A DNA stretch of 64,000 nucleotides from Alphaproteobacteria bacterium (GTDB lineage Bacteria > Pseudomonadota > Alphaproteobacteria > Sphingomonadales > Sphingomonadaceae): the NCBI GenBank assembly GCA_030431875.1, contig JAUIIG010000001.1, forward strand, positions 101,539 through 165,538. Direction: 5' to 3'. Position 1 is the first letter of the stretch. The number at the start of each line of letters is the position of its first letter. A program made the translations under genes and the position numbers. The notes under the pieces were generated by a model that was given only the letters and a program-made list of their open reading frames with translations, was not told the DNA's origin and did no database searches. Shown in pieces: positions 1-64,000 of the stretch.

Positions 1-472
1 ACTGGTGCCGGTCGAGGAGATCGTCGACGCCACGATCTCGCTCGCGCTCATCAACGGGTACCGCCGCAAGATCGAACTCGATCTGGATATTCCAGGCAAC
101 CTGCCCTTGCTCCGCGTCGATCACGTGCAGGCAGAGCAGGTGCTGTTCAACCTCGTTCGCAATGCTTTCGAGGCGATGGAAGACGATCTCGACCACCCGC
201 ACAAGGTGCGCATCTCCGCGCATGAACTGGCTGGTGACAAGGTGGAAATTCTGGTCGAGGATTCCGGCCCCGGGATTGACCCCAAGGTTCGCGAACGGGT
301 CTTCGACAGCTTCGTCTCTACCAAGAGGGACGGCATGGGCGTCGGCCTCGCGATTTGCCGGCAGATCGTGGAGGCCCACAAGGGCCGCATCACCGCCGGG
401 GAAAGCGAGGCCCTGGGTGGGGCAAAGTTCAGCCTGACATTGCCGTCCGCGCCGCGCGAGCAGGGGAGCTAG
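1..472 (+). CDS. Sensor histidine kinase, C-terminal part (FixL-like), truncated by window start
   Basis: HATPase motifs (LVRNAFEAM N-box, EDSGPGIDP G1, GMGVGLAICRQIVEAHKG G2); directly followed by a FixJ-like regulator. Confidence 0.88.
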   Translation, partial: LVPVEEIVDATISLALINGYRRKIELDLDIPGNLPLLRVDHVQAEQVLFNLVRNAFEAMEDDLDHPHKVRISAHELAGDKVEILVEDSGPGIDPKVRERVFDSFVSTKRDGMGVGLAICRQIVEAHKGRITAGESEALGGAKFSLTLPSAPREQGS

Positions 473-475
473 CCG

Positions 476-1090
476 ATGGGAGAACGGCGCGTGCATATCG
501 TCGACGACGATCCCATGATCCGCAAGTCGGTAGCCTTCATGCTGGCGACCGAGGACATAGAGACCACCCAGCACGACTGTGCCGAGGCCTTCCTGGTCGC
601 TCTGCCCGATCTTCCCGAGGGTTGCCTGCTGCTGGACCTCAGGCTTGGCGAAACGAGCGGGCTCGAATTGCAGCGGCAACTGCACGAGATGGGCAGGCAG
701 ATGCCAGTCGTGGTGATGACTGGCCACGGTGATGTGCCCACGGCGGTTGCGGCGATGAAGGAAGGCGCGGTCGACTACATCCAGAAACCCTTCACCAAGA
801 CGCAGGTCATCACCGCGCTGCAACAGGCTTGCAACCGCATGGTGGAGGAAACTCGCTCTGACACCGAACGCGAGAACGCCCGGCGATTGCTGAAGCAGCT
901 GAGTCCGCGCGAGCACCAGGTTGTCGCCGGACTTGCCCACGGCAAGCCGAACAAGAACATCGCCTTCGACCTCGGCATCAGCCCGCGCACGGTGGAAATC
1001 CACCGTGCCAATGCAATGAAGAAGCTGGAGGTGCGCACCCTGCCGGACTTGCTGCACGTCGCATTCCTCGCCGGGATCATGGACGAATAG
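476..1090 (+). CDS. fixJ: FixJ-like response regulator (receiver + LuxR-type HTH)
   Basis: Receiver VHIVDDDPMIRKS/LDLRLGETSG/VVVMTGHGDV/DYIQKPF and C-terminal LSPREHQVVAGLAHGKPNKNIAFDLGISPRTVEIHRANAMKKL. Confidence 0.88.
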   Translation: MGERRVHIVDDDPMIRKSVAFMLATEDIETTQHDCAEAFLVALPDLPEGCLLLDLRLGETSGLELQRQLHEMGRQMPVVVMTGHGDVPTAVAAMKEGAVDYIQKPFTKTQVITALQQACNRMVEETRSDTERENARRLLKQLSPREHQVVAGLAHGKPNKNIAFDLGISPRTVEIHRANAMKKLEVRTLPDLLHVAFLAGIMDE

Positions 1091-1120
1091 GCCGGTCCGG
1101 CGCGGCTGGCATGGCTAAGT

Positions 1121-1135
1121 AAACCTACGTGGTTT
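1121..1135. promoter_or_regulatory. Inverted repeat AAACC-TACGT-GGTTT, candidate regulator site
   Basis: Perfect 5-bp arms with 5-nt spacer just after fixJ in a ~390-bp intergenic region. Confidence 0.35.
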
Positions 1136-1308
1136 CCCCTAGTCGGGCCGCTCCGACCTCAGGACTTCTACGCATTCCGGGCCAGATCCCGCCGGATTTG
1201 GGGCCAGCACGGCTGCCAATTCCCCGCATGGAAGATAAGTCATCAAAAACAGTATTTTGTGTCACTTCAGGTAACGCGAAGAGCAAACAAACTTAGTAAA
1301 TACCCTTA

Positions 1309-1346
1309 GGTTTCACGCCATTTTCGCAACGATCTTGCGTGAAACC
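1309..1346. promoter_or_regulatory. Inverted repeat GGTTTCACGC-N18-GCGTGAAACC upstream of flp
   Basis: 10-bp perfect arms read directly, between fixJ and flp. Confidence 0.5.
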
Positions 1347-1483
1347 ACGGGAATCTCCTTAATTGTTTCTACCTAGCCGGCTTGCGACCTTCCTCTCGTC
1401 CGATCTGCAAAAGGTCGTGACGAAATTGAACTGGCGGGGGGCACTTTTTGGTGACGCCGCTCGCTTCAACAGGAGTGGTTACC

Positions 1484-1672
1484 ATGAAGTCTTTCTTGCA
1501 CACCTTCATGCGCGATGAATCCGGTGCTTCGGCAGCCGAATATGCGCTGATCCTTGCCATCGTCGGTATCGGCATTGCCGGTGCAGCGCTCGGCCTCGCA
1601 ATCTCGATCCAGGGCGCGATGGATGATGCTTCCGACACGATCGACGAAAGCCGCGAGCTTCCCGCAGGCTGA
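1484..1672 (+). CDS. flp: Flp/Fap-type pilin
   Basis: MKSFLHTFMRDESGASAAEYALILAIVGIGIAGA: short leader then G/E prepilin-like hydrophobic segment; first gene of Tad locus. Confidence 0.9.
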   Translation: MKSFLHTFMRDESGASAAEYALILAIVGIGIAGAALGLAISIQGAMDDASDTIDESRELPAG

Positions 1673-1767
1673 TCAATAGCCACGGTGAGGCAGAGGAGGC
1701 TCCCGCGGCCCGGGTAAGGGGCCGCGGGGAGCACTCCGAACAGTCAACAATCTGACGGGAGGGTGTC

Positions 1768-2709
1768 GTGCAGACGCGCAACTGGGTCTTGCTGGCAATT
1801 GCAGCAGTAGTGGGCATCGTCGCGGTGATCATCGCCAATGCCTGGTTCTCCGGGATGGAGCAGCGGCAGGAAGGCGCCGAGGCTACCATGCGGGAGCAAG
1901 AGACGGTGCAGATCGTCGTCGCCTCGCAACCCTTGTCCTACGGCTCGGCGCTTTCCGATCAGAATGTCCGTTTGCAGTATTGGCCCGCCGCCTCGGTCCC
2001 AGAGGGTGCCTTCTCCACCGTGGACGAGGCCTTGCGGAACTCCCGGGTGGCACTTCGCCCGATGGTTCCGGGTGAGCCGGTGCTGGCCAGCAAGGTCAGC
2101 GGCGCCGACGGGCGGGCGACCATGGCCGCGCTTGTACCCCCAGGTATGCGAGCCGTGTCGCTGCCCGTCGACGCACTTCGCGGGGTCGGTGGCTTCGTTG
2201 TCCCCGGCAATTCGGTCGATGTCATCCTGACGCGACGTATCGCCGGTGCCGGAGCCCGGTCCGAAGACCTGCGATCCGACGTCATCCTTGAAAATGTGCA
2301 GGTGCTGGCTGTTGATCAGACCCTGGACGACAGCACCGGTGAGCCGCGCGTGGGCCAGACAGCGACAGTGGCGGTTTCGCTGATCGATGCCCAGCGGCTG
2401 GCCGTCGCGCAGGGCGTGGGCACCGTCAGCCTTGCCCTGCGCAATACCGGGGATGTGATCGTGCCTGAAGACGGGACGGAAATGCCCGCCATGGCGACGG
2501 TGACGGCAGCCAACCTGGGCGGTCGTGGCCCCTACATTCCCGCCGCCGCAGCTCCGTCCGTCCCCGTGACCCAGACCTTTGTCCGCCGCAACGACATCCG
2601 CGCCGAACCTGCCGCTGCCGAGCCTGCTCGCCCGACCGGCCCGCGCATGGTGATCGTCCGTGGCACCCAGCCGACCAGCTACCCGGTCGGTCGAGAGAGA
2701 GGTGAGTGA
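1768..2709 (+). CDS. cpaB: Flp pilus assembly protein CpaB (GTG start)
   Basis: N-terminal TM, SAF-like domain (VVASQPLSYGSALSDQNVRL), position after flp. Confidence 0.9.
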   Translation: MQTRNWVLLAIAAVVGIVAVIIANAWFSGMEQRQEGAEATMREQETVQIVVASQPLSYGSALSDQNVRLQYWPAASVPEGAFSTVDEALRNSRVALRPMVPGEPVLASKVSGADGRATMAALVPPGMRAVSLPVDALRGVGGFVVPGNSVDVILTRRIAGAGARSEDLRSDVILENVQVLAVDQTLDDSTGEPRVGQTATVAVSLIDAQRLAVAQGVGTVSLALRNTGDVIVPEDGTEMPAMATVTAANLGGRGPYIPAAAAPSVPVTQTFVRRNDIRAEPAAAEPARPTGPRMVIVRGTQPTSYPVGRERGE

Positions 2710-2710
2710 T

Positions 2711-4120
2711 ATGAAGTTCCCCAACGCCCTCGCGATTGCTCTCGCCGCAACTTCGTCCCTGGCGCTGGCCGCTCCGGCTTTCGGCCAGGAAGTCGAGGCA
2801 TCGGTCCACGCCGGAACGCTGGAAGTGCCGGTCGATCACAGCCTCGTGGTCAGCGCCGATGCGCCCATCGCCCGTGCCATGATCGGCAATGCCGAGATTG
2901 CCGATGTCATGCCGATCTCCGATCGCCAGATCTACGTGCTGGGTCGCACCTTCGGCACCACCAGCCTGACGCTCTACGACCGGCAGGAGCACGTGATCGC
3001 CGTGATGGACGTCTCGGTTGGCCCCGACATCAGCGGCCTGCGCACCCAGCTGGACCAGCTGCTGCCGGGCGAGGATATCAACGTCGGCCTGTCCAACGGC
3101 AATGTCCTGCTGACTGGCATGGTCAGCGATGCCGGCTCGGCAGCGCGCGCCGCGCAGCTCTCGCGCGCCTTTGCCGGTGACCGGGTGATCAACATGCTCG
3201 GCATGGGCGGCAGCCAGCAGGTCATGCTGGAAGTGCGCTTTGCCGAAGTCGACCGCACCATTGGCGAACGGCTGGGCGTGGGCGGCTTCGGTCTCAACGA
3301 CTCGGGTGATTTCAGCGCCGTGCTGGGATCCGGCGCCGGACTGGGGGCAGGCACGCTCGGCACTCCCGGAGTGCCCAGCAGTGCCCCCATCACCGATGCC
3401 TTCGGCATTATCAGCCACGCCTTCAGCATCGGCAGCCTGAATATCGACGCGACGCTCGACATGCTGGAACGGCGCGGCCTTTCGCGCACCCTGGCAGAGC
3501 CGACACTGGTCGCCCTGTCGGGTGAGCCGGCATACTTCCTGGCAGGCGGCGAATTTCCCATCCCCGTGGTGGCGAACTACGGCATCGGCCAGGCCGGGCA
3601 ACAGAACCTCGGCGTCGAGTTCAAGTCCTTTGGCGTCAGCCTCAGCTTCACGCCGACGGTGCTCGGCAACGAGGTGATCAGCCTGATCGTCGAGCCCGAA
3701 GTGTCCTCGATCGACGAGAGCACCACGGTGGCCATCAACGGCATCACCATTCCCGGCCTGCGCACGCGCCGTGCCCGGACAACGGTGGAACTGCGCGACG
3801 GCGAAAGCTTCGCCATCGCCGGACTGCTGAACGAGGAATTCCAGACCACGGTGCGGCAGGTGCCGCTGCTTGGCTCGCTGCCGATCATCGGTTCGCTGTT
3901 CCGTTCCACCAGCTTCCAGCAGGGGCAGACCGAGCTGCTGATCGTCATCACCCCGCGACTTGTGGCGCCGATCCGGCCCGAACAGGTGCGCCTGCCAACC
4001 GAGCGGATCGACCCGCCACGACCGGTCGACGTGCTGCTCGACGGCGAGGGCTATCGCCCGCGCACCATGGATGACCTGGAAGTCGAAACTTCAGCTGAGG
4101 AGACGGACTATGAATATTGA
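2711..4120 (+). CDS. cpaC: Type II/IV secretin, Tad pilus outer membrane channel CpaC/RcpA
   Basis: Secretin domain ending TTVRQVPLLGSLPIIGSLFRSTSFQQGQTELLIVITPRLV; BON-like N-terminal region. Confidence 0.93.
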   Translation: MKFPNALAIALAATSSLALAAPAFGQEVEASVHAGTLEVPVDHSLVVSADAPIARAMIGNAEIADVMPISDRQIYVLGRTFGTTSLTLYDRQEHVIAVMDVSVGPDISGLRTQLDQLLPGEDINVGLSNGNVLLTGMVSDAGSAARAAQLSRAFAGDRVINMLGMGGSQQVMLEVRFAEVDRTIGERLGVGGFGLNDSGDFSAVLGSGAGLGAGTLGTPGVPSSAPITDAFGIISHAFSIGSLNIDATLDMLERRGLSRTLAEPTLVALSGEPAYFLAGGEFPIPVVANYGIGQAGQQNLGVEFKSFGVSLSFTPTVLGNEVISLIVEPEVSSIDESTTVAINGITIPGLRTRRARTTVELRDGESFAIAGLLNEEFQTTVRQVPLLGSLPIIGSLFRSTSFQQGQTELLIVITPRLVAPIRPEQVRLPTERIDPPRPVDVLLDGEGYRPRTMDDLEVETSAEETDYEY

Positions 4121-4388
4121 TCGTCGCCGCCTTGTCCTGCCGGTGCTGCTTGTCGCGCTGGGGGGCTGCACCCAGGGCTTCGTCACTCATGACGAGCCGG
4201 TGATCGAATTTGGCGAAATGAACCGCCAGACCATGGCCGCGCAGGTCATCAATCCGGAACCGGAATACGACACCGAAATGCCCGTCACCAGCGCCGAGCA
4301 TGCCGCGCAGGCCGTGGATCGCCATGCGACCGATACGGTGAAGCCGCCGGAGCACGTTCCCAGCACTACGCCCAATTCGGGCAACTGA
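4110..4388 (+). CDS. Small lipoprotein in CpaD position
   Basis: MNIDRRRLVLPVLLVALGGCTQG lipobox; 92 aa between cpaC and tadG. Confidence 0.7.
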   Translation: MNIDRRRLVLPVLLVALGGCTQGFVTHDEPVIEFGEMNRQTMAAQVINPEPEYDTEMPVTSAEHAAQAVDRHATDTVKPPEHVPSTTPNSGN

Positions 4389-4412
4389 CCGGGAAGGGGG
4401 CAAGCGTCCGCC

Positions 4413-5930
4413 ATGGCCCGGGCATCACGCAAACTGATTTCGGATGCGACAGGGGCCATTCCGGCGCTCTACGCGATTTCGCTGCTGGCGCTGATCGCCA
4501 TTGCCGGCATCGCCTTCGACTACGGGCGGCTGATGACCATGCAGAGCGAGTTGCAGAACGCAGCTGACCAGGCCGCGCTGGCTGCCGTGACCCAGCTCGA
4601 CGGGCGCGACGATGCCATGATCCGCGCGCGCGCCGCCGCCACCGCCGCTTTCGCCAGTGCTGCCAGCAGCTACGTCAACGAAACGCGCGTGGCCGACGAC
4701 GGGCAGGGGCAGGCTATCACCGGCCTCAGCTTCACCTTCTACGATGGCTACGCCAACGACCAGCCGGGCAATGTCGTCGCCAGCGATGCCGATGGTGCCA
4801 ACGCCAAGGTGGTGCAGGTTACCGTCAACGACCGCGAGGTGTTCTACGCGCTCACCCCCGTGGTCGGTGCGCTGTCGTCGGGCGGGGTCGAGGCGGATGC
4901 CATGGCCATGCTGGAACGCGCGGTCTGCAACATGCCGCCGATCATGGTCTGCATCGAACGCGACGACTTCTTCCTGCCGACGCTGGAAGGATACGGCCTG
5001 CGCATGCGCTGGACCGACAGTTCGGTCGATGCCCTGGCGCCGGGCAATGTCGGCTTCCTCGATCTCTACGGCGAGCACGATTCGCAATACGAGCTGGGCG
5101 AAAATTCACCCTACAACGACTGCGGCCTGATCGAGGACGTGACCACCGAACCGGGCTTCCGCGCCACCGAGACGCGCGCGCTCAACACCCGCTTCGATAT
5201 CTATTCCAACCCACTGTCCTGCGATCCTTCCAACGGTGATTTCTGCCCGGCGCAGAACGTGCGCTCGAACCTCGTCTTCGAGGAAGAGAGCACGATCTCC
5301 ACCAATTCGCCGACCCCGCCGCCTCCCCCGGCCTGCGGCACCTTCGATGACCGTTCGCGCGCCCGCGAGCCGATGACGGCAGAAGAAGTGGCGCTGGCCG
5401 GCAGTTTCACCCGCGACGAGTGCTTCAATAACGGCACCTGCACCTACATGGGCGACGGTGCCTGGGACATCGACGGCTACCTCGCCCGCAACCATCCCGG
5501 CGTCAGCGCGTCGAGCTTTGCACGCGGCACGCGCTACGAGGTCTACCAGTGGGAGATCGCCAGCGGCGGCAGCCGCATGGACCCGCGCCTGGTCACGTCC
5601 GAGGTCGAAACGCGTGAACGCGGTAACAGCGGGATCTACGAACACACCTTCACCAACCGCTGCGTCTATCCGCAGCCGCAATTCGCCGCGCCGCTGGTGC
5701 CGAGCAATACCCAGAAGGATCGCCGCCTGCTGTCCGTCGCTGCCGTCAACTGCACAGGCCTGACCGGGCGTAGCGAGGTCGACATCCTTGGCTGGCTCGA
5801 CGTCTTCCTGATCCAGCCCGCCGACAGCGAAGAGACCATCCAGTCCGAAATCGTCGGTCCGGCGCTGCGTCCGGATAACCTGCCGACCTTCCAGTACTTC
5901 GGCCGCGACCGCGCGGTGTTGATCCGATGA
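4413..5930 (+). CDS. TadG-like pilus assembly protein
   Basis: N-terminal ATGAIPALYAISLLALIAIAGIAFDYGRLMTMQSELQNAADQAALAA (Tad N-terminal domain). Confidence 0.85.
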   Translation: MARASRKLISDATGAIPALYAISLLALIAIAGIAFDYGRLMTMQSELQNAADQAALAAVTQLDGRDDAMIRARAAATAAFASAASSYVNETRVADDGQGQAITGLSFTFYDGYANDQPGNVVASDADGANAKVVQVTVNDREVFYALTPVVGALSSGGVEADAMAMLERAVCNMPPIMVCIERDDFFLPTLEGYGLRMRWTDSSVDALAPGNVGFLDLYGEHDSQYELGENSPYNDCGLIEDVTTEPGFRATETRALNTRFDIYSNPLSCDPSNGDFCPAQNVRSNLVFEEESTISTNSPTPPPPPACGTFDDRSRAREPMTAEEVALAGSFTRDECFNNGTCTYMGDGAWDIDGYLARNHPGVSASSFARGTRYEVYQWEIASGGSRMDPRLVTSEVETRERGNSGIYEHTFTNRCVYPQPQFAAPLVPSNTQKDRRLLSVAAVNCTGLTGRSEVDILGWLDVFLIQPADSEETIQSEIVGPALRPDNLPTFQYFGRDRAVLIR

Positions 5931-6427
5931 CCCTGCGCGGCTTTCTTTCCGACCCCTCGGGGGCCTCCGCTGCAGAGCTGGCGCTGATGCTGCCGCTGCT
6001 GTTGGTATTGCTGTTCGCCGGTGTTGAAGGCGGTCACTTCATCTGGACCCAGCACAAGCTGACCGAAGCCGTGCGCGATGGTGCCCGCTATGCCTCGCGC
6101 CTGCCGGTTGAAGCCTACTGCATTGCCGGTTCTCCGGTGACGAGCGCCGGGACCATCGCCGATATCAAGCGCGTGACGCGGACCGGCCAGCTGGCCACTG
6201 GCGGCGCGGTCGCCGTCCCCGGCTGGAGCGAGGACGAGGTTGCCGTCGAAGTGGCCTGCGCCGCCTTCGTCGATACCGGGATTTACGACGATCTCGATAC
6301 CGCCGGACCGATCGTGACCGTGCGCGCCCACTCGGTGGCTTACCCATCGCTGTTCGGCAGACTGGGCGTGATTGACCCGACCATAACCATGACTGCCCGT
6401 TCCAGCGCAGCGGTGATCGGGCTGTGA
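5927..6427 (+). CDS. TadE-like pseudopilin/pilus assembly protein
   Basis: DPSGASAAELALMLPLLLVLLFAGVEGGHFIW TadE motif. Confidence 0.85.
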   Translation: MTLRGFLSDPSGASAAELALMLPLLLVLLFAGVEGGHFIWTQHKLTEAVRDGARYASRLPVEAYCIAGSPVTSAGTIADIKRVTRTGQLATGGAVAVPGWSEDEVAVEVACAAFVDTGIYDDLDTAGPIVTVRAHSVAYPSLFGRLGVIDPTITMTARSSAAVIGL

Positions 6428-7053
6428 GGGCGCTGCGGGCCTTCCTTGCCGATCGGCGCGGCGCAAGTGCGGCGGAATTCGCGCTGGTGCTGCCGCTGGC
6501 GCTGTTGTTCCTGTTCGGCACCATCGATGCCGGGCGCTACGCCTGGCTTATCAACCGCCTCGAAAAAGGCGCACAGGAAGGCGTTCGCTATGCCGTGGTG
6601 ACGGACGTGGTTCCCACCGGGCTCAACAGTTACAACACGGTTGGCCTCAATTGCGGCGGGCAGGTGCTGGAGGCATCGGACCGCATCTGCGCCGAGGCCC
6701 TGGGCACGATCACCTGCACCGCCGCCGGTTGCAGCTGCACCCAGGCACCGTGCCCTGCGCTGGGCGCCACCAACACCGCGGCGTTCCAGAATATCGCCAC
6801 GCGGGTCGCACGGTTTGCGCCGGTCGATGCTGGCGACATCTCGGTCTCCTATTCCGGTTCGGGGATCGGTTTTGCCGGCGATCCGGCGGTCACCGATTCA
6901 GGCGAGCCGCTAAGCGACATTGCCCCGCTTGTCACGGTCGAGATCGACGGGATCGAGATGCGCGCCCTGCTGCTGTTCGGTGGCGGCGTGACCATGCCGC
7001 GCGCGAGTTCCTCGATGACGCTCGAGGATGGCACCGGGACGGTTGGATATTGA
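6424..7053 (+). CDS. TadE-like pseudopilin/pilus assembly protein
   Basis: DRRGASAAEFALVLPLALLFLFGTIDAGRYAW TadE motif. Confidence 0.85.
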   Translation: MRALRAFLADRRGASAAEFALVLPLALLFLFGTIDAGRYAWLINRLEKGAQEGVRYAVVTDVVPTGLNSYNTVGLNCGGQVLEASDRICAEALGTITCTAAGCSCTQAPCPALGATNTAAFQNIATRVARFAPVDAGDISVSYSGSGIGFAGDPAVTDSGEPLSDIAPLVTVEIDGIEMRALLLFGGGVTMPRASSSMTLEDGTGTVGY

Positions 7054-7060
7054 GGACATC

Positions 7061-8242
7061 ATGAGCGAGTTCACCACCACATCCGTTGACCCGCAGAGCG
7101 GCGACAAGGGCGCTCCCGCCGGCCTCGCCATCGTTGCGTGCGGAGTAGAAATCGACCGGCTGAAGAACGCAGACGATTCCGGCCTGCTGGAAGGCGCGGC
7201 GCTGCATGTCCTCGAGGCTGACAAGGCTGTCCCGGCTGACATCCTGGCCGAAGCGCGCCTGCTGGTGCTTGAAACCGATCCAGCGATCCCGGCATCGCTG
7301 GACCGCATCCGCGCGATCCGCAGAGAACGCCGGGCCTTGCCAATCATCGCCGCCCTGCGCGGGATGGATGTTGCTGCCATGCGCACGCTGGTGCGCGAAG
7401 GCATTGCCGACGTCATCGAATTGCCCTTCCTGCCGCACGAGCTTTCCACGCTGGTGGCCGAAGTGGCCTCTCGGCTCGCCCCGGTGCCGGACAAGAGCGG
7501 AGTGGCGCCGCTGTTCGCCATCGTTGGCGGCGTGGGCGGCAGCGGCACGACCACGGTCATGACTCATCTCGCGGGCCACCTTGCGCAGGCGCACGACCTG
7601 CGCATCTGCGTGGTCGACCTCGACGTGCAATCCGGCGAGGTGGCCTACTATTGCGGCCAGACCCCGCGCGTGACCATCGAGGCGCTCATCGGTGCCGGCG
7701 ACCGGCTGGACACCGAGATCATCGCCAGCGCGACGCTCGATTCCGGCCACGGCTTCTGGCTGATCGCCGCGCCGGACAAGGTTTTGCCGCTGGACGAGGT
7801 GAAGGTGGACGAAGTGCTCACCATGCTGGCGATACTGCGACGCCAGTTCGACCTCGTCCTGGTCGACCTGCCGACCGACTGGACGAGCTGGGCACTATCC
7901 GTGGTCGACGCCTGCTCGCGGGTGTTGCTGGTGACGGACCTTTCGGTCGCCTGCCTGCGCCAGGCCAAGCGTCGGTTCGACCTGTTCGAAAACGTCGGCA
8001 TCGATCTCGACCGGGTGCGGCTGGTGGCCAACCGCATCGAGCACAAGCTGTTCAAGACCTTCAGCCTCGACGATGCAGCCGAGGCGCTGGGGCGCGATTT
8101 CATCGCCGCCTTGCCCAATGCCGGGCACGACATGACCGACGCGCAGGACGAGGGGCTGCTGCTGTTCGACGTCCACAAAAACACGAAGTTCGAGGATGCG
8201 ATTGCCCAACTGGGCAAGACGTTGCTGGACCAGGCGGAGTAA
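7061..8242 (+). CDS. cpaE: CpaE/TadZ-like ParA/MinD-family pilus assembly protein
   Basis: Receiver-like N-terminus, then VGGVGGSGTTTVMTHLAGHLAQAHDLRICVVDLDVQSGEVA MinD-like domain; between tadE and cpaF. Confidence 0.85.
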   Translation: MSEFTTTSVDPQSGDKGAPAGLAIVACGVEIDRLKNADDSGLLEGAALHVLEADKAVPADILAEARLLVLETDPAIPASLDRIRAIRRERRALPIIAALRGMDVAAMRTLVREGIADVIELPFLPHELSTLVAEVASRLAPVPDKSGVAPLFAIVGGVGGSGTTTVMTHLAGHLAQAHDLRICVVDLDVQSGEVAYYCGQTPRVTIEALIGAGDRLDTEIIASATLDSGHGFWLIAAPDKVLPLDEVKVDEVLTMLAILRRQFDLVLVDLPTDWTSWALSVVDACSRVLLVTDLSVACLRQAKRRFDLFENVGIDLDRVRLVANRIEHKLFKTFSLDDAAEALGRDFIAALPNAGHDMTDAQDEGLLLFDVHKNTKFEDAIAQLGKTLLDQAE

Positions 8243-8248
8243 GCGAAA

Positions 8249-9637
8249 ATGGCGAACTGGCACATCAAGAAGACGCCCACGGAAGAGGTTGCAGCACCAA
8301 GGGGGCAGGACCCCGCGCTGCTGCCCGATCCGTTCGAAGCGCCCCCCGAAGTCGACCCCGCCATCGCCCGCAACCTGCGGCTCAAGGTGTCGATCCACCG
8401 TTCGCTGCTCGACAAGATCAACCTGGCTGCGCTCGACCAGCTGAGCCGTGAACAGATCCGGGCAGAGATCGGCGATATCGTCGCCGAGCTGCTGGAGGCC
8501 GAAGGCGAACCGCTCAACGCCCGCGAACGCGAAGGGCTGGTGACCGAAGTGCTCGACGAACTGCTGGGCCTTGGCCCGCTCGAGCCGCTGTTGAAGGACG
8601 ATACGGTCACCGATATCCTGGTGAACGGCTACGACGAGGTCTTCGTCGAGCGGCATGGCCTGCTTGAAGCCGTCCCCACGCGCTTCCAGGACGACAAGCA
8701 CCTGCTGCGGATCATCCAGAAGATCGTTTCGGCTGTCGGACGCCGCGTTGACGAGGGTTCGCCCTATGTCGACGCCCGCCTTGCCGACGGCAGCCGCGTC
8801 AATGCGATCATTCCGCCCCTGTCGATCGACGGTCCGGCGCTGTCGATCCGCAAGTTCGCCCGCAACTGGATCAGCATGGATCGCCTCGTCGAACTCGACA
8901 CCATCCCGCAGGCCATGGCCGAAGTGCTCAAGGCCATCGTGGGGTCGCGCCGCAACGTGCTGATTTCGGGCGGCACCGGCTCGGGCAAGACGACGCTGCT
9001 CAATGCCATGTCCTCCTACATTGGCGGGCGCGAGCGCATCATCACCATCGAGGACTCGGCCGAACTGCAATTGCAGCAGCGCCACGTCGTGCGGCTGGAA
9101 ACCCGCCCGCCGAATATCGAGGGCAAGGGCGAGGTGACCCAGCGCAACCTGGTGAAGAACGCCCTGCGCATGCGCCCTGATCGCATCATCGTGGGCGAGG
9201 TGCGTGCCGGTGAGGCCTTCGACATGTTGCAGGCCATGAACACCGGTCACGACGGATCGATGACCACCGTCCACGCCAATACGCCGCGCGATGCCATCAG
9301 CCGCGTGGAGCAGATGATCGGCATGAGCGGCGTGGAGATCTCGCCCCGTGCGGCACAGGCGCAGATCGCCTCGGCAATGAACATCGTGATCCAGATCGAA
9401 CGCCTGGTCGATGGCCATCGCCGCGTGGTCAGCCTGTCGGAGCTGACCGGCATGGAAGGCGACACGATCACCCTGCAGGAAATCTTCCGTTTCAAGATCA
9501 CCGGCATGTCCGACGAGGGCAAGGTGCTTGGCCACTTCGAGGCGACCGGCATCCGTCCGCGCTTCCTTGATGTCACTGCCGCCTACGGCATCTCCCTGCC
9601 TGCCGAACTGTTCCGGCCTGACCGGGCCCTGGAGTAA
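8249..9637 (+). CDS. cpaF: Tad secretion ATPase CpaF/TadA
   Basis: Walker [21 protein letters not shown], Asp/His boxes [51 protein letters not shown]. Confidence 0.95.
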
Positions 9638-9640
9638 GCC

Positions 9641-10642
9641 ATGACTGACCTTCTCGTCCGAATCCTTGTCCTGCTGGGCGTCTTCGCCTCGGCCTTCCTG
9701 ATCGCCCAGGTCCTGGCCGGAGCACTGTGGCGCAACCGCCAGAAGTTCGCCCAGATCAACCGCCGCCTCGAGATGATCGCGCGCGGGCAGGAGCGCGAGG
9801 AGGTGACCGCCCAGCTGCGCAAGAATGCGCCCGATGGCGAACTGCTGTTGTCGGGTATTCTTGCTGGCCCGGCTAAGGCCTTCCAGCACATGCTGTTCGC
9901 TGCGGCCGTGCCGTTCAGTGGCCGCCAGCTGCTGCTGGGCATGGCCGTGCTGTTCCTGGTGGTCTTCGTGCTTGCCATGCTGGGTGCGGGCATGACTGGC
10001 TTCGGCTGGTCTGCGGGCGTTGTCATGCTGCTGCTGGCGATCACCGCCAGCATTGCCATTGCCTTGCCCATGGCATGGCTCAGCACGCGGGCAACGCGCC
10101 GCCGCAAGCGGGTGGAGGAACAGTTCCCCGTCGCGCTCGACGTCTTCGTTCGCGCGCTACGCTCGGGCCATCCGATCGCGGCAGCCATCGAGCTGCTGAC
10201 GCAGGAAATGGAAGACCCGATCGGCAGCGAATTCGGTGTGGTGGCGGACGAGGTCGCCTATGGTGAGGACCTGACCGATGCCCTGCAGGACATGGCTGAC
10301 CGCTGGGACAATCCCGACATGCGCATGTTCGTGGTCTCGCTTGCGGTGCAGAAGGAAACCGGCGGCAACCTTGCCGAAATCCTCGAAAGCCTTGCCAGCG
10401 TCATCCGCGACAGGGCGGTGATGTACATGAAGGTGCGCGCGCTGAGCGCGGAGGGCCGCCTGACCGGCATCATGCTGACCGTGCTGCCCGTCTTTACGCT
10501 GGTCGGCATGTTCCTGGTGAACCCGGAATTCTACCTCGAAACCGCGAGCGATCCGATCTTCATCGTCGGCTTCGCGGCGCTGCTCCTGCTCTTCTTCGGC
10601 GGTGTCTACTGGATCCGCCGCCTGACTGATCTGAAGGTGTGA
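9641..10642 (+). CDS. tadB: Type II secretion F domain protein TadB
   Basis: T2SF domain VALDVFVRALRSGHPIAAAIELL...VSLAVQKETGGNLAEILESLA; after cpaF. Confidence 0.9.
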   Translation: MTDLLVRILVLLGVFASAFLIAQVLAGALWRNRQKFAQINRRLEMIARGQEREEVTAQLRKNAPDGELLLSGILAGPAKAFQHMLFAAAVPFSGRQLLLGMAVLFLVVFVLAMLGAGMTGFGWSAGVVMLLLAITASIAIALPMAWLSTRATRRRKRVEEQFPVALDVFVRALRSGHPIAAAIELLTQEMEDPIGSEFGVVADEVAYGEDLTDALQDMADRWDNPDMRMFVVSLAVQKETGGNLAEILESLASVIRDRAVMYMKVRALSAEGRLTGIMLTVLPVFTLVGMFLVNPEFYLETASDPIFIVGFAALLLLFFGGVYWIRRLTDLKV

Positions 10643-10644
10643 TC

Positions 10645-11625
10645 ATGCTTGACCTTATCGCTACCAACTCGCTGGTTCGCGCGCTTGTCCTGATGGTCAT
10701 CTTCGCGGTCGTGCTCGGTGTCGTGATCCTCGCCGCCAATGCCTTCTTGCATCGCCAGGCGCGGCTGGCTCGCCTTCGCGAAATCGGCGACGACCGGTCG
10801 ACGATAACTTCGGGCACGGGCAGCCTGCGCAGCCAGGCCAACGATGGTGCCTGGGCCCGGCTGGCAGCTGCCGTAGAGGCAGCGGGCATCGACCTCAGCG
10901 ATACTCGCGCCGACCGCATGAGCGACCGCATGCGGCAGGCTGGCTACACCTCGCCCGCTGCGCCGCGGATCTTCACGCTGGTACGGCTGGTGCTGATCTT
11001 CGTCCTGCCCGTGGCCTACCTCGTGCTGGACTACTCGACGGGCGATCCACCCTCGTTCGTGCGCGCCTACATCGTCTGCTCGATCCTCGCGATCATCGGG
11101 CTCTACCTGCCCAACCTGTTCGTCCAGGCGAAGATCGACCGCCGCCGCGAGGAAATCCGCAACGGCTTTCCCGACTGCCTGGAATTGCTGATTGTCTGCG
11201 TCGAGGCGGGCTTGGGCCTTGAGGCTGCAATGGACCGCGTGGGGCGCGAGATGGTGCGTTCGCACCCCCGCATTGCCGAGCTGCTTTCCATGACCACGCT
11301 GCAACTGCGCGCCGGCGCCTCGCGCGAGGAGGCCTTCCGCAAGCTGGGCAAGGCCGCCGATGTCGAGGAAATCCGCAGCTTCACGACCCTGCTGATCCAG
11401 TCGGACAAGCTGGGCACCAGCATCACGGCCACCCTGCGCGTCTACGCTGGCGAAATGCGTGAACGGCGCAAGCTGCGGGCGGAGGAGAAGGCCCACCGCC
11501 TGCCGGTGCTGATCTCCATCCCGCTGGTCGTCTGCATGCTGCCGACCATGATCGGGGTGCTGATGCTGCCCGCGGTGATCCGGATGGTCCGCGATGTCAT
11601 TCCCGCCATGCTGCAAGGAGGTTGA
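10645..11625 (+). CDS. tadC: Type II secretion F domain protein TadC
   Basis: T2SF domain FPDCLELLIVCVEAGLGLEAAMDRV...LLIQSDKLGTSITATLRVYAGEMRERR. Confidence 0.9.
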   Translation: MLDLIATNSLVRALVLMVIFAVVLGVVILAANAFLHRQARLARLREIGDDRSTITSGTGSLRSQANDGAWARLAAAVEAAGIDLSDTRADRMSDRMRQAGYTSPAAPRIFTLVRLVLIFVLPVAYLVLDYSTGDPPSFVRAYIVCSILAIIGLYLPNLFVQAKIDRRREEIRNGFPDCLELLIVCVEAGLGLEAAMDRVGREMVRSHPRIAELLSMTTLQLRAGASREEAFRKLGKAADVEEIRSFTTLLIQSDKLGTSITATLRVYAGEMRERRKLRAEEKAHRLPVLISIPLVVCMLPTMIGVLMLPAVIRMVRDVIPAMLQGG

Positions 11626-11626
11626 G

Positions 11627-12370
11627 ATGAGGATGTTTGCACGAGTACTGTTGCTGGCGAGTGCGGCTCCCCTTCTGTCCAGTTGCGCCCTGCTGGGCAT
11701 CGGCCGTCACGAACCGCACATCGAGGCGATGTCGACCCTGCCTGACGATGCGGAGGCCTATGTCCAGTTCGAACTGGCGCGCATGTCGCTCTCCTCGGGC
11801 AACTATGCGCGGGCAATCGAGGAATTCAGTCACGCGCGCGCGGAACCTGCGCTGCTCGGTCCGTCGCTGAACGGCATGGCCGTTGCCTATGCCCGCCTGG
11901 GCCGTAACGACCTGGCCGAGCGCTATTTCCGCGAGGCCGTGGCGGCGGAACCTGGTGACACGCGCTTTGCCGCCAACCTGCTTCGCCTGCAGCAGGACAA
12001 CATGCAGCAAGGCCTGCGGCGCATGGAACTGGCAATCGCTGACGGCGAGGTGCCTGCACCGGTGGTGGTGACGGCCAATTCGGTGCCGCGCATCCGCGTG
12101 ATCGGCGGCACGGCACAGGCCGCCGCCGAGGTTGAGCCACAGGCCCGGCTGGCCCGCATCGATGCGCAGCAGGTGCAGCTGACGACGGTGGTCAGCGAAC
12201 CGCCGCGCAACGGCGCGCAGGTGCGCCTGCGGTTCGACACGGCTGATACGGTGGCGCAGGCTCCTGGTAAGGGCTATCCGGTCCGCGTCAGCCTGGCGCC
12301 GACCAGTAGCGAGCGGGTACGCGTCAGGGCCGGATCGACCGGTCGCCGGGGCGGCTACCTGGACCGCTGA
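11627..12370 (+). CDS. TPR-repeat lipoprotein (TadD-like)
   Basis: Lipobox LLASAAPLLSSC and TPR-like AEAYVQFELARMSLSSGNYARAIEEFSHA. Confidence 0.75.
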   Translation: MRMFARVLLLASAAPLLSSCALLGIGRHEPHIEAMSTLPDDAEAYVQFELARMSLSSGNYARAIEEFSHARAEPALLGPSLNGMAVAYARLGRNDLAERYFREAVAAEPGDTRFAANLLRLQQDNMQQGLRRMELAIADGEVPAPVVVTANSVPRIRVIGGTAQAAAEVEPQARLARIDAQQVQLTTVVSEPPRNGAQVRLRFDTADTVAQAPGKGYPVRVSLAPTSSERVRVRAGSTGRRGGYLDR

Positions 12371-12387
12371 CGGACGGGCAAGGCGCA

Positions 12388-12867
12388 ATGTCCTCCACCG
12401 AACTCGGCTTGCTGTTGGCCATGATCCTGATCGGGCTGGTCGCCTGCTATCTCGACGTCTTCCGCCGCGTGCTGCCAAACTGGTTGAGCGGTGTCGCCTA
12501 TATCGTGGGGATCGTCGGCATGTTCATCGCAGGCGGGGCGAGCATGGCGCTCAGCGCGATGCTGCATTCCTTTATCGTGCTGCTGCTGGGCATGGGGTTC
12601 TTCGCAGTGAAGGCTATCGGCGGCGGTGACGCCAAGTTCTACGCCGGGCTGGCGGCCTGGTTTCCCTTGGGACAGGCACTGTTCCTGTTCGTCAGCGTGG
12701 CGCTGGCGGGCCTGTTGCTGATCCCGATCTGGCTGGTCGCCCGTCAAGTGCGTAGGCCGGCAGGACCGCTGGCGGAACGCAGTGATGCCTTCTCCAAGCT
12801 GCCCTACGGCGTGGCCATATCGGTGGGCGCCTGCGTGTCTTTTGCCATGCTGGCTGCCAGCGGCTGA
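12388..12867 (+). CDS. cpaA: A24 prepilin peptidase CpaA/TadV
   Basis: A24 motif FFAVKAIGGGDAKFYAGLAAWFPLG and N-terminal YLDVFRRVLPNWL. Confidence 0.85.
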   Translation: MSSTELGLLLAMILIGLVACYLDVFRRVLPNWLSGVAYIVGIVGMFIAGGASMALSAMLHSFIVLLLGMGFFAVKAIGGGDAKFYAGLAAWFPLGQALFLFVSVALAGLLLIPIWLVARQVRRPAGPLAERSDAFSKLPYGVAISVGACVSFAMLAASG

Positions 12868-12923
12868 CTCCGGAACCGGCGCTTTGCTGGTGCCAATCGT
12901 GCGGCTGGTGCGTATGAAGGGGC

Positions 12924-13349
12924 ATGGGACTCTATCGCACGACCTCGCTGGCCCTTGCTGCAATGCTGGCTGGCCTTGCCACGCCCGCGCTGGGGCAGAG
13001 CAATATCGACGGCACCTACACCGACACCGACGGCTACGTGGAGATCACCGTGGCGCGCTGCGGCAGCTATCGTTGCGGCACGATTACCCGGATCATTCGC
13101 CGCAAGCCGGGTGAGCCGCTGAACGATGCCCACAACGACGATCCGGACCTGCGCAGCCGCCCGATCCTGGGCATCCGCCTGCTGCAGGACCTGCGCTGGG
13201 ACGACGGTGTCTGGCGCGGCCGGGTGTACAACCCCGAGGACGGCAACACCTACCGCACAGAGGTGCGTCCGGCGGCGGGAGGGGCGCTGGAAGTGAAAGG
13301 CTGCGTCACGCTGTTCTGCCGCACGCGCATGTGGCCGGCGCTTCGTTAA
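12924..13349 (+). CDS. DUF2147-domain secreted protein
   Basis: Signal peptide; IDGTYTDTDGYVEITVARCG...WRGRVYNPEDGNTYRTEV...LEVKGCVTLFCRTRMWPAL. Confidence 0.75.
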   Translation: MGLYRTTSLALAAMLAGLATPALGQSNIDGTYTDTDGYVEITVARCGSYRCGTITRIIRRKPGEPLNDAHNDDPDLRSRPILGIRLLQDLRWDDGVWRGRVYNPEDGNTYRTEVRPAAGGALEVKGCVTLFCRTRMWPALR

Positions 13350-13417
13350 CGGCGCGGGCTTGACCGAATCCGGTCCGCGTTATAGAGGCGCGCCCCTACC
13401 GGCGAGAAAGCTGACAT

Positions 13418-13491
13418 TGCCCCGTCCTCTAACGGTAAGAGAGCGGACTCTGACTCCGTCAATCAAGGTTCGAATCCTTGCGGGGCATCCA
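13418..13491 (+). tRNA. tRNA-Gln (CTG anticodon), encoded CCA
   Basis: Acceptor TGCCCCG/CGGGGCA, anticodon arm GCGGA-CTCTGAC-TCCGT, T-loop GGTTCGAATCC. Confidence 0.95.
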
Positions 13492-13532
13492 GCTTCCCGG
13501 TTTCCCGGAAATCGAACACGCTGACCGCTGGC

Positions 13533-13934
13533 CTATTCCTCGATGCCGAGGCGGTGGTGCTCCAGCGCCCCCACTTCACCGCGGTTGCCGATGCTCGGCG
13601 CGCGGGAGGTTTCGCGCGGCTGGGACAGTGGCGCACTGGGCGTGGGATCGGTGCCAACCGAGGCAAAGCCGCCGTCTTCGTCTTCCTCGTCCTCGCCGTA
13701 CATGCCAATTTCGTCGGTCCAGCTGGGTTCATTGCTGCGCGGCGCAGGTGCGGGAATGGTCCGCGCGACGGCCAGCTCGGCAGGCTGCGGCGCGGGCTCG
13801 GTATCGGCCTCGGCCAGGTTCATCCGATTCCCATTGGAACCGGTGAAATTGTCCAGCGCGCCGCCTTCGCCAGCGAAGGCGTTCACCATCAGCAGGATCG
13901 CGATAGCCAGCATCAGGGTCAGTCTGCGGGTCAT
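13533..13934 (-). CDS. Hypothetical protein with N-terminal signal/TM and acidic segment
   Basis: Open frame directly downstream of the minus-strand TadE genes; MTRRLTLMLAIAILLMVNAFAGEG. Confidence 0.55.
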   Translation of the reverse strand: MTRRLTLMLAIAILLMVNAFAGEGGALDNFTGSNGNRMNLAEADTEPAPQPAELAVARTIPAPAPRSNEPSWTDEIGMYGEDEEDEDGGFASVGTDPTPSAPLSQPRETSRAPSIGNRGEVGALEHHRLGIEE

Positions 13935-13956
13935 GTCAGCACTCCCTTCCGATCAA

Positions 13957-14622
13957 TCAGTCGCACGAGGAATCGCCGTCCGCACCGGTCACGCCGGGCG
14001 TCAGGTTGCGATCGTCGCGAATGGTGAAAATGGCTTCCTGGCGGAACTCGGCGGTCTCACCGATGGTGCCACCGATAATCCCGTCGTAGTTGTAATAGAT
14101 CTCGGCCACCATCACGGCAGAGCCTTCCGCGGCGCGGATCTGGTTGTCCGCCGTGCCCACGCCGGCAATGGTCGTGCTGCCGAGGCCGTTGTTGTCGCCG
14201 TCATCGCCGTACAGCGAATCCCGGTCGAGGTCGCCGCGGCAACGTTGCCAGTGGATGTACTGGCGGCCGGTGGCCTCGTCGAATTCGAGGCTGGAGAGGA
14301 TAATCCGCCCGTTTTCCTCGAGGTCGAAGCTCTCGCCCTGGCGCAGCGCGCCACCCATGATCGAATCGATGTCGGCTTCGGTCACCGTCGGGGTGACGCT
14401 GGAGTTGTCGGTCTGGCCAAGGCGCGAGGCATTGTCGGCCAGCGAGATCGCCGTCTGGCTGACCTGCATGTTGACCGTCGCCATGTAGGCCATTTCCACG
14501 CCGGTGAGCCCGAGCGTGATGAACAGCGGCAGGATCAGCGCGAACTCGAGCGTCGAGACCGCTTCCTCGTCGCGGCGGAGCAACGGCAGGCGCCGAGCGA
14601 TGCGGGTGCGAAGCTTGGTCAT
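13957..14622 (-). CDS. TadE-like pilus assembly protein
   Basis: RRDEEAVSTLEFALILPLFITLGLTGVEMAYMA; start overlaps stop of upstream gene (ATGA). Confidence 0.82.
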   Translation of the reverse strand: MTKLRTRIARRLPLLRRDEEAVSTLEFALILPLFITLGLTGVEMAYMATVNMQVSQTAISLADNASRLGQTDNSSVTPTVTEADIDSIMGGALRQGESFDLEENGRIILSSLEFDEATGRQYIHWQRCRGDLDRDSLYGDDGDNNGLGSTTIAGVGTADNQIRAAEGSAVMVAEIYYNYDGIIGGTIGETAEFRQEAIFTIRDDRNLTPGVTGADGDSSCD

Positions 14623-15227
14623 CAGTTGCAGGCTCCTGCGGCAGAGGAATAGTCGGCCTGGTCGGCAAAAGGCTGGTTTTTCTTGATGGCGGAGGATTCC
14701 AGCGTCCGTTCGGCCCAGGCATCGGGCAGGAACGGCACCTTGAAGATCGGTTCGTAATTTGCCCGGACGGTGTAGATCACTACGTCGTTGGCGCCGCCGT
14801 TGCCGGACACGCCGATTTCCTGGTCCCACTGGCCGTTGCCGTTCTCGTCGGTGTAGGTCTCGCCATCGTTGCAGATGCCGTTGTCGTCGGAATCGTTCCA
14901 CTGCTCGGGGCGGTCGATATCGGCAAAGTCGTAGTAGCTGCGCCGGCTGGTATCCAGTTCCACGCCGGGCATGATGCCTTCTACGCGCGCCAGCACGAGG
15001 TCGTCTGCCGCTTGGGTGTCGCCGCCTTCCAGCGAGGCATCGCGCGCGGCAGTCTGCACTGCGCCGTTGAGCACCGACTGGGCATAGACCATCTGGCCGA
15101 TGTCGAGCGTGCCCAGCAGCAGGAGGAGGAATGTCGGCGCGATCAGTGCGAATTCCACCACCGTGACGCCGTCGTCGTTGCGGACAAGGCGCTTGGCGAA
15201 GCGGCCCTGGTTACTGGCCGGCGTCAC
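14622..15227 (-). CDS. TadE-like pilus assembly protein
   Basis: RNDDGVTVVEFALIAPTFLLLLLGTLDIGQMVYAQ. Confidence 0.85.
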   Translation of the reverse strand: MTPASNQGRFAKRLVRNDDGVTVVEFALIAPTFLLLLLGTLDIGQMVYAQSVLNGAVQTAARDASLEGGDTQAADDLVLARVEGIMPGVELDTSRRSYYDFADIDRPEQWNDSDDNGICNDGETYTDENGNGQWDQEIGVSGNGGANDVVIYTVRANYEPIFKVPFLPDAWAERTLESSAIKKNQPFADQADYSSAAGACN

Positions 15228-17248
15228 TGCACGATCCTCAGTTCACCAACCTCGTTGGCGATTTCCTGGAAGGCCTCGTTCAGCTCGTCGGCGTCTTCCG
15301 CCGTGAAGGCGCTGTTTTCCGAGGAGCAGGCTTCGAGGTCGTCGGTCAGGCCGGTGGCGAAGGCGATCACCCACAGGCGAATGCCGCGCGCCTTCACCGC
15401 ATCGCAAATGGCGAGGAAGCGCGAGGTGTGGCGTTCGGTCTGCAGGTTCACGCCGTTGGCGGTCACGCGCCGGTCGTGGAACTCGATACCGTAGGCACTC
15501 TGGATCGCATTGCTCGGCTGCATCTGTCCGTCCGTCATGAAGATCATGTGCCGCGAGACATTGCCGCCGTTGGCGGGCGAGGCATTGACGTTGTCGGCGA
15601 AGATGCCGGTCGGCGAGCTCAGGCGCGCGCCCCAGAGCAAGCCGATGTCGTGGTAGGTATTGCCTTCCGCGCGCAGCGAGTCGGCATAGGCATCGAAGGC
15701 GCTTTCGCTCATTTCGGTCAGCGTCTGCGAGCGCTGCGGGCAGAACGAGGGCGCCTGGCCGCCGGTCAGGCTGTCACCGTTGTTCGACAGGTCGTAGCGG
15801 CCTCGGCCGCGGCCCGTGCTGACGAAGCTGGTGCGGTAATAGGCAACTTCCGGCCACAACGGTGCCCACTTGGTATCATCGTCCGAACTCACCGGAGCGG
15901 AATCGATATCCAGGTCGTTGGCGCTGACCGGCGTGATGCCGACAACGGAGTTGAAGTTGAAGCTGGCAGCAGGGGTGGTGGCGCGTTCTTCGATGCAGCC
16001 ATCCCACAGCGAGGTCACGTCATCGCCGTCATCGCCGGTGGCCGTGGTGACCGAGCTGAACGCCTTGTAGCTGCTGACGTCGTAGGTGACCGGGCGATAG
16101 ACATAGTGATCGAATTCCGTCGTGGTGGTCGTCACCATGATCGGATCGCTGGTTTCGTAGGCGTAGTTGAAGGTGTCGCGTTCGTAACGCGTGTACTGCG
16201 CCGTGTAATAGGTGGTCGCCCGCCGACCGCGTCCGCGCCGTTCCTGCACGCAGGTATATTCGGTCCGCTGCTGACGCTGGGTTTGGGTCGTCGTCGCAAC
16301 CTGCTGGCCCTGTGCGTTGATGGTCGTTTCCGTGTCGGTGGAGCTGTTGCCTACGTTCGACCAGGCGGTGTTGCTGGGCAGGTCCGCCGTACATTGGTTG
16401 CGGCTGCTGTATTCGTTGCCGTTGACGTCACCTTCGTCATCGACCCATTCGTTGCTTTCGCCAGTAGCAGTGGAACTGACCGGGTCTTCCCAGCCGGCGA
16501 ATTCCTCCACTTCGATGGTTTGATAGACGGCCTCGCGCGACTGGATCGTGCGGCTGTCTACCAGGTAGTCAGCGCTCAGCAGGCGGCCGACATTGACCGT
16601 GGTGCTGTAGGGCACGAAGGCGTAACGGATGCGGGCATTGCCGCCAGCCGTCGATTCGTCGACGGTGTCGTAGAAGGCCTTCATCGCGTCCTGCAGCATG
16701 GACAGCTTGCTGGGGCCGCCATGTTCCAGCGACCAGCCCATCGAGCCGGTGGTATCGAGCACCATGGTCACGTCGCTGTTGCCGACGCCCATGGATGCAG
16801 AACAGGTCACGCTTACCGGGATGGTATCGAACCCGAAGATCGCCATGATGGTGGTCTGCACGTCCGCCGAGGCGGTGGCGACGATGGTATTGCCGTTGTC
16901 GTCCGAGGTGGGAGTAAACACTGTGCCCGAGGCACCCTGGCGGTCGGGGTTGAAATTGTTCGCGAAGAAGGCCGCGGCTTCATCCTGGGCAGTCTCGTCG
17001 AAACCGTTGACGCCGACAGCGCGGCGTCCGGCAAGCACGCCGGCGTCGCAGGCTGCCTGGAGGCGGTTCTCCGCCTTGTGCGCGCGGCTCAGGTCGACCC
17101 CGCCACCAACGATCCCGGCCAGTACAAGGAAGCCGACAGCGGCCATTGGCAGGAAGCTGCCGACCTCGTCAACAAGCAGGCTGGCAGGCGTGTTGGCACG
17201 TGCGACACGCTGATCCCACTGGTTCTGATTTGCCTTGATCCCCATCAC
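15224..17248 (-). CDS. TadG-like pilus assembly protein with vWA domain
   Basis: N-terminal Tad domain (LPMAAVGFLVLAGIVGGGVDLSRAHKAENRLQAACDAGVLAGRR) and MIDAS-like DVTMVLDTTGSMGWS...RHMIFMTDGQ. Confidence 0.85.
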   Translation of the reverse strand: MMGIKANQNQWDQRVARANTPASLLVDEVGSFLPMAAVGFLVLAGIVGGGVDLSRAHKAENRLQAACDAGVLAGRRAVGVNGFDETAQDEAAAFFANNFNPDRQGASGTVFTPTSDDNGNTIVATASADVQTTIMAIFGFDTIPVSVTCSASMGVGNSDVTMVLDTTGSMGWSLEHGGPSKLSMLQDAMKAFYDTVDESTAGGNARIRYAFVPYSTTVNVGRLLSADYLVDSRTIQSREAVYQTIEVEEFAGWEDPVSSTATGESNEWVDDEGDVNGNEYSSRNQCTADLPSNTAWSNVGNSSTDTETTINAQGQQVATTTQTQRQQRTEYTCVQERRGRGRRATTYYTAQYTRYERDTFNYAYETSDPIMVTTTTTEFDHYVYRPVTYDVSSYKAFSSVTTATGDDGDDVTSLWDGCIEERATTPAASFNFNSVVGITPVSANDLDIDSAPVSSDDDTKWAPLWPEVAYYRTSFVSTGRGRGRYDLSNNGDSLTGGQAPSFCPQRSQTLTEMSESAFDAYADSLRAEGNTYHDIGLLWGARLSSPTGIFADNVNASPANGGNVSRHMIFMTDGQMQPSNAIQSAYGIEFHDRRVTANGVNLQTERHTSRFLAICDAVKARGIRLWVIAFATGLTDDLEACSSENSAFTAEDADELNEAFQEIANEVGELRIVQ

Positions 17249-17342
17249 GGTTTCCCATCATTGACTGCGCCGGCGACCGGCATGAATCGCCTGCCTACCC
17301 AATCGGTGCTATCCGTTTGGGATTAAACGTCAGTAGGTTAGG

Positions 17343-17350
17343 ATGGTTAA
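17343..17350 (-). promoter_or_regulatory. TTAACCAT octamer (CtrA half-site-like) upstream of the second Tad block
   Basis: Exact TTAACCAT on minus strand (context CCTTAACCATCCTAACC) ~95 bp upstream of the tadG-vWA start. Confidence 0.4.
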
Positions 17351-17484
17351 GGTCGTCTTACTTGGGCAATGGATAGATTTGGCTGGCGAACATCAGCTTG
17401 CCTGATGCCCGATGGGCCTGATTCCCTAGGCTCCTGAAGGTTGACAAGTGGTTTAGGAGTTACGCGGAATCCTCCGCATCCTGC

Positions 17485-20712
<3,228 letters not shown>

Positions 20713-20802
20713 GTCTTTCTGGCCTGTGTCTGTAGTGTGTCTGTGAGGAGTCCCGCCGCCTTCATACGCGCCTGAGGGACGGGCGCAACGTTTCGCCTGC
20801 AA

Positions 20803-22065
20803 CTAGCTGGCGGCGACCATGTCGAGGCCGCTGGTGATGGCCGCGTCGACCTGTGCGATGTCGTCGTCGGTCAGGCAATATGGCGGCATAACGTAGACCG
20901 TATTGCCCAGCGGTCGGAGCATGACGTCCCGCGCGTAGAAGTGGCTACGCAGGCGCGGGCCGATCTCGGCGAGGTAGCCTTGGTCGGCCACGGCCACGTC
21001 GAAAGCGACCATGGTGCCGCAATGGCGCGCATTGGTAACGTCGTCCCGCTCGCCCAGCCGTGCAAGCATGGCACCCAGCCGGTCTGAAAGCGAGGCAATG
21101 CGGTCGAGCACCGGCTCCTCGCGCCAGATGGCGAGGTTGGCGTTGGCCGCTGCGCAGCAGACCGGGTTGGCGGTGAAGCTGGACGAGTGGAAGAACATCT
21201 TCGAGCGGTCGGTGGAATAGTGGGCCTGGTAGATCGCGTCGCTCGCCATGGTGACGGCGAGCGGCATGGAGCCGCCAGTAAGGCCCTTGGCGAGGCAGAG
21301 GATGTCTGGTGTCACATTTGCCTGTTCGCAGGCCAGCAGGGTGCCGGTGCGGCCCCAGCCGGTCATCACCTCGTCGGCGATAAAGAGTACGTCGTGGCGG
21401 GCGCAGATCGCCCGCATCTCGGCCAGCACCTCTGGCAGATAGGTCAGCATGCCGCCCGCGCCGAGCAGCAGCGGTTCGACGATGAAGGCGGCGACGTCAC
21501 CATTGGCGCAGGCCGCTTCGAGCGCGTCGAGGCTCGGCTGTGGGTCTTTGGCGGGGAAGGGCACCGTGCCCACGTCGAACAGCAGGGCTTCGTAAGCGCG
21601 GTTGAACACCCCGCGTTCGCCTATGCTCATCGCGCCGATGGTGTCGCCGTGATAGCTATGCTCCAACACCAGCACGCGGGCACGGTCCTCGCCGCGGTTG
21701 TGCCAGTACCCCAGCGCCATCTTCAGAGCGACTTCGACGGCAGTGGAGCCGCTATCCGAGAAGAACACGTGCGGCAGGCCTTCTGGCATGATTTCCACCA
21801 GCCCGCGCGCCAGCGTCTCGGCAGGCTCGTGCGTCCACCCGGCGAAGATCAGTTGGTCGAGTTTTTCGGTCTGCTCACGAACGGCCTGCATGATGCGCGG
21901 GTGGTTGTGTCCGTGGGTGGTGACCCACCAGCTGGAAATGGCGTCGATCACCCGCCGCCCGTCATCGGTGTAGAGCGCTGCGCCCTCGGCACGGGTCACC
22001 AGCGGAATGGCCTCACCGAGGCCGTGCTGGTGGAACGGATGCCAGACGGGGGACCGGTCAGCCAT
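20803..22065 (-). CDS. bioA: Adenosylmethionine-8-amino-7-oxononanoate aminotransferase
   Basis: VWHPFHQHG, ISSWWVTTHGHNHP, FFSDSGSTAVEVALKMALGYW, class III PLP motifs; within bio cluster. Confidence 0.93.
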   Translation of the reverse strand: MADRSPVWHPFHQHGLGEAIPLVTRAEGAALYTDDGRRVIDAISSWWVTTHGHNHPRIMQAVREQTEKLDQLIFAGWTHEPAETLARGLVEIMPEGLPHVFFSDSGSTAVEVALKMALGYWHNRGEDRARVLVLEHSYHGDTIGAMSIGERGVFNRAYEALLFDVGTVPFPAKDPQPSLDALEAACANGDVAAFIVEPLLLGAGGMLTYLPEVLAEMRAICARHDVLFIADEVMTGWGRTGTLLACEQANVTPDILCLAKGLTGGSMPLAVTMASDAIYQAHYSTDRSKMFFHSSSFTANPVCCAAANANLAIWREEPVLDRIASLSDRLGAMLARLGERDDVTNARHCGTMVAFDVAVADQGYLAEIGPRLRSHFYARDVMLRPLGNTVYVMPPYCLTDDDIAQVDAAITSGLDMVAAS

Positions 22066-22678
22066 CGAGCAGGTCGAGCTTGATGTTCTGGGCGAAAGCC
22101 TCTGCCAGCGTCTGCGCGTCGAGCGGATCGAGGAAGGGCAGGCGGCCGATGATCGGGCCGCCACCGAAATCGGCAATCGCCTTTTCTGCCACCGGCTCCT
22201 CGTCGCCGATCAGGACGATCCCGGCCAGTTCCAGGTCGTAGGTGGTCATGGCGTTGAGCGTCAGCAACGTGTGGTTGATCGTGCCGAGCGTGGTGCGCGC
22301 GCAGACGATGACCGGCAAGTCCCAGCGCTGGAACACGTCGGCGCCCAGCAAGTCCTGCCGCCATGGCACCATCAGGCCACCAGCCCCTTCGACCACCAGC
22401 GGGCGATCGGAAGCGGGCAGGTGGAGGTAGCTATCCTGCACCTCGGTGCCGTCGACCAGCGCGGCATGGTGCGGGGAACAGGGCGTCCTGAACCGGAAAG
22501 CCTCGGGTAGCACCTCGGCATCGGGCGCGAGGCGGGCAACCTTCTGGCTGTCGGTCTCGTCCTCCAGCCCGGCCTGCACCGGCTTCCAGTAGGCGGCGCG
22601 CAGGGCCTGGGCGAGGCCTGCGGCGAACACGGTCTTTCCAACGTCGGTATCGGTGCCGGTGACGATAAAGCCCTTCAT
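22058..22678 (-). CDS. bioD: Dethiobiotin synthetase
   Basis: MKGFIVTGTDTDVGKTVFAAGLAQAL, KPVQAGLEDETDS, VVEGAGGLMVP. Confidence 0.93.
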   Translation of the reverse strand: MKGFIVTGTDTDVGKTVFAAGLAQALRAAYWKPVQAGLEDETDSQKVARLAPDAEVLPEAFRFRTPCSPHHAALVDGTEVQDSYLHLPASDRPLVVEGAGGLMVPWRQDLLGADVFQRWDLPVIVCARTTLGTINHTLLTLNAMTTYDLELAGIVLIGDEEPVAEKAIADFGGGPIIGRLPFLDPLDAQTLAEAFAQNIKLDLLDG

Positions 22679-23835
22679 GACGCTTTCCACTTCGCGATGG
22701 CTCCTAGGACCTGCGCCACATCGTCGCTCGACAGGGTGGAGCGAAGCGCAAGGCGGATGCGGCTGGTGCCCTTGGGCACGGTCGGTGGGCGGATGGGCAG
22801 GGCGGCAATGCCTGCGGCCAGCAGGTGCTCGCCCAAGGCCAGCGCCTCTGCCTCAGGGCCGACCACGACCGGCACGACCTGCGTGCTGGAACCCATGGTG
22901 TCGTAGCCCATTTCTTGCAGTCCATCGCGCAACTGCTGCCCCAGCGCGGCGAGGTGCGCACGGTCGGCGGGCATCTGCGGCACCAGTTCCAGCGCGGCGT
23001 CCATTGCGCCGAGCACGGCGGGTGGCGGGGCCGTCGAGAAGATCAGCCCCGCGCACATGTTGACGAGGTAATCGCGCAGCAGCCGCGAGCAGGCGACATA
23101 GGCACCAAAGCCGCCCAGCGCCTTGCTGAAAGTTCCCATGACAATGTCCGCGCCCGGATGGTCTGCCGTCAGCCCGGCACCGCGCGCGCCAAGCACGCCG
23201 GTGGCATGGGCCTCGTCGACATAGAGCAGCGCGTCGTGCCGTGCCGCGATATCATTGAGGCGGGCAATGTCGGCGCGGTCGCCGTCCATCGAGAACACGC
23301 TTTCGGTGACGATAAGCTTTAGCGATGCATCGGCCTGTTCCGCCAGCAGGCGATCGAGGTGGTCGTAGTCGTTGTGCGCGAAGAAATGCGTCGTCGCCCG
23401 CGCGCCGCGACAGCCGGCGTGGATCGAGTTGTGCACCAGTGCGTCGGCAAAAACCGCGCAGTCGGGCGCAGCCTTGGCGAGGGCGGGAATGATCGCCGCA
23501 TTGGCTTGCCAGCCGCTGGCGAAAAGCAGCGCGGCCTCGCTGCCCTTGAACCTGGCGATCTTTGCTTCAACCGCTTCGTGTTCGGGCGATGTGCCGGTGA
23601 TGAGGCGCGAGGCCCCGGCACCTGCGCCGTATTTCCGCACGAAGTCTGCCGAGCGTTCGACCAGTAGCGGATGCTGCGCCAGTCCGAGGTAATCGTTACT
23701 GGAAAAGTCGAGCAGTTCGCGCCCACCGCGTTCGAGCCGTCCAGCGCCCGACATGCGCGCCGGGCGCAAGACCCGCGTTCGTTGCTTCGCCGCGATGGTG
23801 TCGAGCGATTGCCGGAAGGGATCGAGCTTGGACAC
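22675..23835 (-). CDS. bioF: 8-amino-7-oxononanoate synthase
   Basis: LLDFSSNDYLGLAQHP, YVDEAHATGVLGARGAG, GTFSKALGGFGAYV. Confidence 0.9.
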   Translation of the reverse strand: MSKLDPFRQSLDTIAAKQRTRVLRPARMSGAGRLERGGRELLDFSSNDYLGLAQHPLLVERSADFVRKYGAGAGASRLITGTSPEHEAVEAKIARFKGSEAALLFASGWQANAAIIPALAKAAPDCAVFADALVHNSIHAGCRGARATTHFFAHNDYDHLDRLLAEQADASLKLIVTESVFSMDGDRADIARLNDIAARHDALLYVDEAHATGVLGARGAGLTADHPGADIVMGTFSKALGGFGAYVACSRLLRDYLVNMCAGLIFSTAPPPAVLGAMDAALELVPQMPADRAHLAALGQQLRDGLQEMGYDTMGSSTQVVPVVVGPEAEALALGEHLLAAGIAALPIRPPTVPKGTSRIRLALRSTLSSDDVAQVLGAIAKWKAS

Positions 23836-23844
23836 GCGCAGTGC

Positions 23845-24906
23845 TCAGGTAAGTTCGGCCTGTGTCTCTTTGGGCACCTCTTTGGTTGCACAGCCGCCCG
23901 AGCAGCCGCCGACAGCGCGCATCGGTTCCTGACCTTCCATGGCCTTCAGGCCGAGACGCGCGAACAGGGCCGCGTCGCTGTCATCGCCCGCATTGGGTGC
24001 GGTCAGCAGCTTGTCGCCGGTGAAGATCGAGTTCGCCCCGGCCATGAAGCAGAGGGCCTGTGTCGCGTCGGACATGGATTCGCGCCCTGCCGATAGGCGC
24101 ACCATCGACATGGGCATGGCAATGCGCGCGACGGCAACGGTGCGGACAAATTCGATATCGTCGATCTTGGCCATGGGCGTATCTGCCAGCATGTCGCCCA
24201 GCGGCGTGCCTTTCACGGGCACGAGGGCGTTGACGGGGACGCTTTCCGGGTGGCGCTCCAGCGTCGCCAGCGTGTGAACGAATCCGACGCGGTCCGCGCG
24301 CGTTTCGCCCATGCCGACAATGCCGCCGCTGCACACGTTGATGCCCGCATTGCGGACGTTATCCAGCGTGGTCAGGCGGTCTTCGTAGTTCCGCGTGGTG
24401 ATCACCCGGTCGTAGTATTCCGGCCCGGTGTCGACGTTGTGGTTGTAATAGTCGAGCCCCGCTTCCTTGAGCTGTTCGGCCTGTTCGGGCGTCAGCATGC
24501 CCAGCGTCATGCAGGTTTCCATGCCCATGGCCCGCACGCCCTTCACGATCTCGACGATCTTGGGCATGTCGCGGTCCTTTGGGTTGCGCCAGGCGGCGCC
24601 CATGCAGAACCGCTGAGACCCTGCATCCTTCGCCTGCGCCGCCGATTGCAACACCTGCCGCACGTCCATCAGCTTGGTCGCCTCGACTCCGCTCTCGGCA
24701 GAGGCACTCTGCGAGCAGTAGCCGCAATCCTCCGGGCAGCCGCCGGTCTTGATCGAGAGCAGGGTGCAAAGCTGCACCTCGTCGGCACGGTGGTGTTCGC
24801 GGTGAACGGAGGCAGCGCGGAACAGCAATTCGGTGAAGGGCAGGTCGAACAGCGCGGCAATCTCCTCGCGCGTCCAGTCGGTGCGGATCGTGTTTTGCTC
24901 TGTCAT
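23845..24906 (-). CDS. bioB: Biotin synthase
   Basis: Radical [52 protein letters not shown]. Confidence 0.96.
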
Positions 24907-25105
24907 TGCCCTGCCTTTAGCCGCGCTCCGCAATCCTGCCCAGACCATTGGCAAGCCTTGGCGCGAGATTCCATCAGAATGCGCGCACGATTCCGCGTGG
25001 CCGGAGCGAGATTGCCTCTATACAATTACGACATAGCTTTAAGCGAGTGGCAAAACTTCAGCACTCGCTACCAGATAAGCCCTAAATCACTTGCAATTTG
25101 AATAT

Positions 25106-25124
25106 TTCGATTTATGTAATCGAA
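25106..25124. promoter_or_regulatory. Inverted repeat TTCGATT-TATGT-AATCGAA, candidate operator upstream of cydA
   Basis: 7-bp perfect arms in an AT-rich stretch between bioB and cydA. Confidence 0.4.
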
Positions 25125-25252
25125 TAATTGAAATGGCGTTGGTGTCCAATGGCACCTACCTCCGCCGAACTTCCGGCGCGTCTGCGAAACTCCTTCCCTC
25201 CCCCCTCGCAGGCGCGCCGGATTTCCTCTAAGGGCCCCTCCGGAGGTAATGC

Positions 25253-26698
25253 ATGTTCGATGGCCTCGACGCCTTGTTGCTCGCCCGCATCCAGTTTGCT
25301 TTCACGGTAAGCTTCCATTTCTTCTTCCCGGCATTCTCCATCGGCCTCGCGAGCTACCTCGCGGTGCTGGAAGGGTTGTGGCTGAAGACGGGAAAATCGG
25401 TCTACCTCGACCTGTTCAAGTACTGGGTGAAGATCTTCGCCATCGTGTTTGCCATGGGCGTCGTCTCGGGCATCGTCATGTCCTACCAGTTCGGCACCAA
25501 CTGGTCGGTCTTCTCCGACCTTGCCGGGCCGGTGATCGGGCCGCTGATGGCTTACGAGGTGCTGACCGCCTTCTTCCTCGAAGCCGGTTTCCTCGGTGTC
25601 ATGCTGTTCGGCATGAACAAGGTGGGCAGGAAGCTGCACTTCTTCGCCACGCTGATGGTTGCGGCGGGCACCTTCGTTTCCGCCTTCTGGATCCTCAGCG
25701 TTAACAGCTGGATGCAAACGCCGGTCGGCTACGAAATGGCGGCCAACGGCCAGTTCCTGCCCGGTGACAGCTGGATCGCGATCATCTTCAATCCCAGTTT
25801 TCCGTACCGGCTGGTGCACACCGTGCTGGCGGCCTACCTCACTACGGCCTTCGTCGTTGGCGGGGTGGGAGCAAGGCACCTGCTGAAGGACCGCGCCAAC
25901 AGCCACGCCCGCAAGATGTTCTCCATGGCCATGTGGATGGCGACCCTGGTCGCGCCAATCCAGATCATGGCGGGCGACATGCACGGCCTCAACACCATGG
26001 AGCACCAGCCCGCCAAGGTCATGGCCATGGAGGGGCATTATGAAAGCCACCCGGACGGCGCGCCGTTCTACGTCTTCGGGATTCCCAACGACGAGGAGCA
26101 GCGCCTCGACTACGCGGTGGGCATCCCGCACCTTTCGAGCCTGATCCTGAAGCACGAATGGGATGCCCCGCTTGCCGGGCTCGATACCATTCCCGATGAC
26201 GAGCAGCCGCCGGTGTTCATGGTGTTCTGGGCCTTCCGCATCATGGTGGCCATTGGCGTTGCCATGCTGGGCATCGGGCTGTGGAGCCTCTTCGCGCGCT
26301 GGCGCGGGCGGCTCTACGAGTGGAACTTGCTGCACCGCGCCGCGCTGGTGATGGCGCCCTCCGGGTTCCTCGCCGTCTTGTGCGGCTGGATCACCACCGA
26401 GGTCGGCCGCCAGCCTTACGTGATCTACGGGCTGCTGCGCACGGCAGATGCCGCGAGTCCGCTTGATGCGCCGGCAGTCGGAGCCTCGCTGCTGGCCTTT
26501 ATCGTGGTCTACTTCACCGTCTTCAGCGTGGGCATCTGGTACATCATGCGGCTGATGAGCGCGGCTCCCAAGGTCGGCGAAATGGGCGCAAAGCGCGGTG
26601 ACACGGGCCCCATCCGCACGGCGGGTATCACGCCGGGACCGACGCAGAATCCGGGAGATGCAGATGTCCTGCCCGCTGCCAAAGAGGAGGCCGAATAA
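25253..26698 (+). CDS. cydA: Cytochrome bd-type ubiquinol oxidase subunit I
   Basis: LLLARIQFAFTVSFHFFFPAFSIGLA, W(I)TTEVGRQPYVIYGLLRTADAASP; short Q-loop typical of CIO-like enzymes. Confidence 0.95.
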   Translation: MFDGLDALLLARIQFAFTVSFHFFFPAFSIGLASYLAVLEGLWLKTGKSVYLDLFKYWVKIFAIVFAMGVVSGIVMSYQFGTNWSVFSDLAGPVIGPLMAYEVLTAFFLEAGFLGVMLFGMNKVGRKLHFFATLMVAAGTFVSAFWILSVNSWMQTPVGYEMAANGQFLPGDSWIAIIFNPSFPYRLVHTVLAAYLTTAFVVGGVGARHLLKDRANSHARKMFSMAMWMATLVAPIQIMAGDMHGLNTMEHQPAKVMAMEGHYESHPDGAPFYVFGIPNDEEQRLDYAVGIPHLSSLILKHEWDAPLAGLDTIPDDEQPPVFMVFWAFRIMVAIGVAMLGIGLWSLFARWRGRLYEWNLLHRAALVMAPSGFLAVLCGWITTEVGRQPYVIYGLLRTADAASPLDAPAVGASLLAFIVVYFTVFSVGIWYIMRLMSAAPKVGEMGAKRGDTGPIRTAGITPGPTQNPGDADVLPAAKEEAE

Positions 26699-27693
26699 TG
26701 GACCTCACCGTCATCTGGGCTTTCATCATTGCCTTCGCTGTCTTTGCCTACGTGGTCATGGACGGGTTCGACCTCGGCATCGGTATCCTCTTCCCTGCCT
26801 TCCAGCCGGGGCAGGGCCGTAACCGGGCGATGAATTCCATCGCGCCGGTATGGGACGGCAACGAGACCTGGCTGGTGCTGGGTGGCGGCGGCCTCTTCGC
26901 CGCATTCCCGCTGGCCTATGCTATCATCCTGCCCGCCACCTATCCGCTGATCATCGCCATGCTGCTGGGCCTGGTCTTCCGCGGCGTGGCCTTCGAATAC
27001 CGCTGGCGCGACCCCGGCCACGCCAAGTTCTGGGACGCGGCCTTCACCGGCGGTTCGCTCGTCGCTGCACTGTCACAGGGCATGGTGCTGGGCGCGCTGC
27101 TGCAGGGCATCGAGGTAGAGGGGCGCGCCTATGCCGGCTCGTGGTGGGACTGGCTGACGCCCTATACCCTGCTGACCGGCGTCGGTACCGTGGCAGGCTA
27201 TGCCTTGCTGGGGGCGACCTGGCTGGTGTGGAAGCTGGACGGCGAAGCGCAGGCAAAGGCCCGCAAGCTCGCCTTCCGTGCAGCCCTGGCCACCATGGCG
27301 CTGATGGGGGCCGTGAGCCTCTACAACCTGGGACTGAACGATGACTACGCCGCCAAGTGGCTGACAGCGCCGGAGATCTACTACGCCGCGCCGGTGCCGG
27401 TGCTGACGGGCGTGGTCGCCCTCTGGCTGCTGCGCGCCATCGGCAAGGAAAACCACTCCAAGCCCTTCTGGCTGGCACTCGCCCTGTTCGGCATGGGCAT
27501 GGCGGGCCTCGGCGTCACCATCTGGCCCAATGTCGTGCCGCACGATGTTACCATCTGGGATGCCGCCGCTCCGCACCGCAGCCAGGTCTTCATGCTGGTG
27601 GGCGTGGCGCTCACCATGCCGCTGATCATTGGCTACACGGCCTGGGCCTATTGGGTCTTCCGCGGGAAAGTGGGCGATGAGGGGTATCACTAA
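26698..27693 (+). CDS. cydB: Cytochrome bd-type ubiquinol oxidase subunit II
   Basis: VMDGFDLGIGILFP, IAPVWDGNETWLVLGGGGLFAAFPLAYA. Confidence 0.95.
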   Translation: MDLTVIWAFIIAFAVFAYVVMDGFDLGIGILFPAFQPGQGRNRAMNSIAPVWDGNETWLVLGGGGLFAAFPLAYAIILPATYPLIIAMLLGLVFRGVAFEYRWRDPGHAKFWDAAFTGGSLVAALSQGMVLGALLQGIEVEGRAYAGSWWDWLTPYTLLTGVGTVAGYALLGATWLVWKLDGEAQAKARKLAFRAALATMALMGAVSLYNLGLNDDYAAKWLTAPEIYYAAPVPVLTGVVALWLLRAIGKENHSKPFWLALALFGMGMAGLGVTIWPNVVPHDVTIWDAAAPHRSQVFMLVGVALTMPLIIGYTAWAYWVFRGKVGDEGYH

Positions 27694-27842
27694 TGCGCTC
27701 AAGCAACGAAGTGGTAGCGCAACAAGAGGCAGGCGAGCGCCCGCTTTTGCAACGCCTCGGCTGGATGGCGGCGATATGGCTGGCCAGCGTCGCCACGCTG
27801 GGCGCGGTCGCCATGGTCATCCGATGGTGGCTGGCACCCTGA
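27693..27842 (+). CDS. Small single-TM protein, DUF2474-like, translationally coupled to cydB
   Basis: ATG overlaps cydB TAA (TAATG); MRSSNEVVAQQEAGERPLLQRLGWMAAIWLASVATLGAVAMVIRWWLAP, 49 aa, below the ORF-track cutoff. Confidence 0.75.
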   Translation: MRSSNEVVAQQEAGERPLLQRLGWMAAIWLASVATLGAVAMVIRWWLAP

Positions 27843-27909
27843 TTTCAAGTCTTTCAAAGGCGCGTCCGACCATTTAGGCCCTCTGGCATTATCCCGAGAG
27901 GAGTCCTGT

Positions 27910-28830
27910 GTGACCGACACACCCGAAGGCAGCGACAACGAGCTGCGCGACCACAAGTTCTACCACGCCGACATGGAAGCCGGCTTCGCTGACTCGATCG
28001 ACGAGCAGACCCCGCAAACCCGCCATCCCGCCTATCGCCTCGCGTTCCGCGACCAGGATTTCCTGCTGCGCGAAGAACTGCGCCCGGTGCGTTTCCAGCT
28101 CGAGCTGCTCAAGCCGGAAATGCTGCTGGAAGAGGCCCGCGTCGGCTCGACGCTGGTGATGTACGGCTCTGCCCGCATTCCCGATCCCGACAAGGCGGAG
28201 GAGATGATGAAGGGCGTGGGCGGCCTCGACGACGAGCGTCGCACGGTGGTCGAAAACCTCGCCAAGAAGTCGAAGTACTATGCCGAGGCCTACCGCCTGT
28301 CGCGCATCGCCAGCGAGAAGGCGATTGTCGAGGAAGGCATGCGGCAGTTCGTCGTATGCTCAGGTGGCGGCCCCTCGATCATGGAAGCTGCCAACCGCGG
28401 CGCCAGCGATGCGGGGGCGGAGTCCATCGGCCTCAACATCATCTTGCCGCACGAGCAGGCGCCCAACCAGTACGTTACGCCCTACCTGTCGCTGAACTTC
28501 CACTATTTCGCCTTGCGCAAGATGCACTTCCTGCTCCGCGCGCGGGCCGTGGCGGTCTTCCCCGGCGGATTTGGCACCTTCGACGAGATGTTCGAGCTGT
28601 TGACGCTGATCCAGACCGGCAAGATGAAGCCGATCCCGATCCTGCTCTACGGCAAGGACTTCTGGAACCGCGTGGTCAATTTCGAAGCGATTGCCGAGGA
28701 AGGCACGATCTCGAAGAAAGACCTCGACCTCATCACCTGGTGCGAAACCGCCGAGGAAGGCTGGGCGGCGATTTCCGAGTTCTACGGCCTGGATGACGGC
28801 GGCAACGGGGAGATGGCCTCTGGGGACTAG
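27910..28830 (+). CDS. LOG-family (Rossmann, TIGR00730-like) protein
   Basis: MYGSARIP, VVCSGGGPSIMEAANRGA, VAVFPGGFGTFDEMFELLTLIQTGK. Confidence 0.85.
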   Translation: MTDTPEGSDNELRDHKFYHADMEAGFADSIDEQTPQTRHPAYRLAFRDQDFLLREELRPVRFQLELLKPEMLLEEARVGSTLVMYGSARIPDPDKAEEMMKGVGGLDDERRTVVENLAKKSKYYAEAYRLSRIASEKAIVEEGMRQFVVCSGGGPSIMEAANRGASDAGAESIGLNIILPHEQAPNQYVTPYLSLNFHYFALRKMHFLLRARAVAVFPGGFGTFDEMFELLTLIQTGKMKPIPILLYGKDFWNRVVNFEAIAEEGTISKKDLDLITWCETAEEGWAAISEFYGLDDGGNGEMASGD

Positions 28831-28875
28831 GTGGGGCGCCGTCTGCTAACGACCCGATTGCTGACACGGTGTTGG

Positions 28876-28955
28876 CCCACCCCCAGCCCCTCCCGCATGC
28901 GGGAGGGGAGCGAGACTTGCCGAGCCGCAGGCGAGGTTAGTTGCAGCGGGGTGGG
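28876..28955. repeat. Nested palindromic element (CCCACCCC...GGGGTGGG around CCCCTCCCGCATGCGGGAGGGG)
   Basis: 22-bp perfect palindrome 28887-28908 nested in 8-bp outer arms 28876-28883/28948-28955. Confidence 0.6.
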
Positions 28956-29028
28956 CGTCCGGAGATGTAATCTCTCCAACCCATCCCAGCCATTTCCTAC
29001 ACCAACGAGCCAGGCCTAGCCGGGGTAA

Positions 29029-29493
29029 ATGCCCCGCGCTCCTGCCCATCGCGTCCGGCGCAAGCCGCCGTTCTTCCACCCCGTCCCGCTGCGCGCGCGG
29101 CGTGACGGGTGGACCGTTGCGCGGCAGTGTGAATTCCTTGCGCGGCTCTATCTCACCGGCTCGGTAACCGCCGCCGCGCGGAGCGTGGGCAAGTCGCGGG
29201 CCAGCGCCTATCGCTTGCGCGTAAGCGAGGGAGCGCAAGGGTTTGTCCGGGCATGGGATAGCGTGTTCGTGCCGCCCGGAGCGGGTCGCCTCCCGCCGCC
29301 GGGAATCGATTGGCGGAAGGTGACAAGTCCAACACTGCAATGGTGGGTCGAAGCGGGGCTGGTGCGCCCGCTGATCTGGCAAGGACGGATGACGGCGATC
29401 CGGCAAAAACGGGACAATTCCGCGCTTTTCCACCTGCTCCGGCGGCTCGATGCCGGTGTCGCTGCTGCAGGCCGGGAGGGGGACCAAGGGTGA
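29029..29493 (+). CDS. Hypothetical protein, HTH-like (LARLYLTGSVTAAARSVGKSRASAYRLR)
   Basis: Only substantial sense ORF between two repeat elements; HTH-like segment. Confidence 0.55.
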   Translation: MPRAPAHRVRRKPPFFHPVPLRARRDGWTVARQCEFLARLYLTGSVTAAARSVGKSRASAYRLRVSEGAQGFVRAWDSVFVPPGAGRLPPPGIDWRKVTSPTLQWWVEAGLVRPLIWQGRMTAIRQKRDNSALFHLLRRLDAGVAAAGREGDQG

Positions 29494-29542
29494 CGGCAGT
29501 GTTTTGCAAAAGGCCCCGGTCGGTGTTCCACATAGGCAGCAA

Positions 29543-29676
29543 ATCCTCCCCGTGCCTCAGGCATGGGGAGGGGGACCATCCGCAGGATGGTGGAGGGGCC
29601 GCCGTGCCATGGCCCCTCCGTCACGCCGCCTTTGGCGCCGCGCCACCTCCCCATTCGCCCTGCGAACAGGGAGGAT
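29543..29676. repeat. Composite palindromic (MITE/REP-like) element, terminal ATCCTCCC/GGGAGGAT
   Basis: Three tandem hairpins: CCTCCCCGTGCC-TCA-GGCATGGGGAGG; ACCATCC-GCA-GGATGGT; GGAGGGGCC-N10-GGCCCCTCC. Confidence 0.6.
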
Positions 29677-30434
29677 CAGTCGAAGCGCACCGCCTGGTGT
29701 CCCAGCGGGCCGTTACCCAAGCCGAAGCCGGGCGCGGCCTTGAGGGCCTCGCGCACGAACTTGCGTGCCTCGGCTACGGCTTCGTCCAGCGGCAGGCCGC
29801 AGGCGAGGTGGGTCGCAATGGCACTGGAGAGCGTGCAGCCGGTGCCGTGGGTGTGCTTGGTGACGATGCGGGCATCGCTCCAGACCACGTCCTCGGCACC
29901 CGGACGCACCAGCCGGTCTTCCACCATGGGGCCATCGGCATCGCCGCCCTTGGCGAGGTAAGCCACCCCGCGATCTGCCATGGCCTGCGCGCCGCCGAGA
30001 GCGGCCAGTTCGGGCACGTTGGGCGTGGTGAGCGTGGCGATCTCCATCAGCCACTCGAACACCTCGATGGTGCCTTCGTCCGCCAGCGCAGAGCCGCTGG
30101 TGGCGACCATGACCGGATCGAAGACGATCGGCGCGCCGAGGTCTTCCAGCAGGTCGGCCACGACCTCGGCGATGTCGGCGCTGCCGAGCATGCCGATCTT
30201 CACCGCCTCGACGCCGATGTCGTTCATGCAAGCGTCGATTTGCGCGGCGACCATGTCCGGCGACAGCGGCTCCACAGCGCTGACGCCGCGCGTGTTCTGT
30301 GCGGTGACTGCGGTGATCGCGGTCATGGCATAGCCACCGAGCATGGCGATGGTCTTGATATCCGCCTGTATTCCCGCCCCGCCCGAACTGTCGGACCCGG
30401 CGATAACGAGGACGCGGGGCGGGCGGTCGCTCAA
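29676..30434 (-). CDS. thiD: Hydroxymethylpyrimidine/phosphomethylpyrimidine kinase (TTG start)
   Basis: RVLVIAGSDSSGGAGIQADIKTIAMLGGYAMTAITAVTAQNT; KHTHGTGCTLSSAIATHLA. Confidence 0.92.
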   Translation of the reverse strand: MSDRPPRVLVIAGSDSSGGAGIQADIKTIAMLGGYAMTAITAVTAQNTRGVSAVEPLSPDMVAAQIDACMNDIGVEAVKIGMLGSADIAEVVADLLEDLGAPIVFDPVMVATSGSALADEGTIEVFEWLMEIATLTTPNVPELAALGGAQAMADRGVAYLAKGGDADGPMVEDRLVRPGAEDVVWSDARIVTKHTHGTGCTLSSAIATHLACGLPLDEAVAEARKFVREALKAAPGFGLGNGPLGHQAVRFD

Positions 30435-30655
30435 GCCTTGTGCTTCCGTTCGGTAGAAGCGGGATATTTCTGCAGCAGGTCGCGGTCCCGAGTTGGCCGG
30501 TCGAGCAGCTCGCCGCCGCAATTGGGGCAGATGTCGTCCAGCGTTTCGGCACAGCTCGCGCAGAAGGTGCACTCGAAGCTGCAGATGAAGGCACCCGGCA
30601 GCTGCGCGGGCAAGTCTGTCCCGCAGCGTTCGCAGTCAGGGCGCAACTCCAGCAT
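30431..30655 (-). CDS. DUF1272-family zinc-binding small protein
   Basis: [16 protein letters not shown]...AFICSFECTFCASCAETLDDICPNCGGEL cysteine pattern. Confidence 0.8.
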   Translation of the reverse strand: MLELRPDCERCGTDLPAQLPGAFICSFECTFCASCAETLDDICPNCGGELLDRPTRDRDLLQKYPASTERKHKA

Positions 30656-31992
30656 CAGGAAGCGTCTTCTACCGTCTTGCAGATATCGTCGACCACGCGG
30701 TTCACCTGCACCGCGTCGTCGCCTTCGGCCATGACGCGGATCAGCGGTTCGGTGCCCGACTTGCGGATCACCAGTCGTCCGGTGCCGCCCAGCTCACCCT
30801 TGGCTGCGGCAATGGCATCCTTCACCGACTGTGCATCCAGCGGCTCGCCGGTCTCGTAGCGCACGTTCTTGAGCACCTGCGGGACGGGATCGAACTGGTG
30901 CAGCAATTCGCTGGCGGGCTTGCCGCTGCGCACGAGTGCAGAGAGTACCTGCAGCGCGGCCACGGTGCCGTCGCCGGTGGTGGCATGGTCGAGCAGGATC
31001 ATGTGGCCCGATTGCTCGCCGCCGACGTTGTAGCCACCCGCCTTCATCGCTTCGAGCACATACCGGTCGCCCACCTTGGTGCGCACCAGGTCCAGCCCTT
31101 CGGCCTGCAGGAAACGCTCCAGGCCGAGGTTCGACATGACCGTGGCGACCACGCCGCCGCCGCGCAGCTGGCCGCTCTTGGCCCACTGGCTGCCGATCAG
31201 CGCCATGATCTGGTCGCCGTCGACCTTCTGGCCCTTCTCGTCGATCACGATCAGGCGGTCGGCGTCGCCGTCCAGCGCGATGCCGATATCGGCACCTTCT
31301 TCCACGACCCGCGCCTGGATTGCGCCGAGCGCGGTCGAACCGACGCCGTCGTTGATGTTGGTGCCGTTCGGGGAGACGCCCATGGCAATCACCTCTGCGC
31401 CCAGTTCCCAGATTGCCGTGGGGGTGACGCTGTAGGCCGCGCCATGCGCGCAATCGACCACGATCTTCAGCCCGTCGAGCCGCACGTCTGCCGAAAGCGA
31501 TTGCTTCACCGCGTGGATGTAACGCCCGCGGGCATCGTCGATCCGGCGGGCACGACCGATGGCATTGCCTTCGGCCAGCTGCGGCTCGGAGGACATGGCC
31601 GCTTCGATGGCCTCTTCGTCCTCGTCAGACAGCTTGAAACCGTCAGGGCCGAAAAGCTTGATGCCATTGTCGGGATAGGGGTTGTGGCTGGCCGAGATCA
31701 TCACGCCCATGTCGGCGCGCATTTCCCGCGTCATCAGGGCCACCGCCGGCGTCGGCAGCGGGCCGGTCATGATCACGTCCATGCCCACGCTGGTGAAGCC
31801 TGCCACCAGCGCGTTTTCCATCATGTAGCCGGACAGGCGGGTGTCCTTGCCGATCACCACGCGGTGGCGATGGTCGCCGCGCATGAAGTGGCGGCCGGCG
31901 GCCTGCCCCACCTTCATCGCCACGGCAGCGTTCAGCTTCTTGCCATTGGCACGGCCGCGAATGCCGTCCGTGCCGAAATAGGTGCGTCCCAT
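30655..31992 (-). CDS. glmM: Phosphoglucosamine mutase
   Basis: [55 protein letters not shown]. Confidence 0.95.
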
Positions 31993-32168
31993 GGGTGTCC
32001 TTCGACGTTGAAATCCTTCGCGCACCGCCATGCCGCCATTCGTCCCTCTTGTCACGGGGGCAGCACACGGGCAGGGACGCAGGCGAGTTTTTCGCGCGTT
32101 TCATGCAACAAGTTGCCGCCTCGCGCATTGGTGAAACAAGACCCGATTGACAGGAGGACCAAAGCACT

Positions 32169-32780
32169 ATGGCTTTTACACTTATCGACCTGCCGTTTGA
32201 CAGCGAAGCACTGGCCCCGGCGATCAGCGCCGAAACCTTCAGCTATCACCACGGCAAGCACCACAAGGCCTATGTCGACAAGACCAATGCCGCCATCGAC
32301 GGCACGGCCCATGCCGATGCCTCGCTGGAAGCGATCATCACCGCCAGCCGCAGTAGCGACAAGGGCCTGTTCAACAACGCCGCGCAGGTGTGGAACCACG
32401 GCTTCTTCTGGCACTCGCTGGCGCCGGCCTCGTCCGGCCCCTCGGGTGACCTGGCCGACCTGATCGATTCCAGCTTCGGATCGCTCGACGCGCTGATGGA
32501 AGAACTGAAGTCAAAAGGTGCCGGCCATTTCGCCAGCGGCTGGGTATGGCTGATCGAGAAGGGCGGCGCGCTGCAGGTGGCTGACACCCACGACGCCGAA
32601 ACGCTGGCCGACAGCGGTGCCAACCCGCTGCTGGTGATCGACCTGTGGGAGCATGCCTACTACCTCGACCACCAGAACGCGCGCCCGAGCTATCTCGACG
32701 CGGTTGTCGAAGGCCATCTCAACTGGGATTTCGCTGCCGACAACCTCGCTCGCGGCAGCGCCTGGACCTATCCCGGCTGA
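32169..32780 (+). CDS. sodB: Iron/manganese superoxide dismutase
   Basis: FSYHHGKHHKAYVDKTN, WNHGFFWHSL, LLVIDLWEHAYYLDHQNARPSYLDAV. Confidence 0.95.
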   Translation: MAFTLIDLPFDSEALAPAISAETFSYHHGKHHKAYVDKTNAAIDGTAHADASLEAIITASRSSDKGLFNNAAQVWNHGFFWHSLAPASSGPSGDLADLIDSSFGSLDALMEELKSKGAGHFASGWVWLIEKGGALQVADTHDAETLADSGANPLLVIDLWEHAYYLDHQNARPSYLDAVVEGHLNWDFAADNLARGSAWTYPG

Positions 32781-32801
32781 GCCGAACTGGCAGGATAACG
32801 A

Positions 32802-32840
32802 AAAGGCCCGCGTTCCGGTTGGAGCGCGGGCCTTTCTCTT
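32802..32840. terminator. Intrinsic bidirectional terminator between convergent genes
   Basis: AAAGGCCCGCG-N12-CGCGGGCCTTT, T-rich after, between sodB stop and the minus-strand gene stop. Confidence 0.85.
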
Positions 32841-32855
32841 TGCCGGTCGTGCAGC

Positions 32856-33356
32856 TTAGTCGAGGACGCTGTCGTCCTCGCAGCTGGTGAACACGCGGTC
32901 GATGGCATCGCGCGCGCCGGTGACGGTGAAGTTGATCGCGAAGGGCGTTCCGTCGGCCGGGTCGAACCGCACGTTCAGCGTGTCAGCCTCGACCATTTGT
33001 CGCAGGAACGGCTCCAGGTTGCGGTCGCGCCGCGTATTGAGCGCCATCACCGACTGTTCGTAATAGCGCCAGCGCACTTCCTCGCGGTTGCCTTCGTCAA
33101 ACTGCAACCACAGCGCCCGCACCTGCGGACGCGTAGTAGAGGGACGCAGGCGTTGTGGTGCGACGATCACGGCAAAGACGCTGCCTTCGCCCGGCTCGTC
33201 ACACTTGAGGATCAGTTGTCCGCCGTCGGGCGAGACGATGCCCGCCTGCAGGGGCGCGCCCTCGGTTTCGAAATAGCCCCAGGCCGATGTTCCCTGGGCC
33301 TGGCTGACACTGGCACAGGCGAGCAGGGCTGCGCCTGCAAGAATCTTGGTCCGCAT
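32856..33356 (-). CDS. Secreted hypothetical protein
   Basis: Signal peptide MRTKILAGAALLACASVSQAQG; conserved-looking open frame. Confidence 0.65.
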   Translation of the reverse strand: MRTKILAGAALLACASVSQAQGTSAWGYFETEGAPLQAGIVSPDGGQLILKCDEPGEGSVFAVIVAPQRLRPSTTRPQVRALWLQFDEGNREEVRWRYYEQSVMALNTRRDRNLEPFLRQMVEADTLNVRFDPADGTPFAINFTVTGARDAIDRVFTSCEDDSVLD

Positions 33357-33369
33357 CTTTCCTCTCCCC

Positions 33370-33386
33370 GATTTGGTTTCCAAATC
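33370..33386 (-). promoter_or_regulatory. Leader hairpin GATTTGG-AAA-CCAAATC adjacent to RBS
   Basis: 7-bp perfect stem 14 nt upstream of start codon, followed by GGGGAGAGGA. Confidence 0.4.
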
Positions 33387-33432
33387 AACAGGGAGGCTAT
33401 GTCAAACGACGGTGAGTCGCAAATCTGCGGGC

Positions 33433-34581
33433 TCAGTCCTCGCTGGCGAGTTCGAGCACGTTGGACTGGAACAAGGGCTCGCCGAACAGGAAGCCGATGA
33501 TATTGGGGCGTCCAAGCTGGTCCACCAGCGCGGTCAGCGTCAGCAGGATGGGCACCGACAGCAAGGCCCCGGTAACGCCCCAGATCCAGCCGAAGTAGGA
33601 TAGCGCGAGCAGGATCAGCACCGGGTTCATGGTGAACCGCGCGCCAAGGACCGTCGGCGTGATCACGTTCGCTTCGATGGTGTGCAGGCCCAGGTAGGCC
33701 AGCGCCGGAATGAAGCCAACGAAGAGCGAATCCGCCGAACCGATGCCGAACAGGCCCAGCAGGGCCACCATCAGCAGGGGGCCGATATAGGGAATGAAGT
33801 TGAGCAGGGCAGCCAGGCCGCCCCACATGATCGGTGCGTCGAGGCCCATGATCCAGGCGCCCAGCGCCACGACCACGCCCACACCCAGGTTAATCGTACC
33901 GACCGTGATGATATAGGCAGCCACGCGGTCCTGCACCTCGCGGATGGCGCGGGCGGCCTTCAGGCTTGCGCCTACCTGCTGGCGTTCAAGCAGCAGCCGC
34001 CGCCGCAGCCGCACACGGGCTTCGATCATGAAGAAGGCCAGCATGAAGGTCAGCAGCACTTCCAGCAGCACGGTAGGCGTGGCGAAGGCGAGCTGTTCGA
34101 GGATCGTTGGTCCGGCCAGCACCACCTGCTGGCTGCCTTCGGCGCCTGACAGCGCACCCAGTTGTTCGTTGAGCTCGCCGACCCAGGCAAAAGTCATCTG
34201 CAGGTCGCTGAAGTGCTTGCCCACCTGCTCGGCCATGGCCGGCACTTCGTCGTAGAGCGTCAATGCGGGCCCCAGCACCGCTGTCAGCGCCAGTGCGAGG
34301 ATGGCGAAAAAGAACAGCAGGGCGAGGATCGAGGCGAGGAAATTGGGCAGCCACATGGCCAGCTTGTCGGCCAGCGGGGACAGGATGATCGTCAGGATCA
34401 GGGCTGCCACCAGCGGCAGGAACACCACTGACCCGATCGACAGGACAAAGGGCAGGGCGAGGAACAGGCCGATCGCCATAAGGATGACGAGCGAGGAAAT
34501 CAGGCGCAGTTCCTGCGCGGCAAAGGTCATCGTCCGGCGCCGCCGGCGATCTTTGGCAGCACTGTCCTTGTCAGCACTCAT
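33433..34581 (-). CDS. AI-2E transporter (PerM/YdiK) family membrane protein
   Basis: Multi-TM with WGGLAALLNFIPYIGPLLMVALL and LHTIEANVITPTVLGARFTMNPVLILLAL. Confidence 0.9.
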   Translation of the reverse strand: MSADKDSAAKDRRRRRTMTFAAQELRLISSLVILMAIGLFLALPFVLSIGSVVFLPLVAALILTIILSPLADKLAMWLPNFLASILALLFFFAILALALTAVLGPALTLYDEVPAMAEQVGKHFSDLQMTFAWVGELNEQLGALSGAEGSQQVVLAGPTILEQLAFATPTVLLEVLLTFMLAFFMIEARVRLRRRLLLERQQVGASLKAARAIREVQDRVAAYIITVGTINLGVGVVVALGAWIMGLDAPIMWGGLAALLNFIPYIGPLLMVALLGLFGIGSADSLFVGFIPALAYLGLHTIEANVITPTVLGARFTMNPVLILLALSYFGWIWGVTGALLSVPILLTLTALVDQLGRPNIIGFLFGEPLFQSNVLELASED

Positions 34582-34652
34582 TGCGATGCCCCCGGCCCTT
34601 TTTGACCTGTCTCGCCCACATCATGGAGTCTGGGGCGACGGCGATCAAGCGA

Positions 34653-35288
34653 TCAAGTGGCCTTGGCCGCAGCTTTGCCGTTGCCGGCAGCCACTTCGTC
34701 CAGTTCTTCGAGGATGGCCCGGTGGGCGGCCGGGTCTTCAAGCGAGCGATCGGGAATGTCGCCATCTTCCAGCATGGAAGAAAGGGTCGCCCGGGCGCGG
34801 CCCACGCGGCTCTTGATCGTGCCGACCGCGCAGCCGCAGATGTTGGCCGCTTCCTCGTACGAAAAGCCGCCGGCACCCACCAGCAGCAGCGCCTCGCGCC
34901 GCTCGGGCGGCAGGGTCAGCAGGGCGCGGTGCAGGTCGCTGAGGTGGATCGGCTCTTCCTGTCCGGCAGGCGCGGTCAGGATGCGCTCGGCCACGTTCTC
35001 GTCATAGTCGCCGCGGAAGCGGTTGCGCCGCATGTCGGTGAGATAGGCATTGCGCAGGATCACGAAGGTCCAGGCGCGCATCGAGGTGCCGGGTTCGAAC
35101 CGTTCCTGCGCTGCCCAGGCCTTGAGCATGGTTTCCTGCACCAGGTCGTCCGCCATGTCAGGCCGACCGCACAGGCCGCGGGCGAATGCGCGCAGGTGCG
35201 GTACGACCTCGGTCAGTTCCCGCTTGAAGGCGCGTTTGTCCTCGGCGCTGCGTTCGGGCAGCTTTCGCTCTTTGGGCTTGTCGCTCAT
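34653..35288 (-). CDS. ecfG: EcfG-type general stress sigma factor
   Basis: Sigma70 r2 MADDLVQETMLKAWAAQERFEPGTSMRAWTFVILRNAYLTDMRRNRF and r4 GFSYEEAANICGCAVGTIKSRVGRAR; coupled to nepR. Confidence 0.92.
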   Translation of the reverse strand: MSDKPKERKLPERSAEDKRAFKRELTEVVPHLRAFARGLCGRPDMADDLVQETMLKAWAAQERFEPGTSMRAWTFVILRNAYLTDMRRNRFRGDYDENVAERILTAPAGQEEPIHLSDLHRALLTLPPERREALLLVGAGGFSYEEAANICGCAVGTIKSRVGRARATLSSMLEDGDIPDRSLEDPAAHRAILEELDEVAAGNGKAAAKAT

Positions 35289-35464
35289 TTTTCCCCGCTA
35301 TCGTCCAGCTTCGAAAGCAGGTCCTTGAAGGTGTCGGGCAGCGGCTCATCCACTACCGAATCGTACAGGCGCTTCAGGCCGGAAGCCCATTCCGGATCGC
35401 CCGGTTTGGCGGCGGAACCCTTGGGCAGATTGGGCGGGGGAACTTGTTCCTCTCCAGATGACAT
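35285..35464 (-). CDS. nepR: NepR anti-sigma factor (59 aa)
   Basis: Untracked ORF read directly: MSSGEEQVPPPNLPKGSAAKPGDPEWASGLKRLYDSVVDEPLPDTFKDLLSKLDDSGEK; LKRLYDSVVDEPLPDTFKDLL is the NepR signature; ATGA overlap with ecfG. Confidence 0.92.
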   Translation of the reverse strand: MSSGEEQVPPPNLPKGSAAKPGDPEWASGLKRLYDSVVDEPLPDTFKDLLSKLDDSGEK

Positions 35465-35564
35465 TTACGTGTTCGATCCTGTTGTCTGGCAAGCTTTCCG
35501 GCGATCCGGGCTCTCTGGCCCGCACGATCAAAAACTTGCGTGAAGTTGCAATTCTATTCTCTCC

Positions 35565-35591
35565 GGAACGAAATTGCTTCCATCAGGTTCC
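35565..35591. promoter_or_regulatory. Divergent EcfG-type promoters: minus GGAAC-N16-CGTT (nepR-ecfG) and plus GGAAC-N16-GGTT (kinase)
   Basis: Sequence GGAACGAAATTGCTTCCATCAGGTTCC matches the EcfG consensus (GGAAC-N16/17-CGTT) in both directions. Confidence 0.75.
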
Positions 35592-35692
35592 CCCGAAAGC
35601 AGGTTTTGCAAAAATTGCAGGCCGGTGAGGGGCTCTAGAGGCAAGTTTGTGGGGTCAGGACGCACTTCCGCCCACGGGATCGAGGTATTGAA

Positions 35693-37384
35693 GTGCAGAA
35701 CGAAGGCAGTCGGCGAAGCAGGACGAAGCGGTGGCTGATGCGCTATCCGCGCGGCGTGCCGCTGGGTATCTTCGCGCTCATCGCCGGCATTACCATCCTC
35801 TCTATCTTTGCCATCGAGCGCAGCGAACACCAGCAGCGGCAGGCAGAGATCGAATCGCGGGCGACGGCGATTGCCTCGGCGCTGGAACGGCGCGCCAATG
35901 CCAGCAGCGCCTATCTGCGTGCGGGCGCGGCCCTGCTGTCGACCATGGAGGAAGTTCCTGCCGCCGACTTCCGGCGCTTCGTTTCGGAGCTGCGGCTCGA
36001 TGCGGACTACCGCGGTGCGGAGGGTATCGGCTGGGCCGAGGTCGTGCGTCCGGCGGAGATCGAAGCCTTCAACGAGATGCTTGCTGGCGAAAGCGCGACG
36101 GGGGCACAGCTCAATCCCCGTCCTGACGGCAGTCAGCCGTTTGCCGTCCCGGTCACCTACCTGCAGCCTGATACCGTGCGCAATCGCCGCGCGCTGGGAT
36201 ATGACATGTATTCCGAACCCGTGCGCCGGGCAGCAATGATTGAATCCGAACGCACCGCGCGCCCTACAGCCACGGACGCTATCGTGTTGCAGCAGGAGGG
36301 CGACAGCCCAGCGCCGGGTTTCCTGATCTATATGCCGGTATTCGAGCCGGGGCCCGGTGGCCGCACGCTGAAGGGCTTCATCTACTCTCCCTTCAATGCC
36401 CGCGATTTCCTGCAAAGTGCGCTGGAGCTGGAAGATGCCGGCTCTTACGGCGTGCGCCTCTATGATGGCGACAATGCGGATCGCACCCTGCTGGCCAGTA
36501 CCTTTGATGGCGAGGTCGACAATCGCGACAATGCCACGCGCACGGTGGTCCTGGCCAACAACCGTACCTTGCTGGCGGTCAGTACCGTGGAAGTGCCGGG
36601 CCTGTCTGGCCTGTCGATGGCGACGCTGATCTTCGGCCTGCTCGTCGCGAGCCTGCTGACCCTGCTGGTGCGCATGTTGACGCAGCAGGCGCAGGAAGAT
36701 GAAAGGGCACTTATCTGGTTCGAGGAACAGGCGAGCATCCGCAATTCGCTGACACGCGAGCTGAACCACCGGGTGAAGAACACCCTGGCCAACGTGCTGT
36801 CGATCATCGCCCTGACGCGCCGTCGTGCGGACAGCATAGAGGATTTCGCCACCGGCCTCGACGGACGCATCCGCGCGCTTTCCGCAACCCATGACCTGCT
36901 CACCCAGTCGGACTGGGGCTCAACTCCCGTGCGGGCGGTAATCGATGCCGAGCTGCTACCCTATGCCCATGATGCCGATCACACGGTGGATATGCAGGGG
37001 CCGGACGTGGAGCTGGCCCCCAACGATGCCCTGTCTCTGGGCCTCGCGGTCCACGAACTGGCGACCAATGCCGGCAAGTACGGCGCGCTCAGCACGCCCG
37101 GGGGCAAGGTTTCGGTGCGTTGGGAGAAGGTGGAAGACGGGCTGGTGCGCGTCGAATGGGTGGAAAGCGGCGGCCCGCCGGTAAAGCAGGAGCGCACCCG
37201 CGGATTCGGTACCGACCTGATCGAACGCATCGTGGCGCACGAATTGCGGCACCCTGTCGAGCTGGAATTCCCTGTCGAAGGCGCGCGCTGCGTGCTGCTG
37301 ATCCCGGTCCGCCGTCCCAGCGAATTCATGATCCGCGCCAACAAGAACGAACCGCGCCCCGATACGCGTGGCGAGCAGGCCTAA
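35693..37384 (+). CDS. CHASE-domain HWE/HisKA_2-type sensor kinase (PhyK-like)
   Basis: CHASE segment, ELNHRVKNTLANVLSIIALTRRRA, HELATNAGKYGALS, GFGTDLIERIVAHEL; divergent from nepR-ecfG. Confidence 0.88.
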   Translation: MQNEGSRRSRTKRWLMRYPRGVPLGIFALIAGITILSIFAIERSEHQQRQAEIESRATAIASALERRANASSAYLRAGAALLSTMEEVPAADFRRFVSELRLDADYRGAEGIGWAEVVRPAEIEAFNEMLAGESATGAQLNPRPDGSQPFAVPVTYLQPDTVRNRRALGYDMYSEPVRRAAMIESERTARPTATDAIVLQQEGDSPAPGFLIYMPVFEPGPGGRTLKGFIYSPFNARDFLQSALELEDAGSYGVRLYDGDNADRTLLASTFDGEVDNRDNATRTVVLANNRTLLAVSTVEVPGLSGLSMATLIFGLLVASLLTLLVRMLTQQAQEDERALIWFEEQASIRNSLTRELNHRVKNTLANVLSIIALTRRRADSIEDFATGLDGRIRALSATHDLLTQSDWGSTPVRAVIDAELLPYAHDADHTVDMQGPDVELAPNDALSLGLAVHELATNAGKYGALSTPGGKVSVRWEKVEDGLVRVEWVESGGPPVKQERTRGFGTDLIERIVAHELRHPVELEFPVEGARCVLLIPVRRPSEFMIRANKNEPRPDTRGEQA

Positions 37385-37423
37385 GCTGGACGGCAAAATC
37401 GCGCCTGTCTAAGGGTGGCGGCC

Positions 37424-38185
37424 ATGTTCAGAGCTCTCCTTGCCAGCCTTGGGCTGCTGCTGTCCGGTTGCGCCCCAGCAGAGGAGAGCGGGCCTGTAGT
37501 GCTGGCAGCGTCGAGCATGACCGAAGCGATCGAAGCCGCAGCCGATGCGTGGGAAGCCCAAGGGCACTTGCGGCCCATCATTTCCTTCGCCGGCAGCGCT
37601 GCGGTGGCGCGGCAGGTGGAGCAGGGCGCGCCTGCCGACGTGGTGATCGTTGCCGATGCCGAATGGATGGACTGGCTGGAGGGTGAGAGCCTGATCGATC
37701 CCCTGACCCGTCGCGACATCGCATCGAACAGCCTGGTCTGGGTTCGTAATGAGATGCATGTCGTGGTGCCGAGGCCAGCGCTTGGCGAGGTGTCGCTCTA
37801 TCCGCGCCAGATTGCCATGGCCGATCCGGAAAGCGTCCCGGCAGGGCGGTATGGTCGCGTGGCGTTGGAACATGCAGGTCTGTGGGAGCAGGTGGCCCCG
37901 ATGATCGTGCCGACCGAGAACGTACGGCAGGCGCTGGCGCTGGTAGAGCGGGGCGAGGTGCTGCTGGGTGTGGTCTATGCCACCGATGCCCGCACGGTTC
38001 CCGGCCTTGTAACCGAGCCACTGCCTTTGCCCGAAGGGGTAGAGGTGCTCTATCCCGCTGCCTTGCTCACCGGTTCCGCCCATGCCGATTCCCGCGATTT
38101 CCTGAACTTCCTGTCGAGCCCCGAAGGCACCGCCATCTTCTGCGAACACGGCTTCACCATGCCGGAGGGGCGTGCGCCATGCTGA
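37424..38185 (+). CDS. modA: Molybdate ABC transporter substrate-binding protein
   Basis: VVLAASSMTEAIEAAADAW, ISFAGSAAVARQVEQGAPADVVIVADAEWMDWL; followed by modBC. Confidence 0.9.
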   Translation: MFRALLASLGLLLSGCAPAEESGPVVLAASSMTEAIEAAADAWEAQGHLRPIISFAGSAAVARQVEQGAPADVVIVADAEWMDWLEGESLIDPLTRRDIASNSLVWVRNEMHVVVPRPALGEVSLYPRQIAMADPESVPAGRYGRVALEHAGLWEQVAPMIVPTENVRQALALVERGEVLLGVVYATDARTVPGLVTEPLPLPEGVEVLYPAALLTGSAHADSRDFLNFLSSPEGTAIFCEHGFTMPEGRAPC

Positions 38186-38871
38186 CGCCTGCCGAATGGA
38201 CCGTGGTGGCGCTGTCGCTGAAGGTCAGCCTCGTCGCGGTGCTGGTAACCATGCCGATCGCCTACGGTCTCGCCTGGGTGATCGCGCGACGGCGCTTTCC
38301 GGGGCGCATGCTGCTCGATGCGCTGGTGCACTTGCCGCTGGTGCTGCCGCCGGTGGTGACTGGCTGGTTGCTGCTCATCCTATTGGGCCGCAACGGCGCG
38401 ATTGGCGGCTGGCTCTACGAGACCTTCGGCGTGACGCTGGTGTTCAACTGGACCGGCGCAGCCGTGGCTGCTGGCGTGATGGCCTTGCCGCTGATGGTGC
38501 GCGCCATGCGGCTATCGATCGAGGCGGTCGACCGGCGGCTGGTGGGTGCGGCGCGCACGCTGGGGGCATCGCCGTGGCATGCCTTCCTCACCATTACCCT
38601 GCCACTCAGCCTGCCGGGCATCGCTGCCGGGGCCATGCTCGGCTTTGCCCGTTCGCTAGGCGAATTCGGCGCGACGATCACCTTTGCCGCCAATATCGCG
38701 GGCGAGACGCGCACCCTGCCGCTGGCGATCTATACCGGCCTGCAATTGCCCGGTGCGGAGAGCGCGGTGACGCGGCTGGCGGTGATCGCCATTGTCCTGT
38801 CGCTGGGGGCGCTGCTGGTGTCCGAATGGCTCGTCCGCCGCTCGCAGGGGAACCGCGCCCATGTTCTTTGA
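38179..38871 (+). CDS. modB: Molybdate ABC transporter permease
   Basis: LVHLPLVLPPVVTGWLLLILLGRNG, GFARSLGEFGATITFAANIAGETRTLPLAIYTGLQ. Confidence 0.93.
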   Translation: MLTPAEWTVVALSLKVSLVAVLVTMPIAYGLAWVIARRRFPGRMLLDALVHLPLVLPPVVTGWLLLILLGRNGAIGGWLYETFGVTLVFNWTGAAVAAGVMALPLMVRAMRLSIEAVDRRLVGAARTLGASPWHAFLTITLPLSLPGIAAGAMLGFARSLGEFGATITFAANIAGETRTLPLAIYTGLQLPGAESAVTRLAVIAIVLSLGALLVSEWLVRRSQGNRAHVL

Positions 38872-39499
38872 TGTGGCCATCGACATGCAGGTGGACGACC
38901 ATGCCTTTGCGCTGGAATTTACCTCCGACGCCAAGCTTACCGCGCTGGTCGGGCCATCGGGCGTGGGCAAGACCAGCACGCTCAACGCCATTGCGGGGCT
39001 GCTGTGCCCGCAGGCGGGCCGGATCGCGGTGGCGGGCGAGATATTGTTCGACAGCGACCAAGGGATAGACCTGCCGCCCGAGAAGCGCGGTGCAGGCTAC
39101 GTGTTCCAGGATGCGCGGCTGTTCCCGCACCGCAAGGTCTCGGCAAACCTCGTCTACGGGGAGAAGCTGGCTGCTCCGGACAAGCGCTTGATCACCACGG
39201 ACGAGGTCGTCTCACTGCTGGAAATCGGCCACCTGTTGGACCGCTTGCCCGCGACCCTGTCAGGCGGCGAGGCGCGCCGCGTTGCCATCGGCCGCGCGCT
39301 GCTTTCTGCGCCGCGTTTCCTGCTGCTCGACGAGCCACTCGCCTCGCTCGACGAGAGCCGTGCCGAAACCCTGCTCTCGCTGATCGAGCGCCTGCGTGAC
39401 GAACTGGACCTGCCGATGTTGCTGGTCAGCCATTCAACGGCGGAAGTGGAGCGACTGGCGGGCCGGGTGGTCGAAATGACCGTCACCAAGCCCGCCTGA
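38861..39499 (+). CDS. modC: Molybdate ABC transporter ATP-binding protein
   Basis: Walker A VGPSGVGKTSTLNAIAGLL, LSGGEARRVAIGRALLSAPRFLLLDEPLASLD. Confidence 0.92.
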   Translation: MFFDVAIDMQVDDHAFALEFTSDAKLTALVGPSGVGKTSTLNAIAGLLCPQAGRIAVAGEILFDSDQGIDLPPEKRGAGYVFQDARLFPHRKVSANLVYGEKLAAPDKRLITTDEVVSLLEIGHLLDRLPATLSGGEARRVAIGRALLSAPRFLLLDEPLASLDESRAETLLSLIERLRDELDLPMLLVSHSTAEVERLAGRVVEMTVTKPA

Positions 39500-39516
39500 A
39501 GTCCTCGCCTGCTGCC

Positions 39517-41718
39517 TTAGGCAAACATCTCCGGACGGATCGGCAGCGACCGTACGCGCTTGCCCGTCAGGGCGAACAGGGCATTGGTCAGCGCCGGGAT
39601 CACCGGGGGCAGGGCGGGTTCGCCAAGGCCGGTGGGATCGTTGTCCGACAGTACCCATTCGACGTGGATATCCGGCGTCATCGGCATGCGCGGCAGCGGG
39701 TAGTTGTGGAAGTTGGACTGCTTGGCAGCGCCACCTTCGATTTCCACTGCCAGCTGCATCGCCTGGCCAAGGCCGTCGATGATCGCACCGTTGACCTGGT
39801 TGAGCGCGCCGAAGGGATTGATGATCTGGCGGCCGACGTCGCCCGCACACCAGACATTGTGCACCACCGGGCGATTGCCGGCATTGAGGCTGGCTTCCAC
39901 CACTTCGGCGAAATAGCCCATGTGGCTGTAGTAGAAGCCGAAGCCCAGTGCGTGGCCTTCGGGCATCTCTTCGCCCCAGGGTGACATTTCCAGCACCTTG
40001 CGGGTTACGGCCTGCAGGCGCGGGGCCGAAAAGCCCGGCTGCGGACCGATGAAGCCCATGGTCATGGGTTCGGCTTCGACCCCGTCGGTAAGCTCCAGCA
40101 TCAGCGTGGGCAGGTCCTTGCCGGTGGCATGGGCCACTTCGTCAAGGAAGCTCTGCATGACGAAGGCCATGGCATTCGACGTCGGCGCACGCAGCGCGCC
40201 CATGGGCACGGCGGTGCGCATCATGTGCTGTTCGAAGCGCAGGTTGTCGACGTACTTGGCCGGGAATTCGTCCGCCGGCATGGTGGCCGGGTTGAACTGT
40301 CCGCCGCCAAGGTCGAACGACACGAAGTGGTCCGCCCAGGTTGTGAGCTTGCCGGCTTCGTCCACGCCCGCGCGCAGGCGGTGCCAGCCAGCCGGCCGGT
40401 AGAAGTCGCTGCGGACGTCGTCTTCGCGGCTCCAGATCAGCTGCACCGGCGTGCCGGGCATCTGCTTGGCGATAGCGGCGACCTGCACCATGTAATCGTT
40501 GTTGAGACGGCGACCGAAACCCCCACCCATGCGGGTGATGTGCACGGTCACCTTGTCCGGCGTAATGCCGAGATAGTTCGCAACCGAACCCTGTCCACCT
40601 TGTGGCGTCTGCGACGGGGCCCACATCTCGATGCTGCCGTCGTCATTGTAGAGCGCGGTGCAGTTCATCGGTTCCATGGGAACGTGAGCGAGGAAGGGAT
40701 AGTGATATTCCGCCTCGAAGGTCTGGGCGGCCTCGGCGAAGCCGGTGTCGACATCGCCCTTTTCGGCGAAGACTTCGCCGCCACCTGCAGCCCAGTATTC
40801 CTGCGCCGCAGCAGCATAGCCTGCGGTCGAGTGGCTTTCCCACTCGCCGTTGTCCCACACGGGGGCGAGGGCAGAGCGCGCCTTGTTGGCGAGCCACCAG
40901 TTGTCAGCGATCACGGCGATGCCATCGACCAGCTCGGTGGCGTTGCCGTTGCCTTCGACGATGAAGGCGTCGATCACGCCCGGCTGCGCCTTGGCAGCTT
41001 CGAGGTCAGCCGAAACCAGCCGCGCGCCGAAGACCGGCGAGCGCTCGTAAGCGGCATAGACCATGCCTTCGAGCTGGGTGTCGACGCCGAAGATCGGCTC
41101 CCCGCGCACGATCTTGGGGCTGTCGATCCCGCCGATGGCGCGGCCGATGATGCGGAAGTCGGCCTGGTCCTTCAGTGTCAGGCTGGCCGGATCGGGTACC
41201 GGCTGCAGCACGGCATCGGATGCCAGCTCGCCAAAAGTGGCCGAACGGTTGGTGCCCGGCTGGACAACGCGGCCCGGTTCGGTTGCGAGCGCGGAGACGT
41301 CCACGTTCCAGCGCTGGGCAGCGGCGCCCATCAGCATGGCGCGGGCCGCAGCACCGGCCTGTCGCATGGGCATCCAGTTCATCGGCGTGGCGAAGGAACC
41401 GCCGGCCAGCTGCAGGCCGTACTTGGCGGCATTGGTGTCTGCCTGCTCGATCGAGACGTCATCCCAGTCGGCGTCCAGTTCCTCGGCGATCAGCATGGGC
41501 AGCATGGTCTTGATGCCCTGGCCAATCTCCGGGTTCTTGCCGATGATGGTCACCTTGTTATCCGGATGGATGGTGACGAAGGCGGTGAGCTCCTGCGCGC
41601 CCGCTTCGGCGTTGGCACTGGCTGCAAAGGGCACCGAAATGGCGAGCGCAAAACCGCCGCCGGCAACGGCAGAGGACTTGAGGAACAGGCGGCGCGAAAG
41701 TTCGAGCTGCTTAGGCAT
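39517..41718 (-). CDS. Xanthine dehydrogenase-family molybdopterin-binding subunit (IorB-like aldehyde/isoquinoline oxidoreductase)
   Basis: Tat-type leader SRRLFLKSSAVAGGGFALAISVPF; QTPQGGQGSVANYLGI, TRMGGGFGRRLNNDYMVQ; paired with 2Fe-2S subunit. Confidence 0.9.
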   Translation of the reverse strand: MPKQLELSRRLFLKSSAVAGGGFALAISVPFAASANAEAGAQELTAFVTIHPDNKVTIIGKNPEIGQGIKTMLPMLIAEELDADWDDVSIEQADTNAAKYGLQLAGGSFATPMNWMPMRQAGAAARAMLMGAAAQRWNVDVSALATEPGRVVQPGTNRSATFGELASDAVLQPVPDPASLTLKDQADFRIIGRAIGGIDSPKIVRGEPIFGVDTQLEGMVYAAYERSPVFGARLVSADLEAAKAQPGVIDAFIVEGNGNATELVDGIAVIADNWWLANKARSALAPVWDNGEWESHSTAGYAAAAQEYWAAGGGEVFAEKGDVDTGFAEAAQTFEAEYHYPFLAHVPMEPMNCTALYNDDGSIEMWAPSQTPQGGQGSVANYLGITPDKVTVHITRMGGGFGRRLNNDYMVQVAAIAKQMPGTPVQLIWSREDDVRSDFYRPAGWHRLRAGVDEAGKLTTWADHFVSFDLGGGQFNPATMPADEFPAKYVDNLRFEQHMMRTAVPMGALRAPTSNAMAFVMQSFLDEVAHATGKDLPTLMLELTDGVEAEPMTMGFIGPQPGFSAPRLQAVTRKVLEMSPWGEEMPEGHALGFGFYYSHMGYFAEVVEASLNAGNRPVVHNVWCAGDVGRQIINPFGALNQVNGAIIDGLGQAMQLAVEIEGGAAKQSNFHNYPLPRMPMTPDIHVEWVLSDNDPTGLGEPALPPVIPALTNALFALTGKRVRSLPIRPEMFA

Positions 41719-42184
41719 TGGCCGTCTCCTCGTCGCGGGCGACCTTGGCGATGGCCTCGTGAATGCGGCCGTAGCAGGCGCAACGGCAGATATTGCCCGA
41801 CATGGCCGCGCTGATCTCGTCGTCCGTCGGGTTGGGATTGTTGTTGAGGAGGGCGGTGGCGTTCATCAGCTGTCCGGCCTGGCAATAGCCGCACTGCATC
41901 ACGTCTTCGTCCAGCCATGCCTGCTGCAGGGCCTGGCCGACCGGCGTCTGGCCGAGGGCCTCGATGGTGGAAACCTGCTTGTCGCCGACAGCCGACAGCG
42001 GCAGCGAGCAGGAGCGCGTTGCCTGTCCGTCGACGTGCACGGTGCAGGCACCGCACATGCCGATGCCGCAACCGAACTTGGTGCCGACCATGCCCAGCTC
42101 GTTGCGCAGGGCCCACAGCAAGGGCATGTCACCCGGCGCGTCAATCTCGCGCGTCTCGCCGTTGATCGTGATCGAAAAAGTCAT
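41711..42184 (-). CDS. (2Fe-2S)-binding small subunit (IorA-like)
   Basis: KFGCGIGMCGACTVHVDG, DVMQCGYCQAGQLMNATALL, NICRCACYGRI. Confidence 0.93.
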   Translation of the reverse strand: MTFSITINGETREIDAPGDMPLLWALRNELGMVGTKFGCGIGMCGACTVHVDGQATRSCSLPLSAVGDKQVSTIEALGQTPVGQALQQAWLDEDVMQCGYCQAGQLMNATALLNNNPNPTDDEISAAMSGNICRCACYGRIHEAIAKVARDEETANA

Positions 42185-42360
42185 CTCGTCGAACTCCACT
42201 GGCCTTCCCCGTTTGGCACACTGCGGTGCCATCATTGACAATGTCTATAGCACGCTGGGGGCCGTGCCAACAGGGACGAAAGGTGCAACTCAAAGACGCG
42301 CCTTGCCTAATGCTATCCGTGCGCTGATGTTGGCAGCAGGTTTTTCGACGAGGTATCGGA

Positions 42361-42798
42361 ATGAGCAGCGAGATCGCGGTCTGTGGCCATTGCGGCAAAC
42401 TCAATCGCGTGCCCGGGGAACGGCTGGCGGACAATCCCACCTGCGGCAGCTGCAAGCGCCCGGTGTTCACGGGCCGCCCTGTCGATGCCTCGCAGGAGCT
42501 GTTCGACCGCTTCATGACCAATGGTTCGCAGCCGGTGCTGGTCGATTTCTGGGCCAGCTGGTGCGGGCCGTGCAAGATGATGGCACCCGCCTTTGCCAGT
42601 GCTGCCGCCAAGCTGGAGCCGCACATTCGCCTGCTGAAAGTCGATACCGAGGCGCAGCAGGCGCTGGCAGCGCGCTACCAGATCCAGTCGATACCCACGC
42701 TGATGCTTTTCAAGGGTGGCCGTGCCGCGGGGCGGCAGGCCGGGGCCATGCCGGAAAGTGCCATCGTCGCCTGGGCGCGGCAGCAGGCGGGCATCTAG
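42361..42798 (+). CDS. trxC: Thioredoxin with N-terminal zinc ribbon (TrxC-type)
   Basis: VCGHCGKLNRVPGERLADNPTCGSCKRP; VDFWASWCGPCKMMAP. Confidence 0.9.
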   Translation: MSSEIAVCGHCGKLNRVPGERLADNPTCGSCKRPVFTGRPVDASQELFDRFMTNGSQPVLVDFWASWCGPCKMMAPAFASAAAKLEPHIRLLKVDTEAQQALAARYQIQSIPTLMLFKGGRAAGRQAGAMPESAIVAWARQQAGI

Positions 42799-42799
42799 C

Positions 42800-44404
42800 C
42801 TAGATTGGATCCTTGCCGTTCTTCGCGCGAAAATCGTTGTAGGACTTGAGCACTGCGCGCATCTTATCCAGCGCTTCCTCGCGCTGCTTGTCATCATGCA
42901 GCTTGCGCAGTTCCGCCTTCAGCGAGGTGGCAAAGTCGGCATATTCGTTCTGCCAGTCCCGCCCAAGCACTTCGGCCAGATCGGTACGTCCCGTTTCCAG
43001 TCGCTTGGCCGGCTCGCCGGGCAGCAGGGCGTAGCGTTCGCCGATTTCGGGCAGGCGTACCGAAAGCTGCGGATCGCGCCGTTGCAGTTCGCGGCGCATG
43101 GCTTCGAGGGCGCGCTGCTCGCCGTGGTCGAGGAACAGGCTGCCCCTGATCGGATAGCGGGCTTCGATCCAGGCTAGCAGTTCGCCCTGGTCTGCATGGG
43201 CCGAATAGGAGTGGACCGAGCGGATCTGGGCGCGGACCTTCACGTCCTTGCCGCTGATGCGCACGCGCTGTGCGCCTTCGATGATGACGCGCCCCAGCGT
43301 CCCCTGCGCCTGGTAGCCGACGAACAGCACGGTGGAATCGCGCCGGTGGAGGTTGTGGACCAGGTGGTGCCGAATGCGTCCGCCTTCGCACATGCCCGAA
43401 GCCGCCAGGATGATCGCGCCCGACATGGAGTTGAGCCGCATCGAGTGCTCGACGTCGGTGACGTAGTGGAATGACGGGTGGTCGAACACGTTGCGGCCGC
43501 CCGTATCCTCCAGTTGCGCGGCATATCGCCCGAAAACCGCCGTGGTCTTGTTGGCCAGCGGGCTGTCGATGAAGACCTGTGCGTTGGGAATGGCGTCGGA
43601 ACAGATGAGGTGGTGCAGGTCGAGCAGCAGTTCCTGCGTCCGCTCCAGCGCGAAGACGGGGACGACGAGGTTGCCGCCGCGTGCGAGCGCACTCTCTACC
43701 TCGGCACGCAGCAATGTCCGGCGCTGGTCGATGGTGACACGATCGCGTGCACGGTCACCATAGGTGCTCTCGCAGATTACGTGGTCCACTCCCGCCGGAC
43801 CGTCAGGGTCGGCCTGGAAGGCCTTGTTGTCGGGCCCGATATCGCCGGAGAAGACCGTGTGGACGCCGCCCGCCTTCAGTCCGACCGACGCCGAGCCGAG
43901 GATATGGCCGGCGTTCCACAGCCGCGCCTCGATCCCCTCGGCAGGTTCGAATACCTGCCCCAGCTCTACTGGCCGACACAGTTCCCACGCCTGCATGGCG
44001 TCTTCGCTGGTATAGAGCGGCTCGAACGGCTCATCCCCGGCGCGGTCGCGGCGATGGTTGCGGCGTTCAGCATCATATTCCTGGATGCGCCCGGCATCGG
44101 CCAGCATGTGTTCGAGCAGGTCGATGGTTTCCTGTGTGCACCAGATCGGCCCGTCGAACCCGCGTGCCACCAGCTTGGGCAGCAGGCCGCTATGGTCGAT
44201 GTGCGCGTGGGTCAGCACGACCGCGTCGATGCTGTGCGGGTCGAAGGCGAAGGGTTCGTGGTTGAGCAATTCGAGCGTGCGTGAACCCTGGTACAGCCCG
44301 CAGTCGACCAGCACGCGGCTGCCCTCGTGAACGAATTCCATGCAGGACCCCGTCACCGTGCCCGCCGCACCGTGAAAGGCGAGGGTGGGCGAAGAAGCGC
44401 TCAT
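42800..44404 (-). CDS. MBL-fold/beta-CASP RNA-processing nuclease-like protein
   Basis: LTHAHIDHSGLLPKLVARGF, ESTYGDRAR, ASGMCEGGRIRHHLVHNL, RIHSYSAHADQ-type motif. Confidence 0.88.
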   Translation of the reverse strand: MSASSPTLAFHGAAGTVTGSCMEFVHEGSRVLVDCGLYQGSRTLELLNHEPFAFDPHSIDAVVLTHAHIDHSGLLPKLVARGFDGPIWCTQETIDLLEHMLADAGRIQEYDAERRNHRRDRAGDEPFEPLYTSEDAMQAWELCRPVELGQVFEPAEGIEARLWNAGHILGSASVGLKAGGVHTVFSGDIGPDNKAFQADPDGPAGVDHVICESTYGDRARDRVTIDQRRTLLRAEVESALARGGNLVVPVFALERTQELLLDLHHLICSDAIPNAQVFIDSPLANKTTAVFGRYAAQLEDTGGRNVFDHPSFHYVTDVEHSMRLNSMSGAIILAASGMCEGGRIRHHLVHNLHRRDSTVLFVGYQAQGTLGRVIIEGAQRVRISGKDVKVRAQIRSVHSYSAHADQGELLAWIEARYPIRGSLFLDHGEQRALEAMRRELQRRDPQLSVRLPEIGERYALLPGEPAKRLETGRTDLAEVLGRDWQNEYADFATSLKAELRKLHDDKQREEALDKMRAVLKSYNDFRAKNGKDPI

Positions 44405-44493
44405 ATTGTTCTCCCGAACGACAGGTTGCCGCGATTCCAGCTAAGCCTAGTCAGCGACGAGTTCCTTGTCGCAGGTCAATTCCAGCCGGTCGG

Positions 44494-45138
44494 CTAGCCA
44501 GCGGCGTAAAGCAGGCGGCCTTCGCCCAGCAGCTCCAGGATCTGCGCGATTTCGTCTTGCTCGAAAGCGAAGCAGCCGAGGCTGCGCCCTACGCGGCCCT
44601 GGTTCTCCGCCATGGCGCTGTCGACGTAGTTGGCGCCGTGGATCACGATCGCCCGGTCGAAGGCGTTGCTGTTGTCGTCCTCCAGGCCGTGCAGCCGGCG
44701 CGAACGGCCGTGCTTGCCCACGTATTCTGCGCCGGTGACATAGCTGCCGCGCGAAGAGGCATTGGAGCCTGGCACGTTGGAAAAGCGTTCGGCAAAGCCG
44801 CTGTTGGCCGGGTCCGACCCGCGCCCGTGCGAGACAAGGAACGACTTGGTGATCTCTCCCGCTTCGACGTCGGCGAGGTGGAAGCGGAATTCGCGCGAAT
44901 GAACGGTGTAGTCGGCGATGCCGATACGGTCGGCGAAGGTAATATTGCCGCGATGACGCTCTAGCGCCCTGAGTGCCTCGCCCAACACGCCTTGCGGTGC
45001 TGGAGGGGCCGGTTGTGGCAGGACAGGCGCCGGCTCGCGCAGCAGGTGGCGCGTGGGCGATGCAATCGATTGGGGCGCAACGATTGCGCTTGCGGTTGCC
45101 AGCGAAGCGCCCATGAATACGCGTCTGGAAATGTGCAT
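44494..45138 (-). CDS. Murein L,D-transpeptidase catalytic domain family protein
   Basis: FLVSHGRGSDP...VPGSNASSRGSYVTGAEYVGKHGRSRRLHGLEDDNSNAFDRAIVIHGANYVD...GRSLGCFAF. Confidence 0.82.
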   Translation of the reverse strand: MHISRRVFMGASLATASAIVAPQSIASPTRHLLREPAPVLPQPAPPAPQGVLGEALRALERHRGNITFADRIGIADYTVHSREFRFHLADVEAGEITKSFLVSHGRGSDPANSGFAERFSNVPGSNASSRGSYVTGAEYVGKHGRSRRLHGLEDDNSNAFDRAIVIHGANYVDSAMAENQGRVGRSLGCFAFEQDEIAQILELLGEGRLLYAAG

Positions 45139-45144
45139 TTTGTT

Positions 45145-45183
45145 CTCGATCCCGTATATGTCTTTTCTCTAATATAAGGATCG
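45145..45183. promoter_or_regulatory. Inverted repeat TCGATCC-N25-GGATCGA in divergent L,D-transpeptidase promoter
   Basis: 7-bp perfect arms in the 77-bp divergent intergenic region. Confidence 0.4.
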
Positions 45184-45215
45184 AAAGGCACAGAAGCAAT
45201 GAAACGGGTGCGGAT

Positions 45216-46436
45216 ATGGCAATTCTGAAGACGATCTGCGCGGCGCTGGTCCTCGGTCTTTTTGTCACTCCGGCGGCGGCGCAGGAGTGGTCTCCTGCCG
45301 AGCTGACGACGCTGCATCGCTGGGTCGTCATGGCTCCGGTCGAGGGTCTGCCGCGCTTGCCGAACGATGCCCTGCAGGCGGCGCGCGCAGCCGGCGATGC
45401 AGAGGCGATCGACCGCGAGGCCACCGATCTAGCCCTGCGGCTGGCACGCATGCACCTGCTGGGAAGTGCCACACAGGCAGAGCGCAGTGGCTGGCACATC
45501 GTCGATACCGATGCGGACATGCCGCTGGAGGACATGCTGGCCACGGCTCTGAGCGAGAACCGGCTCGATTCCTTCTTCGCCGGTTTGCGGCCGCTCGATC
45601 ACGAATATGCCGTGCTGCGGGCGGTCTACTTCGGCGAGACCGACCCGGAGCGGCGGCAGGCTATTGCCCGCAACATGGAGCGCTGGCGCTGGCTGCCGCG
45701 CGCCCTGGGTGAAGACTACGTGCTGGTGAACGCCGCCCGGTTCGAGGCAGACCTGTGGCGCGATGGTAGCCATGTCGGCACCTGGCGCGTCATCGTCGGG
45801 ACCACCCGCACGCCGACCCCGGTGTTCCGGGCGACCATCGAAGGCGTCGTCCTGAACCCCTGGTGGGAAGTGCCCGCCAGCATTGCCCGCGAAAGCGTCG
45901 CCGCTTTGGTGCGGAACAATCCTGCTGCCGCGCGAGCGCGTGGTTATGTCTACGAGAACGGCCGTTACCGCCAGCGTCCGGGGCCGAACAACGCCCTTGG
46001 GCAGATGAAGCTGGTCATGCCCAACCCCTATTCGGTCTACATGCACGACACCCCCAACCGCGACCTGTTCGAGCGCGAGGTGCGCAGCTTTAGCCACGGC
46101 TGCATCCGCACCGGCGATGCCATCGGCTATGCGACAACCCTGCTGGAAGGCGTCGTGACCCGCGAGGAAATCGATGCGATCCTCGAATCCGGCCAGACGC
46201 GCACTCTATCGATTGCCGAGCCGCTGCCGGTATACATTACCTATTTCACCGCAGTGAGCGACGGTTTGGGCGGCGTCGCGATCCTCGACGACATCTACAA
46301 CCGCGATCACAATATCCGGGTGAGCGAAAGCGAAGGGCGGGGCGGCACGGTAGCGCGCGCTGCACTCGCCGCATGGCCCTTGGTGGGCAGCGCCTTGGCC
46401 GTCCCGCAAGATGGTGAAGGGGATTGCGCGGGCTAG
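45216..46436 (+). CDS. YcbB-like L,D-transpeptidase (YkuD domain)
   Basis: GTTRTPTPVFRATIEGVVLNPWWEVPASIARES...MKLVMPNPYSVYMHDTPNRDLFEREVRSFSHGCIRTGDA. Confidence 0.9.
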   Translation: MAILKTICAALVLGLFVTPAAAQEWSPAELTTLHRWVVMAPVEGLPRLPNDALQAARAAGDAEAIDREATDLALRLARMHLLGSATQAERSGWHIVDTDADMPLEDMLATALSENRLDSFFAGLRPLDHEYAVLRAVYFGETDPERRQAIARNMERWRWLPRALGEDYVLVNAARFEADLWRDGSHVGTWRVIVGTTRTPTPVFRATIEGVVLNPWWEVPASIARESVAALVRNNPAAARARGYVYENGRYRQRPGPNNALGQMKLVMPNPYSVYMHDTPNRDLFEREVRSFSHGCIRTGDAIGYATTLLEGVVTREEIDAILESGQTRTLSIAEPLPVYITYFTAVSDGLGGVAILDDIYNRDHNIRVSESEGRGGTVARAALAAWPLVGSALAVPQDGEGDCAG

Positions 46437-47290
46437 GCCTGCCCGATCTCGGTCCCGCGCTTGATCTCGCTAGGGCGCTGGCCAGCCTCGCGCTTGAAGA
46501 ACCGCGAGAAGTAGGACGGGTCCTTGAAGCCCAGCGCGTCGGACACCTGCACGACGCTTGCATTGGTGTGGCGCAACATGCGGTCCGCTTCCGCCGCCAG
46601 CCGCCGGTTGATCGCCTGGCGCGGACTGCAACCCAGTTGGCGGGAGCACAGGCGGGCAAGGCTGCGGAGCGACAGGCCGGTGGCCTCGGTGTAGAATTCG
46701 ACGGGCCGGTGTTCGGTCATGTGTCGTTCCACCAGTTGCCTGAAAAGTGCCAATCGCGGGTCCAGCGCTCCCAGTTCCTGCGGCATCGGCAGGCTGCGGA
46801 GAAGGGCCTCGAAGATGTTGGCGAGGAAACGCTCGTCGCGGGGCCAGCGGTGCATTTCCTCCAGCAGTTCGGCGGCCAGCCAGCTAATCCGGGCGCGGCA
46901 GTCTTCGGGCAGTTCGCCCCGACCGCCCTCGGTCAGCAGGGCCAGCAGCGGGTCTTCCCGGTCGGTCAGCCGGGTCAGGAAGTCGACCGACAAGGTAAGC
47001 ACGTAGCCGCGCGTTTGCGGATCGAAGACGAAGCCGTGCACCGTCGCCTGCGGGATGCACAGGAATAGCGGGGCCTGCATGGTCTCTTTCCGTCCGTCGA
47101 TCGAGGCGCGCACCGCGCCATGTTCGACGATAAGGATCTGCACGCTGTGCTGGTGACGGTGGGCCCCGATCTCCCAGTCATGCAACTCGCTGCGCGCGGC
47201 AATCGTCTCGATATGCAGCAGCGAGGCAAGGTCGGCCTCCGGCTCTCCATAGAGCGTGAATGACGGAACGGGCGAGGCAGGTTGGGACAT
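46433..47290 (-). CDS. AraC-family regulator (PobR-like), divergent from pobA
   Basis: C-terminal AraC HTH (LSLRSLARLCSRQLGCSPRQAINRRL...VVQVSDALGFKDPSYFSRFFKREAGQRPSEIKRG). Confidence 0.85.
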   Translation of the reverse strand: MSQPASPVPSFTLYGEPEADLASLLHIETIAARSELHDWEIGAHRHQHSVQILIVEHGAVRASIDGRKETMQAPLFLCIPQATVHGFVFDPQTRGYVLTLSVDFLTRLTDREDPLLALLTEGGRGELPEDCRARISWLAAELLEEMHRWPRDERFLANIFEALLRSLPMPQELGALDPRLALFRQLVERHMTEHRPVEFYTEATGLSLRSLARLCSRQLGCSPRQAINRRLAAEADRMLRHTNASVVQVSDALGFKDPSYFSRFFKREAGQRPSEIKRGTEIGQA

Positions 47291-47409
47291 GGCTGAAAAG
47301 TACCTTTAGCGCGTCCGCTGCGTCACTTCAATTTGCCGCCAACCTGCGCTCTAACCTGCGGCATTCATGATGAGCGGCGAAACGCCTGCCGAATTGGAGA
47401 GGTAGAGGA

Positions 47410-48579
47410 ATGAAGACCCAGGTTTGCATCATTGGCGCTGGCCCTGCCGGCCTGTTGCTCGGCCACCTGCTGCGTGCCGAGGGCGTTGACTGCGTGGTGC
47501 TGGAGCGCCGCACGCCCGACTATGTGCTCAGCCGCATCCGTGCCGGCGTGCTGGAGACCATCACCGTCGACCTGATGGAGCGGCTTGGCCTCGATGCCCG
47601 CATGAAGGCCGAAGGGCTGTGGCATGACGGTTTCAACCTCGCCGATGGCGAGCGCCTGATCCGCATCGACATGGCTGATCTGGTGGGCAGCCGGGTGATG
47701 GTCTACGGCCAGACCGAGATCACCCGTGACCTTATGGACGCCTGCGATGATCGCGCGCTGGAAGTGATCTACGAGGCCGACGATGTCGCCTTGCACGAGG
47801 TCGAGGGCGAGGCGCCTTATGTCACCTACACCAAGGATGACTGCGAACACCGAATCGACTGCCGCTTTATCGCCGGTTGCGACGGCTTCCACGGTCCGAG
47901 TCGCAAGGCCATTCCGGCTAACGTCGGTACCGAATACGAACGGGTCTATCCGTTTGGCTGGCTCGGCATCCTGGCCGACGTGCCGCCCTGCAACCACGAG
48001 CTGATCTACGCCAACCACGAGCGCGGCTTTGCGCTTGCCTCGATGCGCAGCGAAACGCGCAGCCGCTATTATGTCGACGTGCCGCTCACCGACAAGGTGG
48101 AAGAGTGGAGCGACGACCGTCTGTGGGATGAACTGGCCATCCGCCTCGGCCCCGATGCCGCCGCCAATATCACCCGCGGTCCGGCGCTGGAGAAGAGCAT
48201 CGCCCCGCTGCGCAGTTATGTCTTCGCACCCATGCGCCACGGCAGCCTGCTGTTGTGCGGCGATTCCGCGCATATCGTGCCGCCAACCGGTGCCAAGGGA
48301 CTGAACCTTGCTGCCAGCGACGTGCACTATGCCGCCGCTGCGCTCACCGGGTTCTTCAAGGCCAACAATAACGATGCCGTCGCGGCCTATTCCGACACCG
48401 CCCTGGCGCGCGTTTGGAAGAGCGAGCGCTTCAGCTGGACGCTGACCAAGCTGATGCACCGTTTCCCCGAAGACGGCCCGTTCGAGCGCGCCATGCAGGT
48501 GGCCGAGCTGGACTATATCGCCAACAGCCGCGCGGCGCAGACGACGATTGCCGAAAACTACGTCGGCTTGCCGGTCTGA
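47410..48579 (+). CDS. pobA: 4-hydroxybenzoate 3-monooxygenase
   Basis: CIIGAGPAGLLLGHLLRAEGVDCVVLERR, RIRAGVLE, GCDGFHGPSRKAIP, GDSAHIVPPTGAKGLNLAASDV. Confidence 0.95.
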   Translation: MKTQVCIIGAGPAGLLLGHLLRAEGVDCVVLERRTPDYVLSRIRAGVLETITVDLMERLGLDARMKAEGLWHDGFNLADGERLIRIDMADLVGSRVMVYGQTEITRDLMDACDDRALEVIYEADDVALHEVEGEAPYVTYTKDDCEHRIDCRFIAGCDGFHGPSRKAIPANVGTEYERVYPFGWLGILADVPPCNHELIYANHERGFALASMRSETRSRYYVDVPLTDKVEEWSDDRLWDELAIRLGPDAAANITRGPALEKSIAPLRSYVFAPMRHGSLLLCGDSAHIVPPTGAKGLNLAASDVHYAAAALTGFFKANNNDAVAAYSDTALARVWKSERFSWTLTKLMHRFPEDGPFERAMQVAELDYIANSRAAQTTIAENYVGLPV

Positions 48580-48623
48580 TGCGCCTCGGCCTGCAGGCCG
48601 ATCCGCCGTGCGACAGACAGAAC

Positions 48624-51170
48624 CTACCTGCTGACCGTCATGCTCACTTGCATGTCCAGCGGGCGGACCGGGGTGGCCGGAGGTTCGGTGACGACGAGTT
48701 TTACCCAGAGGGCGTCTTCTCCTCTGAAGTAAGAAGTCTCGTTCGCGGCGCGCAAGGCGTCCATGCTTTCCTGCTGGGTGCCGGAGGCGGCGCTGCTGAA
48801 GCCCGGCAGCTGGAACATGACCCAGGACCCCTGGTCCATCTCGCTCAAGCCGAGGGAGACTTCCGGCCTTTCGGTCTGCACCTCGATCTCGATACCGGAG
48901 CGCACAGTGCTCTGGTTGCCCGTGACGGGATATTGCGTGCCATTGCGGACGAGCGTGATGGGTGCCTGTTCGGGAGGGTTCATCGCGCCAAGTCGCCCGT
49001 TTCGCCGTGCCAGATAGAGGCGGCCGACATCGCCGGTACATACCGAAGCGTTCCAGCTGGGATGGATCTCGCAGCTGTCATCGTTGACCACGCTGTTGAA
49101 CTCGCCATCGTGGAGCATGATGTGGGAATCGGGAATACCGGTCACCGAACCGTCGAGATCGTGGATCGACAGGGTCCGGTAGGCCACGCCGCCGCGGTTG
49201 TCGTTGTCGTACCTTATGTCATAGTTCGGGAAATAGACCGGCTTGGCGTTGATGAATTCCGCACCCTCGATGGTGCTGGCAGTCGTGACGCCCGAGCTGG
49301 TGAACAGCAGCCAGGATAGCGCCCCGGTCCTGCGCCGCTCGTTGTCCTCGAAGTTCACGAAGGTCGTGTTCACCACCTCGTCGCGGTAGTCATAATATTC
49401 GTAAGCGCGGATCGGGAAATCCGGGATCGGCGGTTTGGGCAGGCTGCGGCCGTAGGCGATCTCCTCCGGCGTGGTTGGGTTGCCGATGTTGTCGGTTTCG
49501 CCCACGATCAGCGAATCTTCGAGGCGCGAGGTAAATACCTGGCTGCCGAAATCGCCCGATGAATGGGTCATGCCGATGGCATTGTCGGCGAGCCGCAGGT
49601 TATGGAAGATGTGTAGTTCGCCGCGGCCCCAGAGGCCACCATTGCGGTTCTTGTAGCTGGTCAAATCCTCGAACATGGTTTCCACGAAGGCGCTGTCAGG
49701 ATTGGCCGGGTCTTCGCGCGGCATGAAGGCGTTTCCGGCGAGGCCGAAAGTGTTATCCTCGTTGATGTTCCTGTCGAACAGGAACCCGTCGAAGTTGGAA
49801 TGGGCCACGTTGCCCCTGAATTCGCGCAGCGGCGTGCGGCGCGGCCAGGTGTTTGCGGCCACTTCCGTGCCAAGGAAGGCGCCATTGGGGTGTTCGGGCA
49901 GCGATAGCCAGAAGCCGACCTGGTCAGAACCGGCCGCTACATTGCCAATGTAGGTGTTGTCCGGATTGGTGATCCAGAAGGAGGCCACGGTATTGTCTGA
50001 CGGCAGCAATGTGGCCCCGCCGTGGAAGCTGATTTCCCGCACCGTCATGCGGTTCGCATAGGTATAGTTGTTCTCACCATTGGCGGCGAGGTTGGTGGGG
50101 ACGCAGTCCAGCGTCGGATGGCACTTGGTCTGGATCGCAAGGTTGCTGACGAAGCGGTTACCGGTTTCGATCCCGTCTTCCATGAAGAAGCAGTGGCCGA
50201 CGGTATTGTAGGTTACGTTGTTCTCGATCTGCAGGTTGTTGGTGCCGTGCACCGTCACGCAGCGGTTGAAGGTGTCGTGGATCGAGGCATTGCGGATGTA
50301 CATGCCCGCGCCTTCTCCCAGCACGTGGAAGTGGAACGGATAGCGCGCCAGCGTCAGGTGCTGGCCCATGCGGTTCAGCTCCACGCTGTCGACGTACATG
50401 CGCGATCCGGCCATCGCCATGATGTGGCCGCCGAAATGGTTCGTCGATGCATCTTCGGAAGCCTGGATGCGGATATTGCGGGTCAGGTTGGCCACCTCGC
50501 CGCGCTCGTCCACGCCGAAGGTGATCTCGCCGAAATGCATGTAGTCCAGCGGAGCATCGAAGGTGACCACGTTGCCGTTCACCGCGGTGATCGTGCGGCG
50601 CTCTGCCTGGCGCGGATTGAAGTCGGTGGAGGCGAGGACAACTTCGTCACCCGCCTGCCAGCCAGATGCGTCCAGCACCGTGAAAGAAGTGCTGCCAGCC
50701 TCGGCCGTGGCGGCGAGCTTGGACCACGTATTCTCGCTGGTGCCATGCAGGTTGAGCGTGCCGCCCATCAGCATGATGCCGCGGTCGCCCATGGTGTTTA
50801 TGTCTTCGCCCCGGACATTGTCGGTGAGGGTAATGGTGGCGTCGTGCTGGTAGGGTTGGTCTTCGGTGCCGATGGTCAGCGACCCGCCCGGGACGTAGAT
50901 CCACTCGCTCTCCAGGCTGATGTCGCGCTCGTCGGAGAAGGTCAGGCTGCCCAGCACGGTCAGGCTGCGCAGGCCCGGGGCATCGACGTCGAGCACCACG
51001 TCCATGTCGCGGGTGATCTCCACCGCATCTCCTGCGGCAGGCACCTGTCCGCTAGGCCAGGTATCAGGGTCGGACCACAACGATTGGGCATGGGCGGCAG
51101 AGCCCGCTCCCAGCAGGCCAAGGGCCGAACCAAGCAAGGCGGATTTCAGCAAGCGATACGGCAAGTGCAT
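48624..51170 (-). CDS. Secreted G8-domain/right-handed beta-helix protein, CEMIP/TMEM2-like
   Basis: Signal peptide; G8 LWSDPDTWPSGQVPAAGDAVEITRDMDVVLD; FNRCVTVHGTNNLQIENNVTYNTVGHCFFMEDGIETGNRFVSNLA resembles animal CEMIP. Confidence 0.82.
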   Translation of the reverse strand: MHLPYRLLKSALLGSALGLLGAGSAAHAQSLWSDPDTWPSGQVPAAGDAVEITRDMDVVLDVDAPGLRSLTVLGSLTFSDERDISLESEWIYVPGGSLTIGTEDQPYQHDATITLTDNVRGEDINTMGDRGIMLMGGTLNLHGTSENTWSKLAATAEAGSTSFTVLDASGWQAGDEVVLASTDFNPRQAERRTITAVNGNVVTFDAPLDYMHFGEITFGVDERGEVANLTRNIRIQASEDASTNHFGGHIMAMAGSRMYVDSVELNRMGQHLTLARYPFHFHVLGEGAGMYIRNASIHDTFNRCVTVHGTNNLQIENNVTYNTVGHCFFMEDGIETGNRFVSNLAIQTKCHPTLDCVPTNLAANGENNYTYANRMTVREISFHGGATLLPSDNTVASFWITNPDNTYIGNVAAGSDQVGFWLSLPEHPNGAFLGTEVAANTWPRRTPLREFRGNVAHSNFDGFLFDRNINEDNTFGLAGNAFMPREDPANPDSAFVETMFEDLTSYKNRNGGLWGRGELHIFHNLRLADNAIGMTHSSGDFGSQVFTSRLEDSLIVGETDNIGNPTTPEEIAYGRSLPKPPIPDFPIRAYEYYDYRDEVVNTTFVNFEDNERRRTGALSWLLFTSSGVTTASTIEGAEFINAKPVYFPNYDIRYDNDNRGGVAYRTLSIHDLDGSVTGIPDSHIMLHDGEFNSVVNDDSCEIHPSWNASVCTGDVGRLYLARRNGRLGAMNPPEQAPITLVRNGTQYPVTGNQSTVRSGIEIEVQTERPEVSLGLSEMDQGSWVMFQLPGFSSAASGTQQESMDALRAANETSYFRGEDALWVKLVVTEPPATPVRPLDMQVSMTVSR

Positions 51171-51302
51171 GGCTATTTCCCCTCCTGCGGGTTCCCAATC
51201 CCGCACCCATGATTTTTCGCGAGTTTGCCCAGAGGATGCAGGTTTGCCAAGGGCCTGGGGCACATGTCCTCCCTTGGCTCGTCAGGCCTTTCTGCGGGCT
51301 TC

Positions 51303-52295
51303 CTACGATTCGAAGTCGACCGGATAGGGCTTGAGTTCGCCCGAGGCGTAGCGCTGCTCTAGCCCGGGCGTGCCATTCTCCATCACCATCAGCATGGAGC
51401 GCTTGGGGGCGAAGCCCTGGTGCCGGATATCGGCGGGCATGGCACAAACGTCGCCTGCTTTCATCACGATGCGGCCGCGCGGCGCGCCGGAATTCTTGTC
51501 GGCAATGTTCCAGTGGATCTCGTCGGTGAGCTGGATGAACCACTCGTTGCGGTCGTTCCCGTGGATGACCGGCAACATGTGCTCTTCGGAGGTCACGCAG
51601 CAAATGTTCGCCCGGGTAATCGCGCTGATCGACGGATTCCAGGTGATGTCGGAACGGGCAATGTGATCGAACAGGTTGATGGCGTGCAACTGCCCCTCGA
51701 AGCCCGGCTCGCATTCGATCTCGGGCTGGTCGAACTCCAGGTCCGCAAAGGCGCGGTTGATGCCGAAGCCGTCTGCCTCGGTCCGCACCGACTTGTCGCC
51801 CGGCAAGCCCAGCATACGATCAGCAGCGATGAAGCTGCGCAGTAGCGGGTCCGTACGTTCCTTGCCCTTGGGACCAATGGGGGAACCGGTTTCCAGCGGG
51901 GCGTTGAGCGGATCATAGCCCTCGCTGATCCAGTCCTTCGATATCGTCTCGAACGCTTCGGAAACGGCTTCGGCGGAATAGGTTTCGAGGAAGTCGATGC
52001 CGGCTTCCTTGCAACCACGATCATAGGCTCCGGCGAAAATATCGACCGTGCCATAGTGATTGGTGGTCCCGAAAACATCGTCGAAGAAGATCCAGCCATA
52101 GAAGAAGCCCCAGCCGATATCGCGCACCATGGCGCGCAGGAAGCGGTCGACCTCGATGATATGGCTGCCCTTGGGCCAAGCGACATGGGCGAAATACTCG
52201 TCACGGCTGAAGGTGAAACTGCCAAAGCGGTAGCTGGAGTAGCCGGTGGCTTCGTCAGTGCCGATTTTTTCGACCTTGGCTTCGGTAACGCTCAT
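51303..52295 (-). CDS. Cupin-type large subunit, probable hydroquinone (or hydroxyquinol) ring-cleavage dioxygenase
   Basis: 330 aa, EEHMLPVIHGNDRNEWFIQLTDEIHWNIADKNSGAPRGRIVMKAGDVCAMPADIRHQGFAPKRSMLMVMEN; paired with ~168-aa cupin; ALDH adjacent. Confidence 0.55.
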   Translation of the reverse strand: MSVTEAKVEKIGTDEATGYSSYRFGSFTFSRDEYFAHVAWPKGSHIIEVDRFLRAMVRDIGWGFFYGWIFFDDVFGTTNHYGTVDIFAGAYDRGCKEAGIDFLETYSAEAVSEAFETISKDWISEGYDPLNAPLETGSPIGPKGKERTDPLLRSFIAADRMLGLPGDKSVRTEADGFGINRAFADLEFDQPEIECEPGFEGQLHAINLFDHIARSDITWNPSISAITRANICCVTSEEHMLPVIHGNDRNEWFIQLTDEIHWNIADKNSGAPRGRIVMKAGDVCAMPADIRHQGFAPKRSMLMVMENGTPGLEQRYASGELKPYPVDFES

Positions 52296-52798
52296 TGCAC
52301 CTTCTCCCCGCCCATGACGCAGATCTCGGACCACCGCTTGACCGTTTCGGGGCCTTCTACTGTTTGCAGGACGGCAACTGCCGGCGCGCCGGATACCAGC
52401 TGGTAGGCAGCGCCCTTCGGCAGCAGCACCTGGTGCCCGCGCCGTGCGGTGACGCGGCCCATGTTGGGGCCGTTGGGCTTGGCGCCAAGCTTGATCGCAC
52501 CGCCATCGTGGCTCGGCACCTGGCCGTCCTCAAGCTTCACGAAATGGAAGGTGATCTCGCCATCCATCACGATCGCGAACTCGTCGTGCGGGGCCGCGTA
52601 CCAGCCGGACTCTCCTTCGCTGCGGACCACCTCGGCGGTGTATTCGAGGTTCTGGACTACGGCGACGCGCTCGAACGGCTGCGCTGCGCCGGCGACTTCG
52701 AAGATGTTGGAGAAGGCATATTTGCGCAGGTCGTCATCGAGCTCGATCACGCCTTTTTCGTAGTTGTCGAGCGAGCCTACGCGCGTCTTGTAAGCCAT
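52292..52798 (-). CDS. Cupin-type small subunit of the putative dioxygenase
   Basis: MAYKTRVGSLDNYEKGVIELDDD...APHDEFAIVMDGEITFHFVKLED...GHQVLLPKGAAYQLVSG; only the C-terminal third of track ORF 52292-54244 is real; overlaps large subunit start. Confidence 0.6.
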   Translation of the reverse strand: MAYKTRVGSLDNYEKGVIELDDDLRKYAFSNIFEVAGAAQPFERVAVVQNLEYTAEVVRSEGESGWYAAPHDEFAIVMDGEITFHFVKLEDGQVPSHDGGAIKLGAKPNGPNMGRVTARRGHQVLLPKGAAYQLVSGAPAVAVLQTVEGPETVKRWSEICVMGGEKVQ

Positions 52799-52948
52799 AT
52801 CCCACCTCTCCCCCAGCGTGGCCTTTGTCGGCCATCGAAAGGAGAAGCTAACACCAGGTATCGGCTCCTCGCAATGGGGCAGTGCGCTTGACGCTTTGGC
52901 CCCCAGCAAGCAGGGAGCAGCGACAAGTTCCGAGGAGAGGACACCGCC

Positions 52949-54370
52949 TTGCAGACCGACACCCGCCATTACATCGACGGCCAATGGGTCGACCGGCCCA
53001 ATGCCGAGCTTATCCCTGTTACCAATCCGGCGACTGAAGAGGTGTTCGGGCAGATCGGTGCAGGTACCTTGGAGGATGTCGACCTGGCTATGGCTGCCGC
53101 GCGACGCGCCTTCGACAGTTTCTCGCAAACCAGTGTTGCCGATCGCATTGCCTTGCTTGAACGGATCCGCGACCTGCTGGAAGAACGCACCGAAGAGTTC
53201 GCGCAGGCCATAACGCAAGAGATGGGCGCGGCGATCACCTTCTCTCGCGCGGGACAGGTGCATTTCGGTATCGAGCACGTCCGCGCAGCGATCGAAGTGC
53301 TGCAGGAGTTCGCCTGGCAGGAAGAGATCCACGGCATCACCGTGCGCAAGGAGCCGATCGGCGTCGTCTCGATGATCACGCCGTGGAACTGGCCGCTCTA
53401 CCAGATCACCGCCAAGCTGGCCCCGGCGCTGGCAGCGGGCTGCACCATGGTGCTGAAGCCCAGCGAGCTTTCCCCCTTCACCGCGCAACTGTGGGCGCAG
53501 GTGGTGCATGATGCGGGCGTTCCCGCGGGCGTGATCAACGTGGTTCACGGAACCGGCGAAGTGGTGGGCGAGGCGCTGGCCGCGCACCCTGAAGCCGACA
53601 TGGTCAGCTTTACCGGCTCGACCCGCGCAGGCGTGCTGGTGGCGCAGGCTGCCGCGCCGACGGTGAAGCGCGTGGTGCAGGAACTGGGCGGCAAGTCGCC
53701 CAACGTCTTCCTCGATGACGCCGATTTCGCCGATGCCGTGCCCAAGGGCGTGCTGGGCGCAATGCGCAATGTCGGCCAATCCTGCGCTGCCCCCACCCGG
53801 ATGGTGGTTCCCCGATCGCGGCTGGCCGAGGTCGAGGGACTCGCGGCCGCCGCAGCCAACGGCATTGTCGTAACCGATCCGCGGGACGAGAATGCCTTCA
53901 TCGGACCGCTCGCCAATGCCGCGCAATTCGACAAGGTGCAGGGGCTGATCCAGGTCGGTATGGAGGAAGGGGCCAAGTTGCTGTGTGGTGGCCTTGGGCG
54001 CCCGCAGGGCCTCAATCGCGGTTTCTTCGTGCGCCCCACCATCTTCTCCGAAGTGACACCAGACATGCGCATCGCGCAGGAGGAGATCTTCGGGCCGGTG
54101 CTGGTGATCCAGGCCTACGAGGACGAGGAAGACGCAATTCGCATCGCCAATGCCACCAGCTATGGCCTCAGCAGCCACGTGCAGTCCGGCGACCACGAAC
54201 GCGCCCGACGCGTGGCTGGCCGCATCCGGGCGGGGCAGGTGCACATCAACTACCCGGCATGGTCACGGCATGCGCCGTTTGGCGGCTACAAGATGAGCGG
54301 CAACGGGCGCGAATACGGCTATTTTGCGGTCGAGGAGTACTGTGAGGTCAAGGCTATCCTCGGCTACTGA
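52949..54370 (+). CDS. Aldehyde dehydrogenase (TTG start)
   Basis: VVSMITPWNWPLYQITAKLAPALAAGCTMVLKPSE, FTGSTRAGVLVAQAAA, VVQELGGKSPNVFLDDAD, NVGQSCAAPTR. Confidence 0.93.
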   Translation: MQTDTRHYIDGQWVDRPNAELIPVTNPATEEVFGQIGAGTLEDVDLAMAAARRAFDSFSQTSVADRIALLERIRDLLEERTEEFAQAITQEMGAAITFSRAGQVHFGIEHVRAAIEVLQEFAWQEEIHGITVRKEPIGVVSMITPWNWPLYQITAKLAPALAAGCTMVLKPSELSPFTAQLWAQVVHDAGVPAGVINVVHGTGEVVGEALAAHPEADMVSFTGSTRAGVLVAQAAAPTVKRVVQELGGKSPNVFLDDADFADAVPKGVLGAMRNVGQSCAAPTRMVVPRSRLAEVEGLAAAAANGIVVTDPRDENAFIGPLANAAQFDKVQGLIQVGMEEGAKLLCGGLGRPQGLNRGFFVRPTIFSEVTPDMRIAQEEIFGPVLVIQAYEDEEDAIRIANATSYGLSSHVQSGDHERARRVAGRIRAGQVHINYPAWSRHAPFGGYKMSGNGREYGYFAVEEYCEVKAILGY

Positions 54371-54498
54371 ACACGGCGCCGAAAGGCACGCTCTGGCGTT
54401 CGCTTCGATCCGCTCTTGGTCGTGCAGGAGCAACCAATCCAGCCACCGGGCTGAAGCAATCGCGGCTGCAGATCGCGGTGATGTCCTGCTGAGGGTGC

Positions 54499-54574
54499 TG
54501 GTGCCGCTTACAGGACTCGAACCTGTGACCCCATCATTACGAATGATGTGCTCTACCAACTGAGCTAAAGCGGC
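54499..54574 (-). tRNA. tRNA-Thr (CGT anticodon)
   Basis: Minus: GCCGCTTTAGCTCAGTTGGTAGAGCACATCATTCGTAATGATGGGGTCACAGGTTCGAGTCCTGTAAGCGGCACCA. Confidence 0.95.
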
Positions 54575-54579
54575 GCTTC

Positions 54580-54653
54580 TGGAGGCCCGAGCCGGAATCG
54601 AACCGGCGTGCAAGGATTTGCAGTCCTCTGCGTAACCACTCCGCCATCGGGCC
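54580..54653 (-). tRNA. tRNA-Cys (GCA anticodon)
   Basis: Minus: GGCCCGATGGCGGAGTGGTTACGCAGAGGACTGCAAATCCTTGCACGCCGGTTCGATTCCGGCTCGGGCCTCCA. Confidence 0.95.
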
Positions 54654-54753
54654 TCGCGAAGGCGCGCCACCTAGCCCAGCATTCGCCGGTGTGCAATGCT
54701 AATCCTTGGGCCCTTCCTTGCTGCATGCGCAATGGCACGATAGACCGCCGTCC

Positions 54754-56235
54754 ATGGCGAACGACAAAGTCAAATTGCAGCGCGTCGAGGGGCACCAGGA
54801 AGAACGCTTCCTCGGCTCCGATGTATTCTCCAGTGATTCGCGCAACCTGCCACCGCCCAATGGCAGCGGAACCGTGCGCGAAGACGCGCGCGATATCGAT
54901 ATCTACCACAAGTGCGACGTCGCCGTGATCGGGGGCGGTCCGGCAGGCTGCGCGGCGGCATGGGCTGCGGCGAAGGCGGGTGCGGATGTCTGCCTGCTGG
55001 AGCGCTACAATTGCCTCGGCGGGCTTTCGACCGGCGGCCTCGTCATGTGGATAGACCGCATGACCGACTGGCAGGGCAACCACGTCATCCAGGGATTCGC
55101 GCGCCACTTCATCGACCGCATGCCGCCTGAGGCCGTGGCTGGCCCTCCACGCGAGGATTGGGGCAGCCAGGACCCGGCCAAGTTCGCTTACTGGGGCCAG
55201 CGCACCACCGCCTTCCACGGCATCGTGCAATGGGCGCCCACGCTCGATCCGGAGCGGATGAAGCTGAACAACCAGGAGATGCTGTTGGAGGCGGGAGTGC
55301 GGATCGTGTTCCACGCCTGGGCCGCGCGGCCGCTGGTGGAAGACGGGCAGGCCAAAGGCGCCATTTTCGAGAGCAAGATGGGCCGCCATGCGCTGATGGC
55401 CAAGGTGGTGATCGACACTACCGGTGACGGCGACATGTTCGCGCGCGCCGGGGCGGAGTTCGACACCGATATCGAGGAAGGCGACGTCCACCACTCGATG
55501 AACACCGGCTGGGTGCTGGGCGGCGTAAACATGGACCGCTGGATCGACTGGAAGGTGCACCATCCCGACGAGCTGCGCCAGTTCATGGAGCGCGGGCGCG
55601 AGGAGCTGGGATACTTCCAGACCCCCTATGTCAGCTGGCGGCCGGATATCGCGCTATTCCTCGGGCCGCGGCAGAGCGGGCTCTCGGCGCTGGACGTCGA
55701 TGACCAGACCGAGGTCGAGATCCGCAGCCACCGGCTGATGGAAGGCCACTGCCAGTTCTTCCGCAAGCATGCGCCCGGTTTCGAGAACGTCTATTCGCTG
55801 CAAAGCGCCAGCCAGCTGGGCGTGCGCCATACGCGGCGGCTGGCGGGTCTCGGGCGGATCGAGCGGAAGGATTGGGGTGATGCCAATCCGGTGGCGGACG
55901 AGGTTGGTGTATCACCTTCGCTCAGTCCGAAGTTCCCGGTGGTATCGGTGCCCTATGGTTCGCTGGTCCCGCGAGCGCTCGACGGTCTATTGGTTGGCGG
56001 GCGGCACATCTCCTGCGACGCCAACAGCCACGGCTTCATGCGCGAAATCCCGCAATGCTGGCTTACCGGTCAAGCCGCGGGCGTAGGCGCTGCCATCGCT
56101 GCCGACCAGGGCGTCCAGCCGCGAGAGGTGGACGTTGATGCCATCCGCAAGGTCCTGCGTGAACAGGGCGCGCACCTGCACGATGATGCGGCCGTGTCCG
56201 CCATGCGCGATGCTGTGAAAGTCCCGGCAGAATAG
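54754..56235 (+). CDS. FAD-dependent oxidoreductase
   Basis: CDVAVIGGGPAGCAAAWAAAKAGADVCLLERYNCLGGLSTGGLV (PF12831-like). Confidence 0.85.
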   Translation: MANDKVKLQRVEGHQEERFLGSDVFSSDSRNLPPPNGSGTVREDARDIDIYHKCDVAVIGGGPAGCAAAWAAAKAGADVCLLERYNCLGGLSTGGLVMWIDRMTDWQGNHVIQGFARHFIDRMPPEAVAGPPREDWGSQDPAKFAYWGQRTTAFHGIVQWAPTLDPERMKLNNQEMLLEAGVRIVFHAWAARPLVEDGQAKGAIFESKMGRHALMAKVVIDTTGDGDMFARAGAEFDTDIEEGDVHHSMNTGWVLGGVNMDRWIDWKVHHPDELRQFMERGREELGYFQTPYVSWRPDIALFLGPRQSGLSALDVDDQTEVEIRSHRLMEGHCQFFRKHAPGFENVYSLQSASQLGVRHTRRLAGLGRIERKDWGDANPVADEVGVSPSLSPKFPVVSVPYGSLVPRALDGLLVGGRHISCDANSHGFMREIPQCWLTGQAAGVGAAIAADQGVQPREVDVDAIRKVLREQGAHLHDDAAVSAMRDAVKVPAE

Positions 56236-56350
56236 GGTTGCTACCGCGTTAAGCGCGAAAAGCTGCACGTCCTTAGCCGTCGCGGTGAAGGCCTGTTAAA
56301 CATCTTGCTGCTAAAGGCTCTTGCGAACACGAGGCAAGGGCTCCCCGCAG

Positions 56351-56638
56351 ATGGTCACACAGGTCCAGGAACGGCGCGAATGGGTGCGTGTGAAAGTGCG
56401 CGCCAAGACCGGCGGTTCGAGCGATCTCGAAGTTCTCGATATTTCCCAAGGCGGGTGCATGGTCGATTTCCATGGCTCCGCTGCACGACCCGGCGAACGG
56501 GTATTGGTGACCTTGCCAGGACTCTCCGCACTCAGCGGGGAGCTGGTCTGGGTCGAGGATGGACGCGCCGGCATCGCTTTCGAGACCCCGCTGCACGAGA
56601 CGGTGTTCGATCGGCTGCGCAGCCTTATGGCCGCCTAG
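56351..56638 (+). CDS. PilZ-domain protein
   Basis: RREWVR (RxxxR) and LDISQGGCMVDF (DxSxxG) c-di-GMP motifs. Confidence 0.82.
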   Translation: MVTQVQERREWVRVKVRAKTGGSSDLEVLDISQGGCMVDFHGSAARPGERVLVTLPGLSALSGELVWVEDGRAGIAFETPLHETVFDRLRSLMAA

Positions 56639-56655
56639 CGCAGGCGCGCCGGAAC

Positions 56656-58317
56656 CTACTTCTTTTCCGGAATCAGTACCCCGCCGGTCGGCATGGGTCG
56701 CACGGTCTCGCGGAAGTTGCGCAGATAGCCGGTGGCCTCGGTGCGGAAGCCGGGGCTGGTGCGTTGGGCCAGTTCCTCCAGCGGCACGTCGAGATCTATC
56801 GAGCGGTTTTCTACCGAAATGCGCACCGTGTCGCCATCGCGTACCAGGCCGATGGGTGAACCCTCCTCGGCCGCTTCAGGGTGGACTTCAGCCACGGTGA
56901 GGCCCTTCAGGCACAGGCCCGAAAGCTGGCCGTCAGTGACAAAGGCCGTGGTCTTGGCAAGGCCTGCAGCATCGAGTGCAAACAGGATCAGGCTGGCACC
57001 GCCGCCCATGGCCGGGCCGCCGCGCAGGCCCTGGTTGCGGCTGATCACCACGTCACCGTCCTTGATCTCGCCCGCTTCGATGGCCTTCATGCAGCTCTGC
57101 GTGTCCTCGAACACGCGTGCGGTACCGGTGAATTCCTCGGGCCGTGATCCGTCGCGAACACCCAGGCGCACGACGGCGGTGTCCGCCAGGCTGCCCTTGA
57201 GGATGGCGATGCTCGGCCCCTTGCTGAAGGGCGCGTCGAGCGGCTGGATCACCTCCGGCCCTTCGATCTCATAGTCGGCGAGGTTCTCGCCCAGCGTCTT
57301 GCCGGTGCAGGTCATGGCCTCGGGGCTGATGCGGCTTTCGAGGCGCTTGAGCACGGCGCGCGCGCCGCCTGCATCCTCGAACTGTTCGATGCGGATGTTG
57401 CCGGTGGGGCGCACCGGACTGAGCACGGGAACGTCGCTCATCTCCTCCCACAGGGCGAAGACATCGACACCGTTCTCGGCTTCGATGGCGGTGGCCTGCA
57501 GGTGCTTGATCGCGTTGATACTGCCGCTGACCGCCAGCACAGTGGCGACGGCATTGCGGAAAGCGCCTTCGGTCAAAATGTCCCGCGGCAGGAGCTGCTC
57601 GTTCACCATTTCCACGATGCGGTGACCGGCGGCCCTGGCATTGGCCTGCATCTTGGGGCTGTTGCCGCGCACCGGCGCGTGGCCGGGCAGGGCCATGCCC
57701 AGCGCCTCGACCACCGAATGCATGGTGTTGGCCGTGGCCATGCCGGCGCAGACACCGGGGCCCATGATGGCGTTCTCTGCCATGTCGGGGATGGGGAACT
57801 TGGGTTCCTTACCGAAGATCGCGCCGACCTGTCCGGACCACACGTCTTCAACGTCCACCGGCTCGCCGTCGATCTCGCCCGCCTGCTGGTAGCCGCCAAT
57901 GACGAGGATCGTCGGGATGTTGAGCCGCGCGGCGGCCATCAGGTGACCCGGCGGGGTCTTGTCGCAGGAGGTAAGGCAGATCATGCCGTCGAGCAGCGCG
58001 CCTTCCACCTGCACTTCGATATCGTTGGCGATGATGTCGCGGCCAGCAAGGATATAGCTGCCCGCCTTGGCGGCTCCGGTGATGAAATCGCTCGGGGCAG
58101 AGGTGCGCACCTCGAACGGCACGCCGCCTGCTTCACGAATGGCTTCCTTCACCATCTTGGCGATGCCATCGAGGTGGGCATAGCAGATCGCCAGCTCGCT
58201 GGAGGAGTTCACCACCGCGATCTTGGGCTTTTCCATGTCCTCTTTCGACAGGCCCAGCGCGCGCCAGTTCGCACGGCGACCGGGATTGTTGGCGGCAAGA
58301 CTGCGCAGTTTGACCAT
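56656..58317 (-). CDS. IlvD/Edd-family dehydratase
   Basis: ICLTSCDKTPPGHLMAAARLNIPTILVIGG, GVCAGMATANTMHSVVEALGMALPG, FVTDGQLSG. Confidence 0.88.
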   Translation of the reverse strand: MVKLRSLAANNPGRRANWRALGLSKEDMEKPKIAVVNSSSELAICYAHLDGIAKMVKEAIREAGGVPFEVRTSAPSDFITGAAKAGSYILAGRDIIANDIEVQVEGALLDGMICLTSCDKTPPGHLMAAARLNIPTILVIGGYQQAGEIDGEPVDVEDVWSGQVGAIFGKEPKFPIPDMAENAIMGPGVCAGMATANTMHSVVEALGMALPGHAPVRGNSPKMQANARAAGHRIVEMVNEQLLPRDILTEGAFRNAVATVLAVSGSINAIKHLQATAIEAENGVDVFALWEEMSDVPVLSPVRPTGNIRIEQFEDAGGARAVLKRLESRISPEAMTCTGKTLGENLADYEIEGPEVIQPLDAPFSKGPSIAILKGSLADTAVVRLGVRDGSRPEEFTGTARVFEDTQSCMKAIEAGEIKDGDVVISRNQGLRGGPAMGGGASLILFALDAAGLAKTTAFVTDGQLSGLCLKGLTVAEVHPEAAEEGSPIGLVRDGDTVRISVENRSIDLDVPLEELAQRTSPGFRTEATGYLRNFRETVRPMPTGGVLIPEKK

Positions 58318-58330
58318 TGGGGATCTGTTC

Positions 58331-59734
58331 CTATTCGGCGGGTTGTGCGGCGGGTGCGCTCTGGCTCTGGGGCAGGCGCTTCACGAAGACGGACAGCGCC
58401 AGGATGCAGACCACGATCCCCGCCAGGCAGAAAGCGGTGAAGACATAGCCCTCGCGCGCGCCGGACGCGCCTTGCAGGAAGCCCGCGCCGGAGCCGATGA
58501 AAGGTGCCGAAACGGCGCCGAACTTGGCCATGAAGCTGGCCCAGCCGCCGCCGAAGCTGCGCACCGCGCTGGGGTAATAGACGCTGGTGATCGAAATCAC
58601 TGCTGCGTGGCCTGCACCGACGAAGATCGCACCGATCAGCAGGACGGCAGCCAGTTCTGCGCCGCCGGCAACATAGCCGGTGCCTACCAGCAAGGCGATG
58701 GGGATGCCGGCCAGCGGTGCCAGCGCAATCCAGCCCGGGCCGCGTTTCTCGGTCATGGCCAGCAGCACCACGCCGCCGATGGCGCCCACGATGCCGCTTG
58801 CGCCCGCCAGCCACGCGGCATCCTCGCGAGCGAGGCCGAGTGCTTCCATGAACAGCACGCCGTAAGCGTTCTTCAGGTAGATCGCCACGCTGGAGAAGAA
58901 GTAGGCAGCCCAGATCAGCGGGGTGACAAACAGCAGCGCTCCCACGAACAGTTCACGCCACTTCTTGAACGGATTCTCGCTCTTGGTGGTCTCGCGTTCG
59001 TCGCTTAGGGCGAAGTGGTCGTAGGCGGCGAGGTCGGCAGACTTGTCGAAGCGCGCCAGGGCCATGCGGATGCGCTCGGGCGACTTGCCCTTGGCGGTCA
59101 GCCAACGGCCGCTTTCCGGCAGGGTGAACAGCAGGATCACGGCGAAGACGCCGGTCATGGCGCCGCAGACCCAGAAGATGCCCTGCCAGCCCCAGCCAAG
59201 GCCGGTTTCCGGCGCCACCCAGTTGGCGATGGGGGCTGCCGAGGAGGCGCCGAAGCTGAAGCCCAGCATGATGATCGTCACGCTGGTGGCGCGCATGGAC
59301 TTGGGCATGCCTTCGATACTGAGGGCCCAGACCGGTGCCAGCAGGCCGCCAATGGCAAGGCCTGATACGAAGCGCAGTATTGTCACCATTTCCGGTGTTG
59401 TCGCAAAGCCGACCGAGGTGGTGAGGATTGCGCTGCCGAAGGTGCAAGCGATGATCACCGGCCGTCGTCCGATGCGATCCGCGATATAGGCGCCGAAAAG
59501 CGATCCGATCATCTGCCCGGCGTTGCCGGCAGCGGCTAGCCAGGCGGTGGCGTCGTCATCCACGCCCCATTCGTCACGAATGTAAGGCAGGGCATAGGGC
59601 AGGGCGGTAAAGTCCTGCCCGTCGAAGAATGTCACGAGACTGCACAGGATCAGCAGGTAGACATGATAGCGGTTGAAACCGCGATCTTGCAGGAACTGCG
59701 ATACGTCCAGCGTGCGTCCAGCCGCTGTGGCCAT
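58331..59734 (-). CDS. MFS transporter
   Basis: 12-TM pattern; GSLFGAYIADRIGRRPVIIACT, GLAIGGLLAPVWALSIEGMPKSMRATSV. Confidence 0.9.
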   Translation of the reverse strand: MATAAGRTLDVSQFLQDRGFNRYHVYLLILCSLVTFFDGQDFTALPYALPYIRDEWGVDDDATAWLAAAGNAGQMIGSLFGAYIADRIGRRPVIIACTFGSAILTTSVGFATTPEMVTILRFVSGLAIGGLLAPVWALSIEGMPKSMRATSVTIIMLGFSFGASSAAPIANWVAPETGLGWGWQGIFWVCGAMTGVFAVILLFTLPESGRWLTAKGKSPERIRMALARFDKSADLAAYDHFALSDERETTKSENPFKKWRELFVGALLFVTPLIWAAYFFSSVAIYLKNAYGVLFMEALGLAREDAAWLAGASGIVGAIGGVVLLAMTEKRGPGWIALAPLAGIPIALLVGTGYVAGGAELAAVLLIGAIFVGAGHAAVISITSVYYPSAVRSFGGGWASFMAKFGAVSAPFIGSGAGFLQGASGAREGYVFTAFCLAGIVVCILALSVFVKRLPQSQSAPAAQPAE

Positions 59735-59806
59735 CGACCCTCTACCTCTCACCCATTTGATTTTGTCCGGCAGAGCCTAGTGCGCATTGGGCCAGCGCGC
59801 CAGCCC

Positions 59807-60628
59807 CTAGCTGGCATCCTCTTCGGCCCAGTTGAGCTCGCGCAGGTAACGATCGAGATTGTCGGCTTTCGGCGCATTTCCGCGGAACATCAGCGGCCGG
59901 TCGTCGGCGAGGCGATAGCCGCCCTCGGGAGCCGTTTCGACCAGCGCCTCGCAACCGGCCAGCGCCAGTTTCGAACGCAGGCGCGAGACGTGGACCTCGA
60001 CGCTGTTCGTCTCCGGCTCATGGTTGATGCGCCAGACATCGGCGAGCAGCTGCTTGCGCGTTACCCGCTCGCCGGGATTGTCCGACAGCCGCCACAGCAG
60101 TCCGAACTCGCGCGGGTGCAGGCCCAGCCAGTGTCCGGCGATCCGGGCGTCGCGGTGGAACAGGTCCAGCGTCAGCTCGCCAAGGTCGCGCCAGCGCGGC
60201 AGCATGCCGAACATGTCCGCCACCCGCTCGGCGCGGGCGTGCAGCTCACGCAGGCTGGTATCGGCGGACAGGGCCTCGGCCACGCCAAGCGAAAGCAGCT
60301 GCGCGCGCTCGGCAGGCTCTTCCACGCCCAGCATCAGCAGGCGCCAGGCGGGACGGTCAGCTTCTGCCAGGGCATGGCGTTCATGTGCGGCAATGTGACG
60401 GGTATCGCAGACGAGCACGTGCCGGCATTCAGCACGGCAGCCGCCCTCGCCGCGGCACAGGTCCCAGCCGGTGCGGCGCAAGTCCCACTGCTCGGGAGGC
60501 TCCTGTGTGCCGGCAATCCACCCGAAAAACGCCAATAGCGACTCCGTCTCTTTGCCCCTTCGAGACAAGGCAGCAGTATTGGCAGCCCGATGCAATTGCG
60601 TAGTCAACACAATACACCGGGCGGCCAA
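59807..60628 (-). CDS. Winged-helix (OmpR-type) regulator with Cys-rich N-terminal region
   Basis: HPREFGLLWRLSDNPGERVTRKQLLADVWRINHEPETNSVEVHVSRLRSKLALAG...GGYRL; N-terminal CRGEGGCRAECRHVLVC. Confidence 0.8.
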   Translation of the reverse strand: MAARCIVLTTQLHRAANTAALSRRGKETESLLAFFGWIAGTQEPPEQWDLRRTGWDLCRGEGGCRAECRHVLVCDTRHIAAHERHALAEADRPAWRLLMLGVEEPAERAQLLSLGVAEALSADTSLRELHARAERVADMFGMLPRWRDLGELTLDLFHRDARIAGHWLGLHPREFGLLWRLSDNPGERVTRKQLLADVWRINHEPETNSVEVHVSRLRSKLALAGCEALVETAPEGGYRLADDRPLMFRGNAPKADNLDRYLRELNWAEEDAS

Positions 60629-60641
60629 TGATGGCGGGCGC

Positions 60642-61841
60642 TCAGGTTCCGGCGGTATTCACGCCCATGTCCTGCAGGTAGCGCTTCACGTTGCGCGCTG
60701 CCTGCCGCAGCCGTTGTTCGTTCTCGACCATGGCGATGCGGACGTATCCTTCGCCATCCTCGCCGTAACCCACGCCCGGTGCCACCGCGACCTCGGCATG
60801 GGTAAGCAACTGCTTGGAAAATTCCAGGCTGCCCATCTCCTTGAGCGCGGGCGGCAAGGGTGCCCAGGCGAACATGGAGGCGGGCGGCGGCGGGATGTCC
60901 CAACCGGCGCGGCCAAAGGCTTCCACCATCACGTCACGCCGCTTGTGATACATCTGCCGGTTCTGTTCGACATAGTCCTGCGGGCCGTTCAGTGCGGCAC
61001 AGGCGGCGGCCTGGATGGGCGTGAAGGCGCCATAGTCGATATAGCTCTTCACCCGCGTCATGGCCGCGATCAGCGTCTGGTTGCCCACGGCAAAGCCCAT
61101 ACGCCAGCCGGCCATGCCATAGGTCTTGGAGAGGCTGGTGAACTCGACGGCCACGTCCTTCGCTCCCGGCACCTGCAGGATCGAGGGCGTCGGCTTGCCG
61201 TCGTAGTAGAGCTCCGAATAGGCGAGGTCGGACAGGATCCAGACCTTGTGGAACTTGGCCCAGTCGACCAGCTTGGCGTAGAATTCGAGGTCCACCACTT
61301 CGGCCGTCGGGTTGCTGGGGAAGTTCACCACCAGCACCGTGGGGCGTGGAACGGTGAAGTTCATCGCCGCTTCCAGCGCTTCCCAGTACTTGTCGTCCGG
61401 CGTGGTCGGCACCGAGCGGATCGAGGCCCCGGCGATGATGAAGCCGAAGGTGTGGATCGGGTAGCTGGGATTGGGCGCCATGATCGTGTCGCCCGGCGCA
61501 GTGATCGCCGTGGCAAGGCTGGCGAGGCCCTCCTTGGAGCCGAGCGTCACCACCACTTCGTTCTCAGGGTCGAGCTCGACCCCGAAGCGGCGCTCGTAAT
61601 AGTTGGCCTGGGCCTTGCGCAGGCCGGGGATGCCCTTCGACTGCGAATAGCCGTGGGCGTCGGGCTTCTGTGCCACCTCGCACAATTTGTCGATGACATG
61701 CTTGGGCGGCGGCTGGTCGGGATTACCCATGCCAAGGTCGATGATGTCGCGACCTTCCGCTCGCGCGGCCGCTCGCATCGCGTTCACTTCGGCGATGACA
61801 TAAGGCGGCAGTCGCTTGATGCGGTAAAATTGGTCGTCCAT
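60642..61841 (-). CDS. Class I/II aminotransferase (AlaC/LL-DAP aminotransferase-like)
   Basis: DLGMGNPDQPPPKHVIDKL, MAPNPSYPIHTFGFIIAGA, VVNFPSNPTAEV, EFTSLSKTYGMAGWRMGFAVGN. Confidence 0.92.
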   Translation of the reverse strand: MDDQFYRIKRLPPYVIAEVNAMRAAARAEGRDIIDLGMGNPDQPPPKHVIDKLCEVAQKPDAHGYSQSKGIPGLRKAQANYYERRFGVELDPENEVVVTLGSKEGLASLATAITAPGDTIMAPNPSYPIHTFGFIIAGASIRSVPTTPDDKYWEALEAAMNFTVPRPTVLVVNFPSNPTAEVVDLEFYAKLVDWAKFHKVWILSDLAYSELYYDGKPTPSILQVPGAKDVAVEFTSLSKTYGMAGWRMGFAVGNQTLIAAMTRVKSYIDYGAFTPIQAAACAALNGPQDYVEQNRQMYHKRRDVMVEAFGRAGWDIPPPPASMFAWAPLPPALKEMGSLEFSKQLLTHAEVAVAPGVGYGEDGEGYVRIAMVENEQRLRQAARNVKRYLQDMGVNTAGT

Positions 61842-62002
61842 CGTATCCTTCTCTGGTTGATCCCGCATTATTGCAGGCAGGGCCTCTCTGAATGAAACAA
61901 AGGCGCAGTGCAACGCGGCATCAACGCATGATCTGCTAAGGGCCTATGAGTTTGCGGCCTCAGGCTCCCAATTGTCACAATTCCGATTATAAGGGCCGCG
62001 AG

Positions 62003-63865
62003 ATGGCCAAAGACCCCAAGAACGGCAACGAAGCCGCGGATATCTTCACCGAAATGCTCCGCATGCAGGGCGAGGCCGCGCGTCAGATGATGCAGACCTT
62101 CGCCCCGCAGGCTGCCGACAAGGTGCCCGACGAAAGTGCGATCGACGCCATGGGGCAGGCGATGATGGAGTTCCAGCAGACCTGGCTGCAGTTCTGCCTG
62201 CCCGAAAACGAACGCCCCGCGCCCATGCTCTCGAGCCCCGCCAATTGGATGGAGGCCATGCGCCAGTGGACCTCTGCCATCCCCATGCTCGATCCGCAGG
62301 CGCAGCAGCAGATGTGGGCCGATGGCATGCAGCTATGGCAGGACTTGCTGACGAAATATTCCGAAGCAGGGGAGGGCGAGGAAGCCCAGCTGCCATTCAA
62401 GGATCGCCGTTTCGCCGACAAGGCCTGGCGTGACCAGCCGGTCTTCGCGCTGATCCACCAGACCTACTTGTTGTTTGCCGAGCGGCTGGCGCAGAACATC
62501 GACCATGCCGAGGGGCTAAGCGAGGAAGACCGCGCCAACCTGCGCTTCGCCACGCAAGGCGTGCTCGATGCGATGAGCCCGGCCAACTTTCCGCTGATGA
62601 ACCCGGTGGTGCTGGAACGCACGATGGAGACGCGCGGCGAGAACCTGGTGCGCGGGCTGGAACGCCTGACCGCCGATCTCGAGCGCGGCCAGCTCACCCA
62701 CACCGACACCAGCAAGTTCAAACTTGGAGAGAACGTCGCCACCACGCCCGGCAAGGTGATCTACGAGACCGAGCTATTCCAGCTGATCCAGTATTCGCCC
62801 ACCACCGAAGAGGTGATGGAGACGCCGCTGCTGATCTTCCCGCCGTGGATCAACCGTTTCTACATCCTCGACCTCAACGAGAAGAAGAGCTTCGTGCGCT
62901 GGGCGGTGGACCAGGGCATTACCGTGTGCCTCGTGTCCTGGCGTTCGGTAGACGAAAGCCTGACCCATATTGATTGGGACGACTACTTCCGCGCGCAAAT
63001 GGAAGCGATCGACGTGGTGATCGAGCGGCTGAAGGTGCCGAGCGTGCACGCCATTGGCTATTGCGTTGCGGGCACCACCTTGGCGGGAACGCTGGCCGTG
63101 CTCGCGCGGCGCGGACAGGCGGACAAGGTGAAAAGTGCCACCTTCTTTACCGCACAGGTGGACTTCGAGCACGCGGGCGACCTCAAGCTGTTCGTTGACG
63201 ACGGGAAGCTGGAATTCATCCGCCAGGCTTCGAAGGGCGGCTACCTCGACGGGCGCTACCTTGCTGCCACCTTCAACATGCTGCGCGGGTCGGACTTGAT
63301 CTGGAACTACGTGGTCAACCACTACCTGCTGGGCGAGGACTATCCGGCCTTCGACCTGCTGTTCTGGAACGGCGATGTCACCAACCTGCCGGCCAAGTGG
63401 CACGCGGCGTACCTGCGCGACCTGTACAAGGACAACCTGATGGTGGTGCCGAATGCGCTGGGCGCGGACGGCACCGAGATCGACCTGCGCCTGATCAAGA
63501 CGCCGTGCTACATCCAGGCGGGGCGTGAGGATCATATCGCCCCTCCGCAAAGCGTGTTCGAGGCGCTGAAGCATTTCAGCGGCGACAACCGCTTCGTCAT
63601 GGCCGGCAGCGGCCACATCGCCGGCGTGGTCAATCCGCCTTCCGCCAATAAGTACCAGTACTGGACCAATGACGGCGAGTTCGCCTCGCTGGAAGAATTT
63701 GTTGCCGGGGCATCCGAGCATCCCGGCAGCTGGTGGCCAGACTGGCTGGCCTGGCTCGAATCGCAGGATGGCAAGCGCGTCAAAGCCAAGGGGCGGCGCA
63801 AGCCGGGCAGCAAGTCCAACCCGGCAATCGAGGATGCTCCGGGCCGCTATGTAAAGACGCGCTAG
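62003..63865 (+). CDS. phaC: Class I poly(R)-hydroxyalkanoate synthase
   Basis: NPVVLERTMETRGENLVRGLERL, LLIFPPWINRFYILDL, lipase-like box HAIGYCVAGTTLAGTLAVL, WNGDVTNLPAKWHAAYLRDLY. Confidence 0.95.
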   Translation: MAKDPKNGNEAADIFTEMLRMQGEAARQMMQTFAPQAADKVPDESAIDAMGQAMMEFQQTWLQFCLPENERPAPMLSSPANWMEAMRQWTSAIPMLDPQAQQQMWADGMQLWQDLLTKYSEAGEGEEAQLPFKDRRFADKAWRDQPVFALIHQTYLLFAERLAQNIDHAEGLSEEDRANLRFATQGVLDAMSPANFPLMNPVVLERTMETRGENLVRGLERLTADLERGQLTHTDTSKFKLGENVATTPGKVIYETELFQLIQYSPTTEEVMETPLLIFPPWINRFYILDLNEKKSFVRWAVDQGITVCLVSWRSVDESLTHIDWDDYFRAQMEAIDVVIERLKVPSVHAIGYCVAGTTLAGTLAVLARRGQADKVKSATFFTAQVDFEHAGDLKLFVDDGKLEFIRQASKGGYLDGRYLAATFNMLRGSDLIWNYVVNHYLLGEDYPAFDLLFWNGDVTNLPAKWHAAYLRDLYKDNLMVVPNALGADGTEIDLRLIKTPCYIQAGREDHIAPPQSVFEALKHFSGDNRFVMAGSGHIAGVVNPPSANKYQYWTNDGEFASLEEFVAGASEHPGSWWPDWLAWLESQDGKRVKAKGRRKPGSKSNPAIEDAPGRYVKTR

Positions 63866-63903
63866 CCAGCCAAGCTACTGAAAAACAAGCAGGTCACAGC
63901 GTT

Positions 63904-63966
63904 TTGTGCACTGCAACATAATCCTTGACTTCGCATGTGCACAAACATATATTGTGCATCGCAACA
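63904..63966 (+). promoter_or_regulatory. Promoter (TTGACT-N17-TATATT) overlapped by repeated TTGTGCA boxes
   Basis: -35 63925-63930, -10 63948-63953; boxes TTGTGCACTGCAACA 63904-63918, inverted TGCACAA 63938-63944, TTGTGCATCGCAACA 63952-63966. Confidence 0.65.
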
Positions 63967-63984
63967 AAGGGTCGTGAGTGGTTC

Positions 63985-64000
63985 ATGACCGTAATCGAAG
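63985..64000 (+). CDS. Start of a truncated gene (MTVIE...), possibly PHA-related
   Basis: ATG 19 nt after the last promoter box and adjacent to phaC; only five codons visible. Confidence 0.4.

Follow-up and report, generated by a model that had tools for sequence, protein, structure and literature searches.

A gene on the minus strand of the analyzed window (the whole 64,000-nucleotide stretch of a Sphingomonadaceae genome) encodes an exported protein that shares homology and fold with the animal proteins CEMIP and TMEM2 over the entire beta-helix. On balance, the product is probably an exported single-chain, right-handed beta-helix polysaccharide depolymerase of the CEMIP-core family. Hyaluronan depolymerization with a need for calcium is ascribed to the animal CEMIP/TMEM2 hyaluronidases, and we know of no activity for any bacterial member of the family. 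The features discussed below are located in Table 1.

Table 1. Features of the gene, its product and its two flanking genes, in window coordinates.
Feature	Residues	Position	Strand	Basis or remark
pobA, 4-hydroxybenzoate 3-monooxygenase		47410..48579	+	TIGR02360, 626 bits; convergent with the gene; not regarded as belonging to the system
CEMIP/TMEM2-core secreted protein (G8, right-handed beta-helix, C-terminal beta-rich domain)	848 aa	48624..51170	-	
C-terminal beta-rich domain	741-848	48627..48950	-	Strands in AlphaFold2 model; possible counterpart of TMEM2 "domain X"
Loop 2	466-495	49686..49775	-	Matches TMEM2 loop 733-756; conservation 0.63
CEMIP beta-helix domain	246-461	49788..50435	-	Pfam PF24606 (CEMIP_beta-hel), 2.4e-79
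Loop 1	350-395	49986..50123	-	Counterpart of TMEM2 loop 627-662, which lies over the concave face; conservation 0.64
Predicted active-site stretch	231-335	50166..50480	-	Residues common to bacterial set and TMEM2; putative role
Place of TMEM2 insertion	161-166	50673..50690	-	Nothing inserted in bacterial protein; profile alignment to 8c6i
G8 domain	37-153	50712..51062	-	Pfam PF10162, 2.5e-29
Signal peptide	1-28	51087..51170	-	Sec-type, ends ...AAHAQ; likely cut after AHA
Shine-Dalgarno AGGAGGGG, strong		51179..51186	-	8 bases 5' of the ATG; read directly from the sequence
PnpD-like hydroquinone 1,2-dioxygenase large subunit		51303..52334	-	PF18191, 8.6e-47; not regarded as belonging to the system

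The open reading frame was correctly delimited, with an ATG at 51170 and a stop at 48624, and its coding score is the second-highest among the genes called in the window. A longer frame starting with GTG at 51263 was set aside as a mechanical extension. A sequence-only reading of this DNA had described a secreted protein with a signal peptide, a G8 domain and a beta-helix resembling the CEMIP/TMEM2 core, and each of these features was recovered. No lipobox was seen in the sequence of the signal peptide, in which residues 6-21 form a helix in the AlphaFold2 model.

Both Pfam matches lie far above their curated cut-offs, with 102 bits against 22.9 for G8 and 266 bits against 27.3 for CEMIP_beta-hel; NCBIfam offered no model for the 848-aa protein. 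In TMEM2, the beta-helix begins with the G8 region (PMC10206443). Among all PDB sequences, the human TMEM2 ectodomain (8c6i) was the sole significant match, with an E-value of 1.9e-86 when the single sequence was searched and 3.5e-128 when a profile built from 74 bacterial sequences was used, and with approximately 35% identity over 652 aligned positions. The match to CEMIP/TMEM2 is not a product of chance. An AlphaFold2 model built from the 74-sequence alignment (pLDDT 88.8, pTM 0.89) again returned 8c6i as the top Foldseek match (E 4.2e-47, TM-score 0.79 by query length), and not the unrelated beta-helix adhesin that the sequence-only reading had named as the contrary outcome. Among the 50 best fold matches, the next ones had TM-scores below 0.3 by query length and comprised capsule lyases, tailspikes and glycosidases; the weaker matches were mostly polysaccharide lyases, glycosidases and phage depolymerases. 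The protein ends about 110 residues past the helix, and this C-terminal part has no Pfam match and, by sequence, only weak, chance-like matches and none of its own.

The bacterial protein and the TMEM2 (CEMIP2) ectodomain have in common the G8 region, a continuous right-handed beta-helix, two long loops on the concave face and a cluster of residues. Unlike TMEM2, the bacterial protein has no transmembrane anchor and neither the first nor the second lectin-like domain, and it is exported by means of a signal peptide. CEMIP (KIAA1199, HYBID), compared here by its description in the literature, is likewise secreted but has GG domains, of which the bacterial protein has none; the layout G8-GG-PbH1 is found in both CEMIP and TMEM2 (PMC10276149). 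A protein of Croceibacterium atlanticum (WP_053833714.1) is of the same kind, with 71% identity over 96% of the query and no difference of substance. Proteins from Vitreoscilla filiformis (WP_089418387.1) and Planctomyces (WP_068422758.1) share the G8 domain, the CEMIP-like helix, the RYxxHxH motif and the cluster of H and E residues, but are 28-30% identical and differ in their C-terminal parts. Chondroitinase B (PL6, 1OFM) and the phage capsule depolymerases are also right-handed beta-helix polysaccharide enzymes, yet they have no sequence relation to the protein: the phage depolymerases reach TM-scores of at most about 0.3, and chondroitinase B/PL6 gave no Pfam or PDB sequence match and was absent among the 50 best fold matches.

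The difference from the animal proteins that bears most directly on function is the missing lectin-like (GG) domain. The profile alignment jumps from residue 166 to residue 340 of the 8c6i chain, and the bacterial chain runs unbroken against the approximately 170 extra TMEM2 residues, which form a small beta-sandwich and lectin-like GG domain 1 (numbering via the PMC10206443 construct). None of the 74 bacterial sequences has an insertion at this site; exactly 23 residues lie between query positions 150 and 172. The GG domain is reported to be essential for the activity of the animal proteins (PMC10276149), and loss-of-function changes reported in it include R265C, D273N, D286N and H248N/A303F in TMEM2 and a change at R187 in CEMIP (PMC10206443, PMC10276149, PMC10474455). 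Because the domain is absent, hyaluronan cleavage is not transferable to the bacterial protein. The earlier designation "CEMIP-like enzyme" thus stands for the core, in sequence and in fold, but not for hyaluronan cleavage.

These results bear on the reading that the protein is a true hyaluronan or glycosaminoglycan depolymerase with which the bacterium feeds on such polymers. Its closest characterized relatives, CEMIP and TMEM2, were reported to depolymerize hyaluronan (PMC10474455), and the core is 35% identical, but the domain reported as essential in those relatives is missing (PMC10276149), no recurrent glycan-use genes lie nearby, and GH88/105 proteins are absent from the organism's own genome and, among the 15 species of the genus that carry the gene, present in just 2. 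We therefore consider this reading quite unlikely. Across the genus, no association between GH88 and the gene was seen, and sulfatases are widespread. Given the absence of GH88/105, it is unlikely that unsaturated uronic oligosaccharides serve as food by lyase-route catabolism of uronic polysaccharides, and we therefore prefer an exported depolymerase or remodeling enzyme for bacterial or environmental polysaccharide.

From the sequence, an active site is predicted at a cluster of ionizable residues on consecutive coils. The residues H212, D221, R223, E225, R231, H249, R276, Y277, H280, H282, H298, R303, C304, H308, H326, C327, E331, D332 and E335 are shared by TMEM2 and at least 95% of the bacterial sequences. 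Those of the predicted active-site stretch (R231, H249, R276, Y277, H280, H282, H298, R303, H308, H326, E331, D332 and E335) correspond, in order, to TMEM2 R490, H519, R546, Y547, H550, H552, H575, R580, H585, H603, E608, D609 and E612. Because the 74 bacterial sequences were retrieved with patterns and none is less than 56% identical to the query, invariance among them is weak in itself; the weight falls on the few distant relatives. In these, the Vitreoscilla, Planctomyces and Antarctobacter proteins (21-30% identity), R231, H249, R276, Y277, H280, H282, H308, E331 and E335 are also found, and H326 is kept in the Vitreoscilla and Planctomyces proteins. Strands 246-252, 279-286, 305-311 and 326-330 of the AlphaFold2 model are successive coils, and the hydrophobic alternation in F279 H280 F281 H282 V283 and in V305 T306 V307 H308 suggests that the histidines point outward. 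The residues would thus cluster in space, as judged by strand positions in the model and not by geometry.

Conservation peaks at residues 246-345 (0.86), and few stretches of the helix vary as much as loops 1 and 2; their TMEM2 counterparts, loops 627-662 and 733-756, cover the middle of the concave face (PMC10206443). An invariant floor beneath variable lids is as expected for an enzyme family with varied substrates. The protein could instead lack enzymatic activity and serve at the surface or in biofilms by binding polysaccharide with its beta-helix, in line with one careful study in which TMEM2 had no activity and no active site could be assigned (PMC10206443). However, a single 100-residue stretch holds 16 invariant ionizable residues or cysteines, of which TMEM2 shares most and the outgroups many; this exceeds the needs of a scaffold, and we hold a purely binding role to be rather unlikely.

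As the preferred depolymerase, the single-chain right-handed beta-helix protein would be exported by Sec and act outside the cytoplasm, as an endo-acting enzyme on an extracellular polysaccharide that is probably anionic. The polysaccharide chain would lie along the concave face, beneath two lids formed by the variable loops at residues 350-395 and 466-495, and would be cut by residues on consecutive coils, namely R231, H249, R276-Y277, H280, H282, H308, H326, E331 and E335. The chemistry may be a His/Tyr-type beta-elimination or a hydrolysis, with a metal or none. A possible use is the remodeling of the bacterium's own or its neighbors' exopolysaccharide rather than feeding on animal glycosaminoglycans.

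Window positions 47410-54370 hold a catabolic set made up of pobA, the PnpD- and PnpC-like hydroquinone 1,2-dioxygenase subunits and an aldehyde dehydrogenase, and the pnpCD-aldehyde dehydrogenase arrangement recurs in most of eight other genomes of the genus that were examined. Two adjacent, divergent L,D-transpeptidase (YkuD-type) genes lie at 44494-46436. The sequence-only reading had taken the catabolic genes as a clue to the role of the protein, which a wider comparison did not support. Around approximately 100 copies of the gene, no neighbor family recurred: among 117 neighbor proteins scanned, none was seen in more than five, the commonest being MFS (5 of 117), with Hsp70 or MreB-type genes also occurring, and no conserved glycan gene was found near the copies. 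The neighborhood was accordingly rejected as a clue to the substrate, as the neighbors differ from copy to copy. Many of the genes next to family members encode oxidoreductases, transporters or other small-molecule functions, from which one might suppose that an enzyme of the same fold acts here on a substrate other than a polysaccharide. Yet these neighbors are not conserved, and in the Foldseek search the solved fold relatives that are enzymes mostly have polysaccharides or oligosaccharides as substrates, so we find such a substrate hardly probable at all.

More specific is the proposal that the protein belongs to the hydroquinone/4-hydroxybenzoate catabolic locus and acts on an aromatic-bearing polymer. 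The gene follows pnpD directly and in the same orientation, across 132 bases in which no terminator was seen, its nearest relative (in genome G223) is about 5 kb from pnpD, and the gene is present in all nine pnpD-bearing genomes of the genus against 6 of the 31 others (Fisher p 1.8e-5). The co-occurrence was nevertheless rejected on the rpoB tree, which needs only 4 changes for the gene; at most two of three independent pairs agree, and the pair test cannot reach significance. The association with pnpD is therefore inseparable from descent. Moreover, seven of the eight other pnpD loci examined in the genus have no copy within the stretch covered (some of these stretches being short contigs); G223 alone has one, and there it flanks the pnp genes on the opposite side. 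In G205, the same beta-CASP and YkuD genes are found close to pnpCD, and the interval contains no copy. The three other copies of the organism's own genome also sit elsewhere. We consider a part in this locus very unlikely, and the ecological reading is weak.

The four copies in the organism's own genome are 55-74% identical, a divergence on which a recent gene amplification was rejected. In the genus, 15 of 40 species have between 1 and 12 matches, and copy number thus spreads from none to 12 matches within one genus (G227, G217, G226 and G167 among the genomes noted), several copies being broken at contig ends. The gene was found in 13 of 201 genomes of the family and in 3 of 399 genomes of a phylum sample, all three from the same family as the host. 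Gammaproteobacterial and acidobacterial MAGs and a Croceibacterium plasmid carry further copies, the spread beyond the host phylum being traced through individual loci. Phage and viral collections held no copy, and carriage by phages or viruses was rejected. In a tree, copies from alpha- and gammaproteobacteria are intermixed within several old subfamilies, a pattern that is consistent with duplication and transfer and that paralogy and mis-binned contigs can mimic. Diverged paralogues with a fixed core and variable loops suggest a different substrate for each copy.

Several loci in this survey call for careful reading. In Croceibacterium salegens, a 2756-base contig (L033, NZ_WTYM01000034.1) consists of nothing but the CEMIP-core gene, split by a frame break, as is typical when an assembler collapses near-identical copies. 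Two loci titled Erythrobacter cryptus DSM 12079 and Erythrobacter tepidarius DSM 10594 (L030 and L062) are identical over 2800 bases and share the same frame break in the gene; two separate events were rejected, and this identical DNA counts once. MAGs titled Klebsiella pneumoniae and Bordetella parapertussis (L049 and L098) carry genes that group with MAGs of other groups, and their titles are probably wrong. One assembly (G217) has two rpoB N-terminal matches (C72 and C81) and is possibly a mixed bin. Distant G8 proteins were found on roseobacter plasmids (L129 and matches H4-H10). The Antarctobacter protein among them ends in RTX-like glycine-aspartate repeats, which suggest type I secretion, and is encoded near glycosyltransferase genes.

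The family is already known, since Pfam models match it and NCBI annotates such bacterial proteins as "G8 domain-containing", by domain only; what it offers is a test case for the animal proteins. Our literature search found no paper treating the bacterial branch of the CEMIP-core family. For TMEM2, activity is disputed, having been found absent in one study (PMC10206443), absent for the human protein in a second (PMC10276149) and present in a third, where the purified mouse ectodomain was active (PMC10474455), and the active site is unassigned in all three. We tentatively suggest, as an idea that may well prove wrong, that the lectin-free bacterial proteins are active depolymerases, that R276-Y277-x-x-H280-x-H282 with H249, H308, H326, E331 and E335 marks the active site of human CEMIP/TMEM2 too (in TMEM2: R546, Y547, H550, H552, H519, H585, H603, E608 and E612), and that the GG domain only delivers the substrate. 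A bacterial family with the core and without the GG domain separates catalysis from substrate delivery, and its members are proteins free of animal glycosylation for enzymology. The conserved cluster narrows the choice of residues for mutation in the human protein to a few, and the bacterial protein may in this way help to locate the active site of human CEMIP/TMEM2.
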